Origin: Hydrogenovibrio thermophilus
Lineage (GTDB): Bacteria > Pseudomonadota > Gammaproteobacteria > Thiomicrospirales > Thiomicrospiraceae
Direction: 5' to 3'
Length of the DNA: 64,000 nt
NCBI RefSeq assembly: GCF_004028275.1
Contig: NZ_CP035033.1
Coordinates: forward strand, 558,001-622,000
Under the pieces are notes generated by a model that worked only from the letters and a program-made list of their open reading frames with translations, was not told the DNA's origin and did no database searches. Positions 1 through 64,000 of the stretch are shown piece by piece. How positions within the stretch are numbered: position 1 is the first letter of the stretch; the number at the start of each line of letters is the position of its first letter. The position numbers and the translations under genes were made by a program.

Positions 1-2
1 TC

Positions 3-488
3 CAAGAGGCTGTTCAAATGGCGATGGATTGGAAATCCTCTCAAACTCATTTGCCGAATTTGATTGTTGAAACCTTTCCAAACCAAATGTTTGCTTCGGA
101 GAATACAATACCAAGCGGTAATGGATTAGGCCTTGTTAGAAAACAAAATGTAACATCCAACATGATTGTTGAAAGTGTTCGTTTAAAGTTGAATATTTCG
201 GCGACAAGCTATGGCGCTTATCCGAATATCGATCCGAGTGATTATTTGATTGAGTTAACGTCGCCAGTTGGAACACGTTCCATTTTATTGACACCTTTCA
301 ACGCTTATCAATCAGGGCATGATATGAAAGGCATTCTGTTAACGTCCAATGCATTTTACGGGGAACCGGCTACTGGAGAATGGACTCTGAAGGTTATTGA
401 TGTGGATAATGGAACCAACAATCGAATTTACCATGCTGGAGAAGGCCAATTAGATGATTTCCAGTTTACTCTGTATGGCCATCAATAA
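3..488 (+). CDS. C-terminal part of a subtilisin-like (S8) serine protease, P domain
   Basis: This reading frame is open from the first bases of the window, so the gene begins outside it and only about 162 C-terminal residues are present. They resemble the P (proprotein convertase, Homo B) domain that follows the catalytic domain in kexin-type proteases. Visible signs are a strand with 'IELTSPVGTRSILL', a later 'FYGEPATGEWTLKVID', and a final 'FQFTLYGH', which is how P domains typically end. The catalytic triad is not in the window, so protease identity is inferred from this domain and from the propeptide-like gene 18 bp downstream. A standalone P-domain protein cannot be excluded without upstream sequence. 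Confidence 0.75.
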   Translation, partial: QEAVQMAMDWKSSQTHLPNLIVETFPNQMFASENTIPSGNGLGLVRKQNVTSNMIVESVRLKLNISATSYGAYPNIDPSDYLIELTSPVGTRSILLTPFNAYQSGHDMKGILLTSNAFYGEPATGEWTLKVIDVDNGTNNRIYHAGEGQLDDFQFTLYGHQ

Positions 489-506
489 TAATGTAAGGAG
501 TGGAAA

Positions 507-1058
507 ATGCAAAAATGGTGGGTAGCAATGGCAATTGTTATTATGGTTCCAAATGCTCAGGCTTTCACTCAAGCGTGTCAGTTGGTGGCGCAGATGGCGG
601 GGCCGGATTATCAGGCCAAACCGAAGCGTTTCGGTTCCCTGACAGCGCCCGAGGACATGCCGAAATCGGTTGAGGCGTCTTTCATCGAGCGCAATGGCGG
701 TTGGTTTATTTATCAAGCCTCAAAAGACTGGTTTGATGTGGATCATTGCGGGCCTAAAGCGCAAACGGTGGGCACGACGACCTATGAGTTTGTGCCGGTG
801 TTGCTGAATCGTCGCAGTGGTTCGAATGCGGTGGTGAACGGCGTGTTTCTGATTAAAACCTACCGTGAAGAACATATTGGCCAAATCGCCGAACGCTATG
901 GTTTCAAGATGGTGACGCCGCTGCCCAACCGGTTCACGGCGGTGTTTGATGTGAAGCCGCAAGTCTCTTACGACAAGTTGATTGAAACCTTGGACCGCGA
1001 CCGCGACGTGGAGTTTGCGGTGCCGTTGTTGAGTGAGCCGCATTACCGTCCGCGTTAA
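507..1058 (+). CDS. Secreted propeptide-like protein, possible external chaperone of the adjacent protease
   Basis: A 183-residue protein with a clear Sec signal peptide (about residues 1-19, ending AQA) and a strong AAGGAG ribosome site. The last 70 residues read like an inhibitor-I9/fervidolysin-type propeptide of subtilases: 'VFLIKTYREEHIGQIAERYG', a 'LPNRFTAVF' strand, then a helix and 'DRDVEFAVPLLSEPHY'. It begins 18 bp after a P-domain protease. The known parallel is the Aeromonas sobria serine protease ASP, whose dedicated chaperone ORF2 is encoded just downstream. The role as a foldase or inhibitor of the upstream protease is inferred; two Cys residues in the mature part could form a disulfide. 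Confidence 0.6.
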   Translation: MQKWWVAMAIVIMVPNAQAFTQACQLVAQMAGPDYQAKPKRFGSLTAPEDMPKSVEASFIERNGGWFIYQASKDWFDVDHCGPKAQTVGTTTYEFVPVLLNRRSGSNAVVNGVFLIKTYREEHIGQIAERYGFKMVTPLPNRFTAVFDVKPQVSYDKLIETLDRDRDVEFAVPLLSEPHYRPR

Positions 1059-1073
1059 ACGGACAATACCGAA

Positions 1074-1097
1074 TCCGCCCAGGCCTGGGCGTTTTTT
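1074..1097. terminator. Rho-independent terminator built on CAGGCCTG
   Basis: A GC-rich perfect hairpin (CGCCCAGGCCTGGGCG) is followed by six T on the plus strand, ending the protease/chaperone pair. It also lies at the stop codon of the minus-strand FmdE-like gene, so it may serve both convergent units. Confidence 0.8.
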
Positions 1098-1614
1098 ATC
1101 GAAGCTGAATATCGAACAATTGTTCGCTGGTTTGGCCGACCAACTCTTCCGATAATTCTTGTTTCAGGGCGTCCAGCGCTGCATGCACTTCCGGCGCGGT
1201 TGTCTGAGACGCTTCTTTCATCAATTCGAAAAAACGGTCTGGCAAGACCTTGTCCTTCAAATAAACCGCTGCGGTTTGTTCTTCCAGTGTAATGAAAAAA
1301 CTGAACGACAGGTTGGCGTAAGGGTTCCAGCGTGCGTCGGCAATGTTTCGGTCGACAAAGTAAGCGCCTTGCGTCGGTGCCCGCGTCAAAAACTCAATGG
1401 CGTCTTTGACGCCGGGGCCGGGATGGCCGGTGAGGATGGAAAGCGGTTCTCTCGGCAGAGGCGCATCGGACGTGAGGATCGATGCGGCAGCCTGTATCGC
1501 CTTGAAGCCGATGGCGGCGCCGGCGATATTGGCCAGCCCGTGGTATTTTCGAATGTCGTCAAAGGTGATGTGGAACACATCGTTTCGATCTTGAATGATG
1601 ACCGTGTCTAACAT
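1096..1614 (-). CDS. FmdE-like protein without the usual cysteines
   Basis: A 172-residue cytoplasmic protein. Residues 18-90 follow the pattern of the FmdE domain (formylmethanofuran dehydrogenase subunit E-like): a 'YHG...GAAIGFKA' helix, a 'LSILTGHPGPGVKDAIEFLT' segment and a following 'QGAYFVDRN'. The family normally has 'FHGHLCPG' and an acidic-Cys motif; here the metal-binding Cys residues are absent, so metal or cofactor binding is doubtful. It lies 52 bp downstream of the TonB receptor on the same strand, with an AGAGAG ribosome site, so the two are probably co-transcribed. A role in handling the imported ligand is inferred. The family call is moderate. Confidence 0.5.
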   Translation of the reverse strand: MLDTVIIQDRNDVFHITFDDIRKYHGLANIAGAAIGFKAIQAAASILTSDAPLPREPLSILTGHPGPGVKDAIEFLTRAPTQGAYFVDRNIADARWNPYANLSFSFFITLEEQTAAVYLKDKVLPDRFFELMKEASQTTAPEVHAALDALKQELSEELVGQTSEQLFDIQLR

Positions 1615-1666
1615 AATTGTCTCTCTTAAAATGAAAAGTGCCGGATAACCGGCACTGAAAATGGCA

Positions 1667-3805
1667 TTAGAATCCGATGGTCAAGCCGACCTTGAAGTTA
1701 CGTCCCGGCTGAATCAGCGGATTGGTCTTACTTTTCGGATAGTTGATGTTTTCCGGTACGGTCGGCATGGAGTAGCTGACATCAAAGATGTTTTCGATGC
1801 CGAATCGCAAGTCGGTGTCTTTGAAGTACTGTCCGAAGAAAATCCCCGGATTCACACCCGTGTAGAAGTTGAACACCATGTAACCGGCGCGTTCGCGTTC
1901 GATGGATTTGTCGACCACGTCGTTGTCGGTTGCCCATTCGGTGGTGCCTTCAAAGTAATATTGGTACTGACTGGCCGCATCGTAGCGCAAGCTGGCGAAA
2001 CCGTTCAGCGGCATGATTTGCGGTAACGGTTCGTTGCTGACGGTGTCACGTCCTTCAATCCAGCTGATGTTGGTCATGGCGGTGACTTCGCGAGTCGGTT
2101 TCCAGGTGATGTCAAACTCCACCCCATTGATGGTGGCTTTACCGACGTTCTGGATTTGCTTGGCCGGGTTACCGTTGTAGGTGGTATCGGCCGTGGTAAT
2201 CAGGTTGTCGAAGTCACTGCGGAACGCGGTCAGATTGGCGCGTACGGTTCGGCTGTGGAAGCGTGTCCCGATTTCATAGGTGATACCGGTTTCCGGTTTG
2301 ATGTCCGGATTCGGAATGCGGAAGTCGGAGTACACGCCCGTGCCCACGGCGGACACCTCGGTCGTTGACGGCGCTCGGAAAGAGGTGTTGACGTTCCCGA
2401 CCAAGTCAAAGTTCGAGTTCAGCATGTAAATCGCGCCGATGCCGCCGGTTGGCTGGGTGTTTTCGGTGTCGCCGGCATCGTCGAACAAGGCTTTGGTCGT
2501 CGGGTCGGTGATGTAATCGGTGTCCAGGCCGGTTTTCACATAGTCATAACGCAAACTGCCCGATAAGGTCAAACGGTCGGTGGTATCCCACTCCTGTAGC
2601 ATGAAGACCCCAACATTCTGTTGGTAGGATTTCGGGCTGGTTTTCTTTTTCGGACCGCCTTTGACGCGTTGCTCTGATGAGTCACGGCGCTCGTCATACC
2701 AATCCAAACCGTAGGTCGACACCACAGGCGCCGATGACCAAGGTGCTACGGCAATCAAACGTCCGCCATAGGTCACCGGACCGTTGACGTAGCTGTCAAC
2801 ATAGGTCGATGGGTTATTGGTGTTCGGAACAACGTGGACATGTGTGTACAGTTCGCGGCGGTATAAAGAGGCTTCCACCGATTCCACCCAGGCGTTATCG
2901 AATTCGCCTTTATAGCCCAAAGAGACATAATCTTCGCGCATCGGATCTTCGCGCATTTCACGTTGCAGTTGCCCGGGTTCGTTACCGGCGCCCGGTGCGG
3001 CGAATTGTCCGCCGGCACGGCCGCGTGTGACGTCCGCCGACTTGGCAATCACTTCAACACGTTGGCCTTCTGTGAAGGTGTAACCGATACGGGCGTCGTA
3101 GTTTTGTACGTTGTAGTCGGAGTTCGGAATGGTTCCTTCCGGCGACTCGTAATCTTCGGCGTTACGCGCATTCAATCCCAGCAAGACATCGAAACCGTCT
3201 CCGGCACCGGCCAGTTGCAAGCGTCCGGCATAACCGTTGTTGACACTTTGGTATTCCATGTCGACCAAGGAGTTGGTCAATTTAAATGGCGCCATCACGT
3301 CGCCTTCCGCACGTTTGGTGGTGACGTTGATGACACCGCCGAAGGAGTCGGTTCCGTAAAGGGAAGACGCCGGGCCGCGAATGACTTCAACGCGTTCAAC
3401 CTGATTCGGGTCCAATAATAAATATTCCAAGGTGTTTCGGCCACGGAAACGGTCACCGTTGATGAACAGTGGGGCACGGAAATTCTGGGTGCTGAAACCG
3501 CGAATCACGATTTGGCCGGACAACATGCCGTCCGGCGCCATGGAAACGCCCGGCAATTCATTCATCAGGGTAGTCAGGTTCGTGGCTTGGCGCGTCTGAA
3601 TGGCTTCATTGTCCACCACCGAAACTGACTTGGTCACGCTTTCCAGCGTTTGCTCGCTCCGGTTGGCTGAGACCTTGACGCTCGGAATCACGGTGGACGA
3701 TTTTTCCGTTGTCTGTTTTGTGTCCTCAGCGGCCAGCAGGCCTGGTGAAAATAGGGCAGAAGTCGCCAAAATCGCACTGGCGGCTGTCCATTTTTGTTTT
3801 GCCAT
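1667..3805 (-). CDS. TonB-dependent outer-membrane receptor
   Basis: A 712-residue outer-membrane receptor. A signal peptide (about residues 1-26) is followed by a plug domain (about 50-165) with 'TLMNELPGVSM', 'IVIRGFS' and 'VERVEVIRGPASSLYG'. The rest is a beta barrel ending in aromatic residue F ('VGLTIGF'). 'PETGITYEIGTRF' is typical of siderophore, heme and cobalamin receptors. It is transcribed divergently from a periplasmic-binding-protein ABC system across a 93-bp region with a Fur-like palindrome, so the ligand is probably an iron or other metal complex. The ligand cannot be read from the sequence; heme, a siderophore or a corrinoid are all possible. A CAGGCCTG motif lies in the signal-peptide codons. 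Confidence 0.9.
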   Translation of the reverse strand: MAKQKWTAASAILATSALFSPGLLAAEDTKQTTEKSSTVIPSVKVSANRSEQTLESVTKSVSVVDNEAIQTRQATNLTTLMNELPGVSMAPDGMLSGQIVIRGFSTQNFRAPLFINGDRFRGRNTLEYLLLDPNQVERVEVIRGPASSLYGTDSFGGVINVTTKRAEGDVMAPFKLTNSLVDMEYQSVNNGYAGRLQLAGAGDGFDVLLGLNARNAEDYESPEGTIPNSDYNVQNYDARIGYTFTEGQRVEVIAKSADVTRGRAGGQFAAPGAGNEPGQLQREMREDPMREDYVSLGYKGEFDNAWVESVEASLYRRELYTHVHVVPNTNNPSTYVDSYVNGPVTYGGRLIAVAPWSSAPVVSTYGLDWYDERRDSSEQRVKGGPKKKTSPKSYQQNVGVFMLQEWDTTDRLTLSGSLRYDYVKTGLDTDYITDPTTKALFDDAGDTENTQPTGGIGAIYMLNSNFDLVGNVNTSFRAPSTTEVSAVGTGVYSDFRIPNPDIKPETGITYEIGTRFHSRTVRANLTAFRSDFDNLITTADTTYNGNPAKQIQNVGKATINGVEFDITWKPTREVTAMTNISWIEGRDTVSNEPLPQIMPLNGFASLRYDAASQYQYYFEGTTEWATDNDVVDKSIERERAGYMVFNFYTGVNPGIFFGQYFKDTDLRFGIENIFDVSYSMPTVPENINYPKSKTNPLIQPGRNFKVGLTIGF

Positions 3806-3834
3806 GATAGAAAAACCTTGTTATATTATCGAAA

Positions 3835-3875
3835 GAATTGATAATAGTATTGCAATTGATAACCAATATCAATTA
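3835..3875. promoter_or_regulatory. Fur-like operator between the TonB receptor and ABC genes
   Basis: The 93-bp divergent intergenic region contains the palindrome TTGATAACCAATATCAA at 3856-3872, preceded by an overlapping ATTGATAATAGTATTGCAAT. The repeated GATAA/TATC half sites fit the Fur consensus. One operator array could control both divergent units by iron. Confidence 0.6.
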
Positions 3876-3898
3876 TATTTTTTGTAGGGAAATTAAAA

Positions 3899-4990
3899 AT
3901 GTTTCATTTTGGGGCTCCGGCCACGTCCGGTGTCGGGCGATTTTTATGGGGCGCGTGGCTGAGCATGTTGGCCCTGTCGGCACAGGCGGAGCCGGTTGTG
4001 TTTACCGATCAGCAACAGCGCGAAATTGTCTTGGAGCATCCGGCGCAAAAAGTGGTGATGATTCCGATTCCCGGTGCGGGGATGGCGATTTCGGTTGACC
4101 GGAATGCGCAGCGGTTGACGGCGATTCACCCGTCGGCCAAAGCGGCGATTGAAGAAAGCCTGATGGGAAAAATGTTCCCGAAGAGTCTGGCGCTCCCGAC
4201 CGATGCGGTCGGGCAAGGCTTTATGCCGAATGTGGAAACGATTTTGCAGCAGCAGCCGGACTTGGTGTTTCAGTGGGGCTCCATGGGGGAAGATGTGGTG
4301 GCACCGCTGGAAAATTCCGGTTTGAATGTGGCCTTGATGAACTATGGCAAAGAAGACGATGTCATTCGCTGGTTTGAGATGATGGGAGAGGCCTTTGGTC
4401 AGCAGGAGCGGGTGACCTCTTTATTGAAATGGCGCGCGGATGTGCGTCAGGATGTGTCGGCCAAAATGGCGTCTGTGCCGTCGAAATCCAAGCCGAGAAC
4501 CTTGTATTTTTTGCGGTTTCAGTCGCAGAAACGGGTAGCGGGTCCGGCCAGTTATAACGACTTCTCCATTGGCTTGGCCGGGGGGCAAAATGTCGTGACC
4601 GGCGGCAATTTTAAAGAAGTCAATGTCGAGCAGGTCTTGGTTTGGGACCCGGAAGTGATTCTACTCAACAACTTTGAAAGCGATTTAACCCCGCAGGACA
4701 TCTACCAGCACCCGATTTTATCGGCCACCTCGGCCGCCATTCATAAGCGGGTGTATAAAATGCCAATGGGTGGAGCGCGCTGGGATCCACCGGGCCAGGA
4801 ATCGCCGTTAATGTGGATGTGGCTGGCGAATATCTTGCAGCCGGACGTGGCCGATTATGACTTGCGAGCGGAAATGAAACAGGCCTATCGACGGTTATAC
4901 GATTACGAACTGACGGACGCCGACATCGTCGACATCCTCCATGCCGACGTCAATGCGGGCAGTGTGGGCTATGAAGGGAGTACGCCATGA
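3899..4990 (+). CDS. Periplasmic metal-complex-binding protein of an ABC importer
   Basis: A 363-residue exported protein; the signal peptide ends near residue 30 (LSAQA). It follows the BtuF/FepB-type cluster: an N-terminal 'REIVLEHPAQKVVMIP' strand, 'ETILQQQPDLVFQWG' in the first lobe, a long connecting helix and 'VLVWDPEVILLNNF' in the second lobe. The conserved 'MGGARWDPPGQESPLMWMW' near the C-terminus should line the ligand cleft. The stop overlaps the start of the permease gene (ATGA), so it is the first gene of a translationally coupled operon. The substrate is unassigned; the Fur-like operator upstream favours an iron-related ligand. Confidence 0.85.
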   Translation: MFHFGAPATSGVGRFLWGAWLSMLALSAQAEPVVFTDQQQREIVLEHPAQKVVMIPIPGAGMAISVDRNAQRLTAIHPSAKAAIEESLMGKMFPKSLALPTDAVGQGFMPNVETILQQQPDLVFQWGSMGEDVVAPLENSGLNVALMNYGKEDDVIRWFEMMGEAFGQQERVTSLLKWRADVRQDVSAKMASVPSKSKPRTLYFLRFQSQKRVAGPASYNDFSIGLAGGQNVVTGGNFKEVNVEQVLVWDPEVILLNNFESDLTPQDIYQHPILSATSAAIHKRVYKMPMGGARWDPPGQESPLMWMWLANILQPDVADYDLRAEMKQAYRRLYDYELTDADIVDILHADVNAGSVGYEGSTP

Positions 4991-6021
4991 GTTGGGTGGA
5001 AAAACACCGTCGTCAAACCCTGCTGATGTGGCTGTTGTTGTTCGCCTGCCTCGTGTTGATGATGGTTTCCTTGGGCGTGGGACGGTTATCGGTGCCGTTT
5101 CATCAGATTCCGGCGATTTTACTGGATAACCTTTGGCCGATGGACGGTTCCTGGAGTGCGGTTCAAGAGCGTGTCGTGGAGCTGGTGCGCGGCCCGCGTA
5201 TTTTGATGGCCGTGGTGGTCGGTGCCGGTCTGGCAGTGGCCGGGGCCAGTTTACAAGGCGTTTTCCGAAACCCGTTGGTTGGCCCGGACATTATCGGGGT
5301 GTCCTCCGGCGCGGCCTTTGGAGGCGCCTTGGCGATTTGGCTGTTCGACAGCAGTGTGATGACGGTTTTGCTGTCCTTTGTGTTCGGTTTGGCGGCGATG
5401 GTGATTGTGTCGTTCATCAGCCGGGTCGGCGGGCAAAGCCCGATGCTCTTGCTGGTGCTGTCCGGTGTGGTCACGGGCGCGTTTTTCAGCGCCTTAGTGT
5501 CGCTGATCACCTACCTGGCCGATCCGGAGGACCGATTGCCGGCCATCGTCTATTGGCTGTTGGGCAGTTTTGCCTCGGCCAACTATGACAGGGTGTGGAT
5601 TGTATTGGTACCGACCTTAATCGGTTCTCTGGTGATTTTCGGGATGCGCTATCGCATTAATATCCTGTCGCTCGGAAATGAAGAAGCGCAGGCGCTGGGC
5701 GTGAAAGTGGAAAAAGCTCGTTGGCTGATTTTGATTATGGTGGCCTTGATTGCCTCGGCAACGGTCGCGGTGGCGGGCGTCATTGGTTGGGTCGGTTTGG
5801 TGGTGCCGCATTTCGCTCGAATGTTGGTCGGGGCGGATCATCGTTTGTTGATTCCGGCATCCGCCATCATTGGTGCGGGCTATTTGGTGATTATCGATAC
5901 CTTGGCACGCAGCGCGACCACCTCAGAAATTCCGCTCGGTGTATTGACCGCGTTGGTGGGGGCGCCGCTCTTTGTTTGGCTGCTGCGAAAAACGCAGGCG
6001 GGAGGTTGGCGCAATGCTTAA
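4987..6021 (+). CDS. FecCD-family ABC permease
   Basis: A 344-residue polytopic inner-membrane protein of the FecCD/BtuC family. It shows 'RGPRILMAVVVGAGLAVAG' followed by 'QGVFRNPLVGPDIIGVSSG', the family signature, and the 'GWVGLVVPHFARML' coupling segment that contacts the ATPase. About ten hydrophobic segments are visible. It would form a homodimer with the downstream ATPase and import the ligand delivered by the binding protein. Its start overlaps the previous stop, and its last codons overlap the ATPase start at 6014. Confidence 0.92.
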   Translation: MSWVEKHRRQTLLMWLLLFACLVLMMVSLGVGRLSVPFHQIPAILLDNLWPMDGSWSAVQERVVELVRGPRILMAVVVGAGLAVAGASLQGVFRNPLVGPDIIGVSSGAAFGGALAIWLFDSSVMTVLLSFVFGLAAMVIVSFISRVGGQSPMLLLVLSGVVTGAFFSALVSLITYLADPEDRLPAIVYWLLGSFASANYDRVWIVLVPTLIGSLVIFGMRYRINILSLGNEEAQALGVKVEKARWLILIMVALIASATVAVAGVIGWVGLVVPHFARMLVGADHRLLIPASAIIGAGYLVIIDTLARSATTSEIPLGVLTALVGAPLFVWLLRKTQAGGWRNA

Positions 6022-6772
6022 ATTGGATAATGCCGGTTTCTACTACGGTCAGAAAAACTGGGTGTTCCGGCGCCACAGCTTTGAAATCGATCCGGGTGAA
6101 ATCGTGGCGATTCTCGGGCCGAACGGCCGGGGCAAAACCAGTCTGCTGAAATCCATTATCGGGTTGCAATCCTTGTCGGAAGGGCAGGTGTCGGTATCCG
6201 GTGAAATCGGTTACGTGCCGCAAAGCACCGATATGATGTTTGAATATCGGGTGCTGGATGTTGTCGTGATGGGCCGAGCCCGTCATATCGGGTTTTTCGC
6301 GTCGCCCAGCCGGGAAGATTACCAAATGGCGCATCAAGTGTTGCAGGAGCTGGAAATTGACGACTTCACCGAGCGATCGTTCAGCCAATTGTCGGGCGGT
6401 GAGCGTCAGTTGGTTTTGATTGCGCGAGCCATTGTCTCGGAGTGTGACATCATTGCGTTGGATGAACCGGCTTCGGCCTTGGATTTTCACAATCAGGACA
6501 AGGTGCTGCAAACCTTGAAACGGATGGCCAAAGAACGCCGCTTGACGATTTTATTCACCACCCATTATCCACAGCATGCCTTGTATCTGGCGGATCAGGT
6601 GTTGTTGATGTTCGATACCGAAGCCTATCGCTTCGGCCCAGTCAGTGACTTGATGCAAGACCACGTCTTGTCGGAACTGTATAACATGCCGATTCACCGC
6701 ACCACGCTCGACTACGGAGAAGGCCGTGTCGAAACCGTGGTGCCGGTGTTCGGTGCGGAGAAACCTGCATGA
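6014..6772 (+). CDS. ABC transporter ATPase of the metal-complex importer
   Basis: A 252-residue nucleotide-binding subunit of the FecE/BtuD type. It has a Walker A 'GPNGRGKTS', a Q-loop 'GYVPQS', the signature 'LSGGERQLVLIARAI', a Walker B 'IIALDEPASALD' and the H-loop 'LFTTHYPQH'. In Walker A the usual 'GxGKS/T' reads GRGKT. The start at 6014 is chosen because a perfect GGAGGT lies eight bases upstream and the product then begins like the family; an in-frame ATG at 5972 would add residues of permease-coding sequence. Its stop overlaps the next start. Confidence 0.92.
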   Translation: MLKLDNAGFYYGQKNWVFRRHSFEIDPGEIVAILGPNGRGKTSLLKSIIGLQSLSEGQVSVSGEIGYVPQSTDMMFEYRVLDVVVMGRARHIGFFASPSREDYQMAHQVLQELEIDDFTERSFSQLSGGERQLVLIARAIVSECDIIALDEPASALDFHNQDKVLQTLKRMAKERRLTILFTTHYPQHALYLADQVLLMFDTEAYRFGPVSDLMQDHVLSELYNMPIHRTTLDYGEGRVETVVPVFGAEKPA

Positions 6773-7371
6773 AACCGATTTTATATGTCATGAGCCTGCC
6801 CAATCAGGGGCAGGCGTTTTGGGGACAACCCGAGTTCAAGGAGCGCGTGGTGGTCGTGGACCAGTACGGTTTGGCGGACATCGAGTGGCACAATTACAGT
6901 GGCGTCATCGTTTCCATGCACAGCGACCAGCGTTGGTTGCAGACCTTGTCGGACCGTATCGCCGATTTTATGAAGCAAGGTGGCTGTTTCGTATTTCAAG
7001 GCCATATCGCCTATCCGTTTTTACCGGAATTGCAACGCTTTACGCCGATGCCGTCTCCGACGCTTGAGGATTTTGCGGTACAACTGCATGAACCCCATCC
7101 GGTGTTCGCCGGATTTGAGGCGACATCCTTTAATTGCCGTAAAGGCGTCGCCGGTTTTTGGGGGCGGGGTGCGAATCCGGCGCCGCCCGGCAGCCGCATT
7201 CTGAACACCATGGGGCAAGGCGCTTATCCGGTGGATTGGGAATGGACTTACGGGGATGGCAAACTCTTTATGCACGGTGGAAACGATTTATGGACCAATC
7301 GTGAGTCGATGGCGGAAAACACCCAATTGTTCCGTCAATTATTGGATTGGATTCAGGAGGTTGAACAATGA
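6769..7371 (+). CDS. Unknown protein with class I amidotransferase-like (ThuA-like) fold
   Basis: A 200-residue soluble protein that I do not recognise as a named family. Its strand-turn pattern ('YSGVIVSMHSD', 'QGGCFVFQGH', a later 'GDGKLFMHGGNDLW') resembles class I glutamine-amidotransferase and ThuA-like folds. The 'GGCFVFQGH' turn may correspond to the nucleophile elbow with Cys74, but a full Cys-His-Glu triad is not evident. The gene overlaps the ATPase and the next gene by four bases each, so it is translated with the importer. A job in modifying or releasing the imported ligand is inferred from context only. Confidence 0.55.
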   Translation: MKPILYVMSLPNQGQAFWGQPEFKERVVVVDQYGLADIEWHNYSGVIVSMHSDQRWLQTLSDRIADFMKQGGCFVFQGHIAYPFLPELQRFTPMPSPTLEDFAVQLHEPHPVFAGFEATSFNCRKGVAGFWGRGANPAPPGSRILNTMGQGAYPVDWEWTYGDGKLFMHGGNDLWTNRESMAENTQLFRQLLDWIQEVEQ

Positions 7372-7967
7372 AAATCGGCGCACTCGACGGTGGCACCTCA
7401 TACCATTACGTGGCCTTGCATCAACCGCCGTTCAATCAATATATTGATCGAACCATATACCTACCCGAATTGGCCGAGACCAGCTTGGACGATTTGGATG
7501 TGCTGATCGTGACCTGCCGAAGTCATCCGGAACAATTACGCCGCAATGCCGACAAGCTGCAAGCCTTCCTGGCACAGGGCAAGACCTTGATGATTATGGG
7601 TGAAACCGAACCGCAGACGTGGATGCCGGGCATCGAACAGGAAGCAGTACCGCTGAATTACTGGTGGTGGCTGGAGCCGGACGGCGAATTCGATTTGGAA
7701 GTGGCAAACCCCGACCATTCGATTTGGCAATATTTGTCTTTGGCGGATATGACATGGCATTACCACGGCCTGTTGAACCCGCCGGAAACCGCCACGCCGT
7801 TGCTGGTGCATAAAGAGACCGGGCAAGCGGTGCTTTGGGTGGGCGATCATTTTCAGGGCGGAAGCGTGTTGGTGACCTCTCTGGACCCATTCTTTCATCA
7901 CGGCAGTCATTTCATGCCCGCCACCACGCGCTTTCTGCACGGTTTTTTCCAGTGGCTCAAAGCTTGA
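7368..7967 (+). CDS. Second amidotransferase-fold-like protein of the uptake operon
   Basis: A 199-residue soluble protein, last gene of the five-gene uptake operon, overlapping its predecessor by four bases. Its pattern ('LDVLIVTCRSHPEQLR', 'GKTLMIMGETEPQTWMP', 'GQAVLWVGDHFQGGSVLVTS', 'DPFFHHGSHFMP') suggests the same class I amidotransferase-like fold as the preceding gene, but the GKTLMIMGE turn lacks a nucleophile Cys. The two proteins have similar lengths and could be distant paralogues forming a heterodimer. Several His residues near the C-terminus could bind metal. The function is unknown. Confidence 0.5.
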   Translation: MKIGALDGGTSYHYVALHQPPFNQYIDRTIYLPELAETSLDDLDVLIVTCRSHPEQLRRNADKLQAFLAQGKTLMIMGETEPQTWMPGIEQEAVPLNYWWWLEPDGEFDLEVANPDHSIWQYLSLADMTWHYHGLLNPPETATPLLVHKETGQAVLWVGDHFQGGSVLVTSLDPFFHHGSHFMPATTRFLHGFFQWLKA

Positions 7968-7993
7968 AAAACGCCCAGGCCTGGGCGTTTTTG
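7967..7993. terminator. CAGGCCTG terminator after the uptake operon
   Basis: The symmetric hairpin AAAACGCCCAGGCCTGGGCG ends in a TTTTT tract. Flanking A and T runs make it usable from both strands, and it lies between convergent units (the uptake operon and the purine permease). Confidence 0.8.
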
Positions 7994-8009
7994 ATGTAAG
8001 AGGTTTCGG

Positions 8010-9296
8010 TTACAGAACGAACGTCAAGCCGCTGATCAAGGCGATAATGAAAATGCCGAGGTTCAAATCGGCGAACTCCCGTTTCACCAATTTCAGTGCC
8101 ACATACACCAGAAAACCGGCGGCAATTCCGGTGGTGATGGAGTAGGTCAAGGGCATCAGCAGAACAATCAGAAAGATGGCGGCATTGGTCGCCAGATCCT
8201 GTTCCTGGAAGGCGACTTTGCGTAATTCGCCGAACATGAGAATCCCCACAATCACCAGAATCGGATAGATGGCGTTTTCCGGCAAGGCCTGAAACAACGG
8301 CAGCATAAAGAGCGTCAAAACAAACAGCCCGGCGGTGACGACGGCGGTCAACCCGGTGCGCCCGCCTTGTTCCACCCCGGCGGCGGATTCGATAAAAGCG
8401 GCAATCGGCGTGACGCCGAGCAAGCTGCTGCCTGCGGTGGCAATCGCATCGGTTTTCAAGGTTTTTTCCAATGAGGCGTCGTTTTTGGTTTGTTCCTGAA
8501 ACAGGTGGGCGCGAGTGCCGATGCCGGTCAAGCTGCCAAGCGTGTCGAACATGGTGGTGATGAGAAAAATCAGTATCACCGGCAATAACGACAACGAAAA
8601 CGCCGAAACGATGTCCAGCTCAAACGCGATGGGTTCAATCGACGCCGGCCAGCTGAATAAGGTTTTCGGCACTTCCGCCAAGCCGACAGTCCAGCCGACA
8701 ATTGACGTGATGACAATGGAAAACACAAAGGCACCGGTGACTTTATAGGCGTACAACACCAACGCCACGAAAAAACCGAAAATGCCCAGCAGCACCGTCG
8801 GGGAGGAAAAGTCGCCCAGTGTGACTAAGGTCGCGTCGCTGTTGGCGATGACGCCCATCTGTTCCAAACCGATAAAGGCGATGAATCCACCGATACCGGC
8901 GCTGATGGCGCGCCGCAAATCAATCGGAATCGAATACATGATCCAGGCACGGAAAGGCGTGAATGACAGAATGATGAACAGAACACCGGACAAAAACACC
9001 ACACCCAACGCGGTTTGCCAGGGAATTTGCATCCCCAGTACCAGGCCATAGGCGAAATAGGCATTCAGTCCCATGCCTACACTCATGGCAATCGGTGTGT
9101 TGGACCAAAGGCCGTTCATTAAGGTGGCGAGAATGGTGATGAGCGCGGTGGCGGTGATGACGGCTTCCATCGGCAAACCGGCGGCGCTGAGGATGTAACC
9201 ATTCACCGGCACGATGTAGAGCATGGTCAGAAAGGTAGTGAGCCCGGCGATGAACTCGGTGCGGACAGTGGTGTTGTGCTGTTGCAGGTGAAACAT
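8010..9296 (-). CDS. NCS2-family purine (hypoxanthine/guanine/adenine) permease
   Basis: A 428-residue inner-membrane permease of the AzgA-like branch of the NCS2 nucleobase transporters. Visible signatures are 'EFIAGLTTFLTMLYIVPVN' at the N-terminus, 'PIAMSVGMGLNAYFAYG' and 'RRAISAGIGGFIAFIGL' in the transport core, and 'TMFDTLGSLTGIGTRA' near the middle. It would import purine bases with protons. It lies 52 bp downstream of ubiB on the same strand and may be the last gene of that unit. The exact base specificity cannot be read from sequence. Confidence 0.88.
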   Translation of the reverse strand: MFHLQQHNTTVRTEFIAGLTTFLTMLYIVPVNGYILSAAGLPMEAVITATALITILATLMNGLWSNTPIAMSVGMGLNAYFAYGLVLGMQIPWQTALGVVFLSGVLFIILSFTPFRAWIMYSIPIDLRRAISAGIGGFIAFIGLEQMGVIANSDATLVTLGDFSSPTVLLGIFGFFVALVLYAYKVTGAFVFSIVITSIVGWTVGLAEVPKTLFSWPASIEPIAFELDIVSAFSLSLLPVILIFLITTMFDTLGSLTGIGTRAHLFQEQTKNDASLEKTLKTDAIATAGSSLLGVTPIAAFIESAAGVEQGGRTGLTAVVTAGLFVLTLFMLPLFQALPENAIYPILVIVGILMFGELRKVAFQEQDLATNAAIFLIVLLMPLTYSITTGIAAGFLVYVALKLVKREFADLNLGIFIIALISGLTFVL

Positions 9297-9348
9297 CGTG
9301 TGTCCTCCGTTAAGAATAGCTTTATGCGCTATGTCGTGCGCCGGCGGC

Positions 9349-10998
9349 TTAGGTCTTTTTCAAAATCAGGTAGAGTCCTGTCAAACCGAATAAGGTTTGT
9401 AACCAAGGCAGCCAAGCCGGGTTCAACCATCCGAATTGCGCCAAGACGGCCGGGAAAACTGCAGGAATCAACAAGAGGGCGCCGATAAAGCGGTTGCGTT
9501 GTGCTTTGCTTTGTTTGGCCAGTTGCTGTTCCAGTTGTTCAATCTGTTTGGACGACTGGTTGAAATCGGCTTGTGACAGTTTTTGCAGGCCGTTATGCAG
9601 CAGGCCTGGCAAATGTGGGGCTTGCTCAATCCAGTAGGGCAGGTTGGCTTTGGTGTTTTTGACCAGGCTTTTCAAACCGACGCGCTCTTGCATCCAGTCT
9701 TCCAGAAACGGTTTGGCGGTGTCCCACAGGTCGAGTTCATCGTCCAATTGACGCCCTAAGCCCTCAATGTTCAACAGGGTTTTCTGTAACAGCACCAATT
9801 GCGGTTGCACTTCCATGCCAAAGCGCCGCGCGGTTTGGAACAGGCGCATCAGGAACAAACCGAAAGAAATTTCTTTTAAGGGACGGTCCCAAATCGGTTC
9901 GCAGACCGAACGAATCGCCGATTCCAGTTCGTTGACGCGGGTATCCGCCGGCACCCATTCCGACTCGATGTGCAGTTCCGACACCCGTAGGTAATCGCGG
10001 TTGAAGAACGCCAGGAAGTTTTCGGCCAAATAACGTTGATCTTCCGGGTTTAAGGTGCCCATGATGCCGAAATCGATGGCGGCATAACGGCCGTCCGGCA
10101 AGACGAAAATATTGCCCGGGTGCATGTCGGCGTGGAAGAAATTGTGTTTGAACACCTGGGTGAAAAAGATGGTGACGCCTTTGGCGGACAAGTCGGTCAG
10201 GTCGATTCCGGCTTCAATCAGTTGGTCGACTTCGGAAATGCGGATGCCGCGGATGCGTTCCATGGTCATGACATTGTCGTTGGTGTGTGACCAGTAGATT
10301 TCCGGCACATAGAGGAGGTCGGAGTTTTCGAAGTTACGGCGCAGTTGCGAGGCATTGGAGGCTTCGCGCATCATGTCCAGTTCGTCGAGAATGGTTTTCT
10401 CGAATTCTTCAACCACTTCCACCGGGTGCAGGCGTTTGGTTTCTTTGACCGCCGCTTCCAGTAAACCGGCGAGGGATTTCATAATGGCCACATCCTGCTC
10501 AATCACCGGTTTAATGTCCGGACGCACCACCTTGACGACCACTTCGGTACCGTCGTATAGGCTCGCGGCATGCACTTGTGCGATGGAAGCCGAGGCCATC
10601 GGTTTGGGATCGAAACTGGCGTAAGCCTCTTCAATGGAGCGTTTCAAACCGCGTTCAATGATGGCAATGGAGTGCTGTTCGTCGAAAGGCGGGCAGTCGT
10701 CTTGTAATTTGCGCAGTTCGGTACCGATGTCTTCCGGCAGCAAATCCTTGCGGGTGGAAAGCGCCTGGCCCAATTTGATGAAAATCGGGCCGAGTTCTTC
10801 CAGCGCTAAACGGATGCGTTCGCCGCGCGAGCCCTTCGAGGCAGGGCGCCAGTTCCACGGCAGGAGTTTGTTCAGCAGCAATAACCAGGCATATTTGCTG
10901 TGGCTGAGCACCATTTTGTCGATTTGGTAATGGGTCAGGACTCGGTTGATTTTAATAATGCGCGTCAATTGACGCCAAGGGCGTTGGATGAAATTCAT
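9349..10998 (-). CDS. ubiB: UbiB, ubiquinone biosynthesis accessory kinase-like protein
   Basis: A 549-residue member of the ABC1/UbiB atypical kinase family, needed for ubiquinone synthesis in aerobic and microaerobic bacteria. The diagnostic motifs are 'LGPIFIKLGQALSTRKDLLP' (the KxGQ motif that occludes the ATP site), 'ASASIAQVHAA' (the Ala-rich loop replacing the glycine-rich loop) and 'HADMHPGNIFVLPDGRYAAIDFG' split between the catalytic and metal loops. Two hydrophobic C-terminal segments anchor it in the membrane. Its ATG overlaps the ubiJ stop (ATGA), so it is coupled with ubiJ. Confidence 0.95.
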   Translation of the reverse strand: MNFIQRPWRQLTRIIKINRVLTHYQIDKMVLSHSKYAWLLLLNKLLPWNWRPASKGSRGERIRLALEELGPIFIKLGQALSTRKDLLPEDIGTELRKLQDDCPPFDEQHSIAIIERGLKRSIEEAYASFDPKPMASASIAQVHAASLYDGTEVVVKVVRPDIKPVIEQDVAIMKSLAGLLEAAVKETKRLHPVEVVEEFEKTILDELDMMREASNASQLRRNFENSDLLYVPEIYWSHTNDNVMTMERIRGIRISEVDQLIEAGIDLTDLSAKGVTIFFTQVFKHNFFHADMHPGNIFVLPDGRYAAIDFGIMGTLNPEDQRYLAENFLAFFNRDYLRVSELHIESEWVPADTRVNELESAIRSVCEPIWDRPLKEISFGLFLMRLFQTARRFGMEVQPQLVLLQKTLLNIEGLGRQLDDELDLWDTAKPFLEDWMQERVGLKSLVKNTKANLPYWIEQAPHLPGLLHNGLQKLSQADFNQSSKQIEQLEQQLAKQSKAQRNRFIGALLLIPAVFPAVLAQFGWLNPAWLPWLQTLFGLTGLYLILKKT

Positions 10999-11630
10999 GA
11001 AAGGGCGTCACTTAAAGCTTGAAGTCGTTTTTCGAGGGCGTCAACAGCCTGGGTTGTTTGTTGTACATCGCGTTTGAAGCGTTGAACCTGCGGGCCTGTC
11101 GGTAGGAGTTCGATTTCGAATTGCAGATATTCCCGCAGCGTATGGCCGGCTTTACGCTTGGCGCTTTCAACGGTTTTTCGGCCTTCTCGAACGGTGCTGC
11201 CGACTTTGAACGCCACCATGTCACCGGTGATTTTCGAAAGTTGTTCTTCCCAATCGATATTCAGGGTGTACACGCCTTGAATGAAGTCGGCGGCTAGGGT
11301 TTCGTCACCGCTGGCGTCGTAGTTCGGTTGGCGGGCAATCCAGTCGAGGCTGGTGAGTTGAATGTGCGTGTCCGGCGCGCCCATCAGGTGGTTTTGTACC
11401 GAGAAGGCGCCTTGGTTATCGGCATCGATTTGGTAAATCAGGAAAAAGGTCTGGCCCAGGTCGGTGAAGGTGAGTTGAACAACCTTCTCGTCACACGGCG
11501 CAAGGGCTTGGCCTTGCATGTCATCAAGCTGAACCGCTTGATTCAACAATGTTTCAAACAGTTTGGAAAGCGCGGTTTTGACCAGGCCTGGTGATTTTTC
11601 AGTGAGTGATTCGTCGTGTCGGTTGTCCAT
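10995..11630 (-). CDS. ubiJ: UbiJ, ubiquinone biosynthesis accessory factor (SCP2 domain)
   Basis: A 211-residue soluble protein between ubiE and ubiB, close to the length of E. coli UbiJ. The N-terminal half ('QLTFTDLGQTFFLIYQ', 'DTHIQLTSLDWIARQ') fits the SCP2 sterol-carrier-like lipid-binding domain. The C-terminal part ('VQRFKRDVQQTTQAVDALEKR') is a predicted coiled coil. In the family it helps bind ubiquinone intermediates in the cytosolic Ubi complex. Assignment rests on this architecture and the conserved ubiE-ubiJ-ubiB order. A CAGGCCTG motif lies in its N-terminal codons (SPGLVK). Confidence 0.85.
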   Translation of the reverse strand: MDNRHDESLTEKSPGLVKTALSKLFETLLNQAVQLDDMQGQALAPCDEKVVQLTFTDLGQTFFLIYQIDADNQGAFSVQNHLMGAPDTHIQLTSLDWIARQPNYDASGDETLAADFIQGVYTLNIDWEEQLSKITGDMVAFKVGSTVREGRKTVESAKRKAGHTLREYLQFEIELLPTGPQVQRFKRDVQQTTQAVDALEKRLQALSDALS

Positions 11631-11657
11631 TTCGATGCCTTTCCTTTTCGGGCGCGT

Positions 11658-12419
11658 TCAGTATTTCCAGCCGCGGTGTAGGGCGACAATGCCGTTCGAC
11701 ATATTGATGTATTCCACCTTGTCGAATCCGGCGTCCAGCATCATTTGTTTGAGGGTTTCCTGATCCGGGTGCATGCGGATGGATTCGGCCAGATATTGAT
11801 AACTGGCTTCGTCGTCGGCGATGAATTTGCCCATTTTCGGCAGGATGTTGAAGGAATAGAAATCATAGGCCTTCGCCAGCATCGGTTGGGTGACTTTGGA
11901 GAATTCCAACACCATTAACTGGCCGCCCGGTTTCAGCACGCGGCAGATTTCGGCCAGGGCTTTGTCTTTGTTGGTGACGTTGCGCAAGCCAAAAGAGATG
12001 GTGACCAAATCGAACGTATTGTCCGGGTAGGTCAAAGCCTCGGCGTTGGTGATGGTGTAATCGACATTGCCGATGATGCCGTCATTGGTCAGACGGTCAC
12101 GGCCGACGCGCACCATGCTTTCGTTGATGTCCGCCAGTACCACACGGCCGGTTTTTCCGACGCGTTTGGCGAAGGCTTTGGTCAGGTCGCCGGTGCCGCC
12201 GGCTAAGTCCAAAACGGCTTGCCCCGGGCGAATGCCGCTGAGTTCGATGGTGTGGCGCTTCCATAGGCGGTGGATGCCGAGCGACATGACGTCGTTCATA
12301 ATGTCATAATTACCGGCGACGGAGTCAAACACCCCTTTGACCTTTTTGACTTTCTCGTCCAATGGCACTTCGGTGAAGCCGAAATCGATGGTTTTTTTCT
12401 CGGTGTGTGCGCTCATCAT
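11658..12419 (-). CDS. ubiE: UbiE, C-methyltransferase for ubiquinone/menaquinone
   Basis: A 253-residue SAM-dependent methyltransferase. It carries the UbiE signatures '[20 protein letters not shown]' and 'WKR', a SAM-binding '[11 protein letters not shown]' loop, '[20 protein letters not shown]' and the C-terminal '[11 protein letters not shown]'. It C-methylates the 2-polyprenyl-6-methoxybenzoquinol ring in ubiquinone synthesis. It is followed by ubiJ after 27 bp and preceded by a DUF971 gene, a common gammaproteobacterial order. The protein begins MMSAHTEKK; either Met could be used. Confidence 0.96.
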
Positions 12420-12468
12420 CTTGTCCTAGTGCTGTTTAATCGGTTTACGTTGCGGCCGGGTTGTTGGG

Positions 12469-12852
12469 TTACAGCAGTTCGCTTAAATCGGTCGGCGGCA
12501 TGTCCGGGTGTTTGTGGCCGGCTTTCTGCAAACGTTGCAGATAATCCTGCCAGTAGTCGTCGTAATGCTGGCCGAGTTCGTACAAGCGTTCCCAAGTATA
12601 AATACCGGTGTCGTGGCCGTCGTCGAAGTGCAGTTTAACACCATAATTCCCCACCGGGGTAATGCCTTCGATGTTGACGTTACGCTTGCCGACTTGCAAA
12701 ACCTCTTGGCCCGGCGCGTGGCCGGTGACTTCGGCCGACTGCGAATACACCCGCAGGTATTCGCAGGGCAGTTCAAACACCTCGCCGGTGTCGAACGTCA
12801 CCACCAGTTGCCGTGATTTCTGTTGCAGTTTAATGTCTGTTGGAGTTGCCAT
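12469..12852 (-). CDS. DUF971 domain protein
   Basis: A 127-residue protein with the DUF971 (GBBH-like N-terminal) fold: 'LVVTFDTGEVFELPCEYLRVYSQSAEV' followed by 'VGNYGVKLHFDDGHDTGIYTWERLYEL'. The domain also occurs at the N-terminus of gamma-butyrobetaine hydroxylases. In proteobacteria the stand-alone form is very often found next to hslU and ubiE, as here, but its function is unknown. It lies 27 bp after hslU and 49 bp before ubiE, so it is probably co-transcribed with both. Confidence 0.85.
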   Translation of the reverse strand: MATPTDIKLQQKSRQLVVTFDTGEVFELPCEYLRVYSQSAEVTGHAPGQEVLQVGKRNVNIEGITPVGNYGVKLHFDDGHDTGIYTWERLYELGQHYDDYWQDYLQRLQKAGHKHPDMPPTDLSELL

Positions 12853-12879
12853 CGTCTGTTTCCCTGCCGGTCAATCGCG

Positions 12880-14199
12880 TTACAGAATGTATTGCGACAA
12901 GTCCTGGTCTTGTGACAAATCGCCAAGCCGTTCGTTGACGAAGGCCTGGTCGATGACGATTTTTTGTCCGTCGTTGTCCGGCGCGCTGAAAGAGACCTCT
13001 TCCAGCAGATGCTCCATAACGGTATGCAAACGTCGCGCGCCAATGTTTTCGGTGCTTTCGTTAACATGGTAAGCAATTTCCGCCAGGCGTTGAATGCCGT
13101 CGTCGGTGAACTCGATATTGACCCCTTCGGTTTGCAACAGGGCGATCGCCTGCGTGGTCAGGGCGGCTTTCGGTTCGGTCAGAATGCGGATGAAATCTTC
13201 CACTTTGAGGGATTTCAGCTCGACGCGAATCGGCAAGCGGCCTTGCAGTTCGGGAATCAAATCCGACGGTTTCGACAAGTGGAAGGCGCCGGAAGCGATG
13301 AACAGAATGTGGTCGGTTTTAATCATGCCGTATTTGGTGGAAACGGTGGAGCCTTCAATCAACGGAAGCAGGTCGCGCTGCACGCCTTCACGGGAGACGT
13401 CGCCGCCGGAAGCTTCCTGACGTTTGGCGACCTTGTCGATTTCGTCGATAAACACGATGCCATTCTGTTCGACGTTTTCGATGGCTTTGGCTTTCATATC
13501 TTCCTGGTCGATCAGGCGCTGGGCTTCTTCTTCGGTCAGATGTTTCATCGCCTGTTTGATCGGCAGTTTGCGTTTTTGTTTTTTGCCCTGGTTCAGCCCC
13601 TGGAACATTTCCTGGAGCTGATTGGTCATTTCTTCCATGCCGGGCGCGCCCATGATTTCCACATGCGCCGGCGCAGCGTTCAGGTCGATTTCAATTTCCT
13701 TGTCGTCCAAATCGCCTTCGCGTAGGCGTTTTCGGAACTTCTGGCGGGTCTCGGACATATTGTCGTAGCTTTCATCTTCATGGCCGCGCGCCGGTGGCAA
13801 CAAAATATCGAGGATGCGCTCTTCGGCCAGGTCTTCGGCTTTGCGTTGCACGTCTTTCACCGCTTGTTCACGGTGTAGCTTGATGGCATTTTCTGCCAGA
13901 TCCTTGATGATGGAATCGACTTCGCGTCCCACGTAGCCGACTTCGGTGTACTTGGTGGCTTCGACTTTGATGAAGGGGGCGTTGGCGAGTTTGGCCAGAC
14001 GGCGGGCGATTTCGGTTTTCCCGACCCCGGTCGGCCCGATCATCAAAATGTTTTTAGGTGTGACTTCCTGACGAAGTTCTTCCGGTAATTGCGCGCGGCG
14101 CCAGCGATTTCGCAGGGCGATGGCCACCGATTTTTTGGCTTCGGACTGACCGACAATGTGGTGATCGAGTGCGTGGACAATTTCCTTGGGTGTCATCAT
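12880..14199 (-). CDS. hslU: HslU (ClpY), ATPase subunit of the HslUV protease
   Basis: A 439-residue AAA+ unfoldase that feeds substrates to the HslV peptidase. It begins '[18 protein letters not shown]', and shows Walker A 'GPTGVGKTE', pore loop 'GYVGREV', the long I-domain, Walker B '[13 protein letters not shown]' and the HslV-docking C-terminus 'QDLSQYIL'. The start at 14199 is preferred because AAGGAA lies upstream and family members begin there. An in-frame ATG at 14262 would add 21 residues, but a TATAAT box at 14274-14279 would leave that start almost leaderless. Its partner hslV lies 6 kb away, at 20281. Confidence 0.94.
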
Positions 14200-14273
14200 C
14201 TTAAGCGGGTTTCCTTCGGTTTGTTTGGCATTCGGAGGCGATTCCGAATTGCTGATGTTCATGGAATTCGTTT

Positions 14274-14279
14274 ATTATA
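14274..14279 (-). promoter_or_regulatory. -10 element (TATAAT) of the hslU-ubi unit
   Basis: A perfect TATAAT on the minus strand within the 134-bp hslU-dapF divergent spacer would place the transcript start near 14267. No convincing -35 hexamer at standard spacing is seen. Confidence 0.4.
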
Positions 14280-14333
14280 AAGGAATTGATGCCATGATTG
14301 ATAAACGAATGAGGCCGGACACGACCAAATACC

Positions 14334-15191
14334 ATGACTAATTCCTTACGATTCTCAAAAATGCACGGTTTGGGCAATGACTTTATGGTCATTGATGCAA
14401 CGCGCGACACCATCGAACTGACAGCCGACGAAATCCGTTTTTGGGCCAATCGGCATTTCGGTGTGGGGTTCGACCAACTGTTGATGGTGGAACCGGCCAG
14501 CACGCCAGGCGTGGATTTTCGTTACCGCATTTTCAATGCCGACGGTTCGGAAGTACAACAGTGTGGCAATGGCGCGCGCTGCTTTGCGCGTTTTGTGTAC
14601 GACAAAGGTTTGACGGACAAAACTGAAATTCAAGTGGAAACCGCGTCCGGTCTGATTGTGTTGTACATTACCGACGATGGCTGGGTGCGCGTTAATATGG
14701 GCGCGCCGAATTTTTTGCCGGAAACCTTGCCGTTCGATATTCCGGTGGAATCGGAACAGTATGAGTTGGAAGTGGATGGCGACCGCTTTGAAATCGGCGC
14801 GGTGTCGATGGGCAACCCCCATGCGGTGTTGCGTGTCACCGATGTGGTGTCCGCGCCGGTGGCGGTTTTGGGTGAGAAAATCGAATCGCACCCTTTGTTT
14901 CCGGAGCGTGTCAATGTCGGTTTTGCCGAGCGGGTGGACGATGCGCACATCAAACTGCGGGTATATGAACGTGGCGCGGCGGAAACGTTGGCTTGCGGTA
15001 CCGGTGCCTGTGCGGCCATGGTAGTGTTGCGTCGCTTGGAAGAAGTCGGCGATGCGGTGACGATTTCATTACCGGGTGGCGACTTGCTGGTGGAGTGGGA
15101 TGGCAACCCGGAGAGTCCGGTGTGGATGACCGGACCGGCGGTGTTTGTGTTTGAAGGTGAAATTAAAAGAGGAGTGCCAGGGCGAGTGTAA
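14334..15191 (+). CDS. dapF: DapF, diaminopimelate epimerase
   Basis: A 285-residue PLP-independent epimerase converting LL- to meso-diaminopimelate for lysine and peptidoglycan. Both catalytic Cys motifs are present: 'QQCGNGARCFARF' and 'LACGTGACAAMV'. The N-terminal 'FSKMHGLGNDFMVID' is typical. Family members usually stop a few residues after 'GPAVFVFEGEI'; here about six extra residues (GVPGRV) precede a stop at 15189-15191 lying inside the terminal inverted repeat of a miniature element. The original 3' end therefore appears to have been replaced. There is no strong ribosome site before the ATG. Confidence 0.95.
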   Translation: MTNSLRFSKMHGLGNDFMVIDATRDTIELTADEIRFWANRHFGVGFDQLLMVEPASTPGVDFRYRIFNADGSEVQQCGNGARCFARFVYDKGLTDKTEIQVETASGLIVLYITDDGWVRVNMGAPNFLPETLPFDIPVESEQYELEVDGDRFEIGAVSMGNPHAVLRVTDVVSAPVAVLGEKIESHPLFPERVNVGFAERVDDAHIKLRVYERGAAETLACGTGACAAMVVLRRLEEVGDAVTISLPGGDLLVEWDGNPESPVWMTGPAVFVFEGEIKRGVPGRV

Positions 15192-15448
15192 TGCCCTAAA
15201 TAAAATGCCTATCAGCGAGTCAAGAAAATGTCGTCTGCTAGGCACATCCCGCTGTAAATGGCCCGCCCTTTGCAAGGGAGGTAACAACGCAGAGGGCGTT
15301 TTCTTGGCTCGCCCGAAGGGAAGCCCTCAAATTTCCCAATTCTGCGTTGCAGTTCTTGACAAGGGAATGCCATTGCCTGCAAACTGCGCCTTGACTTGAA
15401 AAATTTGAGGAGCTTCTGAAATGATCATTTTATTTAGGACATTACACT
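15185..15448. mobile_element. MITE-like element with 23-bp terminal inverted repeats
   Basis: A 264-bp element has inverted ends at 15185-15207 and 15426-15448 that match at 22 of 23 positions; they begin AGTGTAATG and run into CCTAAATAAAATG. It has no open reading frame of its own. It sits exactly between dapF and the DUF484 gene: the left end supplies the dapF stop codon and the right end lies just before the GTG of the next gene. The TGTAATGxCC terminus resembles insertion-sequence ends, so a non-autonomous derivative is likely. No clear target-site duplication is seen. Confidence 0.75.
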
Positions 15449-15449
15449 T

Positions 15450-16121
15450 GTGTCGAGTCTGTTAAACGACATTCATGCGGAAGATGTCGCAAATTATCTG
15501 AACCGTAACCGAGAGTTCTTTCATGTTTTTCCCAATCTGCTGAATGAGTTGAGCATTCCGCACCCCAAGAGCGGACAGGAAGTGTCGCTGTTGGAACGCC
15601 AGGTATTTCAGTTGCGGGAACAGCGCGATTCACTACAGGTGGAGGTGGATACCCTCAAAGACATCGCCGGTGAAAACGGCGTGTTGCTGCATAAAGTGTA
15701 CGATTTTTCCTATGCGCTGATGGCGACGGAAACCGAGCAGGCGGCGGTGGACGAAGTGTATCGTGTCATGCATGAATTGTTCGAGGTGGAAGAAGTCACG
15801 ATGATTTCCTGGGATGTGCCCAAGCAAATCGTCAACGGCTTGCATCAACTCGGTTTCTCCCAGGCCTGGTCGAATTCGTTGAAAGAGACTTTGCAGCCCA
15901 ATAAGCCGGTGTGCGGATTATTGGAAGATACCTGGCAGCGCGGATTGTTTCATACCGACCAGCCGATGCAATCGGTGTGTGTGATTCCGCTGGGGCGGGA
16001 TCGTGTTTGGGGCGCACTGGCATTGGGCGCCACCACCGATCGTTTCAGCCCCGAATTAGGCACCTATTTTCTGAAAGTGATGGGGCAGATGGTGACGGCA
16101 CGTTTGCAGAGACTGTTTTAA
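15450..16121 (+). CDS. DUF484 family protein (GAF-like)
   Basis: A 223-residue protein of the DUF484/YigA family. It has 'DVANYLNRNREFFHVFPNLL' near the N-terminus, a 'SLLERQVFQLREQRDSLQ' coiled coil, and a C-terminal GAF-like domain with 'QSVCVIPLGRDRVWGALALG'. In many gammaproteobacteria this gene lies between dapF and xerC; here dapF precedes it but xerC is about 3 kb further on. Translation appears to start at GTG 15450. The only upstream purine-rich stretch is AGGAC inside the terminal repeat of the adjacent miniature element, so the insertion may have rewritten its translation signals. Its function is unknown. Confidence 0.85.
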   Translation: MSSLLNDIHAEDVANYLNRNREFFHVFPNLLNELSIPHPKSGQEVSLLERQVFQLREQRDSLQVEVDTLKDIAGENGVLLHKVYDFSYALMATETEQAAVDEVYRVMHELFEVEEVTMISWDVPKQIVNGLHQLGFSQAWSNSLKETLQPNKPVCGLLEDTWQRGLFHTDQPMQSVCVIPLGRDRVWGALALGATTDRFSPELGTYFLKVMGQMVTARLQRLF

Positions 16122-16175
16122 ACACGGTTTTTAACGCTTCGTTCGTCTGCTCAATTCGTTTCATGTTTCTTGTCA

Positions 16176-16202
16176 AAACGCCCAGGCCTGGGCGTTTTTT
16201 TG
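16176..16202. terminator. CAGGCCTG terminator after the DUF484 gene
   Basis: The hairpin AAAACGCCCAGGCCTGGGCG is followed by seven T, and it lies between the convergent DUF484 and XRE genes. Confidence 0.82.
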
Positions 16203-16229
16203 TCTCTAACGTATCGAGTTCATTTCGTT

Positions 16230-16709
16230 TTAAAGACGTCTCAGTTCGGCTTTGAGATCGGACAGAGTGTTTTGTTCCATTTCGATGCTGGCTTCCCATA
16301 TGGCTGGGCTTTGGCTGTGGGAGGCGATTTCTTGAATGTTGTTGAGGCGTTTTTCGGTGTTGGCGATAAGCTTGTTGAGGACGATGCGTTCGATTTCGTG
16401 CAGTTGCGGGGATGTTTGATAGCTCCCTTCTGGTTCAGCGACATTTTGCGGCGGGTATTTTTCGCCTTTTCCGGTGGCGAGCCATTCCACCGTGACACCG
16501 GATTGATTGGCGATGGCAATCAAACGTTCCAGGTTCGGAGTGGATTCGCCATTGAGGTATTTTCGCAACGCCGTTTCCGATAATTGACAACTGCGTGCAA
16601 ATGAACGCACGCTCTGGAAGGCAATCAACTCTTTTAAACGCAAAGCAAAATCCCTGGCTATGTTTTTCAGGCCTGAATAATGGCCTATGGTCTGCACGTG
16701 GCCATCCAT
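16230..16709 (-). CDS. XRE-family (phage-repressor-like) transcriptional regulator
   Basis: A 159-residue DNA-binding protein. Residues about 33-75 form an XRE helix-turn-helix: 'SVRSFARSCQLSETALRKYL' then 'GESTPNLERLIAIANQSGVTVEWLATG', close to the N-terminal domain of CI-like repressors. The C-terminal half is a helical, charged region rather than a LexA-type peptidase. It is transcribed away from a diguanylate cyclase gene across 278 bp. No other phage genes are nearby, so a resident regulator is more likely than a prophage remnant. Its target is unknown. Confidence 0.75.
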   Translation of the reverse strand: MDGHVQTIGHYSGLKNIARDFALRLKELIAFQSVRSFARSCQLSETALRKYLNGESTPNLERLIAIANQSGVTVEWLATGKGEKYPPQNVAEPEGSYQTSPQLHEIERIVLNKLIANTEKRLNNIQEIASHSQSPAIWEASIEMEQNTLSDLKAELRRL

Positions 16710-16886
16710 TAGTCGCGTAACCTATCGAGTCGAAAAGTGTTTTTCGGCGTCGTGTCCAGTTTTAAAGAACAAATGCGTTTTTTTGAGTTGCATATCCGTT
16801 TTTTTGCGCGTAATATACACTTTGGAATAAGAATAATTACGAACAAGGCTTTAAAATAACACAACACCCTATAGGAATTTTACCAT

Positions 16887-16909
16887 GAAGCTTTATTAAA
16901 TAAAGCTTC
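16887..16909. promoter_or_regulatory. Hairpin in the leader of the diguanylate cyclase gene
   Basis: A 10-bp perfect stem GAAGCTTTAT/ATAAAGCTTC closes on a TAA loop, 78 bp before the cyclase ATG. A five-codon frame (ATG AAG CTT TAT TAA from 16885) runs into it. It has no T tract, so a leader structure or protein-binding palindrome fits better than a terminator. The rest of the 278-bp spacer is AT-rich with no other clear signal. Confidence 0.35.
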
Positions 16910-16987
16910 TTAACCCTAATGAACGTAGGTTTTTGTTTTTAAACCAGTTTTCTGGAGGTGTGTGCGTGTCTCAAAAAAGGGCAAGCT

Positions 16988-17836
16988 ATGATTCACCATA
17001 TCAGCCGGTTGCACTATGACAGTCTAGCCGGGCAAGTGGAAGCGGCGCGCAATGTGGTGGCGTCGCATGTCAATTGGTTGGCGTCACGCTCGGTGTGTTT
17101 GAATGTCGATGAGTTACGAACCTATTCGACCCATGTGCCATTTGACGAATGGTACGATTCGTTAGCGCAGTTGGGCCTGTCACGAACCGAAGAATACCGC
17201 AAGTTGGGTGAGTTGCGGGACCGTATGATGCGACACCATGCCGAGCTGGAAAGTGCGGTTCAGGACGGGCAGTGGCACCAACGTTTCTTTTTACTTCACC
17301 AGCATTTTTTCGACCTGCTCACCGAATTCTGTCAGAACTTTCATATGGTGTTCAATATGTACGATTACCTGACCCATCTGCCGAACCGCAAGCTGTTCGA
17401 TTTGATGGTCGATAAGGGGCATATGAAGGGCGCGCTGGTGATGGCGGACGTGGATCACTTTAAACGTATTAATGATCAGCACGGTCATGACATGGGTGAT
17501 CAGGTGCTGGAACAGATCAGTCGTTTTTTCTTGAATGAATTGAAGTCGGGTGAAGTCATTGCGCGCTATGGCGGTGAGGAATTCATTTTTTACTTTCCGG
17601 CCATGGCGCCGGATTGCGCTCAGGATAAAATCGAACGCATTCGGGAAGGGGTTCAAACACTCGATTTCGGGGATTGCCGTCAGACCTGTTCATTCGGCAT
17701 CAGTCAAGTGGATGGCGAATGTGTGCCTTATAAACAAGCTTTGTGTCGCGCCGACAAAGCTTTGTATCACGCCAAAAACACCGGGCGCAACCGCACGGTG
17801 GTGTATGAGGTCGAGTGGGGGAATCGCCCGGTTTAA
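16988..17836 (+). CDS. Diguanylate cyclase with N-terminal CZB-like sensor (DgcZ-like)
   Basis: A 282-residue protein making the second messenger c-di-GMP. The C-terminal GGDEF domain has an intact active site, 'RYGGEEFIFYF', preceded by 'MADVDHFKRINDQHGHDMGDQ'. The N-terminal 110 residues resemble the zinc-sensing CZB domain of E. coli DgcZ: 'SHVNWL' and 'MMRHHAEL' supply His residues, but the Cys position (LCxFGxW in DgcZ) appears replaced in 'HVPFDEW'. Zinc inhibition may thus be altered or lost. No RxxD inhibitory site is seen before GGEEF. The ATG at 16988 is chosen for its AAAGGG ribosome site; a GTG at 16958 is also in frame. Confidence 0.85.
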   Translation: MIHHISRLHYDSLAGQVEAARNVVASHVNWLASRSVCLNVDELRTYSTHVPFDEWYDSLAQLGLSRTEEYRKLGELRDRMMRHHAELESAVQDGQWHQRFFLLHQHFFDLLTEFCQNFHMVFNMYDYLTHLPNRKLFDLMVDKGHMKGALVMADVDHFKRINDQHGHDMGDQVLEQISRFFLNELKSGEVIARYGGEEFIFYFPAMAPDCAQDKIERIREGVQTLDFGDCRQTCSFGISQVDGECVPYKQALCRADKALYHAKNTGRNRTVVYEVEWGNRPV

Positions 17837-17857
17837 GGTTACCTTTCCTATCCCAAT

Positions 17858-18481
17858 TTAAGCCAGGCCTGGCAATAATTCTTTAAGGCCGTTCGCCAGC
17901 ATTTGGAACGCAATCGCCGTTAACACCATCCCCATGATTTTCGACACGATGTTCATCCCTGTCACACCTAACTTTCGACTGATGGGGCCGGCAAAGTAAA
18001 GCACCAGCCAGAACAGTAAGCCGATGCCCACGGCGACCAGAGAAATGATGAAACGGTCTTCGAAGGTCGGGAATTTTTGCGTCGCCAGAATCAGGGTGGT
18101 AATGGCCCCGGGACCGGCGATAATCGGAATGGCCATTGGCACCACGGCAATGGAATCTTTTGTTTGTGCTTCTTCATGCTCTTCCGGCGAGTGGGTCATG
18201 GCGTCGGTTTTGCTGCGCAGCATCGACAGCCCAAGCAGGGCGATGATGACACCGCCCGCTACTTCCAGTCCCGGAGGGGTGACACCGAAGGCTTTTAACA
18301 GCAAACTGCCGACCCAGGTGACAAGCAACATAATGACGGTAATGGCAATTGCGGTTTGTCGTGCTATGGCTTGTTTTTCGGCTTCGGTGCGGTTGGCGGT
18401 CAGTCCGGCGAAAATGGCCAGGTTGCCGGCCGGATTTGTCACGGTGAGCATGGTGATGGCAAAGGTGATTAAGTGTTCCAT
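17858..18481 (-). CDS. MarC-family inner-membrane protein
   Basis: A 207-residue membrane protein of the MarC/NAAT family with six hydrophobic segments. Typical stretches are 'TVTNPAGNLAIFAGLT' near the N-terminus, 'GVTPPGLEVAGGVIIALLGLSMLR' and 'VVPMAIPIIAGPGAITTLIL'. The family was once tied to multiple antibiotic resistance, but its transport role is unproven; some members are annotated as amino-acid transporters. It is downstream of a nitroreductase on the same strand (45-bp gap). The final codons, LPGLA, overlap a CAGGCCTG motif. Confidence 0.88.
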   Translation of the reverse strand: MEHLITFAITMLTVTNPAGNLAIFAGLTANRTEAEKQAIARQTAIAITVIMLLVTWVGSLLLKAFGVTPPGLEVAGGVIIALLGLSMLRSKTDAMTHSPEEHEEAQTKDSIAVVPMAIPIIAGPGAITTLILATQKFPTFEDRFIISLVAVGIGLLFWLVLYFAGPISRKLGVTGMNIVSKIMGMVLTAIAFQMLANGLKELLPGLA

Positions 18482-18526
18482 TAACGCCGTTCCTCAGGTG
18501 AATGGTTTTCTGTATTCTACTGAATT

Positions 18527-19198
18527 TTAGTCGTAGAATTGAGTAAAGTTTTCAACCGGTTCTCTTTCCGTTCGATACTGATTGACCGGGTGGTTCGTGT
18601 CTTCATAGCCGATGGCCATGCCACCGATTAAAATTTTATCATCCGGCATATTGAGCGTTTGCCGAACAATGTCGGGATATTCGCCCAAGGCTCCTTGCGG
18701 GCAAGTGGCCAGGCCCTGCTCGATGGCCAGTAACATAATGTTTTGTAAAAACATTCCGTAATCCAAATAGGAACCGGTTTCCAGGACATCGTCCATCCAG
18801 AAAAAGAGTGCAACGGGCGCATCAAAGGCGCGATAATTGGCCGCCCATTGTTGGCGTTGTTTTTCCTTGTCTTCACGGGCAATGTTAAGGGCGCCGTAGA
18901 GCTGTTTTCCCGTCGCGACTCGGCGCTGCTTGTATGGAACCGTCCAGGTTTTTGGATAATATTGGTATTGCATTTCACCGCGGATACCGGCGTCAAACTC
19001 TTTGAGCATGCGGCTTTCCAAGCGCTGTTTGGTTTCACCGGAAACGACTGAAACCTGCCAAGGCTGTGTGTTAACACCAGAAGGTGCGTAACGCGCTAAG
19101 TCCAAAATTTGATAAATTTGCCCGTCATCAACGGGTTTGTCTAGAAAGGCACGGGCGGCATGCCGGGTTTTTATGGCGCTGGAAACGGTGGATGTCAT
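18527..19198 (-). CDS. Nitroreductase-family flavoprotein
   Basis: A 223-residue FMN-dependent oxidoreductase. The N-terminal 'SAIKTRHAARAFLDKPV' and 'LARYAPSGVNTQPWQVSVVSG' contain the FMN-phosphate-binding Arg and Ser residues of the family. 'AIEQGLATCPQGAL' and 'ILIGGMAIGYED' mark the C-terminal part of the FMN site. Such enzymes reduce nitroaromatics, quinones or flavins with NAD(P)H; the natural substrate is not evident. It is the first gene of a probable two-gene unit with marC and is divergent from xerC. Confidence 0.9.
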   Translation of the reverse strand: MTSTVSSAIKTRHAARAFLDKPVDDGQIYQILDLARYAPSGVNTQPWQVSVVSGETKQRLESRMLKEFDAGIRGEMQYQYYPKTWTVPYKQRRVATGKQLYGALNIAREDKEKQRQQWAANYRAFDAPVALFFWMDDVLETGSYLDYGMFLQNIMLLAIEQGLATCPQGALGEYPDIVRQTLNMPDDKILIGGMAIGYEDTNHPVNQYRTEREPVENFTQFYD

Positions 19199-19269
19199 TA
19201 TTTTCTCGTATGATGGTGCTGAATTTTATTTAAAATAGAGCTTTGAGTTGTTTGTTGAAGGCCATTATT

Positions 19270-20223
19270 TTGAGTGATTTCAGTCAGTTTATCAAGCAAC
19301 TGCAGCGGTTGAATAAGTCGGCTCATACCGTGAGCAATTATCAGCGTGACCTATTGGGGTTACTGGTGTTTTATCGCGGCGATTTTTTGCAAGAACCGTT
19401 GGACGAGCATACCTTGAAAAATGACCAGGCCTGGGCGTTTTTGGAAGCCTTCAACGATTGGCGCGATATTTCGACCGAAGTGATTCAAGCGTTTGTCGCG
19501 TTTCGCATGGAGCAAGGCATTGCCGCCCGAACGCTGGCGCGTCAGTTATCGGCGGTGCGTTCGTTTTACGATTTCTTGCTGGAAGAAGGGCGTGTCGGTC
19601 ATAATCCGGCCAAGGGCGTCAAAGCGCCGAAACAACCCAAGCCATTGCCGAAAAGCCTGGATGTGGACCTGACCCGCCAGTTAATGGAGCAGCCGCTGGA
19701 AACCTGGCAGGATGTACGGGATCAAGCCATTTTTGAACTGTTGTATTCCGGCGGGTTACGGGTATCCGAACTGGTGGACATGGATTTATCGCCAGGCCTG
19801 GACAATTTGCACGACGGTTGGGTGCGCGTGCTGGGCAAAGGCCAAAAAGAACGGGATGCCCCGGTGGGCGCGCAGGCTCAAAAAGCCATTCAACACTGGC
19901 TGTCGATTCGCGCCGATTACGCCAAGCCCGACGAAAAAGCGGTTTTCGTGAACCGTTTCGGCAAACGGTTGGGGGTGCGTTCCATCCAAAAACAACTGGA
20001 TGAACGCACCTTAAAAGCCGGTTTGCCGACCAAGATGTCGCCGCATAGATTGCGGCACGCCTGCGCAACGCATGTGTTAGAATCTAGCGGGGATTTACGG
20101 GCGGTGCAAGAAATGCTCGGCCACGCCAATTTATCCACCACACAGATTTACACCAAACTGGATTTGCAGCATCTGGCAACGGTTTACGACCAAGCGCATC
20201 CGAGAGCGAAAAAGAAACCTTAA
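19270..20223 (+). CDS. xerC: XerC, tyrosine site-specific recombinase
   Basis: A 317-residue recombinase that resolves chromosome dimers at dif together with XerD. All catalytic residues are visible: Arg in 'SGGLRVSELV', 'HRLRHACATH', 'LGHANLSTTQIY' with the nucleophile Tyr. The N-terminal SAM-like domain ('HTVSNYQRDL') binds the dif half site. The TTG at 19270 is chosen because GAAGG lies upstream; an in-frame TTG at 19243 would add nine residues. It is followed by hslV, a frequent proteobacterial order. Two CAGGCCTG motifs lie inside it, encoding QAW and PGL. Confidence 0.93.
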   Translation: MSDFSQFIKQLQRLNKSAHTVSNYQRDLLGLLVFYRGDFLQEPLDEHTLKNDQAWAFLEAFNDWRDISTEVIQAFVAFRMEQGIAARTLARQLSAVRSFYDFLLEEGRVGHNPAKGVKAPKQPKPLPKSLDVDLTRQLMEQPLETWQDVRDQAIFELLYSGGLRVSELVDMDLSPGLDNLHDGWVRVLGKGQKERDAPVGAQAQKAIQHWLSIRADYAKPDEKAVFVNRFGKRLGVRSIQKQLDERTLKAGLPTKMSPHRLRHACATHVLESSGDLRAVQEMLGHANLSTTQIYTKLDLQHLATVYDQAHPRAKKKP

Positions 20224-20280
20224 ACGGTTTTGGCGCTCTGAACGGCAGCCAAATTCAGTCAAGCGAATGGAAAGAAGACG

Positions 20281-20832
20281 ATGAGTGAACAGACTTTTCA
20301 CGGAACCACGATTTTATGCGCCAAACGCGATGGCCAGATGGTCATTGGCGGCGATGGCCAAGTGACGTTGGGGCACGTTGTGATGAAGGGCAATGCCCGC
20401 AAGGTGCGCCGCCTGTACAACGGTAAAATCCTGTCCGGTTTTGCCGGCGCGACGGCCGATGCGTTCACCTTGTTCGAACGTTTTGAGGGCAAGTTGCAGA
20501 CGCACAATGGCCAGTTGATGCGCGCCGCCGTGGAAATGGCCAAAGACTGGCGTACCGACCGTGCCTTGCGTAAGTTGGAAGCCATGATGCTGGTGGCGGA
20601 TGCCGATAACATGCTGTTGATTTCCGGCACCGGTGATGTCATCGAACCGGCGCACGACTTCATCGCCATCGGTTCCGGCGGAAACTATGCGCATTCCGCG
20701 GCTCAGGCCTTGATGCAAAACACCGAATTGTCGGCGCGTGACGTGGTAGAGAAATCTCTGAACATCGCGGCCGATTTATGTATTTACACCAACCACAATC
20801 TCACGATTGAAACCTTGGAAAAAGAGGATTGA
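20281..20832 (+). CDS. hslV: HslV (ClpQ), peptidase subunit of the HslUV protease
   Basis: A 183-residue N-terminal-nucleophile threonine peptidase. The catalytic Thr is expected at residue 9, after the propeptide MSEQTFHG, as in several proteobacteria whose HslV starts 'FHGTTI'. The proteasome-beta-like core is clear: '[11 protein letters not shown]', '[10 protein letters not shown]', '[19 protein letters not shown]' and '[13 protein letters not shown]'. It would stack on the HslU hexamer encoded at 12880-14199. The two genes are usually adjacent as hslVU; here they are 6 kb apart on opposite strands. Confidence 0.96.
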
Positions 20833-20835
20833 ACC

Positions 20836-21411
20836 ATGAGTGTTACGCCCGAAACATCGGAAAACGCCCAGGCCTGCCCGCCGGAAACGCAGGGCAAAAG
20901 CGAAAAATACTTTGAAAGTTTTCTATGGAATAGCCGGTTTGTGGTGCTGTTCGCGGTCATCGCCAGTTTGTTGATGGCGTTCGGCATTTTCTACATGACC
21001 TCGATTGATGTCTACTACACCTTGGCGCATTTGACGCATTATCATGAATTGACCGATATGGAGCGCGCCGAGCTGAAATCGCAAACCGTCGCTCATGTGG
21101 TCGGTTCGGTGGACGGCTTCCTGTTGGGAGCGATTATGTTGATTTTCTCGTTGGGCTTGTATGAGCTCTTCATCTCCAAAATCGACGAAGCCGAAGGCGC
21201 AAAAAGTGCCAGCAAGATTTTGATGATCAAGTCGTTGGACGACTTGAAAGACAAACTGGCGAAAGTCATTTTGCTGATTCTGATTGTCATGTTCTTTGAA
21301 CAGGCTCTGTTCTTAAAGCCGACGGCCCCGCTGGAGTTGCTGTATTACTCATTGGCGATTATGTTGGTGGCCTTGGCCTTGTACCTTTCACATAAAGCCT
21401 ATGCGCATTAA
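20836..21411 (+). CDS. YqhA-family (UPF0114) membrane protein
   Basis: A 191-residue inner-membrane protein of the UPF0114/YqhA family. An unusual 25-residue polar N-terminus (CAGGCCTG lies in its QAC codons) is followed by 'FESFLWNSRFVVLFAVIASLL', 'VGSVDGFLLGAIMLIFSLGLYELFIS', and 'LDDLKDKLAKVILLILIVMFFE', all typical of the family, with four hydrophobic segments. It starts three bases after the hslV stop, so the two are translated from one transcript. The biochemical function of the family is not established. Confidence 0.9.
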   Translation: MSVTPETSENAQACPPETQGKSEKYFESFLWNSRFVVLFAVIASLLMAFGIFYMTSIDVYYTLAHLTHYHELTDMERAELKSQTVAHVVGSVDGFLLGAIMLIFSLGLYELFISKIDEAEGAKSASKILMIKSLDDLKDKLAKVILLILIVMFFEQALFLKPTAPLELLYYSLAIMLVALALYLSHKAYAH

Positions 21412-21458
21412 ATTACGACCGCATTAGCCTTAATTGGCATCAACAAAAAAACATAATT

Positions 21459-21487
21459 CAAAAACCGCCAGGCCTGGCGGTTTTTTT
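21459..21487. terminator. CAGGCCTG terminator after xerC-hslV-yqhA
   Basis: The hairpin AAAACCGCCAGGCCTGGCGG ends in seven T; it separates two convergent units. Confidence 0.85.
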
Positions 21488-21511
21488 GTATTTGAAAGGG
21501 CTGGTTTGAGC

Positions 21512-22114
21512 TCAGGGGCGAGCTAATGCAAACCGATCTCGTGTGGTGGAGTAGAGGTCGCCGCCGAGTTTGCCGATGGCATCGAGTTGGTCGGCTTGTA
21601 TCATGCCGTCCTGAACGATGGCGTCGTCGATAAAAATATTGACCACGTCGAGCAGGATCAGCGTGCCGCCGGTGGGTTGGTCGGAAATTGGTAGAAGTTC
21701 GCGTAGTTTGCATTCGTAGCGCACCGGCGCGTTGGCGACGCTCTTGGCGCGGACTTTTTCGCTGTCGCAAGCGGGAATGTCGGCGGCGGTGAATTCGCTG
21801 GTTTCCGGTGGTAGGGCGGCGCAGGAGGCGTTCATTTTGTCGGCCATCTCGGCGCTGACGATATTGACCACGGCGTCACCGGTTTCTTTCAGGTTTCGTA
21901 AGGTGTCTTTTTCCTGTTGGGTTTGCGGCATCACGTGGGTAATGGTGAGCACCGGCGGAGTGACGCTGGCAACGCTGAAAAACGAATAGGGGGCGATGTT
22001 ATCTGTGCCTTGTGCGCTGAGGGTGCTGACCCAAGCGATGGGGCGGGGAATGATACCGCCGACCAGCATTTTATAGGTCTGCAGTGGTTCCAGTTGGGCG
22101 ATGTCGTGGTGCAT
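21512..22114 (-). CDS. Flavin reductase-like (FMN-binding split barrel) protein
   Basis: A 200-residue protein of the flavin-reductase-like family (DIM6/NTAB type). It starts with 'YKMLVGGIIPRPIAWVSTLS', followed by 'NIAPYSFFSVASVTPPVLTI' and 'DTLRNLKETGDAVVNIVS', the standard FMN-binding pattern. Family members are NAD(P)H:flavin oxidoreductases or bind flavin for partner monooxygenases. It is ten bases downstream of the ElyC/YdcF-like gene on the same strand, so it ends a probable three-gene unit. Confidence 0.88.
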   Translation of the reverse strand: MHHDIAQLEPLQTYKMLVGGIIPRPIAWVSTLSAQGTDNIAPYSFFSVASVTPPVLTITHVMPQTQQEKDTLRNLKETGDAVVNIVSAEMADKMNASCAALPPETSEFTAADIPACDSEKVRAKSVANAPVRYECKLRELLPISDQPTGGTLILLDVVNIFIDDAIVQDGMIQADQLDAIGKLGGDLYSTTRDRFALARP

Positions 22115-22123
22115 GTGTGTTCC

Positions 22124-22954
22124 TTATTCGGATGCGTTGGATTCGGGCGCTTTGGGTTTGGGGAACCAGTCCGAACTTTTCCCTGTCCAGTAATAGGCCG
22201 TTAGGCCAATCCATTCTTTCCATGCGGGTTCCAATGATTTTAAGTGGTCGAAAAAGTCTAAGTCGATTTTTCGGTATTCGTCGCTGTTGGAGCGGAAATC
22301 GACCGGATAAGCGATGACGTGGATGCCTTGTTTGTTGGCGATTCCGACGGCGCGTGGCATGTGAAACGCGGAGGTAATGAGCAGGTAGCGTCCATCGGGT
22401 TTCGGCAGTAAAGGGTGAACGTTTCGGAAGTTCTCATAGGTGTTGCGCGAGTCGGATTCGATAATGATTCGATTCGGTGCAATATCCAGCGCCGTGAGTA
22501 ATTGGCGCGCCAGGCCGCCTTCTTTTTCCGATTGGTTTTGTAATTGGAGCGAGCCACTGCCGCCGGTGAAGATGACGGGAGCCTCCGGGTAACGGGTGGC
22601 CATCTGTTTGGCAGCGATGTAGCGGTCGCCGCCCAAACCGAGTTCCGGGGTTTGCCAGCTTAAGCTGCGTTTTAAATCTTCGCCGCCGCCCAGGACCAGA
22701 ATGCCGTCGATTTTGGCTGGCATAGGATTAGGCGTGGCGAAGCGTTTTTCCAGTGGCTGGATTAACAGGTCGCCGACCGGGAAGGCTAAAATAATCAACG
22801 CAATCAAGCCGGTGGGTAACAGGATTTTTTTGGCGGTTCGGATTTGGTTGAACAGCAAGAAAAGGATTCCGATAATCATTAATATGATAATCAGGTTGCT
22901 TGGGCTAAGCAGCGCCCAGGCGACTTTTGAGAGAACGAAAAAAACGTGATCCAT
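22124..22954 (-). CDS. ElyC/YdcF-like membrane protein (DUF218)
   Basis: A 276-residue protein with two N-terminal membrane segments (about residues 15-35 and 44-62) and a periplasmic DUF218 domain. The family core is visible: 'IDGILVLGGGEDLKRSL', 'APVIFTGGSGSL', 'IIIESDSRNTYEN' and 'YLLITSAFHMPRAVGI'. The two-helix topology matches E. coli ElyC, which affects peptidoglycan/undecaprenyl-phosphate metabolism at low temperature. It starts three bases after the PAS-GGDEF stop, so the two are probably co-transcribed. The exact function is inferred from family only. Confidence 0.85.
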   Translation of the reverse strand: MDHVFFVLSKVAWALLSPSNLIIILMIIGILFLLFNQIRTAKKILLPTGLIALIILAFPVGDLLIQPLEKRFATPNPMPAKIDGILVLGGGEDLKRSLSWQTPELGLGGDRYIAAKQMATRYPEAPVIFTGGSGSLQLQNQSEKEGGLARQLLTALDIAPNRIIIESDSRNTYENFRNVHPLLPKPDGRYLLITSAFHMPRAVGIANKQGIHVIAYPVDFRSNSDEYRKIDLDFFDHLKSLEPAWKEWIGLTAYYWTGKSSDWFPKPKAPESNASE

Positions 22955-22957
22955 AGT

Positions 22958-24259
22958 TTAAGCTTGAGACAGTTCGTTGGCTAAAATGGTTTGATTGCGC
23001 CCGTTTTCCTTGGCGGCATAAACCGCCTTGTCGGCTTGGGCGATGATGTCTTCGAAAGTGTCACCGTTGCCCGGATAACCGGCCAGGCCGATACTCAAGG
23101 TGAACGGTAGAATGCCGATGCTGGGCCAGTCCGCGCTTTCAAATGCCTGGCGCAGTTTCTCGGCAATGACTTCGGTGTCTTCCAATTTGGTGTTGGGGAA
23201 GATAATGACGAACTCTTCTCCTCCCCAGCGATAAATGTAATCGGAGCTGCGAATGGCTTGCTGAAGGAGCTGGCCACCGAAGACAATGGCTTCGTCGCCC
23301 TTTTGGTGGCCGTGCATGTCATTGATGCTTTTGAAGTCGTCGAAATCCACGACGGCGAGACTCAGCGGCATCTTATTGCGTTTCGACAGCGCCAAGTGGC
23401 GTTGTGCCTGATTTTCGCCTTCCCGCCGGTTCGGCAACTGGGTGAGGAAGTCATTGGCCGCCAAGGCTTCCAGTTGGAATTGCAGTTGTTTGCGTTCGGT
23501 GATGTTTTGTACCATGCCCACCATGCGGAGCGGTTTGCCGTCATCACCGCGTTGGCAAACTTTGCCCCGGTCATGTACCCACAGATAATGGCCGTTTCGG
23601 TTGCGGAGGCGGTACTCCACTTCGTAGACGCCGCGCAAGCCTTGGTGATAATCCTGCATGACCTGCATGACCATTTGCAGGTCGTCCGGGTGGACATTGC
23701 GGGTCCAGGTTTCAATGACGGGCTCCATTTCGTTCGGGCCGTAACCGAGCATTTTTTTCAGCTGCGGACTGAAGAACACATAACCGGTGTCCACTTCCCA
23801 CTCCCAAAGACCGTCCGAGGCTTCATTCAGAGCAAACCAGATACTGTTCTCTTTGGTTTGCAGGTCTTTTTCCAGCGCCAGGCGTTTGTTAACGTTGCGG
23901 GCGATGGATAGAAAATAAGTTTGGCCTTGGTGTTCAAAGTGGGTGGTGTTGATTTCAACCGCAATTTCGCCGCCGTTTTTATGGAGATGACGGCCAACGA
24001 AAGTATAGGTTTTGTGGGCTTGGATAACTTGGGCAATTTCATCCCATTGTGGCTGACCGACGACATCTTTTTGCAAGGAAAGTACGGAATGATTCAGGAC
24101 TTCATGTTTTTCAAAGCCGAGGTCTTCATAAGCGGCGCGATTGCACCAGAGAATATTGGATGTTTTCGGTTCCAGCAGATAAACGCCGTCGGCCAAATTG
24201 TCGAAAAGTGTTTCAAAATCCGGGTGTTCGGTCTGGTGTTCGGTCTTTTGGGTTGCCAT
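22958..24259 (-). CDS. Diguanylate cyclase with two PAS domains
   Basis: A 433-residue cytoplasmic signalling protein. Two PAS domains (about residues 15-125 and 140-260) are followed by a GGDEF domain with 'FLTQLPNRREGENQAQ', 'LAVVDFDDFKSINDMHGHQK' and an intact 'YRWGGEEFVIIFP' active site. The second PAS ends in a PAC-like 'EYRLRNRNGHYLWVHDRGKV'. It should make c-di-GMP in response to an unknown cue; no transmembrane segment is seen. It is divergent from clpB and first in a unit with the ElyC/YdcF-like and flavin-reductase genes. Confidence 0.92.
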   Translation of the reverse strand: MATQKTEHQTEHPDFETLFDNLADGVYLLEPKTSNILWCNRAAYEDLGFEKHEVLNHSVLSLQKDVVGQPQWDEIAQVIQAHKTYTFVGRHLHKNGGEIAVEINTTHFEHQGQTYFLSIARNVNKRLALEKDLQTKENSIWFALNEASDGLWEWEVDTGYVFFSPQLKKMLGYGPNEMEPVIETWTRNVHPDDLQMVMQVMQDYHQGLRGVYEVEYRLRNRNGHYLWVHDRGKVCQRGDDGKPLRMVGMVQNITERKQLQFQLEALAANDFLTQLPNRREGENQAQRHLALSKRNKMPLSLAVVDFDDFKSINDMHGHQKGDEAIVFGGQLLQQAIRSSDYIYRWGGEEFVIIFPNTKLEDTEVIAEKLRQAFESADWPSIGILPFTLSIGLAGYPGNGDTFEDIIAQADKAVYAAKENGRNQTILANELSQA

Positions 24260-24434
24260 TTATGGGGCCTGTAAATCTCCACTCCTTTTGCGTTTGCATG
24301 CATCAGCAGGGATAAACGCCAGAAGTGCCTTAGTGTCAGGGTTGCGTAATTTTATTTAGTATTATTTATTTTTTGATATATCAATATGATATACGATATG
24401 AACTTAACTTTAACCTTAATATTTCCCTTTTTCA

Positions 24435-24461
24435 CTTGAAAATGTTTTTTTTGTCCATATC
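24435..24461 (+). promoter_or_regulatory. Sigma-32-type heat-shock promoter of clpB
   Basis: CTTGAAA at 24435-24441 and TCCATAT at 24454-24460 are spaced by 12 bases. This fits the RpoH consensus CTTGAAA-N11-16-CCCCATNT and lies about 70 bp before the clpB start, as expected for this heat-shock gene. Confidence 0.7.
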
Positions 24462-24530
24462 TTTAGTTTAGATCAATAATCCTTGCAGGTTAACGGCTTA
24501 GACAAGGTTAGTTTAAGGAGAATCTTAAGA

Positions 24531-27095
24531 ATGATGGATAAGTTTACATCTCAGTTCCAGTCTGTTCTGGGGCAGGCACAATCCATGGCGCTCGGTCTGG
24601 GGAATCAGTTTATTGAACCGCTACATATTCTATCGGCACTGCTGGCCGAGCAGGCGTCTTTGTTGCAGCTGGCCGGTGTGGATGTGACGAAGCTTAAAAC
24701 GTCCGTAGATGAAAAACTGCCAGGCCTGCCGAAAGTGTCCGGACACGGTGGCGATGTGCAATTGTCGCAAAACAGCGGACGTCTGCTCAATTTAATGAAT
24801 CAAATCGCACAACAAAAAGGCGATGCCTATATTGCCAGTGAATTATTTTATTTAGCCGCTTTGCAGTCCAACGACTCGATTAAGGATTTGCTGAAGCAGG
24901 CCGGTGCCACGGAACAGAATATCGAAGCGGCCATTGACCAAGTAAGAGGAGGCGAAACCGTGCAGGACCCGAATGCGGAAGAAAACAGACAAGCGTTGGA
25001 TAAGTACACTTTGGATTTAACCGAGCGTGCGCGTAGCGGTAAGCTGGACCCGGTCATCGGTCGTGATGACGAGATTCGCCGTGCCGTTCAGGTGTTGCAG
25101 CGCCGTACCAAAAACAATCCGGTGTTGATCGGGGAGCCGGGTGTCGGTAAAACCGCCATCGTGGAAGGCTTGGCACAACGGATTGTGAACGGTGAAGTCC
25201 CGGAAGGTCTGAAAAACAAAAAACTGCTGTCGTTGGACTTGGCCGGTTTGCTGGCGGGTGCCAAATATCGCGGTGAGTTCGAAGAACGCCTGAAAGCTTT
25301 GTTGAAGGATCTGGAAAAACAGGAAGGCTCCGTCATTCTGTTTATCGACGAAATCCATACCATGGTCGGCGCCGGGAAAACCGAAGGGTCGATGGACGCC
25401 GGAAACATGTTGAAACCGGCGTTGGCCCGTGGGGAATTACACTGTATCGGCGCCACCACCTTGGACGAATACCGTGAAAATATCGAAAAAGACGCCGCGT
25501 TGGAACGTCGTTTCCAAAAAGTGATTGTGGACGAACCGAGCGAAGAAGACACCATTGCGATTCTGCGTGGTCTGAAAGAGCGTTACGAAGTGCACCACGG
25601 TGTGGCGATTACTGACCCGGCGATTATCGCCGCGGCGCATTTGTCGCAACGTTACATCACCGATCGACAACTGCCGGATAAAGCCATCGACTTGATTGAT
25701 GAAGCCGCGTCGCGCATCCGTATGGAAATCGACTCCAAGCCGGAAGAGATGGATAAACTTGACCGTCGCTTGATTCAGTTGAAAATCGAGCGTGAAGCTC
25801 TGAAAAAGGAAAAAGATGACGCGTCTAAAAAACGCTTGACTGTCTTGCAGGAATCCATCGACGAGATGGAAAAAGAATACGCCGATCTCGAAGAAATCTG
25901 GAAAAAAGACAAGGCTGCCTTGCAAGGGGCCAAGCAGTATAAAGAAGAACTTGATAAAGCCCGTATCGAAATGGACGCGGCGCACCGTGAAGGGAACCTG
26001 GGCCGCATGTCCGAGTTGCAATACGGCGTGATTCCGGATTTGGAAGCCAAAATCAAAGCGGCGGAAGAAGCGGAAAACGAAGCGGAAGGTCAAGTGCATT
26101 TATTGCGCAATAAGGTCACGGAGGAAGAAATTGCCGAAGTGGTGGCGCGTTGGACCGGTATTCCGATTTCCAGAATGCTGGAAGGCGAGCGCGATAAGTT
26201 GCTGCGCATGGAAGAAGCGCTGGGCGCGAAAGTCATCGGGCAGCAGGAAGCCGTGTCGGCCGTGTCGGATGCGATTCGTCGTTCCCGCGCCGGTTTGTCG
26301 GATCCGAACCGTCCGAACGGTTCTTTCCTGTTCCTTGGGCCGACCGGGGTCGGGAAAACCGAGTTGACCAAAGCCTTGGCCGATTTCCTGTTCGACACCC
26401 AAGACGCCATTGTGCGTTTGGACATGTCGGAGTTTATGGAGAAGCATTCCGTGGCCCGCTTGATTGGGGCGCCTCCGGGGTATGTCGGTTATGAACAGGG
26501 CGGTTATCTGACTGAAGCGGTGCGCCGTAAACCGTATTCGGTGATTTTGCTGGATGAGGTGGAAAAAGCGCACCCGGATGTGTTCAATATCCTGCTGCAA
26601 GTGCTGGACGACGGTCGTTTGACCGATGGGCAAGGGCGTACGGTGGACTTCAAAAATACGGTGATTGTGATGACGTCCAACCTAGGGTCGCATATCATTC
26701 AGGAAAAAGCCGCCACCGCGACTTACGATGAAATGAAGCAGGATGTCATGGAAGTGGTCGGCAGCCATTTCCGTCCGGAATTCATTAACCGGATTGATGA
26801 CATTGTCGTGTTCCACCCATTGGATCAGGCACAAATTCGTGCGATTGCCGATATTCAGTTGAATCATCTGCGTGCGCGTTTGGCGGACAACGATTTGCAA
26901 TTGGAAATCGCTGGCAGTGTGCTGGATAAAATCGGCGAAGCCGGTTTCGATCCGGTCTATGGGGCGCGACCTTTGAAACGTGCGGTGCAACAATTGGTGG
27001 AAAACCCGTTGGCGCAACGTTTGTTGAAAGGGGAGTTCGCTGCGGGTGACACCGTTCATGTCGGATTGACGGATGGTGAAATCGACTTTCATTAA
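24531..27095 (+). CDS. clpB: ClpB disaggregase
   Basis: An 854-residue Hsp100 chaperone that rescues aggregated proteins with DnaK. It has the N-terminal Clp repeat domain, nucleotide-binding domain 1 (Walker A '[13 protein letters not shown]', Walker B '[15 protein letters not shown]'), the long coiled-coil middle domain (about 410-520) and domain 2 (Walker A 'GPTGVGKTE', pore loop 'GYVGYEQGG', '[14 protein letters not shown]'). The start at 24531 follows an AAGGAG site; a longer frame from 24483 lacks support. A sigma-32-type promoter lies upstream. CAGGCCTG encodes 'PGLP' near residue 65. Confidence 0.97.
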
Positions 27096-27158
27096 TCGAA
27101 CCCCGACACGAGTGAGCCGATGGGTGCCTTGTTGATGTGAGGAAGGCATCTTATGTGA

Positions 27159-27191
27159 CCGCCGGAAAAGAATTTTTCCGGCGGTTTTTTT
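27159..27191 (+). terminator. Strong rho-independent terminator of clpB
   Basis: The perfect stem CCGCCGGAAAA/TTTTCCGGCGG is followed by seven T. Confidence 0.9.
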
Positions 27192-27208
27192 ATGTCCGAA
27201 TTTCCCTG

Positions 27209-27233
27209 AAAACCGCCAGGCCTGGCGGTTTTT
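27209..27233. terminator. Second, CAGGCCTG-type terminator after clpB
   Basis: The hairpin AAAACCGCCAGGCCTGGCGG ends in TTTTT, 18 bp after the first terminator. The tandem arrangement insulates clpB from the Fur-controlled gene. Confidence 0.8.
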
Positions 27234-27324
27234 GAGTATTTTGAAGCCATTCGTTTGCATGGCCTTTGGCGGCTGATATGAATGACAAACGTGATTAAAT
27301 TGACTTTTAGCGCGCAATAAATAA

Positions 27325-27343
27325 AATGATAATTGTTATCATT
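27325..27343. promoter_or_regulatory. Fur box
   Basis: AATGATAATTGTTATCATT is a perfect 19-bp palindrome and close to the canonical Fur consensus. It lies 22 bp before the ATG of the Cys-rich small protein. Confidence 0.85.
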
Positions 27344-27364
27344 AACTTTTTTGGGAGTGAGACG

Positions 27365-27637
27365 ATGAACCGAACCGTTGAGCCAAATGCACGGGTCTCC
27401 ATCGACTTGGATTGGGACAAATTATTGGAATTGATGCAGAGTGGTGCCTTGTGTGGTGCGGACATTCATGTGTCCGACCGGGAGTCCAAGGCGTTGATTC
27501 AGCAAGCTTGTTTGAAAAGTTGTGCGCAGAAAGTCTGTGCCGGGTGCGACATGAGTGACCTGTGTGGCGTGGGGGCCTGTCCTTCAGGTCATTCTGTTTC
27601 TGAACAGGTCGTGACCACGCACCCTTTTAATCTTTAA
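27365..27637 (+). CDS. Fur-controlled 90-residue cysteine-rich protein, unknown function
   Basis: A small protein with seven Cys (30, 49, 53, 58, 61, 67, 72), four of them in a Cx3Cx4Cx2C arrangement that could bind an Fe-S cluster or metal. I do not recognise the family; it is not an obvious bacterioferritin-associated ferredoxin. The start at 27365 follows GGGAGTGAG; an upstream in-frame ATG at 27326 lies inside the Fur box and is rejected. The palindromic Fur box strongly suggests induction by iron limitation. The 3' end overlaps the convergent yeeE-like gene by 11 bp. A role in iron scavenging or Fe-S assembly is only a guess. Confidence 0.7.
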   Translation: MNRTVEPNARVSIDLDWDKLLELMQSGALCGADIHVSDRESKALIQQACLKSCAQKVCAGCDMSDLCGVGACPSGHSVSEQVVTTHPFNL

Positions 27638-28784
27638 ACAATCTCGGTTTAAGGTAAATGCCTGCGCTGTTGCCGGCCAAGGCCGCCAAAGCCCAGAGCC
27701 AGCCGTGTAAACTGCCGGAACCAATGCCGCTGAAAAAAGCACCGATATTGCAACCGAACGCGATAACGGACCCGTACCCCATAATAAACCCGCCGACAAT
27801 TGCCATCAGATGCGGTTTGAGCGTGAACTGGGTCGCTTCTTGACGAGCCGAGCGCGCCAGTAAGGTGACCAGCAATGCGCCACTAATCAACCCCAGCGTG
27901 GTCAGACTGACGGTGTCTTCCAACAACGGCGCTTCCTGGCGGCTGAAATGGGTGATGCCGTAAGACCAGAACGACCAGTCCAGTGGCAATTGCAGTGCGT
28001 CACTGATTTTCAAACCCCAGTAAGGAAACACATTGGCAATCGACCAAGGTTGGCCGCTGAGGATGAGTAAAAACGCATTCAGCAGCGCCAGCACCAAACC
28101 TGCTTTCAGCCAAGGATGCCAATCGGTGATTTTCCAAAAAGCCGAGGTATTGAGACGTGACAGTTCGTCAAAATGATTCTTTTCCTTTAAGATTGCCAGC
28201 CAGTACAACACACCGATAAAGCCCAGTTGCAATACCAAGCCTTGTATTAAACCGAAGGACTGTAGCATTGAAACCGGTTGCAGTGCCGGTACGGCGCGCC
28301 AGAATTCACTGTGGTAAGCGGCCAGCGTGCCGCCGATCAACAGAAAGAAAAAACTGGTCAGGGATAACGGCTGTAACTGTCCCATTTTGTTGAAGGTGCC
28401 GGAAGTGCAGCCGTTGGCCAGCTGCATGCCGATACCGAATAGGAAGGCACCGGCGACGACGGAAAGGCTTAATGGTTGCACGAATCCCTGTAACGCCAGC
28501 CCGTTAAATTCCCCCAGGCTCAAGAGCAGAAAAAACAACACACTGGTGAACGCCAGCATCCATAATACGGCGCGAACGCCGAGGGTGCGGCCTTGTGTTA
28601 ACAGTTGATGGGAGCAGGTGCGGAAACCGAATTGGAAATAGTTTAAGCTGGCACCCAGCAGGGCGCCAACCAGGAATAAAGATAAGTGGTTTTCCGATAA
28701 CCAGAGGCTGACCGCCAGCAAAGGCAGCAATAACCACCAGACGGCAGCTTTGGGTAATGGCGTGAGGGCAAGTGTGCGTAGCAT
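27627..28784 (-). CDS. YeeE/YedE-family sulfur transporter
   Basis: A 385-residue polytopic protein of the YeeE/YedE (DUF395) family, thought to import thiosulfate or move sulfur across the membrane. The family's Cys-containing glycine-rich loops are present in both halves: 'GIGMQLANGCTSGTFNKMG' and 'GYGSVIAFGCNIGAFFSGIGSG'. About ten hydrophobic segments are visible. Because the host is probably a sulfur oxidiser, thiosulfate handling is plausible. A TATAAT box lies in the leader at about 28816-28821. The 3' end overlaps the convergent Cys-rich gene. Confidence 0.88.
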   Translation of the reverse strand: MLRTLALTPLPKAAVWWLLLPLLAVSLWLSENHLSLFLVGALLGASLNYFQFGFRTCSHQLLTQGRTLGVRAVLWMLAFTSVLFFLLLSLGEFNGLALQGFVQPLSLSVVAGAFLFGIGMQLANGCTSGTFNKMGQLQPLSLTSFFFLLIGGTLAAYHSEFWRAVPALQPVSMLQSFGLIQGLVLQLGFIGVLYWLAILKEKNHFDELSRLNTSAFWKITDWHPWLKAGLVLALLNAFLLILSGQPWSIANVFPYWGLKISDALQLPLDWSFWSYGITHFSRQEAPLLEDTVSLTTLGLISGALLVTLLARSARQEATQFTLKPHLMAIVGGFIMGYGSVIAFGCNIGAFFSGIGSGSLHGWLWALAALAGNSAGIYLKPRLFKD

Positions 28785-28911
28785 GTATTCGTCTTCTCAA
28801 TCGTGATTTGAGAAGGCATTATAGAGGCGGGGGCGGCGGTAAAAAAATCATTCTTTTATATGTTGGCATTGTGTTTGGTTATGAAAAATATTGCTAATAT
28901 GCTGATGTGCT

Positions 28912-29030
28912 AATATCCGGTGTGGACTGGCCGCACAGTCCTTTGTGCGACTCGATCAAATAGTCCAGGCAACGTGATTGAAGTGGAGACTGCATCAAGG
29001 GTTGATGCAGACCTTCCTGAGAGGTAAAGA
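28912..29030. other. Structured noncoding region between yeeE-like gene and carbonic anhydrase
   Basis: This gene-free stretch has several stems: GGACTG/CAGTCC, overlapping CGCACA/TGTGCG, GACT/AGTC and a perfect nine-base CTGCATCAA/TTGATGCAG with a GGG loop. The first two overlap, so alternative folds are possible. A TAATAT box precedes it on the plus strand. There is no coding frame or T tract. It could be a small RNA or leader element, but no known class was recognised. Confidence 0.3.
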
Positions 29031-29048
29031 GGGATTGCCGTTTAAGTT

Positions 29049-29705
29049 TTAATCAGCCGTTGCGCGTACAACGGCTTGTTCGGCCGCGTCCAGATTGTCG
29101 ACACTGATGTCCAGGTTCTTCAAGCGCCCGTCTTTGATGTTGTAGATAAAACCGTGCACCGCGAGGGACTGGCCTTTTTTCCAGGCTTTCCGTACCGCCG
29201 GAACATGGCAGATATTACGCACCTGCTCCGCGACATTGATTTCACACAAACGATTGACGCGTTCTTCATAAGGCAATGCATCCAGCTCGGTTTGCTTGCG
29301 TTGGTAGTATTTTCGAATCGGACGTACCCAATGGTCAATCAAGCTGGGGTTGCCTTCTTCCATTGAGGCGATCACTCCGCCACAGCCGTAATGGCCATTG
29401 ACGATAATGTGTTTGACCTTCAGGATTTCGACGGCGTATTGGATGACCGACAGCACATTCATGTCGCTGGAGTTCACCAGATTGGCGATGTTGCGGTGTA
29501 CGAAAATCGTGCCTGGGTCCATTTTGACCAGTTGGTTGGCGGGCACGCGGCTATCGGAGCAGCCAATCCACAAATATTCGGGTTTTTGTTGGTGGGAGAG
29601 GGTTTCGAAGAAGTGGGGGCGCTCGGCATTCACTTCGTCCACCCATTCTACGTTGTTTTGTAACAGTTGTTCAATCGGGCTGTTACAGTCGCATTTGTCG
29701 CACAT
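29049..29705 (-). CDS. Beta-class carbonic anhydrase
   Basis: A 218-residue zinc enzyme interconverting CO2 and bicarbonate. The zinc ligands and catalytic dyad are intact: Cys49 and Asp51 in 'CSDSRVP', His105 and Cys108 in 'HYGCGG'. 'PGTIFVHRNIANLV' and 'AVHGFIYNIKDG' are typical of the Can-type branch. The ATG at 29705 is chosen for its AAGGAT site; an in-frame start 15 codons earlier has none. Its place next to the CO2-fixation locus suggests it supplies inorganic carbon for growth. The N-terminal CDKCDC is unusual but has no known role. Confidence 0.95.
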   Translation of the reverse strand: MCDKCDCNSPIEQLLQNNVEWVDEVNAERPHFFETLSHQQKPEYLWIGCSDSRVPANQLVKMDPGTIFVHRNIANLVNSSDMNVLSVIQYAVEILKVKHIIVNGHYGCGGVIASMEEGNPSLIDHWVRPIRKYYQRKQTELDALPYEERVNRLCEINVAEQVRNICHVPAVRKAWKKGQSLAVHGFIYNIKDGRLKNLDISVDNLDAAEQAVVRATAD

Positions 29706-29826
29706 AATTATCCTTTTGGAGAAGTTTTGGTCGTGGTTAAGACAATACAAGCTTCTTCAAAAGATGGAATTATACCGATAATATCCAGTAACGGATAAAA
29801 ACTGATCTGAATTTATCGCGGGAAAG

Positions 29827-30258
29827 TCAAAACCAAGGATGGTTAATTGGCGGGGTGGCTTTCGGTTGTTGTGATTTTCCTAATCGATAAGCGGCTTTCA
29901 ATGCTTTAGCTGTTTTATCATTCCAGTTAAGCTGATGCTTTTGGGCGATGTCCTGTAAATACGCATCCGATCCAATTTGTTGATAGCGTTCAAGAAACGC
30001 TTCAACCGGCATGGGTAATACTATTTCAGCGGCATCAATACGAGAATCGAAATGAATGACTTCGATTTCACTCGATTCCAGCATCTCAAATTTATAAGAG
30101 ATGACGTCCAGTTGATTCTGTTGGGCGATTCGACTGGGGAGCTGTTGTAAAAACAGGTCGATATCATCAATATAAGGGGGTAAATCGACATCTGATTCAT
30201 AGCAAAAGGTTTCGCCCCGAAAATCAAACGTCGAACGCACTTTCATGGTTGACTTCAT
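29827..30258 (-). CDS. Unknown protein at the end of the cbbM-cbbQ-cbbO module
   Basis: A 143-residue soluble protein with no recognised domain. It is 18 bp downstream of the first cbbO on the same strand, so it is probably co-transcribed. The N-terminus ('KVRSTFDFRGETFCYESDVDL') looks like beta structure, the middle is acidic, and the C-terminus is helical and basic with a final 'PINHPWF'. A start at 30246 (second Met) is equally possible. A different unknown gene sits in the same place after the second cbbO. Involvement in RuBisCO activation is inferred from position only. Confidence 0.6.
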   Translation of the reverse strand: MKSTMKVRSTFDFRGETFCYESDVDLPPYIDDIDLFLQQLPSRIAQQNQLDVISYKFEMLESSEIEVIHFDSRIDAAEIVLPMPVEAFLERYQQIGSDAYLQDIAQKHQLNWNDKTAKALKAAYRLGKSQQPKATPPINHPWF

Positions 30259-30276
30259 AGAAATTTCCTAGAGCCT

Positions 30277-32541
30277 TTAGTTTGTCAGCTTCATAAAGAC
30301 TTGCGGCAATTGCTCCGGCAATTTATCCACATGGTCTATCACCGTATATTGATTGCCGAAGATATCCGAGACATATTCATCTGCGTTCGGGTCAAGTGTG
30401 ATGCAGTAGGAATAAATGCCTTGCCCCTGCAATTCTTCGACCGCCTTATGGGTATCCTGAATCAATGTTTGCGGGTCTTTTGAATCAATGTCCGCCGGTT
30501 CCCCATCGGTTAACACCAGCATTAACTTTTTCTCCGCTTTTTGCGCTTCAAGATAATGTGCGGCATGACGCATGGCCGCGCCCATTCGGGTCGAAAAGGA
30601 CGCTTCCAATCCGGCAATCCGTGCTTTCACCTCATCGTTATAACCTTCCGAATAACCTTTAATGTGCTGATAGCGCACTTCATGGCGGGTGTCGGAACAG
30701 AAACCGGCAATTGCAAATTTATCGCCTAACTGCTCAACGGTCCAGGCGGTAATCGCCAAAGCTTCCTCGGAAAGTTCCAACAACGTCTGGCCCGTTTCCG
30801 GATTACGTTCATTCAACGATTGAGAGGTATCCACCAAAAGCATGACCGCAATGTTGCGACTGTCGGTGGTGTGGCTGTAGTTGATACGTGGATCGGGGGC
30901 GGACCCGCTTTTGAAATCGATGATGGAACGAATCGCCACGTCCAGATCCAACTCTTCGCCTTCTTCCTGAAAACGAATACGCTTTTTGTTCTGTGGCTTA
31001 AGCATTTCAATCATCTTTTTCAGACGATTGGCCAAGTCACTGTGTTTTTCCATTAAGCGATCGATTTTACTGGCTTGTCCGGATGGATGCAGACGCTCGT
31101 AAACGGTGGTCCAATCTGGCCGATAGCCTTCGGAGATATAATCCCATTCATCGTAATGACGTGGCGGTAGCCCACCTTCATTGTCGATTTTCGGCTCTTC
31201 GTTCTCATACTCGTTCGGCATGATTTCGTCTGACTCATCATACTCTTCGTAGTAGAACCAGATATAACGGTTATCGTCGCGGTAAGACACTTCGGTATCA
31301 TCAAAGAATACCGTTGGTTGGCTGTCCGAAGACTGCTTACGAGTTTTGACATAGAAGTCGATACCCAAATCGGCCATATCCGCAGTGGTCGACTCTTCAC
31401 CTTTTTCAGCCATGATTGTATGAAAGCGCTCACGGAAACTTTCCAACAATTCATTCTGAGGGTCAAAGTCCTCATCCAACAAGGCGCGAGACATACGCGT
31501 TGCACGATAGCGCAGACACGACATTTTCTGATCGTCACAGGCACCTTTTTCAGGGTAAGGGTGCAAGGATAAGAACAATTTTTTCAGACCTGGATAACGT
31601 TGAATCGCCAGGTGTTCAACACGACAGTCTTCAAATATCGAGATAAACAATTGCATATGGGGCGCATAGTTATCCGCCATCAGCTGTCCGGACCATTTTT
31701 TATGTGCCATCATATGTGCCACCGTGGCTCGATAGCGGTCGGTACCCGACACGCCATTTTCTGCGTCATAAACATCCGGTACCGCAATGATGTCGTCATC
31801 CAGATAAGGCACCGGCTTGCGCAATTGGTCAAAAGCCGTTGCAAAGGTTTGGAAAGGCAAATCGCAGTCCCACATGCACTCTTTCAACATGTCCATATGA
31901 CGTTCAACGTCTTTGAACGTGGTGCCTTTGCGCTCGCGGGTGATAATGCTTTTGGCGTCATGCGACTCCAATTTAAAGTAAGCAATCTGTTCTTCCGGTG
32001 CATTCAGGTAATTGCGCGCCCCATAATCGATGAAGTTACGGATACCGTTGAGACACAGTTTGGAAATCAGTTGTGGCATGGACTCTAACAGAGCAACCAT
32101 TCCCGGGCTCTCATACAAAGAGTGATGACCGTGGATAACCGTCTGCGTCTTTTCGACATATTCATCGATAATTTGCAGATACAGCTCTAAATCTTCAGTT
32201 CGGTCAATGCGTCGGCAAACATGGCCAAGCGTTGATAAAAACGGAATCAAGGCTTTTTTGTTGGGGCTTCGTGCCAGCAGATAGCTGTAATTGGCAATCA
32301 TTTTATTGGTGCCTTGACCAAAGTGAGAGGCGATGTCCGGCATCACTTCCATAAACACCAATACCGGTTCAACGCCTTGGCCGATTTTACAAAGGAAGTT
32401 CGCTCCTTCTAAATAGGCCTCGACCCCTTGTGGCGATAATTTCGACACGGCATCGTTTAATAAATCGGGGAACAGCTCGACCGCTTTCGGAAATTTACAG
32501 GTAAATTTGTCCTGATATTCAGCAAATAATTCTTCATTCAT
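30277..32541 (-). CDS. cbbO: CbbO, RuBisCO activase component with VWA domain (form II module)
   Basis: A 754-residue protein of the CbbO/NorD-like family. The C-terminal von Willebrand A domain has an intact MIDAS, 'LLVDTSQS' near residue 568 and 'LVLTDGEPADID' further on. The long N-terminal part is helical and acidic in the middle. CbbO docks on RuBisCO and works with the CbbQ AAA+ ring to remove inhibitory sugar phosphates. It follows cbbQ after a 167-bp gap filled by a long hairpin element. Its partner RuBisCO should be the form II enzyme encoded upstream. Confidence 0.92.
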   Translation of the reverse strand: MNEELFAEYQDKFTCKFPKAVELFPDLLNDAVSKLSPQGVEAYLEGANFLCKIGQGVEPVLVFMEVMPDIASHFGQGTNKMIANYSYLLARSPNKKALIPFLSTLGHVCRRIDRTEDLELYLQIIDEYVEKTQTVIHGHHSLYESPGMVALLESMPQLISKLCLNGIRNFIDYGARNYLNAPEEQIAYFKLESHDAKSIITRERKGTTFKDVERHMDMLKECMWDCDLPFQTFATAFDQLRKPVPYLDDDIIAVPDVYDAENGVSGTDRYRATVAHMMAHKKWSGQLMADNYAPHMQLFISIFEDCRVEHLAIQRYPGLKKLFLSLHPYPEKGACDDQKMSCLRYRATRMSRALLDEDFDPQNELLESFRERFHTIMAEKGEESTTADMADLGIDFYVKTRKQSSDSQPTVFFDDTEVSYRDDNRYIWFYYEEYDESDEIMPNEYENEEPKIDNEGGLPPRHYDEWDYISEGYRPDWTTVYERLHPSGQASKIDRLMEKHSDLANRLKKMIEMLKPQNKKRIRFQEEGEELDLDVAIRSIIDFKSGSAPDPRINYSHTTDSRNIAVMLLVDTSQSLNERNPETGQTLLELSEEALAITAWTVEQLGDKFAIAGFCSDTRHEVRYQHIKGYSEGYNDEVKARIAGLEASFSTRMGAAMRHAAHYLEAQKAEKKLMLVLTDGEPADIDSKDPQTLIQDTHKAVEELQGQGIYSYCITLDPNADEYVSDIFGNQYTVIDHVDKLPEQLPQVFMKLTN

Positions 32542-32587
32542 ACATAAACATCTCGTTCAGTTGAAAGTATCTCTTCTAAAAAGAGAA

Positions 32588-32709
32588 ATCATAAGTTTGG
32601 TTCGCCGAATTTTCGTGCTGAGCAAGGCGAGAATAAGGGAGTGTATAAGTTATACACGACCGTTTCTAACGAAGCGCAGCGCGAAAATTCGGATGAAACA
32701 ATTTATGAT
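32588..32709. repeat. Long imperfect-hairpin element between cbbQ and cbbO
   Basis: Ends of about 28 bases pair with few mismatches: 32588 onward (ATCATAAGTTTGG...CCGAATTTTCG) against the inverted copy ending at 32709. The tip has its own palindrome, GTGTATAAGTTATACAC. The right end reaches the cbbQ stop codon. It could attenuate transcription or protect the upstream mRNA. Its general plan matches the elements at 39571 and 45781. Confidence 0.6.
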
Positions 32710-33509
32710 TAGCCGAAAATCATTTCAATTGCGTTATCCAGCGTTTGGCGAATGTCTGCATCATCGGTAATCGGGCGCACCAACGCCATTTTACACGCTT
32801 CGACAGGGGTAATGCCTTGGTTGATCAGGGTGGCGGCATAGACCATCAAACGGGTAGAAATCCCTTCGTCCAGACCATGACCTTTCAGGTTGCGCGCTGT
32901 TTCACCGATTTGAACCAGCTTCTTCGCGGTGGCCTCGTCAACGCCACCTTCTTTTTGCAGAATGTGTGCTTCGACGTCTGGCGCGGCATAATCAAAGTCC
33001 ATGGCACAGAAACGTTGTTTGGTGGATTGTTTCAGGTCTTTCATCAAGGATTGATAACCCGGGTTGTAGGAAATGACCAATTGGAAATCCGGGTGGGCTT
33101 TAATCAGCTCGCCTTTTTTATCCAAAGACAGTTCACGGCGGTGGTCGGTCAAGGCATGGATTACAACCATGGTATCTTGACGGGCTTCGACAATTTCATC
33201 CAGATAGCAGATGGCGCCGTAGCGTGCGGCCATGGTGAGTGGGCCATCGACCCAGCGAGTGCCTTCGGCGTCTAACAGGTAACGACCGACTAAGTCCGCC
33301 GCGGTAATGTCTTCGTTACAGGAAACGGTAATAATCGGTTTCCCCAGTTTCCAGGCCATGTGCTCAACAAAGCGAGATTTACCACAGCCGGTTGGGCCTT
33401 TGACCATGACTGGCAAGCGCGCTGCATAAGCGGCTTCGTAAAGTTCAATCTCATTCGATTGTGCATCGTAAAAAGGTTCGTTGTCGATTTTGTACTGTGA
33501 AATATCCAT
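32709..33509 (-). CDS. cbbQ: CbbQ, MoxR-type AAA+ RuBisCO activase (form II module)
   Basis: A 266-residue AAA+ ATPase of the MoxR/NirQ/CbbQ group. It shows Walker A '[10 protein letters not shown]', 'SCNEDITAADLVGRYLL', Walker B-like 'AICYLDEIVEARQDT', sensor 1 '[10 protein letters not shown]' and the Arg-finger segment 'KQSTKQRF'. CbbQ hexamers couple ATP hydrolysis to RuBisCO reactivation through CbbO. The start at 33509 follows GGGGAA and matches the family; an upstream in-frame ATG at 33584 would run into the repeat element. It is paralogous to the cbbQ at 40169. Confidence 0.95.
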   Translation of the reverse strand: MDISQYKIDNEPFYDAQSNEIELYEAAYAARLPVMVKGPTGCGKSRFVEHMAWKLGKPIITVSCNEDITAADLVGRYLLDAEGTRWVDGPLTMAARYGAICYLDEIVEARQDTMVVIHALTDHRRELSLDKKGELIKAHPDFQLVISYNPGYQSLMKDLKQSTKQRFCAMDFDYAAPDVEAHILQKEGGVDEATAKKLVQIGETARNLKGHGLDEGISTRLMVYAATLINQGITPVEACKMALVRPITDDADIRQTLDNAIEMIFG

Positions 33510-33541
33510 CTGAGTTCCCCGAAAACTTTGATTGATAATAA

Positions 33542-33718
33542 GAGAGCTTTGCACCCAAAGGGTATAAACACGAGATGGATTCACGGCTAAAAATGGCTAA
33601 AATTTTCCTGAATGTCGTTGAAAAACTCGTTAATAGCTAGCTATTAACTTCGTTTTCCGCCTAATTCAGAAAAGTTTTATCTCATTTTTTCCTCGCGTCC
33701 CACTCGTGCAAAACTCTC
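33542..33718. repeat. MITE-like hairpin element, copy 1, upstream of cbbQ (form II)
   Basis: A 177-bp element bounded by GAGAGCTTTGCA and its near-inverse TGCAAAACTCTC. It folds along its whole length: CTGAAT/ATTCAG, GAAAAAC/GTTTTC, and a tip GTTAATAGC/GCTATTAAC. It ends 32 bp before the cbbQ ATG. A second copy at 39975-40134 lies in the same orientation 34 bp before the other cbbQ. No coding frame is present. Confidence 0.75.
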
Positions 33719-33745
33719 AATAAAAAAGAAGTTATTTGAGCTTGA

Positions 33746-33771
33746 TAAACCACCAGGCCTGGTGGTTTTTA
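33746..33771. terminator. CAGGCCTG-type terminator between cbbM and cbbQ
   Basis: The hairpin AAACCACCAGGCCTGGTGG ends in TTTTT. With A and T flanks it can act on either strand; on the cbb strand it would reduce read-through from cbbM to cbbQ. Confidence 0.75.
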
Positions 33772-33861
33772 AGCGAATTTAAGTGTTGATAAAATCATTT
33801 TGGTTTAATGTCTATGAAAGCAAAACGCTAAACGAAAAGGATTTGAATTTGAGTGATTGGG

Positions 33862-33894
33862 TAAAAAAACCTCAGCCTAAAGCTGAGGTTTTTA
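33862..33894 (-). terminator. Rho-independent terminator of cbbM
   Basis: The stem ACCTCAGC/GCTGAGGT with a short loop is followed on the minus strand by seven T, about 70 bp after the cbbM stop. Confidence 0.88.
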
Positions 33895-33964
33895 AGTATC
33901 CATTCAAATTGATGGGTAAAGTGGCTTGAGGCACGATGTGTACCTCAAGCGGCTTTAACATCAA

Positions 33965-35365
33965 TTACTTGTGGACACCCAATTTTTCTCTCCAGCCTGG
34001 GAAGATTTTGTCTGCATCGCTTGGGAAAGATTCGAATGCACGAGCAAATTCTGGGTGCTCTTTAGCGTATTCGATTGGGTCTGCACCCGTTTTCCAGCAC
34101 TCGTATGCTTGACCCAGTGACGTACCACCAGCAGCAGGAGAATCGATGTGACCGAAGGAACCACCACCACAAGTGTTGATGACGTTACCGTGACCTAGGT
34201 TTTCGAAGAAACCAGGTAGACGTAGTGCGTTCATACCACCAGAGATGATTGGTGTAGTTGGCTTCATACCGTACCACTTCTGATAGAAGTAGTGACCTTG
34301 ACACTCGTCACGCTCAAGCATGTAAGCCAGTACGCGCTCATCACCGTGACCTTCCATTTTACCGTAACCCATCGTACCAGTGTGGATACCAGAAGCACCC
34401 ATTAGGCGAGCTAACTTCATGTAGCATAGTGGATCCATACCCATAGGTGACTTATAAGAAGTCAAGGCACCGTGACCAGCGCGGTGGAAGTGTAGGTATG
34501 TATCTGGGAAGTTACGACGAGCCGTGGTGACACCTGCTGGACCGGTTACGAAACCGTCAACTAGGAAAGCAACGTGTTTTTCGTTACCGTATTTAGCGAA
34601 TTCACCTAGGATGTATTCACCACGCTTGATCATTTCTTCGTGGAAGTCAGCTGTTACGTTTGCAGAGAAAAGCTTCGCTTCACCTGTTTCTTGCTGTGCA
34701 CGATCCATTGTCTCTGCAACCATTGGAATAACCGTTTCCATTGGGCAGAAAGGTTGGTTAGCTTGTGGCTCATCGTTTTTGATGAAGTCACCACCCAACC
34801 AGAAGTCATAACACGCCTTAGCGAATGGTTCAGGACGTAGACCTAGTTTAGGCTTGATGATCGTACCCGCGATGTAACCACCGTCAACTTCCGGACGGCC
34901 TAGTACTTTCCATAGGTCGGAAATGTCAGTGGCTGGGCCGTCGAATTTCTTAACCATTTGCTCTGGCACCAAGAAGTCCAACATACGAAGACCTTCGTGG
35001 TCACCCATACCTTGGTTGTTCCCTAGGATCAAAGACCACATGTGAGATACATTGTAGTGACCATCGATTAGGTTTGGATCGAATAGATCGACTGGGTAAG
35101 CGATCTTCATCAGACCACCTTTGTCACCAAACGCCGCTTCGTCAACTTCATATACTAGAGCGTCAACACCACGAGTGAAGTCATCAGTAGTAGAGACTTC
35201 AACGTTAGTACCGGTTGAAGACTCAGCAGCAACGTGAGCAGCAACTTCTAGGAAACCATAACCAGCGGCAGGTTTTAGACGGTATGCAACGAGAAGGTGA
35301 TTGCCATCAGCAATCAATTTTTCTTCAGATAGAGTTAAGTCAGCGTAACGATTCGACTGATCCAT
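33965..35365 (-). CDS. cbbM: Form II ribulose-1,5-bisphosphate carboxylase/oxygenase
   Basis: A 466-residue single-subunit RuBisCO that fixes CO2 in the Calvin cycle. Active-site residues are visible: Lys171 in 'TIIKPKLGL', the carbamylated Lys196 in '[11 protein letters not shown]', 'HFHRAGHGA' and the flexible loop 6 '[10 protein letters not shown]'. Length and sequence are typical of proteobacterial CbbM. Codons are strongly biased (GGT, CGT, ATC), unlike neighbouring genes, which fits high expression. An AAGAGG ribosome site precedes the ATG. A LysR-type regulator is encoded on the same strand upstream. Form II usually serves at high CO2 and low O2. Confidence 0.98.
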
Positions 35366-35466
35366 TGTTTTTACCTCTTTTTTGGGGCGAACCTCAAAGG
35401 CGGTTTCCCCTTAATTTTTGTTGAATCATTTAGTTAAATAATCCAACCCCGAAAACTTGAAGGGTC

Positions 35467-35509
35467 ATTATAGAGAATGGATGGATAACTTCAAATCAAT
35501 AATTTTGAT
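35467..35509 (-). promoter_or_regulatory. cbbM promoter with LysR-type operator
   Basis: On the minus strand TTGAAG and TATAAT are 16 bases apart (35489-35494 and 35467-35472). Directly upstream is the palindrome ATCAAAATTATTGAT (35495-35509), which fits the LysR-family T-N11-A site. A CbbR-type activator could bind there next to the -35 element. Confidence 0.6.
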
Positions 35510-35617
35510 TAAAAGTATAGATATAAGGCTATGCAAAATGATGTTTTGCCAAGACGAAAAGCAATAGTTAGGCTATTTGGCAGGCTTGCAATCAATGGGT
35601 TTTAATTGAGTGAACGG

Positions 35618-36562
35618 CTAGCGGAATTTATTAAAGGCCAGCTCACTGAGTTTTTCGCCTTCTTTTTTCAGTAGTTCAATCAGCTTCTCGGCCGCAATCG
35701 ACAGAACCTTACCTTTGGGGTAGGCGAGATACCAGTGACGGTTGATCGGAAACCCTTTGACATTCAGGATGGCGATTTTGCCCTGGTTGATTTCTTCCAT
35801 CAGGGTCGGTACGGATGCGACGGTAATGCCGAGGTTTTGCAATAAGCCCAAGCGAATCGGTTCATTGCCCCCCAGTACCATTTTGATATTGGGTTGAAAG
35901 TCGAAGTCTTCGAAAACTTTTTCGATTTGCGCGCGAATGCCGGAACCGGTTTCACGCATTAGGAAAGGTTCGTCGACCAAATCTTGAATGGAAAGCTGTT
36001 TACCGACCAGAGGATGGTTGCTGTTCGCGACGAAAGCCAAGGGGTTGACGGACAGCTGCGAGGATTCGACATTCAAGTCTTCCGGCGGTTGGCCGAGCAG
36101 GTAAAAGTCATCCTTGTTCTGGTTGATACGTTCCAGCAAACTCTCTTTGTTCCCCACGCGCATAATGACGGTGACGTCCGGGTAAGCCTGGGTGAATTCA
36201 TGAATGACTTTCGGCACGAAATATTGCGCGGTGGAAATGACCGTCAGCTTGACGCTACCGCCGGAAAAACCTTTCAGGTGATTGATTTTCTGCTCGGCGA
36301 TGGAAAGTTGTTGCAGGATGTTATTCGCCGCTTCGTACAAGGCTTGGCCGGCTTCCGTCAAGTGTACTTTGCGCCCGATTTGTTCGAATAATGGCGCTTC
36401 AAGGATGTCGGAAAGTTTTTTGACCTGCATGGAAACGGTCGGCTGAGTCAGGTGCAACTCTTCCGCCGCTTTGGAAAAGCTGTTGTGCCGCGCGATGCTT
36501 TCAAATACCTGCAGTTGACGGAGCGTGGCATTGCGCGCCAACAGCGAAATTTTTTCAGGCAT
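35618..36562 (-). CDS. cbbR: CbbR-type LysR regulator adjacent to cbbM
   Basis: A 314-residue LysR-family activator. The N-terminal winged helix-turn-helix is clear: 'ATLRQLQVFESIARHNSFSK' and 'LHLTQPTVSMQVKKLSDI'. It is followed by the linker helix and a two-lobed effector domain with 'PFLMRETGSGIRAQIEK'. CbbR proteins activate Calvin-cycle genes in response to metabolites such as RuBP or NADPH. It lies upstream of cbbM on the same strand, 252 bp away, so control of cbbM is likely. AAAGGAG precedes the ATG. It resembles the next gene but is clearly diverged. Confidence 0.92.
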   Translation of the reverse strand: MPEKISLLARNATLRQLQVFESIARHNSFSKAAEELHLTQPTVSMQVKKLSDILEAPLFEQIGRKVHLTEAGQALYEAANNILQQLSIAEQKINHLKGFSGGSVKLTVISTAQYFVPKVIHEFTQAYPDVTVIMRVGNKESLLERINQNKDDFYLLGQPPEDLNVESSQLSVNPLAFVANSNHPLVGKQLSIQDLVDEPFLMRETGSGIRAQIEKVFEDFDFQPNIKMVLGGNEPIRLGLLQNLGITVASVPTLMEEINQGKIAILNVKGFPINRHWYLAYPKGKVLSIAAEKLIELLKKEGEKLSELAFNKFR

Positions 36563-36616
36563 GACACTCCTTTATGTTCAGTCTATACCGTTATATACAA
36601 TCCGTTATGATTTGCT

Positions 36617-37543
36617 TTAACGGGTGTCGGACATGACCAGTAGTTTATTGATGTCCACGGATTTCAGGAAGTCCAAAAACGCCACGGCCGGTGGCATCAG
36701 AACCTTATCTTGCATCTTGGCGATGTACCAATCTCGGCTGAGCGGGAAGCCTTGCACATCTAAGACTGTTAAATGACCGTATTTGGCTTCAATGCGAACC
36801 GCATGGCGCGGAATGACGGAAATGCCCAGGCCTGCCATGACGCCCTGTTTGATCGATTCGGTGCTGCCCAGTTCCATATAGGGTTGAATCACATAATTCT
36901 CTTGTGCCAAGCGCTCTTCCAATGCAATGCGAATGCCGGAACCGCTTTCGCGCATCAGGAATTTTTCGTTGACGATTTCGCTTAATGGAATTTGCTTGTG
37001 TTTTGCCAGCGGATGGTTGGGCGGGGCCACCATGACCAGTTCGTTTTTGAAGAACGGGAAGGCTTCCATTTTCAATTCCGCCGGAACACGCCCCATGACC
37101 GTTAAATGGTATTGGTTCTGTTTCAGTTCGTCCAAAATCCGGCGTCGATTGACGACGGTGATGGATGGCGTGACGTCCGGATATTTATTCAAAAACGCTT
37201 TTAGCACATAAGGGATGAAATACTTGGCCGGGGTGACAACCGCCAGCTTGAGTTCACCTTCTATGCTGTCTTGTTCATTACGAATGTAAGCCGTGAGATC
37301 CTTCAGTTCGCCCAGTATGTTGGTGCAGGTTTTGAACATGTGTTCGCCGGCAGATGTCAGGTAAAGTTTTTTGCCGATGACCTCGATGAGTTTGACATCG
37401 TTGTTTTCTTCCAAGCGTTTAACCTGTACCGAAACGGCCGGCTGTGACAAGTTGAGTTCTTCAGCCGCTTTGGTATAGCTTAAATGCCGGGAAACCGCTT
37501 CGAAAATTCGGATTTGTTGGGCGGTGATATGGAGATTATGCAT
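36617..37543 (-). CDS. cbbR: CbbR-type LysR regulator divergent from cbbL
   Basis: A 308-residue LysR-family regulator, divergent from cbbLS by 222 bp, the classic position for cbbR. The DNA-binding helices are 'RIFEAVSRHLSYTKAAEELN' and 'LSQPAVSVQVKRLEE'; the effector domain has 'KFLMRESGSGIRIALEE'. The start at 37543 gives the family's normal N-terminus; an in-frame ATG at 37600 would add 19 unusual residues. It is paralogous to the preceding regulator, so each RuBisCO module appears to have its own. A CAGGCCTG lies in its 3' half (GMAGLGISV). Confidence 0.93.
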   Translation of the reverse strand: MHNLHITAQQIRIFEAVSRHLSYTKAAEELNLSQPAVSVQVKRLEENNDVKLIEVIGKKLYLTSAGEHMFKTCTNILGELKDLTAYIRNEQDSIEGELKLAVVTPAKYFIPYVLKAFLNKYPDVTPSITVVNRRRILDELKQNQYHLTVMGRVPAELKMEAFPFFKNELVMVAPPNHPLAKHKQIPLSEIVNEKFLMRESGSGIRIALEERLAQENYVIQPYMELGSTESIKQGVMAGLGISVIPRHAVRIEAKYGHLTVLDVQGFPLSRDWYIAKMQDKVLMPPAVAFLDFLKSVDINKLLVMSDTR

Positions 37544-37614
37544 TTTATTTCTCGGAAGGTGAAAAAATAAGCTATTGAAAGAAAAGGATTTTTTGTTCAA
37601 TCATAACCCTTTGT

Positions 37615-37629
37615 TTATAGATTGTATAA
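37615..37629. promoter_or_regulatory. LysR-type operator between cbbR and cbbL
   Basis: TTATAGATTGTATAA is a TTATA-N5-TATAA palindrome with T-N11-A spacing. It is centred in the divergent cbbR-cbbL region, about 140 bp before cbbL. A similar TTGTATATAACGG sequence occurs upstream of the other cbbR near 36590-36602, so cross-regulation is possible. Confidence 0.5.
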
Positions 37630-37765
37630 CAAAGACTGAGTTTTAGGCCAGAGTAATTTGGATAAGATACGAACCACTGGAAACGCAAGCGTCTAACCAC
37701 GTAGCAACATGAAGCGTTTTTTCAGACTCTTTTCACAACTAACTTTTATAACAAAGAGGTAAAAG

Positions 37766-39184
37766 ATGGCTAAGACTTATAACGCCGGTGTAAAAGAATA
37801 CCGCGAAACGTATTGGATGCCTGATTATGAGCCGAAAGACTCAGATTTTCTAGCATGTTTTAAAGTAGTCCCACAAGATGGTGTACCACGTGAAGAAGTG
37901 GCCGCTGCGGTAGCTGCGGAATCTTCAACAGGGACTTGGACCACTGTATGGACTGACTTGTTGACCGATTTGGATCACTACAAAGGTCGTGCTTACAAAA
38001 TTGAAGACGTCCCAGGTGACGATTCTGCTTTCTACGCGTTCATCGCTTACCCAATCGACTTGTTCGAAGAAGGGTCTGTTGTAAACGTATTCACATCTTT
38101 GGTTGGTAACGTATTCGGCTTTAAAGCACTGCGTGCTTTGCGCTTGGAAGACGTTCGTGTTCCGCTTGCATACGTGATGACTTGTGGTGGACCACCACAC
38201 GGTATCCAAGTTGAGCGTGACAAGATGGATAAATACGGTCGTCCGATGTTGGGTTGTACCATCAAGCCTAAGCTTGGTTTGTCTGCGAAAAACTATGGCC
38301 GTGCCGTATATGAATGTTTGCGTGGTGGTCTTGACTTCACGAAAGATGACGAGAACATCAACTCTCAACCGTTCATGCGCTGGCGTGACCGTTTCTTGTT
38401 CTGTCAAGAAGCGATTGAAAAGTCAGAAGCGGAAACCGGTGAACGTAAAGGTCACTACCTGAACGTTACCGCTCCAACACCTGAAGAAATGTATAAGCGT
38501 GCGGAATTCGCAAAAGAAATCGGTTCTCCGATCATCATGCACGATTACCTAACCGGTGGTTTCACAGCGAACACAGGTTTGGCGAACTGGTGTCGTGATA
38601 ACGGCGTTCTGCTTCACATTCACCGCGCAATGCACGGTGTAATCGACCGTAACCCACACCACGGTATCCACTTCCGTGTGCTGGCGAAAGCACTTCGTCT
38701 ATCCGGTGGTGACCATCTTCACTCCGGTACCGTTGTTGGTAAATTGGAAGGTGACCGTGAAGCGACTCTTGGTTGGATCGATCTTATGCGTGACAGCTAC
38801 ATTGAAGAAGATCGTTCACGCGGCATCATGTTCGACCAAGACTTCGGTGCAATGCCTGGTGTTCTTCCGGTTGCTTCCGGTGGTATCCACGTATGGCACA
38901 TGCCGGCCTTGGTTTCCATCTTCGGTGATGACTCCGTTCTTCAGTTCGGTGGTGGTACTTTGGGTCACCCATGGGGTAACGCAGCGGGTGCGGCCGCAAA
39001 CCGTGTGGCTCTTGAAGCGTGTGTTCAAGCACGTAACGAAGGTAAGGAAGTCGAGAAAGTCGGTAAGGAAATCCTTACTGAAGCGGCTAAGCACAGCCCA
39101 GAACTTAAAATCGCGATGGAAACATGGAAAGAAATTAAGTTCGAATTCGATACTGTTGACAAACTAGACGTTTCTCACAAGTAA
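37766..39184 (+). CDS. cbbL: Form I RuBisCO large subunit
   Basis: A 472-residue catalytic subunit of the hexadecameric L8S8 enzyme. Lys167 in '[10 protein letters not shown]', the carbamylated Lys193 in '[15 protein letters not shown]', 'HIHRAMHGV' and loop 6 '[12 protein letters not shown]' are intact. It belongs to the proteobacterial green-type IA/IAq lineage by appearance. It is followed by cbbS and then cbbQ-cbbO, not by carboxysome shell genes, so this is the non-carboxysomal form. Codon use is highly biased, like cbbM. The AAAGAGG ribosome site is nearly the same as that of cbbM. Confidence 0.98.
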
Positions 39185-39211
39185 TCGATTGTTAAATTCA
39201 GGAGAAAAAAC

Positions 39212-39565
39212 ATGAGTACAGTACAAGATTATCCTTCACGTCTTTCTGATCCAGCATCGCGTAAGGCAGAAACCTTTTCATACCTGCCGAAGATGTCTGA
39301 TGAGCAAATCAGATCGCAAGTAGAGTACATCATCAGCAAGGGTTGGAACCCGGCTGTTGAGCACACTGAGCCAGAAAACGCTTTCTCTTACTTCTGGTAT
39401 ATGTGGAAGCTTCCAATGTTCGGTGAAACCTCTGCGGATGCCGTTTTGGAAGAAGTAAACGCGTGTATCAAAGCCAACCCAAACAACCACGTTCGTTTGA
39501 TTGGTTATGACAACTATGCGCAGTCTCAAGGTGCCAACATGCTAGTTAAGCGTGGTGACATGTAA
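39212..39565 (+). CDS. cbbS: Form I RuBisCO small subunit
   Basis: A 117-residue small subunit that caps the L8 core and influences catalysis. It shows '[20 protein letters not shown]' near the N-terminus, '[11 protein letters not shown]' and '[20 protein letters not shown]' at the C-terminus, as in proteobacterial CbbS. It begins 27 bp after cbbL with a strong AGGAGA site. The transcript probably ends mainly at the terminator near 39900. Confidence 0.97.
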
Positions 39566-39570
39566 AATGG

Positions 39571-39697
39571 TTTAAAACGCCCGCCAGCAACCCAAGTGCG
39601 TTGTTGGGCGCGGCTCGAAATCCTCATGTGCTCACGGCACACTCCGGTTTCTGCGCTGCGTCCGCCTAGCCCTTGAGTAACTGGCGAACGTTTTAAT
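39571..39697. repeat. Intergenic imperfect-hairpin element after cbbS
   Basis: The ends TTTAAAACGCCCGCCAG and CTGGCGAACGTTTTAA are inverted copies; the tip TGTGCTCACGGCACA is also palindromic. The interior has 'GCGCTGCGTCCGCC', a core typical of long hairpin repeats in gammaproteobacteria. It could stabilise the 3' end of the cbbLS mRNA. No coding frame is seen. Confidence 0.55.
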
Positions 39698-39857
39698 TCC
39701 ATTTGTTTGCTGGCTGATCGTTTCAGTCAGCTACAAATTTAAATCGCGGTTTAGATTTTTGTTTGAATCGCGTCCGTTTCCCCTAGCCAAAAGCGACGGG
39801 AAGCGGCTATCGAATTCCGGTGGTTGCAAGCTTCGTTTTGCAGCCGCCAACCTTGTT

Positions 39858-39924
39858 TACCCGGGCAGTCTCATACCTCACTGTTCGGGTAACGGCCAGC
39901 TAGCCCCGAAACTAGCTGGTTTTC
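39858..39924 (+). terminator. Hairpin pair and rho-independent terminator after cbbLS
   Basis: A TTACCCG/CGGGTAA stem (39858-39893) is followed by the perfect stem CCAGCTAG/CTAGCTGG at 39896-39919 and TTTT. It lies 330 bp after cbbS, so most transcripts should stop before cbbQ. Confidence 0.75.
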
Positions 39925-39974
39925 AATTTATTTAGTTGTGTTCATTTCAACAAGTGACCACACCTAAATATTTT

Positions 39975-40134
39975 GAGAGCTTTGCACGAGATGGATGCAC
40001 GAATAAAAATGGCTAAAATTTCCCTGAATGTCGTTGAAAAACTGGTGAATAGCTCGCTATTCGCTGCGTTTTCCGCCTAATTCAGAAAAATTTTATCTCA
40101 TTTTTCTATCGCGCCCCACTCATGCAAAGCTCTC
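39975..40134. repeat. MITE-like hairpin element, copy 2, upstream of cbbQ (form I)
   Basis: A 160-bp homologue of the element at 33542, with perfect 12-bp ends GAGAGCTTTGCA/TGCAAAGCTCTC. The interior is clearly related, but the tip reads GAATAGC/GCTATTC where copy 1 has GTTAATAGC/GCTATTAAC: the bases differ while pairing is kept. It ends 34 bp before the cbbQ ATG. Confidence 0.78.
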
Positions 40135-40168
40135 ATTTTGAATGATGACTTGCCAACGGAGAAATAAC

Positions 40169-40987
40169 ATGTCGGAAATTAATGCCTTAGATCCTAGCCA
40201 ATACATGATTAAAGACGAACCGTTTTACCGTCCGGTATCGGATGAAATCGAATTGTTCGAGTCCGGATATGCCTCCCGAATGCCGATTATGTTGAAAGGC
40301 CCGACGGGGTGCGGTAAGTCGCGTTTTGTAGAATACATGGCGCACAAACTCGGTAAACCGTTAATCACGGTGGCGTGTAACGAAGACATGACCGCTTCCG
40401 ATTTGGTCGGGCGTTACCTGATCGATATCAACGGGACTAAATGGCAGGATGGTCCTTTGACTGTCGCCGCGCGTATTGGCGCCATCTGCTATCTGGATGA
40501 GGTGGTCGAAGCCCGTCAGGACACCACGGTTGTGATTCATCCCTTGACGGACCACCGTCGCGTGCTGCCATTGGACAAAAAAGGTGAGCTGGTCGAAGCC
40601 CACCCGGATTTCCAATTGGTGATTTCCTATAACCCGGGTTATCAGTCGATGATGAAAGACTTGAAACAATCCACCAAGCAGCGTTTCGGTGGGTTCAAGT
40701 TCGACTATCCGGAAGAAGCGGTGGAAGCCGACATCGTTGCCAAAGAAGCGGGCATTGATCAAGCCACGGCCGAGAAGCTGGTTCAAATCGCGCAACGTTC
40801 CCGTAACCTGAAAGGGCACGGTCTGGACGAAGGGATTTCCACCCGTCTATTGGTGTACGCCGCGCAGTTAATTAACAAGGGTGTTGATCCGAAGAAAGCC
40901 TGTACGATGGCTTTGATTACGCCATTGACCGACGACGATGACATTTTGGATACCCTCTTGACCACAGTCGATACTTTCTTTGAATAA
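40169..40987 (+). CDS. cbbQ: CbbQ, MoxR-type AAA+ RuBisCO activase (form I module)
   Basis: A 272-residue paralogue of the form II CbbQ. Walker A '[20 protein letters not shown]', '[15 protein letters not shown]', Walker B-like '[16 protein letters not shown]', sensor 1 '[16 protein letters not shown]' and '[10 protein letters not shown]' are intact. It should form hexamers that work with the CbbO encoded next to reactivate the form I enzyme. The ATG at 40169 has an ACGGAG ribosome site; an upstream ATG at 40142 adds nine residues without support. It is separated from cbbS by 600 bp of hairpins and a repeat element. Confidence 0.95.
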
Positions 40988-41010
40988 ACCCTTTGAATAA
41001 ATCAAAAGTG

Positions 41011-41040
41011 GCCAGGCCTGGCTGTTTTGACCAGGCCTGG
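41011..41040. repeat. Tandem pair of CAGGCCTG palindromes between cbbQ and cbbO
   Basis: GGCCAGGCCTGGC and ACCAGGCCTGGG occur 19 bp apart with only TTTT between. Either copy alone or both together could form hairpins; the first has a short TTTT after it and may act as a weak terminator or processing site within the activase unit. Confidence 0.6.
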
Positions 41041-41080
41041 GAGAAAGGTCTAAACGACGGAATAACAAGAGAGAATCGAT

Positions 41081-43414
41081 ATGAGTTTTGATATGCAGGA
41101 AGTCAAGGAATCCTTGATTGAAAGCGTTCCTCAGTTAGAGGAAATGCTGGATTCATTGATCCAAGAGGCTTCACACCACATGTCGGAGGCGTCGCGTCAG
41201 ACCTGGTTGCAAAATGCCCAGGGGATTGCGTACCTCGGTAAAGGGCAACAGATTGTCATCAGTTATCTGGAAGCCGTGCCGCAAGTTGTGTCGCAGGTCG
41301 AAGATGAAATTCTGGATGACGTTCTGGAAACGGTGATGAAATTGTCGTCGGTGACATCCGGTGAAGTGGTGGCTTTGACATTGGATTCGTTGCCGTTGGT
41401 TGCGGAAAGAACCGGCGATATCGACCTGCTGAGACAATACCTGGCGCTAATTTACCAATTGGGCTCCAAAACCCCGCGTGGTTTGAGACCGATGCTGGGC
41501 ATCATCGATGATTTGATGTCGAAGCTGACCGTCTCCGGCTTGCGACGCTGGGCGCAATGGGGGGCGCAAGCACACGCCCGTAATTTCCAGGCGCAGATGG
41601 ATTATTTCGGTTTGCAATCGGAAGATTCCAAGGCGGTGTTCCAGCAGCAGCGTAAAGGCTCGCTGTTCATCGATTTTCATCGTCCGATCAACTTTTATTT
41701 GCGAGCGTTTTGGGCGCGCGATTTCTTCATTCGCCCGGCGGCGTCGGATTTCGATGATTTCAAACCGTTCTATGAAAACATGGCCATGCACTTGCCGGAT
41801 GCCTTGAACGATTTGGGCGACATCAAAGGGGCGGAATTGTATCGTGCCATGGCCGCGCACATGGCGTCGCACTTGATGTACACCTCGGCCGCGATTTCGA
41901 TGGAACAGTTAAACCCGCAACAGATGTTCTTTATCGAACTGATTGAGGACGCGCGCGTTGAATACAATGCCATCAAACAGTTCCCAGGCTTGAAAAAGCT
42001 GTGGATGAAAGTAGCCAAAGCCGGAATGGAAGCGGCGGAACTGCCGGAAAATACCACGGCGTATCGCTTGGAACAGTTGGCTTTTGCGTTGATGGATAAA
42101 GAATACCCGTTTGACGATGAGCCGTTGACGATGGTGGTGGACCAGTTCCACGATCAGGTCGAAGACAACCTGGAAAACGAAAAATGGTCTTGGGATTTGG
42201 GGATGACTTTGTATAACGTCCTGAACCAGGCCATGAGCAAATGGGAATCCTTGACCGACATCAGCCGGATGCGTTTCCCATATCGTGACGACAACCGTTT
42301 GGTGTGGGCGTCTGACGAGTGGGGCGAAATGGATGGCACCGGTGCAGGGCACCAGGAAACCGTACGCAAGCACGTGTCGGTCATGGAAATGGTCAATGAA
42401 ATCGATTCCGAACTGCAAGACGTTGACCATGATGAAGTCTGGGTGCTGAATTCAGAATTCTTCCCGTATGAAGACAACGGCGTTTCCTTTAACGATATGG
42501 AAGGTGTCGATCCGGTGTCCGACCCGGTTCATTACCATGAATGGGATTACCGTGTGCAGTTGAACCGCCCGAATTGGGTCACCTTGTACGAACATCGTGC
42601 CAAGAAGGGCGATCCGGAATTGTATGACCGAATTCTGGAACAGAACAAAGGCATCGCACATCGCATCAAGCAAATCGTCGATAAACTGCAAGCCGTTGGT
42701 TTGCAGCGTATCCGCCGCATCGAAGATGGGGATGAACTGGATTTGAATGCCTGTGTGGAAGCGATTACCGCGTTGCGCATGGGACAGGAACCGGATCCGC
42801 GCATCACCATGAAAAACGTGATTCGCAGCCGGGAAGTGTCGGTGGTGATTCTGCTGGATTTATCCGAATCCACCAATGAATATGTCACTGGTGAAGACAA
42901 AACGGTACTGGAAGTGACGCAGGAAGCCGCGATTTTGGTGTCCCACGCCATTAATGGTATCGGTGACCAGTTTGCGGTCCACGGCTTCTCGTCCGACGGG
43001 CGTCATGATGTTCAGTACACACGTTTCAAACAGTTCGAAGAGCCGTTTGATGCCGATGTACACGCCAAACTGGCCGGTATGCAAGGCGGTTTGTCGACCC
43101 GTATGGGCGCCGCGATGCGTCACGCCGGGGCGTATCTGGAAAGACAATCCAGCAAGCAAAAATTGTTGTTGGTGATTACCGACGGTGAACCGGCCGACAT
43201 CGACGAAAAAGACAGCCAGTATTTGAAGCAGGACGCGAAAAAGGCGGTTGAAGAGTTGCAAACCAAAGGGGTGTACTCTTATTGTTTGACCATCGATCAG
43301 TTTGCCGACAAATATGTGCAGCAGATTTTCGGTCAGAACCGCTATGCGATTGTCGATAACGTCTTGCGTTTGCCGGAAAAATTGCCGACACTGTTCGCCA
43401 ACCTAACCACATAA
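41081..43414 (+). CDS. cbbO: CbbO, RuBisCO activase component with VWA domain (form I module)
   Basis: A 777-residue paralogue of the form II CbbO. The C-terminal VWA domain keeps the MIDAS 'LLDLSEST' near residue 590 and 'LVITDGEPADIDEKD'. Shared landmarks such as 'IELIEDARVEYNAIKQFPGL' and 'YHEWDYRVQLNRPNWVTLYE' allow alignment along the full length. It should be the RuBisCO-binding adaptor for the CbbQ ring. It lies 93 bp after cbbQ, with two CAGGCCTG palindromes between. The N-terminal 200 residues are more diverged from the other CbbO, as expected if each recognises a different RuBisCO. Confidence 0.93.
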   Translation: MSFDMQEVKESLIESVPQLEEMLDSLIQEASHHMSEASRQTWLQNAQGIAYLGKGQQIVISYLEAVPQVVSQVEDEILDDVLETVMKLSSVTSGEVVALTLDSLPLVAERTGDIDLLRQYLALIYQLGSKTPRGLRPMLGIIDDLMSKLTVSGLRRWAQWGAQAHARNFQAQMDYFGLQSEDSKAVFQQQRKGSLFIDFHRPINFYLRAFWARDFFIRPAASDFDDFKPFYENMAMHLPDALNDLGDIKGAELYRAMAAHMASHLMYTSAAISMEQLNPQQMFFIELIEDARVEYNAIKQFPGLKKLWMKVAKAGMEAAELPENTTAYRLEQLAFALMDKEYPFDDEPLTMVVDQFHDQVEDNLENEKWSWDLGMTLYNVLNQAMSKWESLTDISRMRFPYRDDNRLVWASDEWGEMDGTGAGHQETVRKHVSVMEMVNEIDSELQDVDHDEVWVLNSEFFPYEDNGVSFNDMEGVDPVSDPVHYHEWDYRVQLNRPNWVTLYEHRAKKGDPELYDRILEQNKGIAHRIKQIVDKLQAVGLQRIRRIEDGDELDLNACVEAITALRMGQEPDPRITMKNVIRSREVSVVILLDLSESTNEYVTGEDKTVLEVTQEAAILVSHAINGIGDQFAVHGFSSDGRHDVQYTRFKQFEEPFDADVHAKLAGMQGGLSTRMGAAMRHAGAYLERQSSKQKLLLVITDGEPADIDEKDSQYLKQDAKKAVEELQTKGVYSYCLTIDQFADKYVQQIFGQNRYAIVDNVLRLPEKLPTLFANLTT

Positions 43415-43433
43415 TAAAAGAAAAGGGGCTGTC

Positions 43434-43964
43434 ATGGACGCTCAACAATTTTTAACCGCCGTGTCGGCGTTGTCGGATGACGATTTTCAGAAAGTTCTTA
43501 ATGGCTCGACTTTAGTCGTCGTTCAGGATCGGGGGTTGCGTCTTGGTAAAACCGACGATGCCTTCGTGATTTATGAATTGGGTGAAGATCCGTTCGATAC
43601 GGTAGCGTCGCTGAAACAATACCTGATCGATAACGTCGAAGATTTGTTGCGGGATTATTATCAGTTCAACCCGATTAGCAAAGAGTTCTTTCAGGCACGC
43701 TTGCGCGAGTTGATGCTAGAGCATGGCGAAGCGGCATTCGCGGCACAGCCGAATAACTTGCCGGAAAAAGCCGTGTTTGTCGAACAGGGCGAACTGGTAT
43801 GTGAAGGGCAAGAAAGTCCACGCTTCAAATACGGTTTGTATTTACGATTGGATGAAGCCATGCCGGCAATGGCCGTGAGCAACAAAGTTAAAAACTGGTT
43901 GCAATCCGGCTCCGCTTACGGCGACTACATCAGTGTCAATGTGTGCCGTTTCAGCGCATTTTAA
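43434..43964 (+). CDS. Unknown protein at the end of the cbbLS-cbbQ-cbbO module
   Basis: A 176-residue soluble acidic protein, 19 bp after cbbO with a good AAAAGG site, so very likely part of the same unit. I recognise no domain. It begins with a helical 'FLTAVSALSDDDFQKVLNG', has a central 'LRDYYQFNPISKEFFQARLR' helix and ends in a beta-like 'YISVNVCRFSAF'. It is not obviously related to the 143-residue gene after the other cbbO. A supporting role in RuBisCO activation or assembly is inferred from context only. Confidence 0.65.
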   Translation: MDAQQFLTAVSALSDDDFQKVLNGSTLVVVQDRGLRLGKTDDAFVIYELGEDPFDTVASLKQYLIDNVEDLLRDYYQFNPISKEFFQARLRELMLEHGEAAFAAQPNNLPEKAVFVEQGELVCEGQESPRFKYGLYLRLDEAMPAMAVSNKVKNWLQSGSAYGDYISVNVCRFSAF

Positions 43965-43970
43965 GTTTCG

Positions 43971-44264
43971 TTAATCCACATCCTGGTCGGCGTCATCTTC
44001 GATGCCGTCCAATTTCTTCACTTTTTTGAAGGCCTTTTTGACCGCTTTTTCGATGCGGGCTTGAATTTCCAAGTGTTCCTGTCCGGACATGTAAAACGAC
44101 ATATCGATATCGTGACGAATGTAACGGGGAGCGATACGGTTCAGGGCAATGCAGGCCATATCAGCCAGCTGGTTATCCGTCAGGCCGGAATTACGGTAGT
44201 TTTCCTGAATAAAGTTGAACACCGGTCTTTCGTAGTAGTTATGAACGGTTTCTAAAGCAGACAT
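43971..44264 (-). CDS. ComFB-family protein, possible c-di-GMP-binding regulator
   Basis: A 97-residue protein of the late competence development ComFB family: 'VHNYYERPVFNFIQENY', 'LADMACIALNRIAPRYIRHD' and 'IDMSFYMSGQEHLE' match the family's conserved order. ComFB-domain proteins in cyanobacteria have been reported to bind c-di-GMP, and two diguanylate cyclases occur in this window. The start at 44264 has the best spacing to AAGGAG; a GTG at 44270 is only just upstream. It converges on the cbb module (6-bp gap) and is separated from purD by a terminator. Confidence 0.8.
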   Translation of the reverse strand: MSALETVHNYYERPVFNFIQENYRNSGLTDNQLADMACIALNRIAPRYIRHDIDMSFYMSGQEHLEIQARIEKAVKKAFKKVKKLDGIEDDADQDVD

Positions 44265-44342
44265 CATCACTCTCCTTCATGAGCGGATCTTAAAGCGGAA
44301 CTTTGCCGCCATCGGCTTTAACTATACCGAAATTCCAGGCAT

Positions 44343-44368
44343 AAAAAAAGCACTCCGCAGAGTGCTTT
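44343..44368 (-). terminator. Terminator downstream of purD
   Basis: The stem AAAGCACTC/GAGTGCTTT with a four-base loop is followed by a T tract on the minus strand, 30 bp after the purD stop. Confidence 0.88.
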
Positions 44369-44397
44369 CCCATCACCTCAATTCGCAAAGGAGTCTA

Positions 44398-45690
44398 TCA
44401 GCTAATCGCTTCGCGTTTGATGGCACGGTGACCGATGTCGGTACGATGGTATTCGTCCTGCCATTTGATTTTGGTCACGGCTTCATAGGCTTTTTGCTGC
44501 GCTTCGGTAACGTTTTCACCCAATGCGGTGACGCAAAGCACGCGTCCACCGGAGGTGATCACTTCGCCTTGGTCGTTGGTGGCTGTGCCGGCATGGAACA
44601 CTTTGGTGTCAACGCCGTTGGCATCGTCGATGCCTTTGATGACGTCGCCTTTACGGTAGCTGTCCGGGTAGCCTCCGGCCGCTAACACCACACCCAAAGC
44701 GGCACGCGAATCCCATTTAGCGGATACGGTATCCAGCTTTTTATCCAAGGCCGCCAGGCACAGTTCTTCCAAGTTCGATTGCAAACGCATCATAATCGGT
44801 TGGGTTTCCGGATCGCCGAAACGGCAGTTGAATTCCAGGACTTTCGGAGTACCGTCGGCGGTGACCATCACGCCGGCATATAGGAAACCGGTGTAAGGCA
44901 AACCGTCTTTCGCCATGCCTTCGATGGTCGGACGGATGACGTCGGCCATAATGCGGTCATGGATTTTACGGGTCACGACTGGTGCCGGCGTGTAAGCGCC
45001 CATGCCACCGGTGTTCGGACCGGTGTCGCCATTGTCGCGCGCCTTGTGATCCTGAGAGGTCGCCATCGGCAGGATGTGTTCGCCGTCGGCCATGACGATG
45101 AAGCTGGCTTCTTCGCCTTCCAGGAATTCTTCGATGACTACGCGGGCACCGGCGTCGCCGAATTTATTGCCGGCCAGCATGTCTTCGACCGCCGCGATTG
45201 CTTCGGCTTCGGTGTCGGCCAAGATGACGCCTTTACCGGCCGCCAAGCCATCGGCTTTCACCACAATCGGTGCGCCCATTTTTTCAATGTAGGCGACCGC
45301 GGGCGGGATTTCGGTAAAGACTTCATAAGCCGCGGTCGGAATTTGATGCTTGGCCAGGAAATCTTTGGAGAAGGCTTTGGAACCTTCCAACTGCGCGGCA
45401 CCTTTGGAGGGACCAAAACACTTCAAACCGGCGGCTTCAAAGGCATCGACCACGCCAAGCACCAGCGGGACTTCCGGGCCGACGATGGTCAGTTCGACTT
45501 GGTTATTTTGAGCAAAATCGACCAGGCCTGGTAAATCTTCCACTGCAATCGCAACGTTTTTCAGTTTCGGTTCCAGAGCGGTTCCGGCATTGCCCGGCGC
45601 GACGAAGACGGTTTCGACGTTTTCCGACTGAGCCGTTTTCCATGCCAAAGCATGTTCACGACCGCCGCTTCCAATCACTAATACATTCAT
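44398..45690 (-). CDS. purD: PurD, phosphoribosylamine-glycine ligase
   Basis: A 430-residue ATP-grasp enzyme making glycinamide ribonucleotide in purine synthesis. It begins 'MNVLVIGSGGREHALAWK' and has the ATP-grasp stretches 'PIVVKADGLAAGKGVI' and 'VVIEEFLEGEEASFIVM', then 'RDNGDTGPNTGGMGAYTPAP'. The start at 45690 gives this standard N-terminus; an upstream in-frame ATG adds nine residues. It follows purH on the same strand after a 216-bp spacer with a long hairpin. A CAGGCCTG motif encodes LPGLVD near residue 56. Confidence 0.97.
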   Translation of the reverse strand: MNVLVIGSGGREHALAWKTAQSENVETVFVAPGNAGTALEPKLKNVAIAVEDLPGLVDFAQNNQVELTIVGPEVPLVLGVVDAFEAAGLKCFGPSKGAAQLEGSKAFSKDFLAKHQIPTAAYEVFTEIPPAVAYIEKMGAPIVVKADGLAAGKGVILADTEAEAIAAVEDMLAGNKFGDAGARVVIEEFLEGEEASFIVMADGEHILPMATSQDHKARDNGDTGPNTGGMGAYTPAPVVTRKIHDRIMADVIRPTIEGMAKDGLPYTGFLYAGVMVTADGTPKVLEFNCRFGDPETQPIMMRLQSNLEELCLAALDKKLDTVSAKWDSRAALGVVLAAGGYPDSYRKGDVIKGIDDANGVDTKVFHAGTATNDQGEVITSGGRVLCVTALGENVTEAQQKAYEAVTKIKWQDEYHRTDIGHRAIKREAIS

Positions 45691-45780
45691 TTGTCTTGTT
45701 TCTCTTTGTTTAACCACGAAGACATAAAGTCACGAAGTTTTTGATTAACCCTAAAGGAAAATTAAGTTTAGTCTGTAAGA

Positions 45781-45898
45781 GTAATGAGCGCTTTGCTCAA
45801 GTTTAAGGCGGGAAAATGACCCGAAGCGCAGCCTACATAAAGTAGGTGAGCATCGGAAGCATTTTCTCAACGCCGAAATTGAGCAAATAAGCCATTAC
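45781..45898. repeat. Long imperfect-hairpin element between purH and purD
   Basis: The ends GTAATG...GCTCAA and TTGAGC...CATTAC form a 118-bp imperfect inverted repeat with a central GCCTAC/GTAGG tip. The core 'CGAAGCGCAGC' is shared with the element at 32588. It almost touches the purH stop and could modulate read-through to purD. The rest of the spacer has a short direct repeat of CACGAAG at 45714-45737. Confidence 0.6.
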
Positions 45899-45906
45899 GG
45901 TTTACA

Positions 45907-47469
45907 TCAATGTTTAAAGTGGCGCATACCGGTGAACACCATCGCGATGCCGTGTTCGTCCGCCGCATCTATGACTTCCTGGTCGCGCATGGAACCGCCC
46001 GGGTGAATCACCGCAGTGATGCCGGCTTCGGCGGCCGCGTCGATGCCATCGCGGAACGGGAAGAACGCATCGGAAGCCATGACGGAGCCCGGGACTTCCA
46101 GTCCTTCATCGGCGGCTTTGATGCCGGCGATTTTAGCGGAGTAAACACGGCTCATTTGACCGGCGCCCACCCCAATGGTCATGCCGTCTTTCACATAGAC
46201 GATGGCATTGGATTTCACGTATTTCGCGACTTTCCAGGCGAACTGCAAATCGGCCATTTCTTTTTCAGTCGGCGCGCGTTTGGTGACGACTTTCAAATCG
46301 CTTTCGGCGACCGTGCCCAAATCGCGGTCTTGTACCAGCAAGCCGCCGGTGACGCGTTTGTAGTCATAAGCCGGTTGCTGTTCGCCCAATTCGCCACACA
46401 CCAGTAGGCGAACGTTTTGCTTGCTGGAAACAGCTTGTCTGGCTTCGTCGGACACGCTTGGCGCGATAATGACTTCCACGAATTGACGGTCGATAATCGC
46501 CTGGGCCGTTTCGGCGTCCAACTCGCGGTTAAAGGCGATGATGCCGCCGAAAGCGGACGTCGGGTCGGTTTTGTAAGCGCGGTCATAGGCTTCGAACACG
46601 CTGTTACCGATGGAAACGCCACATGGATTGGCGTGTTTCACGATGACGCAAGCGGTGTCGTCGAAGGTTTTGACCAGTTCCAATGCGGCGTCGGTATCGG
46701 CGATGTTGTTGAAAGACAGTGCCTTACCTTGCAACTGTTCGGCTGTGGAAACCGACGCTTCGCTGGCGTTGCGCTCGGTGTAGAACGCCGCCGATTGGTG
46801 CGGGTTTTCGCCGTAGCGCATGGATTGTTTTTTCACATACTGGGTGTTGTAAGTACGTGGGAAGGTATCGGCTTCGTCCTCACTGAACATTTTGCCGAAG
46901 TAGTTTGAGATGGCACCGTCGTAGCGCGCGGTTTGCTCGAAGGTTTTGATGGCCAAATCGAAACGGGTGGCGTGCGCCAGCTGACCGTTGTTGGCTTGCA
47001 TTTCCGACAAGATGCGGTCGTAGTCGGCCGGGTCGGTGACGACGGCGACGTCTTTGTGGTTCTTCGCGGCGGAACGCAACATGGTCGGGCCGCCGATGTC
47101 GATGTTCTCAATGGCGTCTTCCAGACTGCAATCCGGCTTGGCCACGGTGGCTTCAAACGGATAGAGATTCACCACCACCATATCGATCGGGTCGATACCG
47201 TGTTCAGCCATCACCGCGTCGTCGGTGCCGCGACGCCCCAATAGCCCGCCATGGATTTTCGGGTGTAGGGTTTTGACGCGGCCGTCCATCATTTCCGGAA
47301 AACCGGTGTATTGAGAGACTTCCGTCACCGGTAAACCGGCTTCGGACAGCGCCTTATAGGTTCCACCGGTGGACAGGATGGCGACGTTCATGTCGGTGAG
47401 GGCTTTGGCAAACTCAAGAATGCCGGTTTTGTCTGAAACGCTAATGAGGGCGCGACGAACAGGTTTCAT
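45907..47469 (-). CDS. purH: PurH, bifunctional AICAR transformylase/IMP cyclohydrolase
   Basis: A 520-residue enzyme for the last two steps of IMP synthesis. The N-terminal MGS-like cyclohydrolase domain has '[18 protein letters not shown]', '[10 protein letters not shown]' and '[15 protein letters not shown]'. The C-terminal transformylase domain has '[14 protein letters not shown]', '[12 protein letters not shown]' and the final '[24 protein letters not shown]'. It lies between fis and purD, the standard gammaproteobacterial order. Confidence 0.97.
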
Positions 47470-47547
47470 AAAATGGAAATCTCCAGAAAGTTAGTTTTAA
47501 ATGTTTTTAATGGTTGTTTTGCCCAGGCCTGGTGCTTTTGGCTTTTG

Positions 47548-47811
47548 TCAGGCCTGGGTGATTTTGTATTGTTGTATTTTTTTTCTCAGGGTATTGCGGT
47601 TGATGCCCAAAATTTCCGCCGAGCGGGTCTGGTTGAACTCGGTCTTATGGAGGACAAATTCGATCATCGGGCGCTCGACTTGGCTGATGACCATTTGATA
47701 GACATCACTCGGCACTTCGTCCTGTAATGTCTCGAAGTAGTTCGTCAACGTATTGGTGACGTGGGTGCAAAGAGCATGGTCCGCAGGTGTTTGTGTTTTT
47801 TTTGATGTCAT
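47548..47811 (-). CDS. fis: Fis, nucleoid-associated DNA-binding protein
   Basis: An 87-residue DNA-bending protein that regulates rRNA, growth-phase and recombination functions. The C-terminal helix-turn-helix 'NQTRSAEILGINRNTLRKKI' is nearly invariant in the family, and 'PMIEFVLHKT' forms the dimer helix. It is coupled to dusB as in many gammaproteobacteria. The last codons CAG GCC TGA are themselves a CAGGCCTG motif, so the palindrome provides the stop codon. A second copy follows at 47524. Confidence 0.95.
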   Translation of the reverse strand: MTSKKTQTPADHALCTHVTNTLTNYFETLQDEVPSDVYQMVISQVERPMIEFVLHKTEFNQTRSAEILGINRNTLRKKIQQYKITQA

Positions 47812-47830
47812 GTGCTTATGTCAGCTTAGG

Positions 47831-48796
47831 TCATAGAGTATCAAAATAACGATTGATTAAGTCGAGTTGCGCTTGGGTGTTTTCAAACCGGTTAAATTCT
47901 TTTCGCAGTGCCGTACCCGCCGGCAGGGACTGACTGTACCAGCCCAAATGCTTGCGGGCGATTTTGTAACCCAGCGCGGCTCCGTACAATGTTTCCAGTT
48001 CGGAAAGGTGCCGAATCATCACCTCATGGAATTCGTTCATGGTGGGCGGTGCCAGCAAGGTGCCGTGGGTGAGAAAATGACGTATCTCCCTGAAAATCCA
48101 AGGATAACCCTGAGCGCCTCGACCCACCATGAGGCCATTTGAGCCTGTGTATTTTAATACAAATTGCGCGTCTTTTGGGTGACAAATATCGCCGTTGGCA
48201 ATCACGGGCAGCGCAACCTGTTGTTTGACGGCTTTAATGGTGTCGTATTCGGCTTGCCCTTGAAATTTGTCTGCCCAGGTGCGGCCATGGATAGTGACGG
48301 CTTTCAAGCCATAGTGTTCGGCCATCTGTGCGATGTCCACCGCATTGATGTTGTCGGTGTTGACGCCGGTGCGGATTTTGACCGTGACGGGAATGTCGAG
48401 TGCCGCCGTCATGGCTTGGAAAATCGCTTCAACCCGGTCCGGTTGACCTAACAGGGCGGAACCGGCGGCCACGTCGCACACTTTTTTGGCGGGGCAGCCC
48501 ATATTCAAATCAATGACGTCGGCGCCTTGGGATTGTTGCCATAAGGCGGCTTCCACCAGTTCCTCCGGTTCGGTGCCGAGCAGTTGAACGATGCGCGGTG
48601 CCTGTTCCGTTTGGTCGGCATGGCGAGTGGACGACTTGGCGGATTGCCAGAGTTGTTTTTTGGACGCGACCATTTCCGACACCGCATAGTCCGCGCCGTT
48701 TTCGCGGCAAATGTCGCGAAACACCCGATCGGTGACACCGGCCATCGGTGCCAAGGCCAGGCTGGGAAGGGTTGGGTGTTCAAAGGGGAGCGTCAT
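47831..48796 (-). CDS. dusB: DusB, tRNA-dihydrouridine synthase B
   Basis: A 321-residue FMN enzyme reducing uridine to dihydrouridine in tRNA. It begins 'LALAPMAGVTDRVFRDICRE' and carries the catalytic 'DLNMGCPAKKVCDVAAGSAL', 'VTVKIRTGV', 'VTIHGRTWADKFQG' and 'VIANGDICHPKDA'. The place directly upstream of fis is the classic dusB-fis arrangement. It is 33 bp downstream of prmA. Confidence 0.96.
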   Translation of the reverse strand: MTLPFEHPTLPSLALAPMAGVTDRVFRDICRENGADYAVSEMVASKKQLWQSAKSSTRHADQTEQAPRIVQLLGTEPEELVEAALWQQSQGADVIDLNMGCPAKKVCDVAAGSALLGQPDRVEAIFQAMTAALDIPVTVKIRTGVNTDNINAVDIAQMAEHYGLKAVTIHGRTWADKFQGQAEYDTIKAVKQQVALPVIANGDICHPKDAQFVLKYTGSNGLMVGRGAQGYPWIFREIRHFLTHGTLLAPPTMNEFHEVMIRHLSELETLYGAALGYKIARKHLGWYSQSLPAGTALRKEFNRFENTQAQLDLINRYFDTL

Positions 48797-48829
48797 TGGA
48801 TTAAGCCGTTTGAGTCAAACCGTTCGGGA

Positions 48830-49708
48830 TTAAGCGTTCTTTTGGAAACACAGCAGGGACCAGTCGTCTAGGTCTTGCTGTTCCAGTAGGGCAAAGCCCT
48901 GCTGGTCATAGAAGGCGATGAGTTCCGGCGCTTGGTTGGTCAACAGGCCTGAAAGCACCAAGGTGCCTTCCGGTTTCAGTAAACGGATGAATTCTGGCGC
49001 CAGTTCTTTGAGTGGGCCGGCGAGAATGTTGGCCACCAGTAAATCCACCGGGGCGGCTTGGAAGTCCTTGACCAGTTTAAAGTCGATGTCGGCCTGGTTG
49101 CGTTCGGCATTTTGTTCGCTGGCGATAATGGCTTGCGGGTCGATGTCGGTGCCGCGGACGTCAGCCGCGCCCAACTTTTGCGCCGCCAAGGCCAGAACGC
49201 CGGAACCGCAACCGTAGTCGATGACGTTCAGGCCGGTCGGTGCGTGTTGGTCCAGCCAGGTTAAACACAAAGAGGTGGTTGGGTGAGTGCCGGTGCCGAA
49301 TGCCATGCCGGGGTCCAGCATCAGGTTGACGGCATCCGGCTCCGGTGGTGTGTGCCAGCTCGGTACAATCCACAATCGTTGGCCGAACCGCATCGGTTCG
49401 AACTGGTCCATCCAGGCGCGCACCCAATCTTTGTCTTCCAGCGCTTCAACTTTGTATTGCGTGGCGGCGATGCCGGGTAGAAGATTTTCCAGGCTGGACA
49501 CAATGGCTTGTGTATCGGTTTCGGCATCGAATAACCCCACCACGCGGGTGTGTTGCCAAATCGGCGTGGTGCCGAGTTCCGGTTCAAAAATGGGTTGGTC
49601 CTTGGCGTCTTCAAAGGTGACGGAACAGGCGCCGACTTCCATAAAGGCATCGGAAAGCGGTTCCGCAAGAGCTTCTTCGACAGTGGCATTGATTTGAATC
49701 CAGGCCAT
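48830..49708 (-). CDS. prmA: PrmA, ribosomal protein L11 methyltransferase
   Basis: A 292-residue SAM-dependent enzyme that trimethylates ribosomal protein L11. The N-terminal substrate domain starts 'MAWIQINATVEEALAEPLSD'. The methyltransferase core has 'PGMAFGTGTHPTTSLCL', the SAM loop 'VIDYGCGSGVLALAA', and 'DLLVANILAGPLKEL' (NPP-like position NIL). It is followed by dusB and preceded by accC with a terminator between. CAGGCCTG overlaps codons for LSGLLTN. Confidence 0.95.
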   Translation of the reverse strand: MAWIQINATVEEALAEPLSDAFMEVGACSVTFEDAKDQPIFEPELGTTPIWQHTRVVGLFDAETDTQAIVSSLENLLPGIAATQYKVEALEDKDWVRAWMDQFEPMRFGQRLWIVPSWHTPPEPDAVNLMLDPGMAFGTGTHPTTSLCLTWLDQHAPTGLNVIDYGCGSGVLALAAQKLGAADVRGTDIDPQAIIASEQNAERNQADIDFKLVKDFQAAPVDLLVANILAGPLKELAPEFIRLLKPEGTLVLSGLLTNQAPELIAFYDQQGFALLEQQDLDDWSLLCFQKNA

Positions 49709-49758
49709 GGTGGGTTCCTTTAAGCGTGTTGTGTTCGCCGTTTGGGGTTGTCATGAAA

Positions 49759-49791
49759 CAAAAAACCACGAAAGCGGTACTTTCGTGGTTT
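49759..49791 (-). terminator. Rho-independent terminator of accBC
   Basis: The perfect stem AACCACGAAAG/CTTTCGTGGTT is followed on the minus strand by six T, between accC and prmA. Confidence 0.88.
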
Positions 49792-49816
49792 GATGGACGC
49801 GCGTGTTGGAAACAGG

Positions 49817-51166
49817 TTAAACCAAGTGTTCCAAGCGGTGCTCCAGATAATGGATGTTTTGCTCGCCTTCGCAGAAGCCCAGATCGTTCATGATCTCGCG
49901 TTGCATGCGAATGTTGGTATCGATGCCTTGAATAATCAATTCATCCAATGCCGTATCCATTCGTGCAATCGCCGATTCACGGTTCGGACCGAAGCAAATC
50001 AATTTGCCGATCATGGAATCGTAGTTCGGTGGCACCGGATAGCCGGTATAGATGTGTGAATCCCAGCGAACCCCGATGCCGCCGGCCAAGTGCAGACGAT
50101 CGATTCGTCCCGGTGACGGAATGAAGTTTTTCGATGGGTTTTCGGCATTGATACGACACTCGATGGCGTGCCCCGTCAGTACCACGTCTTCCTGTTTGAT
50201 GGTAAGCGGGTTACCCATGGCGATTTCGATTTGCGCTTTGACCAAATCGATGCCGGTGACCTGTTCGGTGACCGGGTGCTCCACTTGCAGACGGGTGTTC
50301 ATTTCAATGAAATAGAACTCGCCTTTTTCATACAGGAACTCAAAGGTCCCGGCTCCGCGGTAACCGATTTCGATGCAGGCGTTGACGCAGGCCTGGCCAA
50401 TTTTGTTACGTTGTTCTTCGGTAATGCCCGGTGCCGGCGCTTCTTCCACCACTTTTTGGTGGCGACGTTGCATGGAACAATCGCGCTCGCCCAGGTGGAT
50501 GGCATTGCCTTGGCCGTCGGCCAGTACCTGGATTTCAATGTGGCGTGGCGTTTCCAGGAATTTTTCCATATAGACTTCCGGGTTGCCGAAAAAGCTGCCG
50601 GCTTCGGATTTGGTCAGTTGGATGGATTTCACCAGGTTGGATTCGGTGTGCACTACACGCATGCCGCGTCCGCCGCCGCCGCCGGAGGCCTTGATGATAA
50701 TCGGGTAGCCGATTTCTTTGGCAAGGCGCTTGTTTTCTTCATCGTTGTCGCCCAAAGGGCCGCCGGAACCGGGAACCGTCGGGACGCCGGCGGCTTTCAT
50801 GGCTTTGATGGCGGAGACTTTGTCGCCCATAATGCGGATGGTTTCCGCTTTCGGACCGATGAAAGCAAAACCGCTTTCTTCGACGCGTTCGGCAAAGTCG
50901 GCGTTTTCAGACAAAAAGCCATAACCCGGGTGGATGGCTTCCGCGTCGGTGATTTCCGCCGCGGCGATAATGGCCGGAATGTTCAAATAACTTTCAGAGG
51001 ACGGTGCCGGGCCGATGCAAACGGATTCGTCCGCCAGCAAAACGTGCTTGAGGTTGGCATCCGCCGTGGAATGAACCGCAACGGTTTTGATGCCCATTTC
51101 CTTACAGGCTCTTAATACCCGTAGGGCGATCTCTCCGCGGTTGGCAATCAGGATTTTTTCAATCAT
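49817..51166 (-). CDS. accC: AccC, biotin carboxylase of acetyl-CoA carboxylase
   Basis: A 449-residue ATP-grasp enzyme that carboxylates the biotin on AccB, the first step of fatty-acid synthesis. It begins '[20 protein letters not shown]' and has '[17 protein letters not shown]', the glycine-rich '[17 protein letters not shown]', '[19 protein letters not shown]' and '[20 protein letters not shown]'. It lies 12 bp downstream of accB, forming the usual accBC unit. A CAGGCCTG motif encodes GQACVN. Confidence 0.97.
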
Positions 51167-51178
51167 GCAACTTCCCTA

Positions 51179-51649
51179 TTATTCGATGATGAACAAGGCT
51201 TGACCGAATTCAACCGGCTCGGCGTTTTGGACCAGAATCTTTTTCACGGTTCCGGAAACGTCGGCTTCGATCGGGTTCATGATTTTCATGGCTTCAATGA
51301 TGCAAAGGGTGTCGCCGGCAGAGACTTGGTCACCCACGCTGACGAAAGCGTCGGCGTCCGGGGACGGTGAGGAATAGAAGGTGCCGACCATTGGTGAAGT
51401 CACGCTGTGACCGCTGACCTCCGCCGCAGGGGCTTCTTCGGAAGTCGATTCGGATGCCGCTGGAGCGGAAGCCGGAGCCGCCGCAGGGGCCATTGGCGCC
51501 GCTTGATAAGTGGCGGCCGGTGCGGAAACCATGACCGGTTCTTTGCTGCGGGTAATGCGGATGTTGTGCTCGCCTTCCTTGATTTCGATCTCGGCGATGT
51601 CAGATTGTTCAACAATTTCAATCAATTTGCGAATTGAACGAATATCCAT
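51179..51649 (-). CDS. accB: AccB, biotin carboxyl carrier protein
   Basis: A 156-residue carrier subunit of acetyl-CoA carboxylase. The biotinylated Lys122 lies in 'EAMKIMN', within the C-terminal biotinyl domain that also shows '[19 protein letters not shown]'. An Ala/Pro-rich linker (about residues 40-80) joins it to the N-terminal dimerisation helix '[18 protein letters not shown]'. It precedes accC, and follows aroQ by 40 bp. Confidence 0.97.
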
Positions 51650-51689
51650 GTTCTCTATTCCTCTTAAGATAGTCTTTGATGTAATCGGT

Positions 51690-52124
51690 TTATTTCAATT
51701 TTTCAACAGCGGCCGCCAGAGCCAGTTGGTAGCCAATCGGACCCAGTCCGGCAATCACGCCTTCAGCTAGGTCGGAAAAGTAGGAATGGGTGCGGAAGGC
51801 TTCCCGTTTATGGATGTTGGATAAATGCACTTCGATGAACGGAATTTTTACCGTGGCGAGCGCATCCCGAATGGCCACACTGGTGTGTGTGAAAGCGGCG
51901 GGGTTGATGATGATGAAATCGATTTCGTTTAAAGCGGCTTGAATGCGTTCCACGATTTCGTGTTCGGCATTGCTTTGGAAATTGTAAAGTCGTACTTCGT
52001 AATCGTCCGCCAGGTTTTCGAGTTCTTCGATAATGTCACCGAGCGTTTGGCGGCCGTAGTGTTCCGGCTCGCGCTTACCGAGCATATTGAGATTCGGACC
52101 GTTGATTACCAGTATGTTCGCCAT
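51690..52124 (-). CDS. aroQ: AroQ, type II 3-dehydroquinate dehydratase
   Basis: A 144-residue enzyme of the shikimate pathway. It has '[20 protein letters not shown]' with the catalytic Tyr in the flexible loop, '[20 protein letters not shown]' and '[20 protein letters not shown]' with the active-site His. It is often found upstream of accB, as here. Confidence 0.96.
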
Positions 52125-52224
52125 GCATCTTTCCTAAGGCTGTTTCAGCCGTCTCAAACGGGGTTTGAAGATTAAATTGTTGAAAATTATACCTGAAAGT
52201 TCGGTTTGACGATATACAAAAGCA

Positions 52225-52350
52225 CAAAAAAAGACGTGAAAGTTCGTGAAATGCTGTGAAGTGGTGGTGAAGTTTAAAAATGGTAAGGTTTGGTCATGTT
52301 TTGGGTGAAATGGTGTGAGTTTTGTGGGGTTTTACCGGATGGTACTTAGT
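52225..52350 (-). terminator. C-rich, G-poor region, possible Rho-dependent terminator after dsbD
   Basis: Over about 110 bases the minus strand has very few G and many C in YC dinucleotides, the base bias of a Rho-utilisation site. It lies just downstream of dsbD and upstream of aroQ on the same strand. No coding frame is seen. Confidence 0.35.
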
Positions 52351-52354
52351 GTTG

Positions 52355-52378
52355 AAACCGGCCAGGCCAGGCCGGTTT
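52355..52378. repeat. Hairpin with a variant CCAGGCCAGG core
   Basis: The stem AAACCGGCC/GGCCGGTTT closes on AGGCCA. It resembles the CAGGCCTG terminators but with one base change in the palindrome. It lies 40 bp after dsbD. Confidence 0.55.
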
Positions 52379-52418
52379 TGAAGCTTAAGCAGTGTGATTT
52401 CACTGACTAAGAGTTAGG

Positions 52419-54623
52419 CTATTGAAATGAATTGTGGATGTGTTGCATAAAGGCGTCCGGCTTTTTAAAACCGACGACGCGTTGGGCTTTCTGCTCTTGC
52501 TCCTTGTCAAAGAACAGAATGGCCGGCGGGCCGATAATGCCGAACGCTTTCATCAGTTCTTTGTCGTTGGCATTGTTGGCGGTGACGTCGGCTTTCAGCA
52601 AGGTGACGTTTGATAAGGCCTGCTGAACGGCCGGATCGGAAAAGGTGTAGGCTTCCATTTCCTTGCAACTGACACACCAGTCGGCGTAAAAGTCGAGCAT
52701 AATGGGCTGGCCTTTCGCGATTTCGGTATTCAACTCATCCAGCGTGCTGATTTTTTTGAAGTTCAAATGGGCTTGAGGCTGCGACATGGAACCGCCAGTG
52801 CTCTGGAGCCCTTTTAGCGGCTGCATGACGTTTTGGCTGCCGCCGGCTAAGCCGATGAGCATAATGACACCGTACACCAGGAAAATCACCCCGATGGTTT
52901 TGGCCAGTTTGTGCCAGCCGGATTTATCGCCAATGGCTTCCAAGGCGCCAAGGTAAACGCCGGAGCCAATCAGCAACGCCGCCCAGGCGAACAGAATCAT
53001 CCAGCCCGGCAGAATCCGTTCGGCCATCCAGATGGCGACCCCCAGCATCAGCACACCGAAGATGGCTTTGACGTTGTCCATCCATGCGCCGGCTCTCGGT
53101 AACAGCTTGCCGGCCGAGGTGCCTAGTAATAATAACGGAACGCCCATGCCGAGACTCATGGCAAAGAGTGCGGTACCGCCCAGCAACGCATCGCCGGTTT
53201 GGCCGATGTAAATTAATGCCCCGGCCAAAGGTGGTGCGACACAAGGCCCGACAATCAAGGCCGACAGGAAGCCCATGACGGCCACGCCGGTTAAGGTGCC
53301 GCCTTCCTGTTTGTTGGACAGGTTGGTGATTTTGGATTGCACGCTGCTCGGCAGTTGCAATTCATAGAAACCGAACATGGAGAAGGCCAGGGCCACGAAA
53401 ATCAGCGCAAAGGTGCCGATAATCCATGGGTTTTGGAACATGGCTTGCAAGTTTTCGCCAAACAGGCCAGCCAAGACGCCAGCCAGGGTGTAAGTGATGG
53501 ACATGGCCAGCACATACACCAGCGACATGGTGAAGGCTTTGCGTGTGGTGAGTTGGTCGCCCTGACCGACGATGATGCTCGACAGAATCGGAATCATCGG
53601 GAAAACGCACGGCGTTAGGGACAGCAATAGGCCGAACAGGAAGAAGGTGCCGATGACGATCCAGACCGAGCTGTTTTGCAAGGTGCTGGTGATTTGGTCG
53701 GTTTCCGACAGGGCTTCCTGAGTGTTGGCCGTGGAGGGCGTGTTTGCCACTGCGGGGGCAACGGTGAAATCCGCCGCTTTCAAGGTGGCGGTTTGATGGG
53801 CCGGTGGATAGCAAACACCGGATTCGGCGGAGCAGCCTTGGTAAGAAATTTCCACTTCGGCCGTGTCGGCCAGATTTTGCACCGGCAGCAGGGCTTGGAA
53901 ATCGCCATGATAGACTTTCACGTCGCCAAAGACCGGGTCATTGGCCGGTGTGGCGGGTGGCAGTTGCAGGGCGCCTAAGTCGGCCTTGCCCTGTGTCAGC
54001 TGGGTTTTGATCTTGTCTTTATAGAGGTGATAGCCTTCGGCGACTTTAAAGTTCAGAACCAAGTGGCCTTGTCCGTCCGGTTCGGCACTGAACTGGAAGG
54101 CTTCGTCGGCCGGAAGCAGTTCCACTTCCGCGCTGTCGACAATCAAATCGTTCAAGGCGCTCAGAGCATTTTCAGACGTTTTTGTTTGTGCAGACGGCAA
54201 ATCCACGGTGACGGTTTTGCTTTGGGGCGGATAGCACACCCCCAGTTCTTCGGCACAGCCTTGGTATTTGACGGTCAAGGTGGCCTGTTGCGCAGTGCCG
54301 GAATAGGGCTGTGAAACCGTTAAGTCATGTTTGAAAACTTGGGTTTTTCCGAAAAGCGGATCGTCTTTGGTGATCGGTGTCGGGAAAACCAACGGGTCGA
54401 GTTGGATGTCTTTCGAAGAGGTTTCAACCGCAATACGCTTTTGATACAGATAATAGCCGTCGGCGATTTTCCATTGGAGCTGGATGTCGCCGTTTGCCAC
54501 TTTGGCCGGTTGCAGGGCAAAGGCTTGGTCGACGTCCAACAGCTCATCCGAGGCTAAGGTGTGATGACCCCAAAGAAACAAGAAGAAGGCCAGAAAATTT
54601 GTCAACAGCGCTGTTTTTTTCAT
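52419..54623 (-). CDS. dsbD: DsbD, thiol:disulfide interchange protein with duplicated N-terminal domain
   Basis: A 734-residue membrane protein that moves electrons from cytosolic thioredoxin to periplasmic substrates. After a signal peptide there are two tandem copies of the periplasmic alpha domain, each with its Cys pair: Cys123/Cys130 ('YQGCAEELGVCYPP') and Cys264/Cys271 ('YQGCSAESGVCYPP'). The eight-helix core has Cys339 in 'SLTPCVFP' and a partner in 'IVGPCVAPPLAGA'. The C-terminal thioredoxin domain has 'DWCVSCKEME'. E. coli DsbD is 565 residues with one alpha domain, so the extra 170 residues are the duplication. Confidence 0.95.
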   Translation of the reverse strand: MKKTALLTNFLAFFLFLWGHHTLASDELLDVDQAFALQPAKVANGDIQLQWKIADGYYLYQKRIAVETSSKDIQLDPLVFPTPITKDDPLFGKTQVFKHDLTVSQPYSGTAQQATLTVKYQGCAEELGVCYPPQSKTVTVDLPSAQTKTSENALSALNDLIVDSAEVELLPADEAFQFSAEPDGQGHLVLNFKVAEGYHLYKDKIKTQLTQGKADLGALQLPPATPANDPVFGDVKVYHGDFQALLPVQNLADTAEVEISYQGCSAESGVCYPPAHQTATLKAADFTVAPAVANTPSTANTQEALSETDQITSTLQNSSVWIVIGTFFLFGLLLSLTPCVFPMIPILSSIIVGQGDQLTTRKAFTMSLVYVLAMSITYTLAGVLAGLFGENLQAMFQNPWIIGTFALIFVALAFSMFGFYELQLPSSVQSKITNLSNKQEGGTLTGVAVMGFLSALIVGPCVAPPLAGALIYIGQTGDALLGGTALFAMSLGMGVPLLLLGTSAGKLLPRAGAWMDNVKAIFGVLMLGVAIWMAERILPGWMILFAWAALLIGSGVYLGALEAIGDKSGWHKLAKTIGVIFLVYGVIMLIGLAGGSQNVMQPLKGLQSTGGSMSQPQAHLNFKKISTLDELNTEIAKGQPIMLDFYADWCVSCKEMEAYTFSDPAVQQALSNVTLLKADVTANNANDKELMKAFGIIGPPAILFFDKEQEQKAQRVVGFKKPDAFMQHIHNSFQ

Positions 54624-54717
54624 TTTACGGTCACCTTGAAAAAACGATTTAAAGACTTATGTATACTGTAAGCGTATAAGTGAGTTGTGATTTTAACGTA
54701 GAATCTTCATTATATGT

Positions 54718-54770
54718 TGTGCAAACTTTGTGTAAATAGGGGTAAACCCCAGTTTGCACACCTTGTTTTT
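54718..54770 (+). promoter_or_regulatory. Nested hairpin leader upstream of fxsA
   Basis: TGTGCAAACT and AGTTTGCACA form a perfect 10-bp stem around an inner GGGG-TAAA-CCCC stem, followed by CCTTGTTTTT. It lies 33 bp before the fxsA ATG and could be an attenuator or a protein-binding palindrome. Confidence 0.5.
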
Positions 54771-54792
54771 AACCACGTCTAAAGAGACCCGT

Positions 54793-55323
54793 ATGTTTAA
54801 AGTTTTCTTCCTGTTGTTTTTGTTGGTGCCCTTGATCGAGCTGTATGTGCTGATCGAAGTGGGCAGTGAAATCGGTGCGCTGCCGACCATTTTGTTGACG
54901 ATATTGACCGCGATTGTCGGTGCGGCCTTAATGCGCCATCAAGGCGTCGCCACTTTGCAAAAGGCTCAGAACAGCTTGGCGCAAGGGCAGGTGCCGGCGA
55001 CCGAGATGATGGAAGGTATGTTGATTTTCCTCGGCGGTTTGTTTCTGTTGATTCCCGGTTTGATTACCGATGCCTTGGGCTTTTTGTTGTTGATCCCGCC
55101 AATTCGTCATGCCTTGGCGAATAAAATCATCGCACAGCGTCAAGCGGAGTACGCGCGCTATAAAGGTCAGGTGTATGAAGCCGAATGGACCGAGCAGACT
55201 GAAGACGGTATTCGTCATGTGCACGTGATTCAGTCCGGTTCGCCGAAAGCGGAGCCGGATGTGATCGAGGGCGAAGTGTTGGATGACGATTCCGGTTCGG
55301 ATAAGAAGCCGAGACCGAAGTAG
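54793..55323 (+). CDS. fxsA: FxsA-family membrane protein
   Basis: A 176-residue inner-membrane protein of the FxsA family. It starts 'MFKVFFLLFLLVPLIELYVL', has 'ILLTILTAIVGAALMRHQG' and 'GMLIFLGGLFLLIPGLITDALGFLLLIPP', and a polar acidic C-terminal tail. In E. coli, overproduced FxsA counteracts phage T7 exclusion by F plasmid; its normal role is unclear. The start at 54793 follows AAAGAG and gives the family's standard N-terminus. Confidence 0.92.
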   Translation: MFKVFFLLFLLVPLIELYVLIEVGSEIGALPTILLTILTAIVGAALMRHQGVATLQKAQNSLAQGQVPATEMMEGMLIFLGGLFLLIPGLITDALGFLLLIPPIRHALANKIIAQRQAEYARYKGQVYEAEWTEQTEDGIRHVHVIQSGSPKAEPDVIEGEVLDDDSGSDKKPRPK

Positions 55324-55356
55324 CGCTCAAATTTTGTTCGATTGTCTGATATAAAG

Positions 55357-55382
55357 AAAACGCCCAAGCCTGGGCGTTTTTT
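55357..55382. terminator. Terminator with decayed CAGGCCTG core (CAAGCCTG)
   Basis: The hairpin AAAACGCCCAAGCCTGGGCG plus six T matches the terminators at 7967 and 16176 except for one base in the centre. Confidence 0.82.
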
Positions 55383-55413
55383 GTATTGGAAGTGTCCTTT
55401 AAAGGCTCGTCTT

Positions 55414-56244
55414 TTAAAGCGATTCCAGTAATTCGGAATAGCCTTCGCGGTAGCTTGGGTATTTGAATTGATAGCCGGTGGCTTTGACTTTGGCGTTGGA
55501 AAGTCGTTTGTTACTGCGTTGTGCGCGGCTGTTTTCAGTTGGTTCCCGGTGTTCAATGTTCGAGACCGACAGTTGTTCCGCCAGCCATTCATAGACATCG
55601 CACGTCAGAGTCGGTTCATCGTCAACGCCAATGTATAAAGGATCCAAATTCGGTTGTTCCATCAAGTGTTCGAGTAAGCCGACGCAATCCTCCGAGTGGA
55701 TGCGGTTGCTGTAAACGTCTTCCATGCAGTGGGCCTTGCCTTGCAACACCATATCAATCAAATAGGTGCGCCCCGGGCCGTAAATGCCGCCGAAACGAAC
55801 CACCGTGCCGGGGAAGGGTGCGTTTAGCGCTAATTCTTCACCTTCCAGTAAGCGTCGGCTGGAAAAGTTTTTACCTTCCGCTGGACTGTCTTCGGTGACT
55901 TTTTCCCCTTCGGACTGGGTAAAGACGGATGAGCTGGAAATGAAAAAGAGGTGTTTGGGGGATTGGTCTTTCAGGGCATCGATTAAATGCTTGAGACCCA
56001 TGACATAGGCTTTGTAATAGGATACGTCGTTATAGCTCGGAGCCGAGACAATGTAAAAGATATAGTCCAGGTTCTCCGGTAGTTCCGGCAGCTGGCTGAA
56101 TAGATCGGCTTCAATCGGATGAATGGGCGCTGTAATCTGTGAGGCATCGCGTCGAATACCGAAGACTTCGTGGCCTTTTTCCGATAGGCTGACACCTAAG
56201 CGACACCCTAGATCACCACACCCAGCAATAAGAACTCGCGCCAT
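55414..56244 (-). CDS. NAD-dependent epimerase/dehydratase-family (extended SDR) protein
   Basis: A 276-residue Rossmann-fold protein like E. coli YeeZ. The N-terminal 'VLIAGCGDLGCRLGVSLSEKG' is the nucleotide-binding turn (GxGxxG), and 'LFFISSSSVFTQSEGE' and 'GTVVRFGGIYGPGRTYLID' are family stretches; the catalytic Tyr of classical SDRs is not clearly present. The substrate is unknown. It is transcribed toward fxsA, with a terminator between. Confidence 0.85.
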   Translation of the reverse strand: MARVLIAGCGDLGCRLGVSLSEKGHEVFGIRRDASQITAPIHPIEADLFSQLPELPENLDYIFYIVSAPSYNDVSYYKAYVMGLKHLIDALKDQSPKHLFFISSSSVFTQSEGEKVTEDSPAEGKNFSSRRLLEGEELALNAPFPGTVVRFGGIYGPGRTYLIDMVLQGKAHCMEDVYSNRIHSEDCVGLLEHLMEQPNLDPLYIGVDDEPTLTCDVYEWLAEQLSVSNIEHREPTENSRAQRSNKRLSNAKVKATGYQFKYPSYREGYSELLESL

Positions 56245-56349
56245 AGTTTTTACCCTTTCTTTATGACCGCTTTTGGTCGCATAGTATCACAAAAAAGCGA
56301 AAAGGGAATATAACAAATCCATGACATCGAAAATTAAGTTGGCAGGCAT

Positions 56350-56377
56350 AAAAAAAGCCGCTCGAGGAGCGGCTTTT
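56350..56377 (-). terminator. Terminator of the FadL-type porin gene
   Basis: The stem AAAGCCGCTC/GAGCGGCTTT with a short loop is followed on the minus strand by seven T, 24 bp after the porin stop. Confidence 0.88.
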
Positions 56378-56400
56378 AAGCGGTTTGTTTCGACGCGGAA

Positions 56401-57717
56401 TTAGAAGTTCATGCGAAGAGACAAGGTGTAGCCCATTTGAGAGTGTTTAACCTCATGGGTTGTCGCGCTTGGGTTTGTTGAACCTGAAAGAAACCCTGTG
56501 TCAACTGTCTTTTTAACTTGTGGTGCATAGACGACCGCACCATCTAAAGACAAGTTTTTGGTTAAGCTATAACCGCCACCGAATGTGAAGTGAGATTCAA
56601 CGATTCCTGGGAAGAAGTGGTTGTTGAACATATTTGTAACTTGTGCTTTATAGGAAGTGGAACCGTCTAATTTATCGATTGGGTCTTCGCCGTAGTTGTA
56701 CCCAATACCGGCCCAGAAGCGGTTTCCTGAGTATTTAGCCCCAACACCAAAAACATTTTGGTCTTTCCAATTAAAGTCTTTATAACCTTTGGCATCGCCC
56801 CACTTGATTTGTTTGGCGTCCGCCGTCAGCATAAAGCTACCCATCGTGTAAGCAACCCCTGCTTTGATTTCAGCAGGTTGTTCCAAGTGGTCACCAAACG
56901 CTTCTTTAAAATCACTAGCTGGGTTTACAAACCCTTCAGAAGCAACGGAAATTTGGTCTTTATACTTCATGTCAATGGCGGATTGATAGGCTAAAGCGAT
57001 GGTTAAATCAGAAGTGATGTTAAAATAACCACCTAAGTTATAGCCATAACCAATATCGGATGACATGCCGTTACCTCTATTTAGGACATTACCAAAAGTA
57101 GGAGAGGTAGGGTTTGAGTCGAATTGTTTGTAATTAATATCCAGCGCGCCATATTGAATAACAGGGGCAAAGCCAATGCCGAATTTATCTGAGTTATAGG
57201 AAATGCTTGGTGCAAATTTCATCAGCTGTAAATTACTGTAGCCATTAAATAGTACACTACCATTACCATTTACACCCGGGCTAGCATCTTGCGTGTCGTA
57301 CCCTGCATTATCTCTGTAGTCGACCCCCATACCGGCTGAGCCAAAGATGCCTAGGCCAAAAGCCCAATTTTCATTGATACGAGTGGACAATGAAACTTCA
57401 GGAATGATATTGCTGTCATTATCACTGGTTTGTGAAAAGTATGTGCCTTGTCCTGTCATATCCGCAACATTTGTTGTGGCTTTAACATTTGGCTTGAACA
57501 GAGTGCCGCCGATGGCAAATTCAGTCCCTTGTGACTTACCAAGCAAAGCCGGGTTGGTCAGAGCGTTTTCAGAACCAAAGAATGCGGCTGTCCCTGTTCC
57601 ACCAAGTGCGCGAGATTGGGCACCGAGGCCGATTAGGTTGTCACCGTTGGTTGCAAGAACAGGAGTAGAAGCCATTGCAGTGGTTGCAATTGCTAAAGCG
57701 AGTCTTGTTTTTTTCAT
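56401..57717 (-). CDS. OmpP1/FadL-family outer-membrane transporter
   Basis: A 438-residue outer-membrane barrel with a signal peptide (about residues 1-22, ending VLA). The mature N-terminus 'TNGDNLIGLGAQSRALGGTG' and 'AFFGSENALTNPALLG' are the hatch-domain signature of the FadL family. It ends in 'YTLSLRMNF' with a terminal Phe. The family imports long-chain fatty acids or other hydrophobic compounds; the substrate here is not evident. Codon and base use are more AT-rich than neighbours. GAGAGAAA precedes the ATG. Confidence 0.9.
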   Translation of the reverse strand: MKKTRLALAIATTAMASTPVLATNGDNLIGLGAQSRALGGTGTAAFFGSENALTNPALLGKSQGTEFAIGGTLFKPNVKATTNVADMTGQGTYFSQTSDNDSNIIPEVSLSTRINENWAFGLGIFGSAGMGVDYRDNAGYDTQDASPGVNGNGSVLFNGYSNLQLMKFAPSISYNSDKFGIGFAPVIQYGALDINYKQFDSNPTSPTFGNVLNRGNGMSSDIGYGYNLGGYFNITSDLTIALAYQSAIDMKYKDQISVASEGFVNPASDFKEAFGDHLEQPAEIKAGVAYTMGSFMLTADAKQIKWGDAKGYKDFNWKDQNVFGVGAKYSGNRFWAGIGYNYGEDPIDKLDGSTSYKAQVTNMFNNHFFPGIVESHFTFGGGYSLTKNLSLDGAVVYAPQVKKTVDTGFLSGSTNPSATTHEVKHSQMGYTLSLRMNF

Positions 57718-58300
57718 TGAGTTTCTCTCTTTTCGTTATCAAATAAGTTGATGCGTGTCTTCCTGTTGTTTCGTTGCTTACCTAAGGAGGAACGGCACGC
57801 TGTTTTTGGTCAGAAACTAATATGCCGAAGAGAAAAGTCATTTAATAATCAAAAAAATTTATCTGGGATTAGGTGGGATTAATTCGTATTGTTTGATTGG
57901 TTGGTTTTGGTGAAGGTAAAGGCTTTTTTTCGATCTAAGTTGTTGAAAATAAACAATTGAAGCATTTAATAATATAATTATTTTCTTATGTTTTGGTCAT
58001 AACGTATTGAAATGAAAATAATTTTATGAGAGAGCATGAATTTTTTATTATGAGTTTCTAATATTATTAAAAAATGATTTTAACGTCCCTGATTCTGGAA
58101 TTCGGTGGGTCAAACGACAGCTTTTTATTTCCTTATGGCTGGAGGGTCTGTTTCTAGATACCATTATTCCTAACAGAGGCGGATATATGGCTCGGTGTCG
58201 TAAATTAGAGATAAGGCATTTTAGAAGGACAGCGGGGTAATTTAAGCGGGCAGGGTTCTCAAGCTGACTTATTAGGCCGAAGATGATGAACAGTAGATAC
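57718..58300. other. AT-rich gene-poor region upstream of the porin
   Basis: About 580 bp without a credible gene. The part at 57840-58075 is very AT-rich with runs of A and T and should hold the porin promoter. The part at 58080-58300 has more balanced composition and an 84-codon minus-strand frame with no recognisable features, probably not a gene. It may be a decayed element, but no repeat ends are seen. Confidence 0.4.
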
Positions 58301-58334
58301 AAAAAAAGCCCGCATGGAAGCGGGCTTTGTTTTT
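58301..58334 (-). terminator. Terminator of the DUF302 lipoprotein gene
   Basis: The stem AAAGCCCGC/GCGGGCTTT is followed on the minus strand by a seven-T tract, 18 bp after the stop. Confidence 0.88.
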
Positions 58335-58351
58335 AGCAAGTTAAACCGGTC

Positions 58352-58921
58352 TTAGAAAGCGCCGGACTTACCTTTTTGCAGCATTTCCCACATGGTGTCA
58401 CGTACTTGCATGGTCGCTTCCTGCAATTCAGGAGGCATTTTTTTACCCATTTTGATAGCCATGTCCATGTTCATGGTGTAGATGTGTAAACCATCTTCTT
58501 CTTCGATGATGTTTACGCGGCAAGGCAGGAAGCCACCCATGGCAGGTGAGAAGTCAACCATTTTACGAGCGGTTTCCGGGTTACAGAAAGACATGACGTG
58601 AATGGTTTTGGACTCGATGCCACGTGCTTTCAATTCTTCAGATAGTGGTAGTTCACCGACGTTTTTGATGTTGCGGTTGATGCCGACATTGTTGATGGCA
58701 TCGATCACGTCCTGCAACTCAACACCGTCTTCCACCTTGACTTCCCACATGGTGGCATCAGCGATATCACCGTCTGCGGCAACCCACTTATCCCAGATTT
58801 GCATGAAAGTTTCGCCTGCGCCATCGTTTAGGTTGTTGATGGCGTTCACGGTTCCACAACCACTTAGTGTTGCAATGGCACCGGCGATAAAGGCGGCTTT
58901 AAAAAAGTTTACTAGTTTCAT
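58352..58921 (-). CDS. DUF302-domain lipoprotein
   Basis: A 189-residue exported lipoprotein. The signal sequence ends in the lipobox 'LSGC' (lipidated Cys about residue 22). The mature part carries a DUF302-type domain: 'ELKARGIESKTIHVMSFCNPETARKMVDFSPAMGGFLPCR' region with two Cys, then 'HIYTMNMDMAIKMG'. The function is unknown. An FNR-type palindrome lies 108 bp upstream, which suggests oxygen-responsive control. GGAGAAAG precedes the ATG. Confidence 0.82.
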   Translation of the reverse strand: MKLVNFFKAAFIAGAIATLSGCGTVNAINNLNDGAGETFMQIWDKWVAADGDIADATMWEVKVEDGVELQDVIDAINNVGINRNIKNVGELPLSEELKARGIESKTIHVMSFCNPETARKMVDFSPAMGGFLPCRVNIIEEEDGLHIYTMNMDMAIKMGKKMPPELQEATMQVRDTMWEMLQKGKSGAF

Positions 58922-59028
58922 TGAGTCTTTCTCCGTTGCTTTGTAATCAAGGGGGCTTGATTGTGGTCAAAAGTGCTTGGGCTTAAGCGTTTAAGTCGTT
59001 CGGCATTTTTGACGCATTTTTTATTTGC

Positions 59029-59042
59029 TTGATTTGAATCAA
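59029..59042. promoter_or_regulatory. FNR/ANR-type palindrome
   Basis: TTGATTTGAATCAA matches the FNR consensus TTGAT-N4-ATCAA exactly. It lies 108 bp before the DUF302 lipoprotein start and 130 bp after the end of pdxB. Confidence 0.6.
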
Positions 59043-59174
59043 TTTTCAGCAACCAAGGTTACTCTTGTTATTTTTAAAATAAAAATTAATTTTTTTGTGT
59101 AGAGATAATTTTCTTTTATGAAAATAACCAGTTCCTAATATAATTTTTTTATTAAATGATGAAATACGTAAAAA

Positions 59175-60302
59175 TTAGATGAGCTGAAACCCTAGAGAAT
59201 ACAGTGCTTTATCGAATTTTTGGTGGCCGGTTTTTTTGACTGGGTGCTGGTACCATTCGCGGTGTACGGGGTAATGCCTACGGTAATATTCATATTTTTT
59301 ATGGGTCTCTATTATATTCTTTGTTCTAATGGCTAAATCGTCTTCTTCTGGCCGGTAACACTGTGCCAGCAAGGCTTTCAGGTCGATCTCGAGATTTCCT
59401 GAAACTTCGGGAGTAATTAGTGCTGGTGGCGCGGGCAGAATGTGTGGCCAGTCGATCTTTGGCTGTGTTTCCCAATAGTCGCACAGTGCAGAAAAAACCA
59501 TTTGGCTGCCGGCAATTTTGGCATCCAGGGCATGGCCCGCGATGTGCGGCGTGGCAATCAGCGCGGTTTGATAAAGCGTTTCGTCGATATTCGGTTCGTT
59601 TTCCCAACAGTCGATGATGTTGGCTTTGGTTGGCGTTTTTGCCCAGGCCTGCTCGTCGATAATGCCGCCACGCGCGGCGTTAATGATGATTTGATGAGGC
59701 TGAATTCGACTCAGTTTGTCTGCAGACAATAAGTGATGGGTCGGGTGTGGCCCATCATAGTTCAGTGGCGTATGAACGGTAATGATGTCGGCCGACAAGG
59801 CAGTATCCAGGTCCACAAAGCCGGTCAGGTTTTCTTGTTCCACTCGCGGTGGGTCATTTAATAAGAGTGTCATGCCCAATGCCGCGGCTTTGTCGGCTAC
59901 GCGTTTGCCGACATGGCCGACACCGATAATGGCGAGGCGTGAGTCGGCGAGTTTGAAGTCTTTTGAAACGGCCAGATTAACAATGTTGGTGATGACGTAT
60001 TCGGCCACGGAATTGGCATTGCAACCTTGAGCGGAATAAAATGTGATCCCTCGTTGTTTCAGATACGCTTGGTCGATATGGTCTAAACCGACGACGGTAC
60101 TGCCGACAAATTTCACTGGCGTTGTGTCCAGTAAGGCTTGATTGACCTGAGTTCGGGAGCGCACGATTAATGCATCGGCTTTTTTTAAGCTGTCACGGGT
60201 GATTTCCTTACCCGGTAGCGTAATGACTTGGCCGAGGTGTGAAAAAATTTCCTGAGCATAGGGGACGGCATCATCGATGACGAGGGTTTTGTCGTGTGTC
60301 AT
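59175..60302 (-). CDS. pdxB: PdxB, erythronate-4-phosphate dehydrogenase
   Basis: A 375-residue NAD-dependent dehydrogenase of pyridoxal 5'-phosphate synthesis (DXP-dependent route). It has 'KKADALIVRSRTQVNQALLD', 'FVGSTVVGLDHIDQAYLKQR', the Rossmann turn 'LAIIGVGHVGKRVADKA' and the catalytic 'IINAARGGIIDEQAW' and 'IATPHIAGHALDAKI'. The C-terminal PdxB dimerisation domain is present, giving the same length as E. coli PdxB. A CAGGCCTG motif encodes EQAWAKT. Confidence 0.95.
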   Translation of the reverse strand: MTHDKTLVIDDAVPYAQEIFSHLGQVITLPGKEITRDSLKKADALIVRSRTQVNQALLDTTPVKFVGSTVVGLDHIDQAYLKQRGITFYSAQGCNANSVAEYVITNIVNLAVSKDFKLADSRLAIIGVGHVGKRVADKAAALGMTLLLNDPPRVEQENLTGFVDLDTALSADIITVHTPLNYDGPHPTHHLLSADKLSRIQPHQIIINAARGGIIDEQAWAKTPTKANIIDCWENEPNIDETLYQTALIATPHIAGHALDAKIAGSQMVFSALCDYWETQPKIDWPHILPAPPALITPEVSGNLEIDLKALLAQCYRPEEDDLAIRTKNIIETHKKYEYYRRHYPVHREWYQHPVKKTGHQKFDKALYSLGFQLI

Positions 60303-60484
60303 AAGTGTCTTCCGCGATTGAGTGAAAGTGGTTCGTTTCCTGATTGCCTATTGTAGCAAGAGGTTTGGTTTCCAGGTAGCCGGAAGCCAAGTACTTCGGT
60401 CAAGATTGGACGACGGGGTGGAATCCGATACAATCGGGCAAGGCTTTCAATTCAGCCCATAAAAAATAAAGAGTTAGAAACATT

Positions 60485-61117
60485 ATGAAGTCATCAAAAT
60501 TCACCGATCGCATTTCGGGCGCAGTTGGCGAGCTGGAGGTCAGATTGACCAGGCCTGGCGATTTATCGTCATCCGAAAATGCGGCGCGCCGTTGGGTGGT
60601 TTTAAGTCATCCGCATCCGCAGTTTGGTGGCACCATGGATAATAAGGTGGTAGCAACGCTTGAAAAGGCCTTTCAAGGCCTTGGCTATGGCACTTTGGCC
60701 TATAATTTCCGTGGGGTTGGGGCGTCGGAGGGCGAATATGATGGCGGTGAGGGTGAACAAATGGACTTGGTGGCCGTTGTGAATTGGTTGCGGGATCAGG
60801 AAGACGTCAATGAGCTGGTGTTGGCAGGGTTTTCGTTCGGCAGCTATATCGCTTTGCAACAGGCGGAAGCCTTGCAAGCCGATGCTTTGTGTACGGTGGC
60901 TCCGCCGGTGTCGATGTATGATTTTACCGGTTTGTCCCCGACGATGCCTTGGGTGCTGATTCAAGGCGGTCAGGATGAAGTGATTGATAGCCAAGAAGTC
61001 TTGCAGTGGGCGATGAGTAGAGAATCGGTACCGGATATCTTCTGGCGTGCGCAAGCCAGTCATTTTTTTCATCGTCAGTTGGTTTGGTTGAAAAATATCG
61101 TGACGGCGGTCTATTGA
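60485..61117 (+). CDS. Alpha/beta hydrolase of the small dienelactone-hydrolase-like group
   Basis: A 210-residue cytoplasmic hydrolase. The nucleophile elbow is 'LAGFSFGSYIAL' (Ser in GFSFG), the acid is probably Asp in 'IQGGQDEVID', and the His is in 'ASHFFH'. The oxyanion region 'LSHPHPQFGGTMDNKVV' is characteristic of a conserved bacterial group of unknown substrate. It is divergent from pdxB by 182 bp. A CAGGCCTG motif near the N-terminus encodes RPGD. Confidence 0.88.
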   Translation: MKSSKFTDRISGAVGELEVRLTRPGDLSSSENAARRWVVLSHPHPQFGGTMDNKVVATLEKAFQGLGYGTLAYNFRGVGASEGEYDGGEGEQMDLVAVVNWLRDQEDVNELVLAGFSFGSYIALQQAEALQADALCTVAPPVSMYDFTGLSPTMPWVLIQGGQDEVIDSQEVLQWAMSRESVPDIFWRAQASHFFHRQLVWLKNIVTAVY

Positions 61118-61455
61118 GTCTTTGCGTAGACGTTTTTAAAAGCGGTTAAGCCTCGGTTTAAGTTTAAGGCGTTTTGCCATTCTTAATTATTAACGGCTTT
61201 GTCGGGAATCTTTTTTGCTGAACACTGGCATATAAGAAAATTCTTATATATAATTCAAATTCTTTAATATAAGTAATTACTAATATTCTAATGCGTTTGA
61301 GTTATCGCGTTGGGAGCGGTAATGTTGTTTTCAGTGACGAAAACGGCTTGCCGGACGGATAGGTGCTTGATTCCGAAGCTTTTAAAAGCTTGTTGAGTCC
61401 TATTGATGTTAGCGGTAATAAAGACCGAATTTTAAGTCTGTTGGGAACTAATTTT
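61118..61455. other. Intergenic region upstream of the TolC-like gene
   Basis: About 340 bp without a gene. The second half (61200-61290) is AT-rich with overlapping TATATAAT and ATAATTC sequences and probably holds the promoter. No terminator hairpin with a T tract is seen after the hydrolase gene. Confidence 0.4.
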
Positions 61456-62847
61456 ATGAAGCCAAATGTATTAAGGGTATTCAAACCCGTCTCTTTACCT
61501 TTAATCTCCATTTTGATTTCAGGCCTGGCGACTTCCGCGGCGGCGGCACAGTTGGATTTCAAGTCCTGCGTGGAAACCGCTTTGGGCCAAAACCCGGAAA
61601 TGGAAGTCAGTCAGTATCGTCTGCAACAAGCCAAATACGCTTTGGCGGAAGCCGATGCTAACCGGATGCCGCAAATCACCGCCTCCATGACCGGCACCAA
61701 CTCGAATAACGCTCTGAATGTGTTTGGTATGAAATTAAACCAGCGGGATGCGAGTTTCCGTGACTTTGGTTTTGCCGATATGAATAAAGGGGTAGATTAT
61801 GTTCCTGGCGATTTGAATGAACCGGGGAGTTATACGGATTTCAATACCCGTCTGGAAGTGATGATTCCGGTCTGGAATGGCGGCAAGGTTTCGAGTTATC
61901 AAAACCAAGCCAAGGCGATGATTAAAGCAGCACAGCACGGCGACAAGGCCGTGCAACAGCACTTGACCTACAATGTCTATCAAGCCTATGAAGGCGTGCA
62001 CACCGCGCGCGCTTTCGTCTCCGTCGCAGAACAAGCCGTTAAAGCTTCGGAATCCTATGTTCGAACCACGAAAAATCTGGTGGAACAGGGGGTTGTGGTT
62101 CGCTCCGAGTTGTTGAGTGCCAATGTACACTTGTCGGAAGCCAAAACCGCTTTGGAACAAGCGCAAACACAAGAACAGATTGCCTTAGATAATCTAAGAA
62201 CCCTGATGGCGTTGGATCAAAATGCACCATTGGATGTCGGGCCGCGTATTGATATTTCATTGCCGTCCGATTCCCTACCGGAATTGACCAATATGGCGAC
62301 CAGCACCAACCCTAAGTTGGAAGCTTCCCGTGAAGAGTCCCTGTCAAAGCGTGCCGCCATCGATGCCAGCAAAGCCGATCAATATCCCAATTTTAATATT
62401 ATGGTTCGTGGCGATACTTATGATGAAAATCTCGGTTTCGATAGCCAGTCTTATACGGTCGCGGGGGTGGTCTCCTGGAAAATCACCGATTTTGGCGTGA
62501 CGGCCAATAAAGTGGACCGCGCACGTGCTTTAGCCAGTGAGAAACAGGCGGCACTTCGCTCTCAGGAAAACCAAACCCGTCTGGCGGTGTTGAAAGCCTG
62601 GCGGACGTTGCAAGTGGCGGAAAAACAAGTCACGTCGAATCAATTAGCAGTCAAGCAAGCCGAAGAGGCTCAGCGTTTGATTATGAAACGTTATAAAGGT
62701 GGTATTGCCACCATGACCGAGGTTCTGGCGAGTCAGGCACAGCTCGATAAGGCACGAGCGAATTTGGTCAATGCTGTTTTCGAGAAAAATATACAAAAAG
62801 CTACGTTGCGCCTTGAAACCGGCACCATGAGTGTCGAGCAACTGTAA
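61456..62847 (+). CDS. TolC-family outer-membrane efflux protein
   Basis: A 463-residue outer-membrane channel of the TolC/CusC type. After a signal peptide (about residues 1-29) it shows 'CVETALGQNPEMEVSQYRLQ', then two repeats of the outer-membrane efflux protein domain with long heptad helices such as 'VVRSELLSANVHLSEAKTAL' and 'ATMTEVLASQAQLDKARANL'. The start at 61456 gives a normal signal peptide; a longer frame from 61363 does not. It is followed by a periplasmic adaptor gene, so it is the exit duct of a tripartite pump, likely of the RND type. Confidence 0.9.
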   Translation: MKPNVLRVFKPVSLPLISILISGLATSAAAAQLDFKSCVETALGQNPEMEVSQYRLQQAKYALAEADANRMPQITASMTGTNSNNALNVFGMKLNQRDASFRDFGFADMNKGVDYVPGDLNEPGSYTDFNTRLEVMIPVWNGGKVSSYQNQAKAMIKAAQHGDKAVQQHLTYNVYQAYEGVHTARAFVSVAEQAVKASESYVRTTKNLVEQGVVVRSELLSANVHLSEAKTALEQAQTQEQIALDNLRTLMALDQNAPLDVGPRIDISLPSDSLPELTNMATSTNPKLEASREESLSKRAAIDASKADQYPNFNIMVRGDTYDENLGFDSQSYTVAGVVSWKITDFGVTANKVDRARALASEKQAALRSQENQTRLAVLKAWRTLQVAEKQVTSNQLAVKQAEEAQRLIMKRYKGGIATMTEVLASQAQLDKARANLVNAVFEKNIQKATLRLETGTMSVEQL

Positions 62848-62900
62848 CCAAACCATAGAATCGAATTTCAAAATTTTAAAGTTTTTTAAAGGGTAGACGA

Positions 62901-64000
62901 ATGAAAACCATTGCAAAATTGATACTGTCAAGCAGCCTGGTTGCCGCCATTGGCCTTTCCGGTTGCGGCAAAGAGGCGACAGAGACCGATAACGCTGATA
63001 ACACCGATAAAGCCGTTCAAACCATCAAAGCGCCGGTGGAAACCGTGAGCTTGGGCACCATTCCGCTGAAAGCGGTTGTGCCGGGTGCCGTGGTGCCGGA
63101 TCAAAAGGCGCAAATTGCCTCGCGTCTGATGGGGTACATTAAAAACCTGGATGTGAAAGTCGGCCAGCAAGTGAAAAAAGGTGAATTGCTTTTCTCCATC
63201 GACTCCAGTGATGTCAATAGCCAGATTTTGCAGGCGAAGTCGGCTTACCAGCAAGCGGAAGCGGCTCTAAAAGATGCCAAACTTGACTATGACCGATTTT
63301 CCAAACTCTATAAAGAAGATTCGGTGTCCAAACAGCAGTTCGACAAGATTAATTTGCAATATAAAGTGGCACAAGAGAATTTAGTGTCGGCTAAAACGGC
63401 CTTGAATCAAGCGAAATCACAGTTGAATTACGCTAATGTAAAAGCACCGTTTGATGGTGTGGTGGTTGATAAAATGGCTGTGGCCGGTGATTTGGCGGCA
63501 CCGGGTAATCCTGTTTTGGTGTTGGAGAACTTGAAGTCGCTGAGTGTCAGAACCCAGGTAGCGGAAGATTTGTTTGCAGTGCTTCGCCCGGGGGATGAGG
63601 CGGAAGTGATTATCGATGGTCAGTCGAAACCCTTAACCGGCACCATTTATACGCTGGTCAGCGCCGCCGATCCGAAAACACGTACCCATACGGTTAAGCT
63701 CAGTCTTCCGTCTTTGGTGAACGTCAACAGTGGGACCTTTGCTCGTGTCGGCTTTAAACGCGGTGAGCGTCAAACCATGATGGTGCCGAAATCAGCTGTT
63801 TTGAATCGTTCCGGTGTAGAAGGCGTTTTCGTTTTGGAAGATGGCAAAGCCAATTTCCATATGGTGCGCTTGGGAGAAGAAATTGGCGATAAAGTCGAGA
63901 TTAAGGCCGGTTTGAACTTGGGCGACACCATTGTAGTGGACAATAATATCAGTCTGTTGAATGGCGATAACATCGAAGTGCTTGATGTGGATACCGTGTT
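62901..64000 (+). CDS. Periplasmic adaptor (membrane fusion) subunit of an efflux pump, partial
   Basis: The first 366 residues of a lipoprotein adaptor; the gene runs off the window. The signal ends in the lipobox 'LSGC'. The HlyD/AcrA-like core has 'AQIASRLMGYIKNLDVKVGQ' and 'VKKGELLFSIDSSD' (lipoyl half), a coiled-coil hairpin about residues 110-175, then 'NYANVKAPFDGVVVDKMAVA' (second lipoyl half) and a beta-barrel with 'SVRTQVAEDLFAVLRPGDEA'. It lies 53 bp after the TolC-like gene with a weak AAAGGG site. An inner-membrane RND pump gene is expected just beyond the window. Confidence 0.9.
   Translation, partial: MKTIAKLILSSSLVAAIGLSGCGKEATETDNADNTDKAVQTIKAPVETVSLGTIPLKAVVPGAVVPDQKAQIASRLMGYIKNLDVKVGQQVKKGELLFSIDSSDVNSQILQAKSAYQQAEAALKDAKLDYDRFSKLYKEDSVSKQQFDKINLQYKVAQENLVSAKTALNQAKSQLNYANVKAPFDGVVVDKMAVAGDLAAPGNPVLVLENLKSLSVRTQVAEDLFAVLRPGDEAEVIIDGQSKPLTGTIYTLVSAADPKTRTHTVKLSLPSLVNVNSGTFARVGFKRGERQTMMVPKSAVLNRSGVEGVFVLEDGKANFHMVRLGEEIGDKVEIKAGLNLGDTIVVDNNISLLNGDNIEVLDVDTV

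Follow-up and report, generated by a model that had tools for sequence, protein, structure and literature searches.

A predicted Fur-regulated, cysteine-rich small protein of Hydrogenovibrio thermophilus and its distant relationship to the PA4570 family

The stretch of the Hydrogenovibrio thermophilus genome analysed here (64,000 nucleotides, positions 558,001 to 622,000 of contig NZ_CP035033.1, hereafter the window) contains at 27365-27637 (+) a gene for a protein of 90 residues, P0001, with cysteines at positions 30, 49, 53, 58, 61, 67 and 72. The translation agrees with an earlier note, made from the sequence alone, which described 90 residues with a Cx3Cx4Cx2C cluster and three more cysteines. 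The gene lies downstream of clpB (end at 27095; Pfam AAA_2 and ClpB_D2-small), with two terminator-like hairpins between them (27157-27234, +), and its stop end overlaps by 11 bases that of a convergent YeeE/YedE sulfur-transport gene (27627-28784, -; PF04143). Because of the terminator-like hairpins upstream and the convergent gene behind, the P0001 gene probably stands alone. A YeeE/YedE gene is the convergent neighbour in eight loci of the organism's own family, but it is on the opposite strand and the arrangement is local, and a link between the two genes was rejected. Further along the window, a carbon-fixation cluster on the minus strand (29049-35365) encodes a carbonic anhydrase, a VWA protein, a CbbQ-type AAA protein and the RuBisCO large chain, and is accompanied by the gene for a LysR regulator at 36617-37600.

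Upstream of the P0001 gene there is a sigma70-type promoter-like site, TTGACT-16-TAAAAT (27300-27327, +), which has 10 of the 12 consensus bases and is unique within 27090-27700 (shuffled sequences gave a mean of 0.4). Its -10 element is overlapped by a Fur box, AATGATAA-TTG-TTATCATT (27325-27343), and a ribosome-binding-site-like GGGAG, read from the sequence, follows at 27353-27357 (+), 7 nt 5' of the ATG. The earlier description of a perfect palindrome 22 bp before the gene holds for the 8-bp arms, which are exact reverse complements, but not for the 3-base spacer, which is asymmetric, and the distance from the end of the box to the ATG at 27365 is 21 bp. A Fur box that overlaps the -10 element has the classical geometry of Fur repression. 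In a plus-strand scan of the window against a 19-mer Fur consensus, 27325-27343 scores best, with 15/19 in two registers. The pattern GATAATNATTATC with one mismatch has a single site in the window, the same box, and with up to three mismatches it has 35 sites versus 20 expected. In the whole 2.61-Mb genome, which has two Fur-superfamily matches, the only exact match to the 8-3-8 pattern AATGATAANNNTTATCATT is the P0001 box; allowing two mismatches raises the count to six sites, and a reversed control pattern then has none.

The five other sites were assessed by their contexts; the ferritin, the TonB receptor at the first site listed, the copper protein and the DUF2325-like protein were put through Pfam, and the other names are given by eye. 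One site lies between a gene group that contains a ferritin gene and a TonB receptor gene with heme-uptake-like genes behind it, another precedes a TonB-receptor-like gene, a third lies between ECF-sigma-like and TonB-receptor-like genes, a fourth precedes a plastocyanin-family (copper-protein) gene with a DUF2325-like gene behind, and the fifth is beside genes without an evident iron link. Because of these surroundings, the pattern can be said to pick mostly genes of the Fur-controlled kind, and the P0001 gene is a probable further member of the Fur regulon. The DUF2325-like gene (L188:16513-17001; G000:C1:295512-296000) is the single one of this genome and scores below the Pfam cut-off; it lies downstream of the copper-protein gene and of a one-mismatch Fur-type site at 296791.

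The open reading frame behaves as a real gene under purifying selection: its nearest relative is 89% identical, dN/dS against that relative is about 0.11 (dN 0.061, dS 0.546), and matches at E <= 0.01 occur in 35 of the 62 genomes of its family, with its own genome counted. The protein had been said to belong to no known family, which is right as far as Pfam is concerned (no family at E <= 5) and does not extend to NCBIfam. PHROGs also has no match for P0001, and one relative weakly matches a PHROGs family of unknown function (E 0.0027). In NCBIfam there is one weak match, to NF050178, the PA4570 family (16.1 bits, E 0.01, model positions 26-66), which is below the curated cut-off of 100 bits. 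At E <= 0.1, 17 of the 25 members of the P0001 alignment (A1) match this model and eight do not (best E 0.00087), as do four of six other relatives (best 2e-5), the remaining two being without a match. Profile comparison by hhalign with twelve PA4570-type ORFs gave an E-value of 1.4e-7 (94% probability) for A1 and 2.1e-9 (96% probability) for a broader alignment (A2), each E-value being that of a single pairwise comparison. PA4570 is represented here by these ORFs, and its nearest stand-in, L142, is the one ORF above the cut-off. The PA4570-type ORFs begin with a segment of the YLIDAWLDRxxPxLRILDxxTG type (alignment A6), corresponding to model positions 1-25, which P0001 does not have; its alignment starts at model position 26, and the PA4570 core of model positions 26-69 is present in it by profile comparison. 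In P0001 the shared core covers residues 9-50 (27389-27514, +) according to the alignments, hhalign and AlphaFold2, and is predicted to be helical. Homology of P0001 with PA4570 is, by these profile comparisons, very probable, and on the same footing P0001 is a distant PA4570 homologue that lies outside the curated NF050178 family. The C-terminal core, the Fur box and small size are common to both. Unlike the PA4570-type ORFs, P0001 lacks the N-terminal segment and has a five-cysteine site that was not seen, by eye, in any of the twelve.

PA4570 is a protein of Pseudomonas aeruginosa whose gene responds strongly to iron in published data. One paper has it induced by iron starvation and gives it a canonical Fur site (PMC13277308), and a table of biofilm genes down-regulated by HodC, a setting where iron availability rises, gives it a value of -22.1 and a Fur box (PMC5145850). 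It appears at 19.36 in an expression table from a study of growth on airway mucus, in which another gene was singled out after mutant tests (PMC4597187), and shares a metal-restriction gene set with sodM (PMC10473638). The papers found assign no function to PA4570, and a literature search that covered few subscription journals returned no functional study explaining the P0001/PA4570 family.

Of 369 genomes sampled from the class, the A1 profile matches 22, the broader profile 26 and NF050178 32, one of them above the cut-off; some of the NF050178 matches do not extend beyond model positions 1-36 and could be due to chance. Because the same gene is matched by both profiles in seven genomes, the union of the last two counts is 51/369. 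A phylum-wide sample gave matches at E <= 1e-5 in 17 of 398 genomes, all of which, besides the own one, are labelled as the same class. A scan of named genomes yielded 29 loci, in Thiomicrospira, Shewanella, Psychromonas, Methylomicrobium/Methylotuvimicrobium, a Granulosicoccaceae strain and other gammaproteobacterial MAGs, with one MAG labelled Desulfobacteraceae and one Syntrophobacteraceae; the pattern used to find them requires LCAAD and the following Cys, and these residues are invariant in alignments A4 and A5 by construction. The superfamily appears to be found mainly in gammaproteobacteria.

Fur-like sites recur upstream of the relatives. A site that scores at least 13/19 is present at 53 of 73 relatives versus 43 of 423 neighbouring genes in the same loci, and one that scores at least 15/19 at 15 of 73 versus 6 of 423; the loci are related, which means that the p value of 4e-21 overstates independence, the controls include some iron genes, and start codons were chosen by rule. 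The 73 relatives are the 81 loci minus six contig repeats, the near-identical L081 and one with a short upstream region, the window gene being excluded. By shuffling, 31 of the 73 upstream regions are individually at or below 0.05. The PA4570-type ORFs have a site of at least 13 in six of twelve cases, counted with no control set. Such a site is absent at 20 of the 73 relatives. Six relatives without it (L083, L087, L127, L128, L130 and L136) have a DUF2325 gene ahead of them. Of the seven DUF2325 genes on the same strand as the relative, four (L081, L127, L128 and L136) are themselves preceded by a site of at least 13. The tight iron control proposed in the earlier note is therefore well supported: the site lies over the promoter, the genome has no second exact copy of it, and similar sites recur in the relatives. 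The predicted control of the P0001 gene by Fur seems almost certain.

The cysteines tell a more lineage-specific story. The 25-sequence alignment has six invariant columns, C49, L50, C53, C58, C61 and C67. The cysteine site of P0001 runs from C49 to C67 (27509-27565, +) with the spacing C-x3-C-x4-C-x2-C-x5-C. Among 34 other own-family loci (the window and G002, a weak match, are omitted), 32 have the motif C-x3-C-x4-C-x2-C-x4/5-C, versus none of 45 loci outside the family, four contig repeats among them. Of the two exceptions, L106 has a broken frame and L119 is without the second cysteine. Because L119 lacks only that one, C49, C58, C61 and C67 form what appears to be the most constant set, and four such residues would suffice for one [4Fe-4S] or Zn site. 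Since the five-cysteine motif is nearly fixed in the window's family, its putative site there quite likely binds a metal. Many relatives have His or another residue in place of C30. Outside the own family the number of cysteines in 40 relatives ranges from 1 to 11, six of them having only one or two, and all six carry a Fur-like site of at least 13/19; the twelve PA4570-type ORFs have 1 to 7. The five-cysteine site looks like a feature of the window's lineage. Relatives with few cysteines keep the core and Fur-like sites, and therefore the activity common to the superfamily cannot need a four-cysteine cluster.

These counts bear on the ferredoxin-like or Fe-S delivery role that had been proposed for the protein. 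As a common role it does not agree with the few-cysteine relatives or with the lack of any ferredoxin or Bfd family match; the part of the proposal that is plausible is a metal site, Fe-S or Zn, in the own family. P0001 as a small ferredoxin-like Fe-S electron carrier for low iron would replace or serve another carrier, or would, like Bfd, feed the release of iron from ferritin. The five near-fixed cysteines fit such a carrier, and C-x2-C-x5-C plus an upstream cysteine is a spacing seen in [4Fe-4S] proteins. Bfd (PF04324) is small and cysteine-rich, as is P0001, it is iron-controlled in known cases, and four relatives (G104, G124, G205 and G404) are at loci with both BFD-type and ferritin-family genes. 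Against these likenesses, P0001 (E up to 5) and the 25 aligned members (E up to 0.1) are without a match to Fer2_BFD PF04324, the cysteine pattern is different, and BFD-type domains coexist with the relatives in all 34 genomes searched, 31 of which have one in a frame of at most 131 residues; many of the matches are in long frames of about 800 to 1,300 residues, and among the short ones identity as Bfd was examined for that of L133 only. Replacement of Bfd, an idea prompted by the ferritin-family genes near some relatives, was set aside with BFD-type domains in every one of these genomes. G217, G271 and G355 (3/34) have such domains only in long frames, and in G271 and G355 a ferritin-family gene is beside the relative, which counts in favour of a carrier. 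No ferredoxin model in Pfam matches P0001, and the four weak families among the 25 members include no ferredoxin. Some relatives that share the core and carry Fur-like sites do not have enough cysteines for a carrier, and a cluster protein would be costly to make under iron starvation. An electron carrier of this kind is thus considered unlikely. The spacing C30-x27-C58-x2-C61-x5-C67 resembles the C-xn-C-x2-C-x5-C of WhiB proteins. Unlike these [4Fe-4S] proteins of actinobacteria, a distant phylum, P0001 does not match the WhiB model in Pfam and its C30 is not kept in many relatives, and the likeness is regarded as chance.

The predicted structure is small and helical. AlphaFold2 gave a weak helical model for P0001 with a mean pLDDT of 69.4 (29 sequences), with block means of 82-85 over residues 11-50, and a small helical model for a Psychromonas relative with 74.4. 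Foldseek on the predicted models returned no match below E 2.5, and VIA-align on the structure models reached a Z of 3.1 at most; none of these structural matches is convincing, and no fold is assigned. Sequence profiles also matched designed armadillo proteins in the PDB with E down to 1.1e-7, matches that were dismissed as helical-repeat artefacts, none of the stretches passing on its own. A conserved, small, predicted-helical core without evident catalytic residues would suit a Zn-binding or thiol-based regulatory adaptor acting on RNA, a sigma factor or a protein, with the cysteine site as structural Zn, and gammaproteobacteria often answer low iron with small regulators. P0001 matches no regulator family, however, the CsrA model in Pfam included, and a zinc anti-sigma chain is among the Foldseek matches only at E 7.6. 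PA4570 itself had been proposed to be RsmA/RsmN-like, and in the passage that reports its overexpression such action was absent (PMC4950607). A regulatory adaptor is possible, with doubts of some weight.

Some of the relatives have iron-storage genes nearby. A ferritin-family gene lies within 6 kb of the relative in 12 of 39 genomes, a count that leaves out G118 with its 3.7-kb contig. In the own family it is nearby in 5 of 21 genomes and absent in 16; the five belong to the genus of the Thiomicrospira records, and one form seen there has a TonB receptor gene and then ferritin behind the relative's gene. Outside the own family it is nearby in 7 of 18, versus 0.16 expected under uniform placement (P 8e-11), and absent in 11; in L077 it is directly 3' of the relative. 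No ferritin-family gene was seen in the Shewanella, Psychromonas and Methylotuvimicrobium loci inspected, and the window gene, flanked by clpB and the convergent YeeE/YedE gene, has no iron-storage, DUF2325 or TonB-receptor neighbour. TonB-receptor genes recur in 16 loci (two Pfam-tested in all), and FeoB-like genes, named by eye, in three.

A second recurrent neighbour is a DUF2325-type protein of about 400 to 520 residues, whose members form one sequence cluster and are found near the relative in eight loci (L083:2623-3867, L128:4662-5906, L130, L136, L127, L087, L081 and L125); the two tested with Pfam have DUF2325 at the C-terminus. The gene is upstream on the same strand in seven of the eight and divergent in one, the frames touching or overlapping in six and lying about 0.9 kb apart in one. 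Outside the own family, five of the six genomes with DUF2325 have the gene within about 1.5 kb of the relative and the sixth has it on another contig (P 2e-13, uniform placement). The DUF2325 protein is a possible functional partner of the relatives. A short DUF2325 protein of Campylobacter, Cj1384, is described in one paper's account as PerR-regulated and as having seven cysteines (PMC9426514).

Other neighbours were considered and given less weight or none. A rimO-like gene (Fe-S methylthiotransferase, named by eye) is next downstream on the same strand in 17 loci (L105, L107-L113 and L115-L123), with gaps of 65-141 nt; the link was rejected as local synteny, and the six gaps inspected contain promoter-like sequence, which suggests that the two genes are transcribed separately. 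An ABC-transporter binding protein beside some relatives (L121), at first taken by eye for an iron binder, was likewise dropped as such: its Pfam matches are limited to SBP_bac_6 and related families, and its best NCBIfam matches, none of which reaches the cut-off, are to binders of phosphonate and thiamine. Upstream of the relative in L091, L093, L094, L111, L117 and L118 there is a divergent group with DUF6662 and FMN-binding protein genes (Pfam, one member each) and, by eye, ApbE-like genes, which may be an iron-linked flavin or reductase system. In the Shewanella loci L064, L065, L072 and L073, around 3.8-4.3 kb in each, the gene and a response-regulator-like gene are transcribed away from each other, and a ccoN-like gene lies beyond (named by eye); in S. 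oneidensis we take this neighbour to be SO_2366. One paper gives that response regulator a Fur-motif weight of 14.1, the highest among the entries viewed, and no expression value (PMC12442407). The motif could be that of the small gene transcribed in the other direction.

The same neighbourhoods weigh on the last alternative, in which P0001 is a fast-evolving stress protein whose cysteines scavenge metal or oxidants and which has no specific partner. Differing cysteine-rich tails do recur among the relatives, as if cysteine content outweighed placement. The strict cysteine spacing in the own family, the dN/dS of 0.11 and the recurrent ferritin-family and DUF2325 links of the relatives are all against it, making a partnerless scavenger most improbable.

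On balance, the reading we incline to is that P0001 is a Fur-repressed iron-economy accessory with a lineage-specific, probably metal-binding tail, and a divergent branch of the PA4570 superfamily. From the gene, its Fur-type site, the homology, the conserved cysteines and the neighbourhoods of the relatives, all of which can be read in the sequences, we infer derepression of the gene and, with less assurance, metal binding and a partner. P0001 would be a small iron-starvation protein, probably cytosolic. When iron is present, Fur would occupy the box over the -10 element and shut the promoter, and as iron falls the gene would be derepressed, as expected from the site and from what is established about Fur. 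The protein would keep the C-terminal core, predicted to be helical, and the site formed by C49, C53, C58, C61 and C67 would most likely bind [4Fe-4S] or Zn. P0001 would most likely contact a partner in iron economy, with the iron stores, that is ferritin or bacterioferritin and the release of iron from them, as the leading candidate, and in the window's lineage the cysteine tail would add metal or redox sensing. A direct role at the iron store lies somewhere between improbable and possible. The more specific model, in which the superfamily is a Fur-controlled adaptor that docks at iron starvation on ferritin, bacterioferritin or their partners (Bfd, the DUF2325 protein), promoting release or blocking loading, and in which the Fe-S or Zn tail of the window's family senses iron or redox state, is tentative and rather improbable as it stands.

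For the family as a whole, PA4570 would be one branch of a superfamily that occurs in up to about one in seven of the sampled gammaproteobacterial genomes, and that appears tied to Fur and, in part of these genomes, to ferritin-family, DUF2325 and TonB-receptor genes. This turns PA4570, an orphan of a well-studied bacterium, into a testable question, and the cysteine-rich branch to which P0001 belongs may make a bound metal easier to see.
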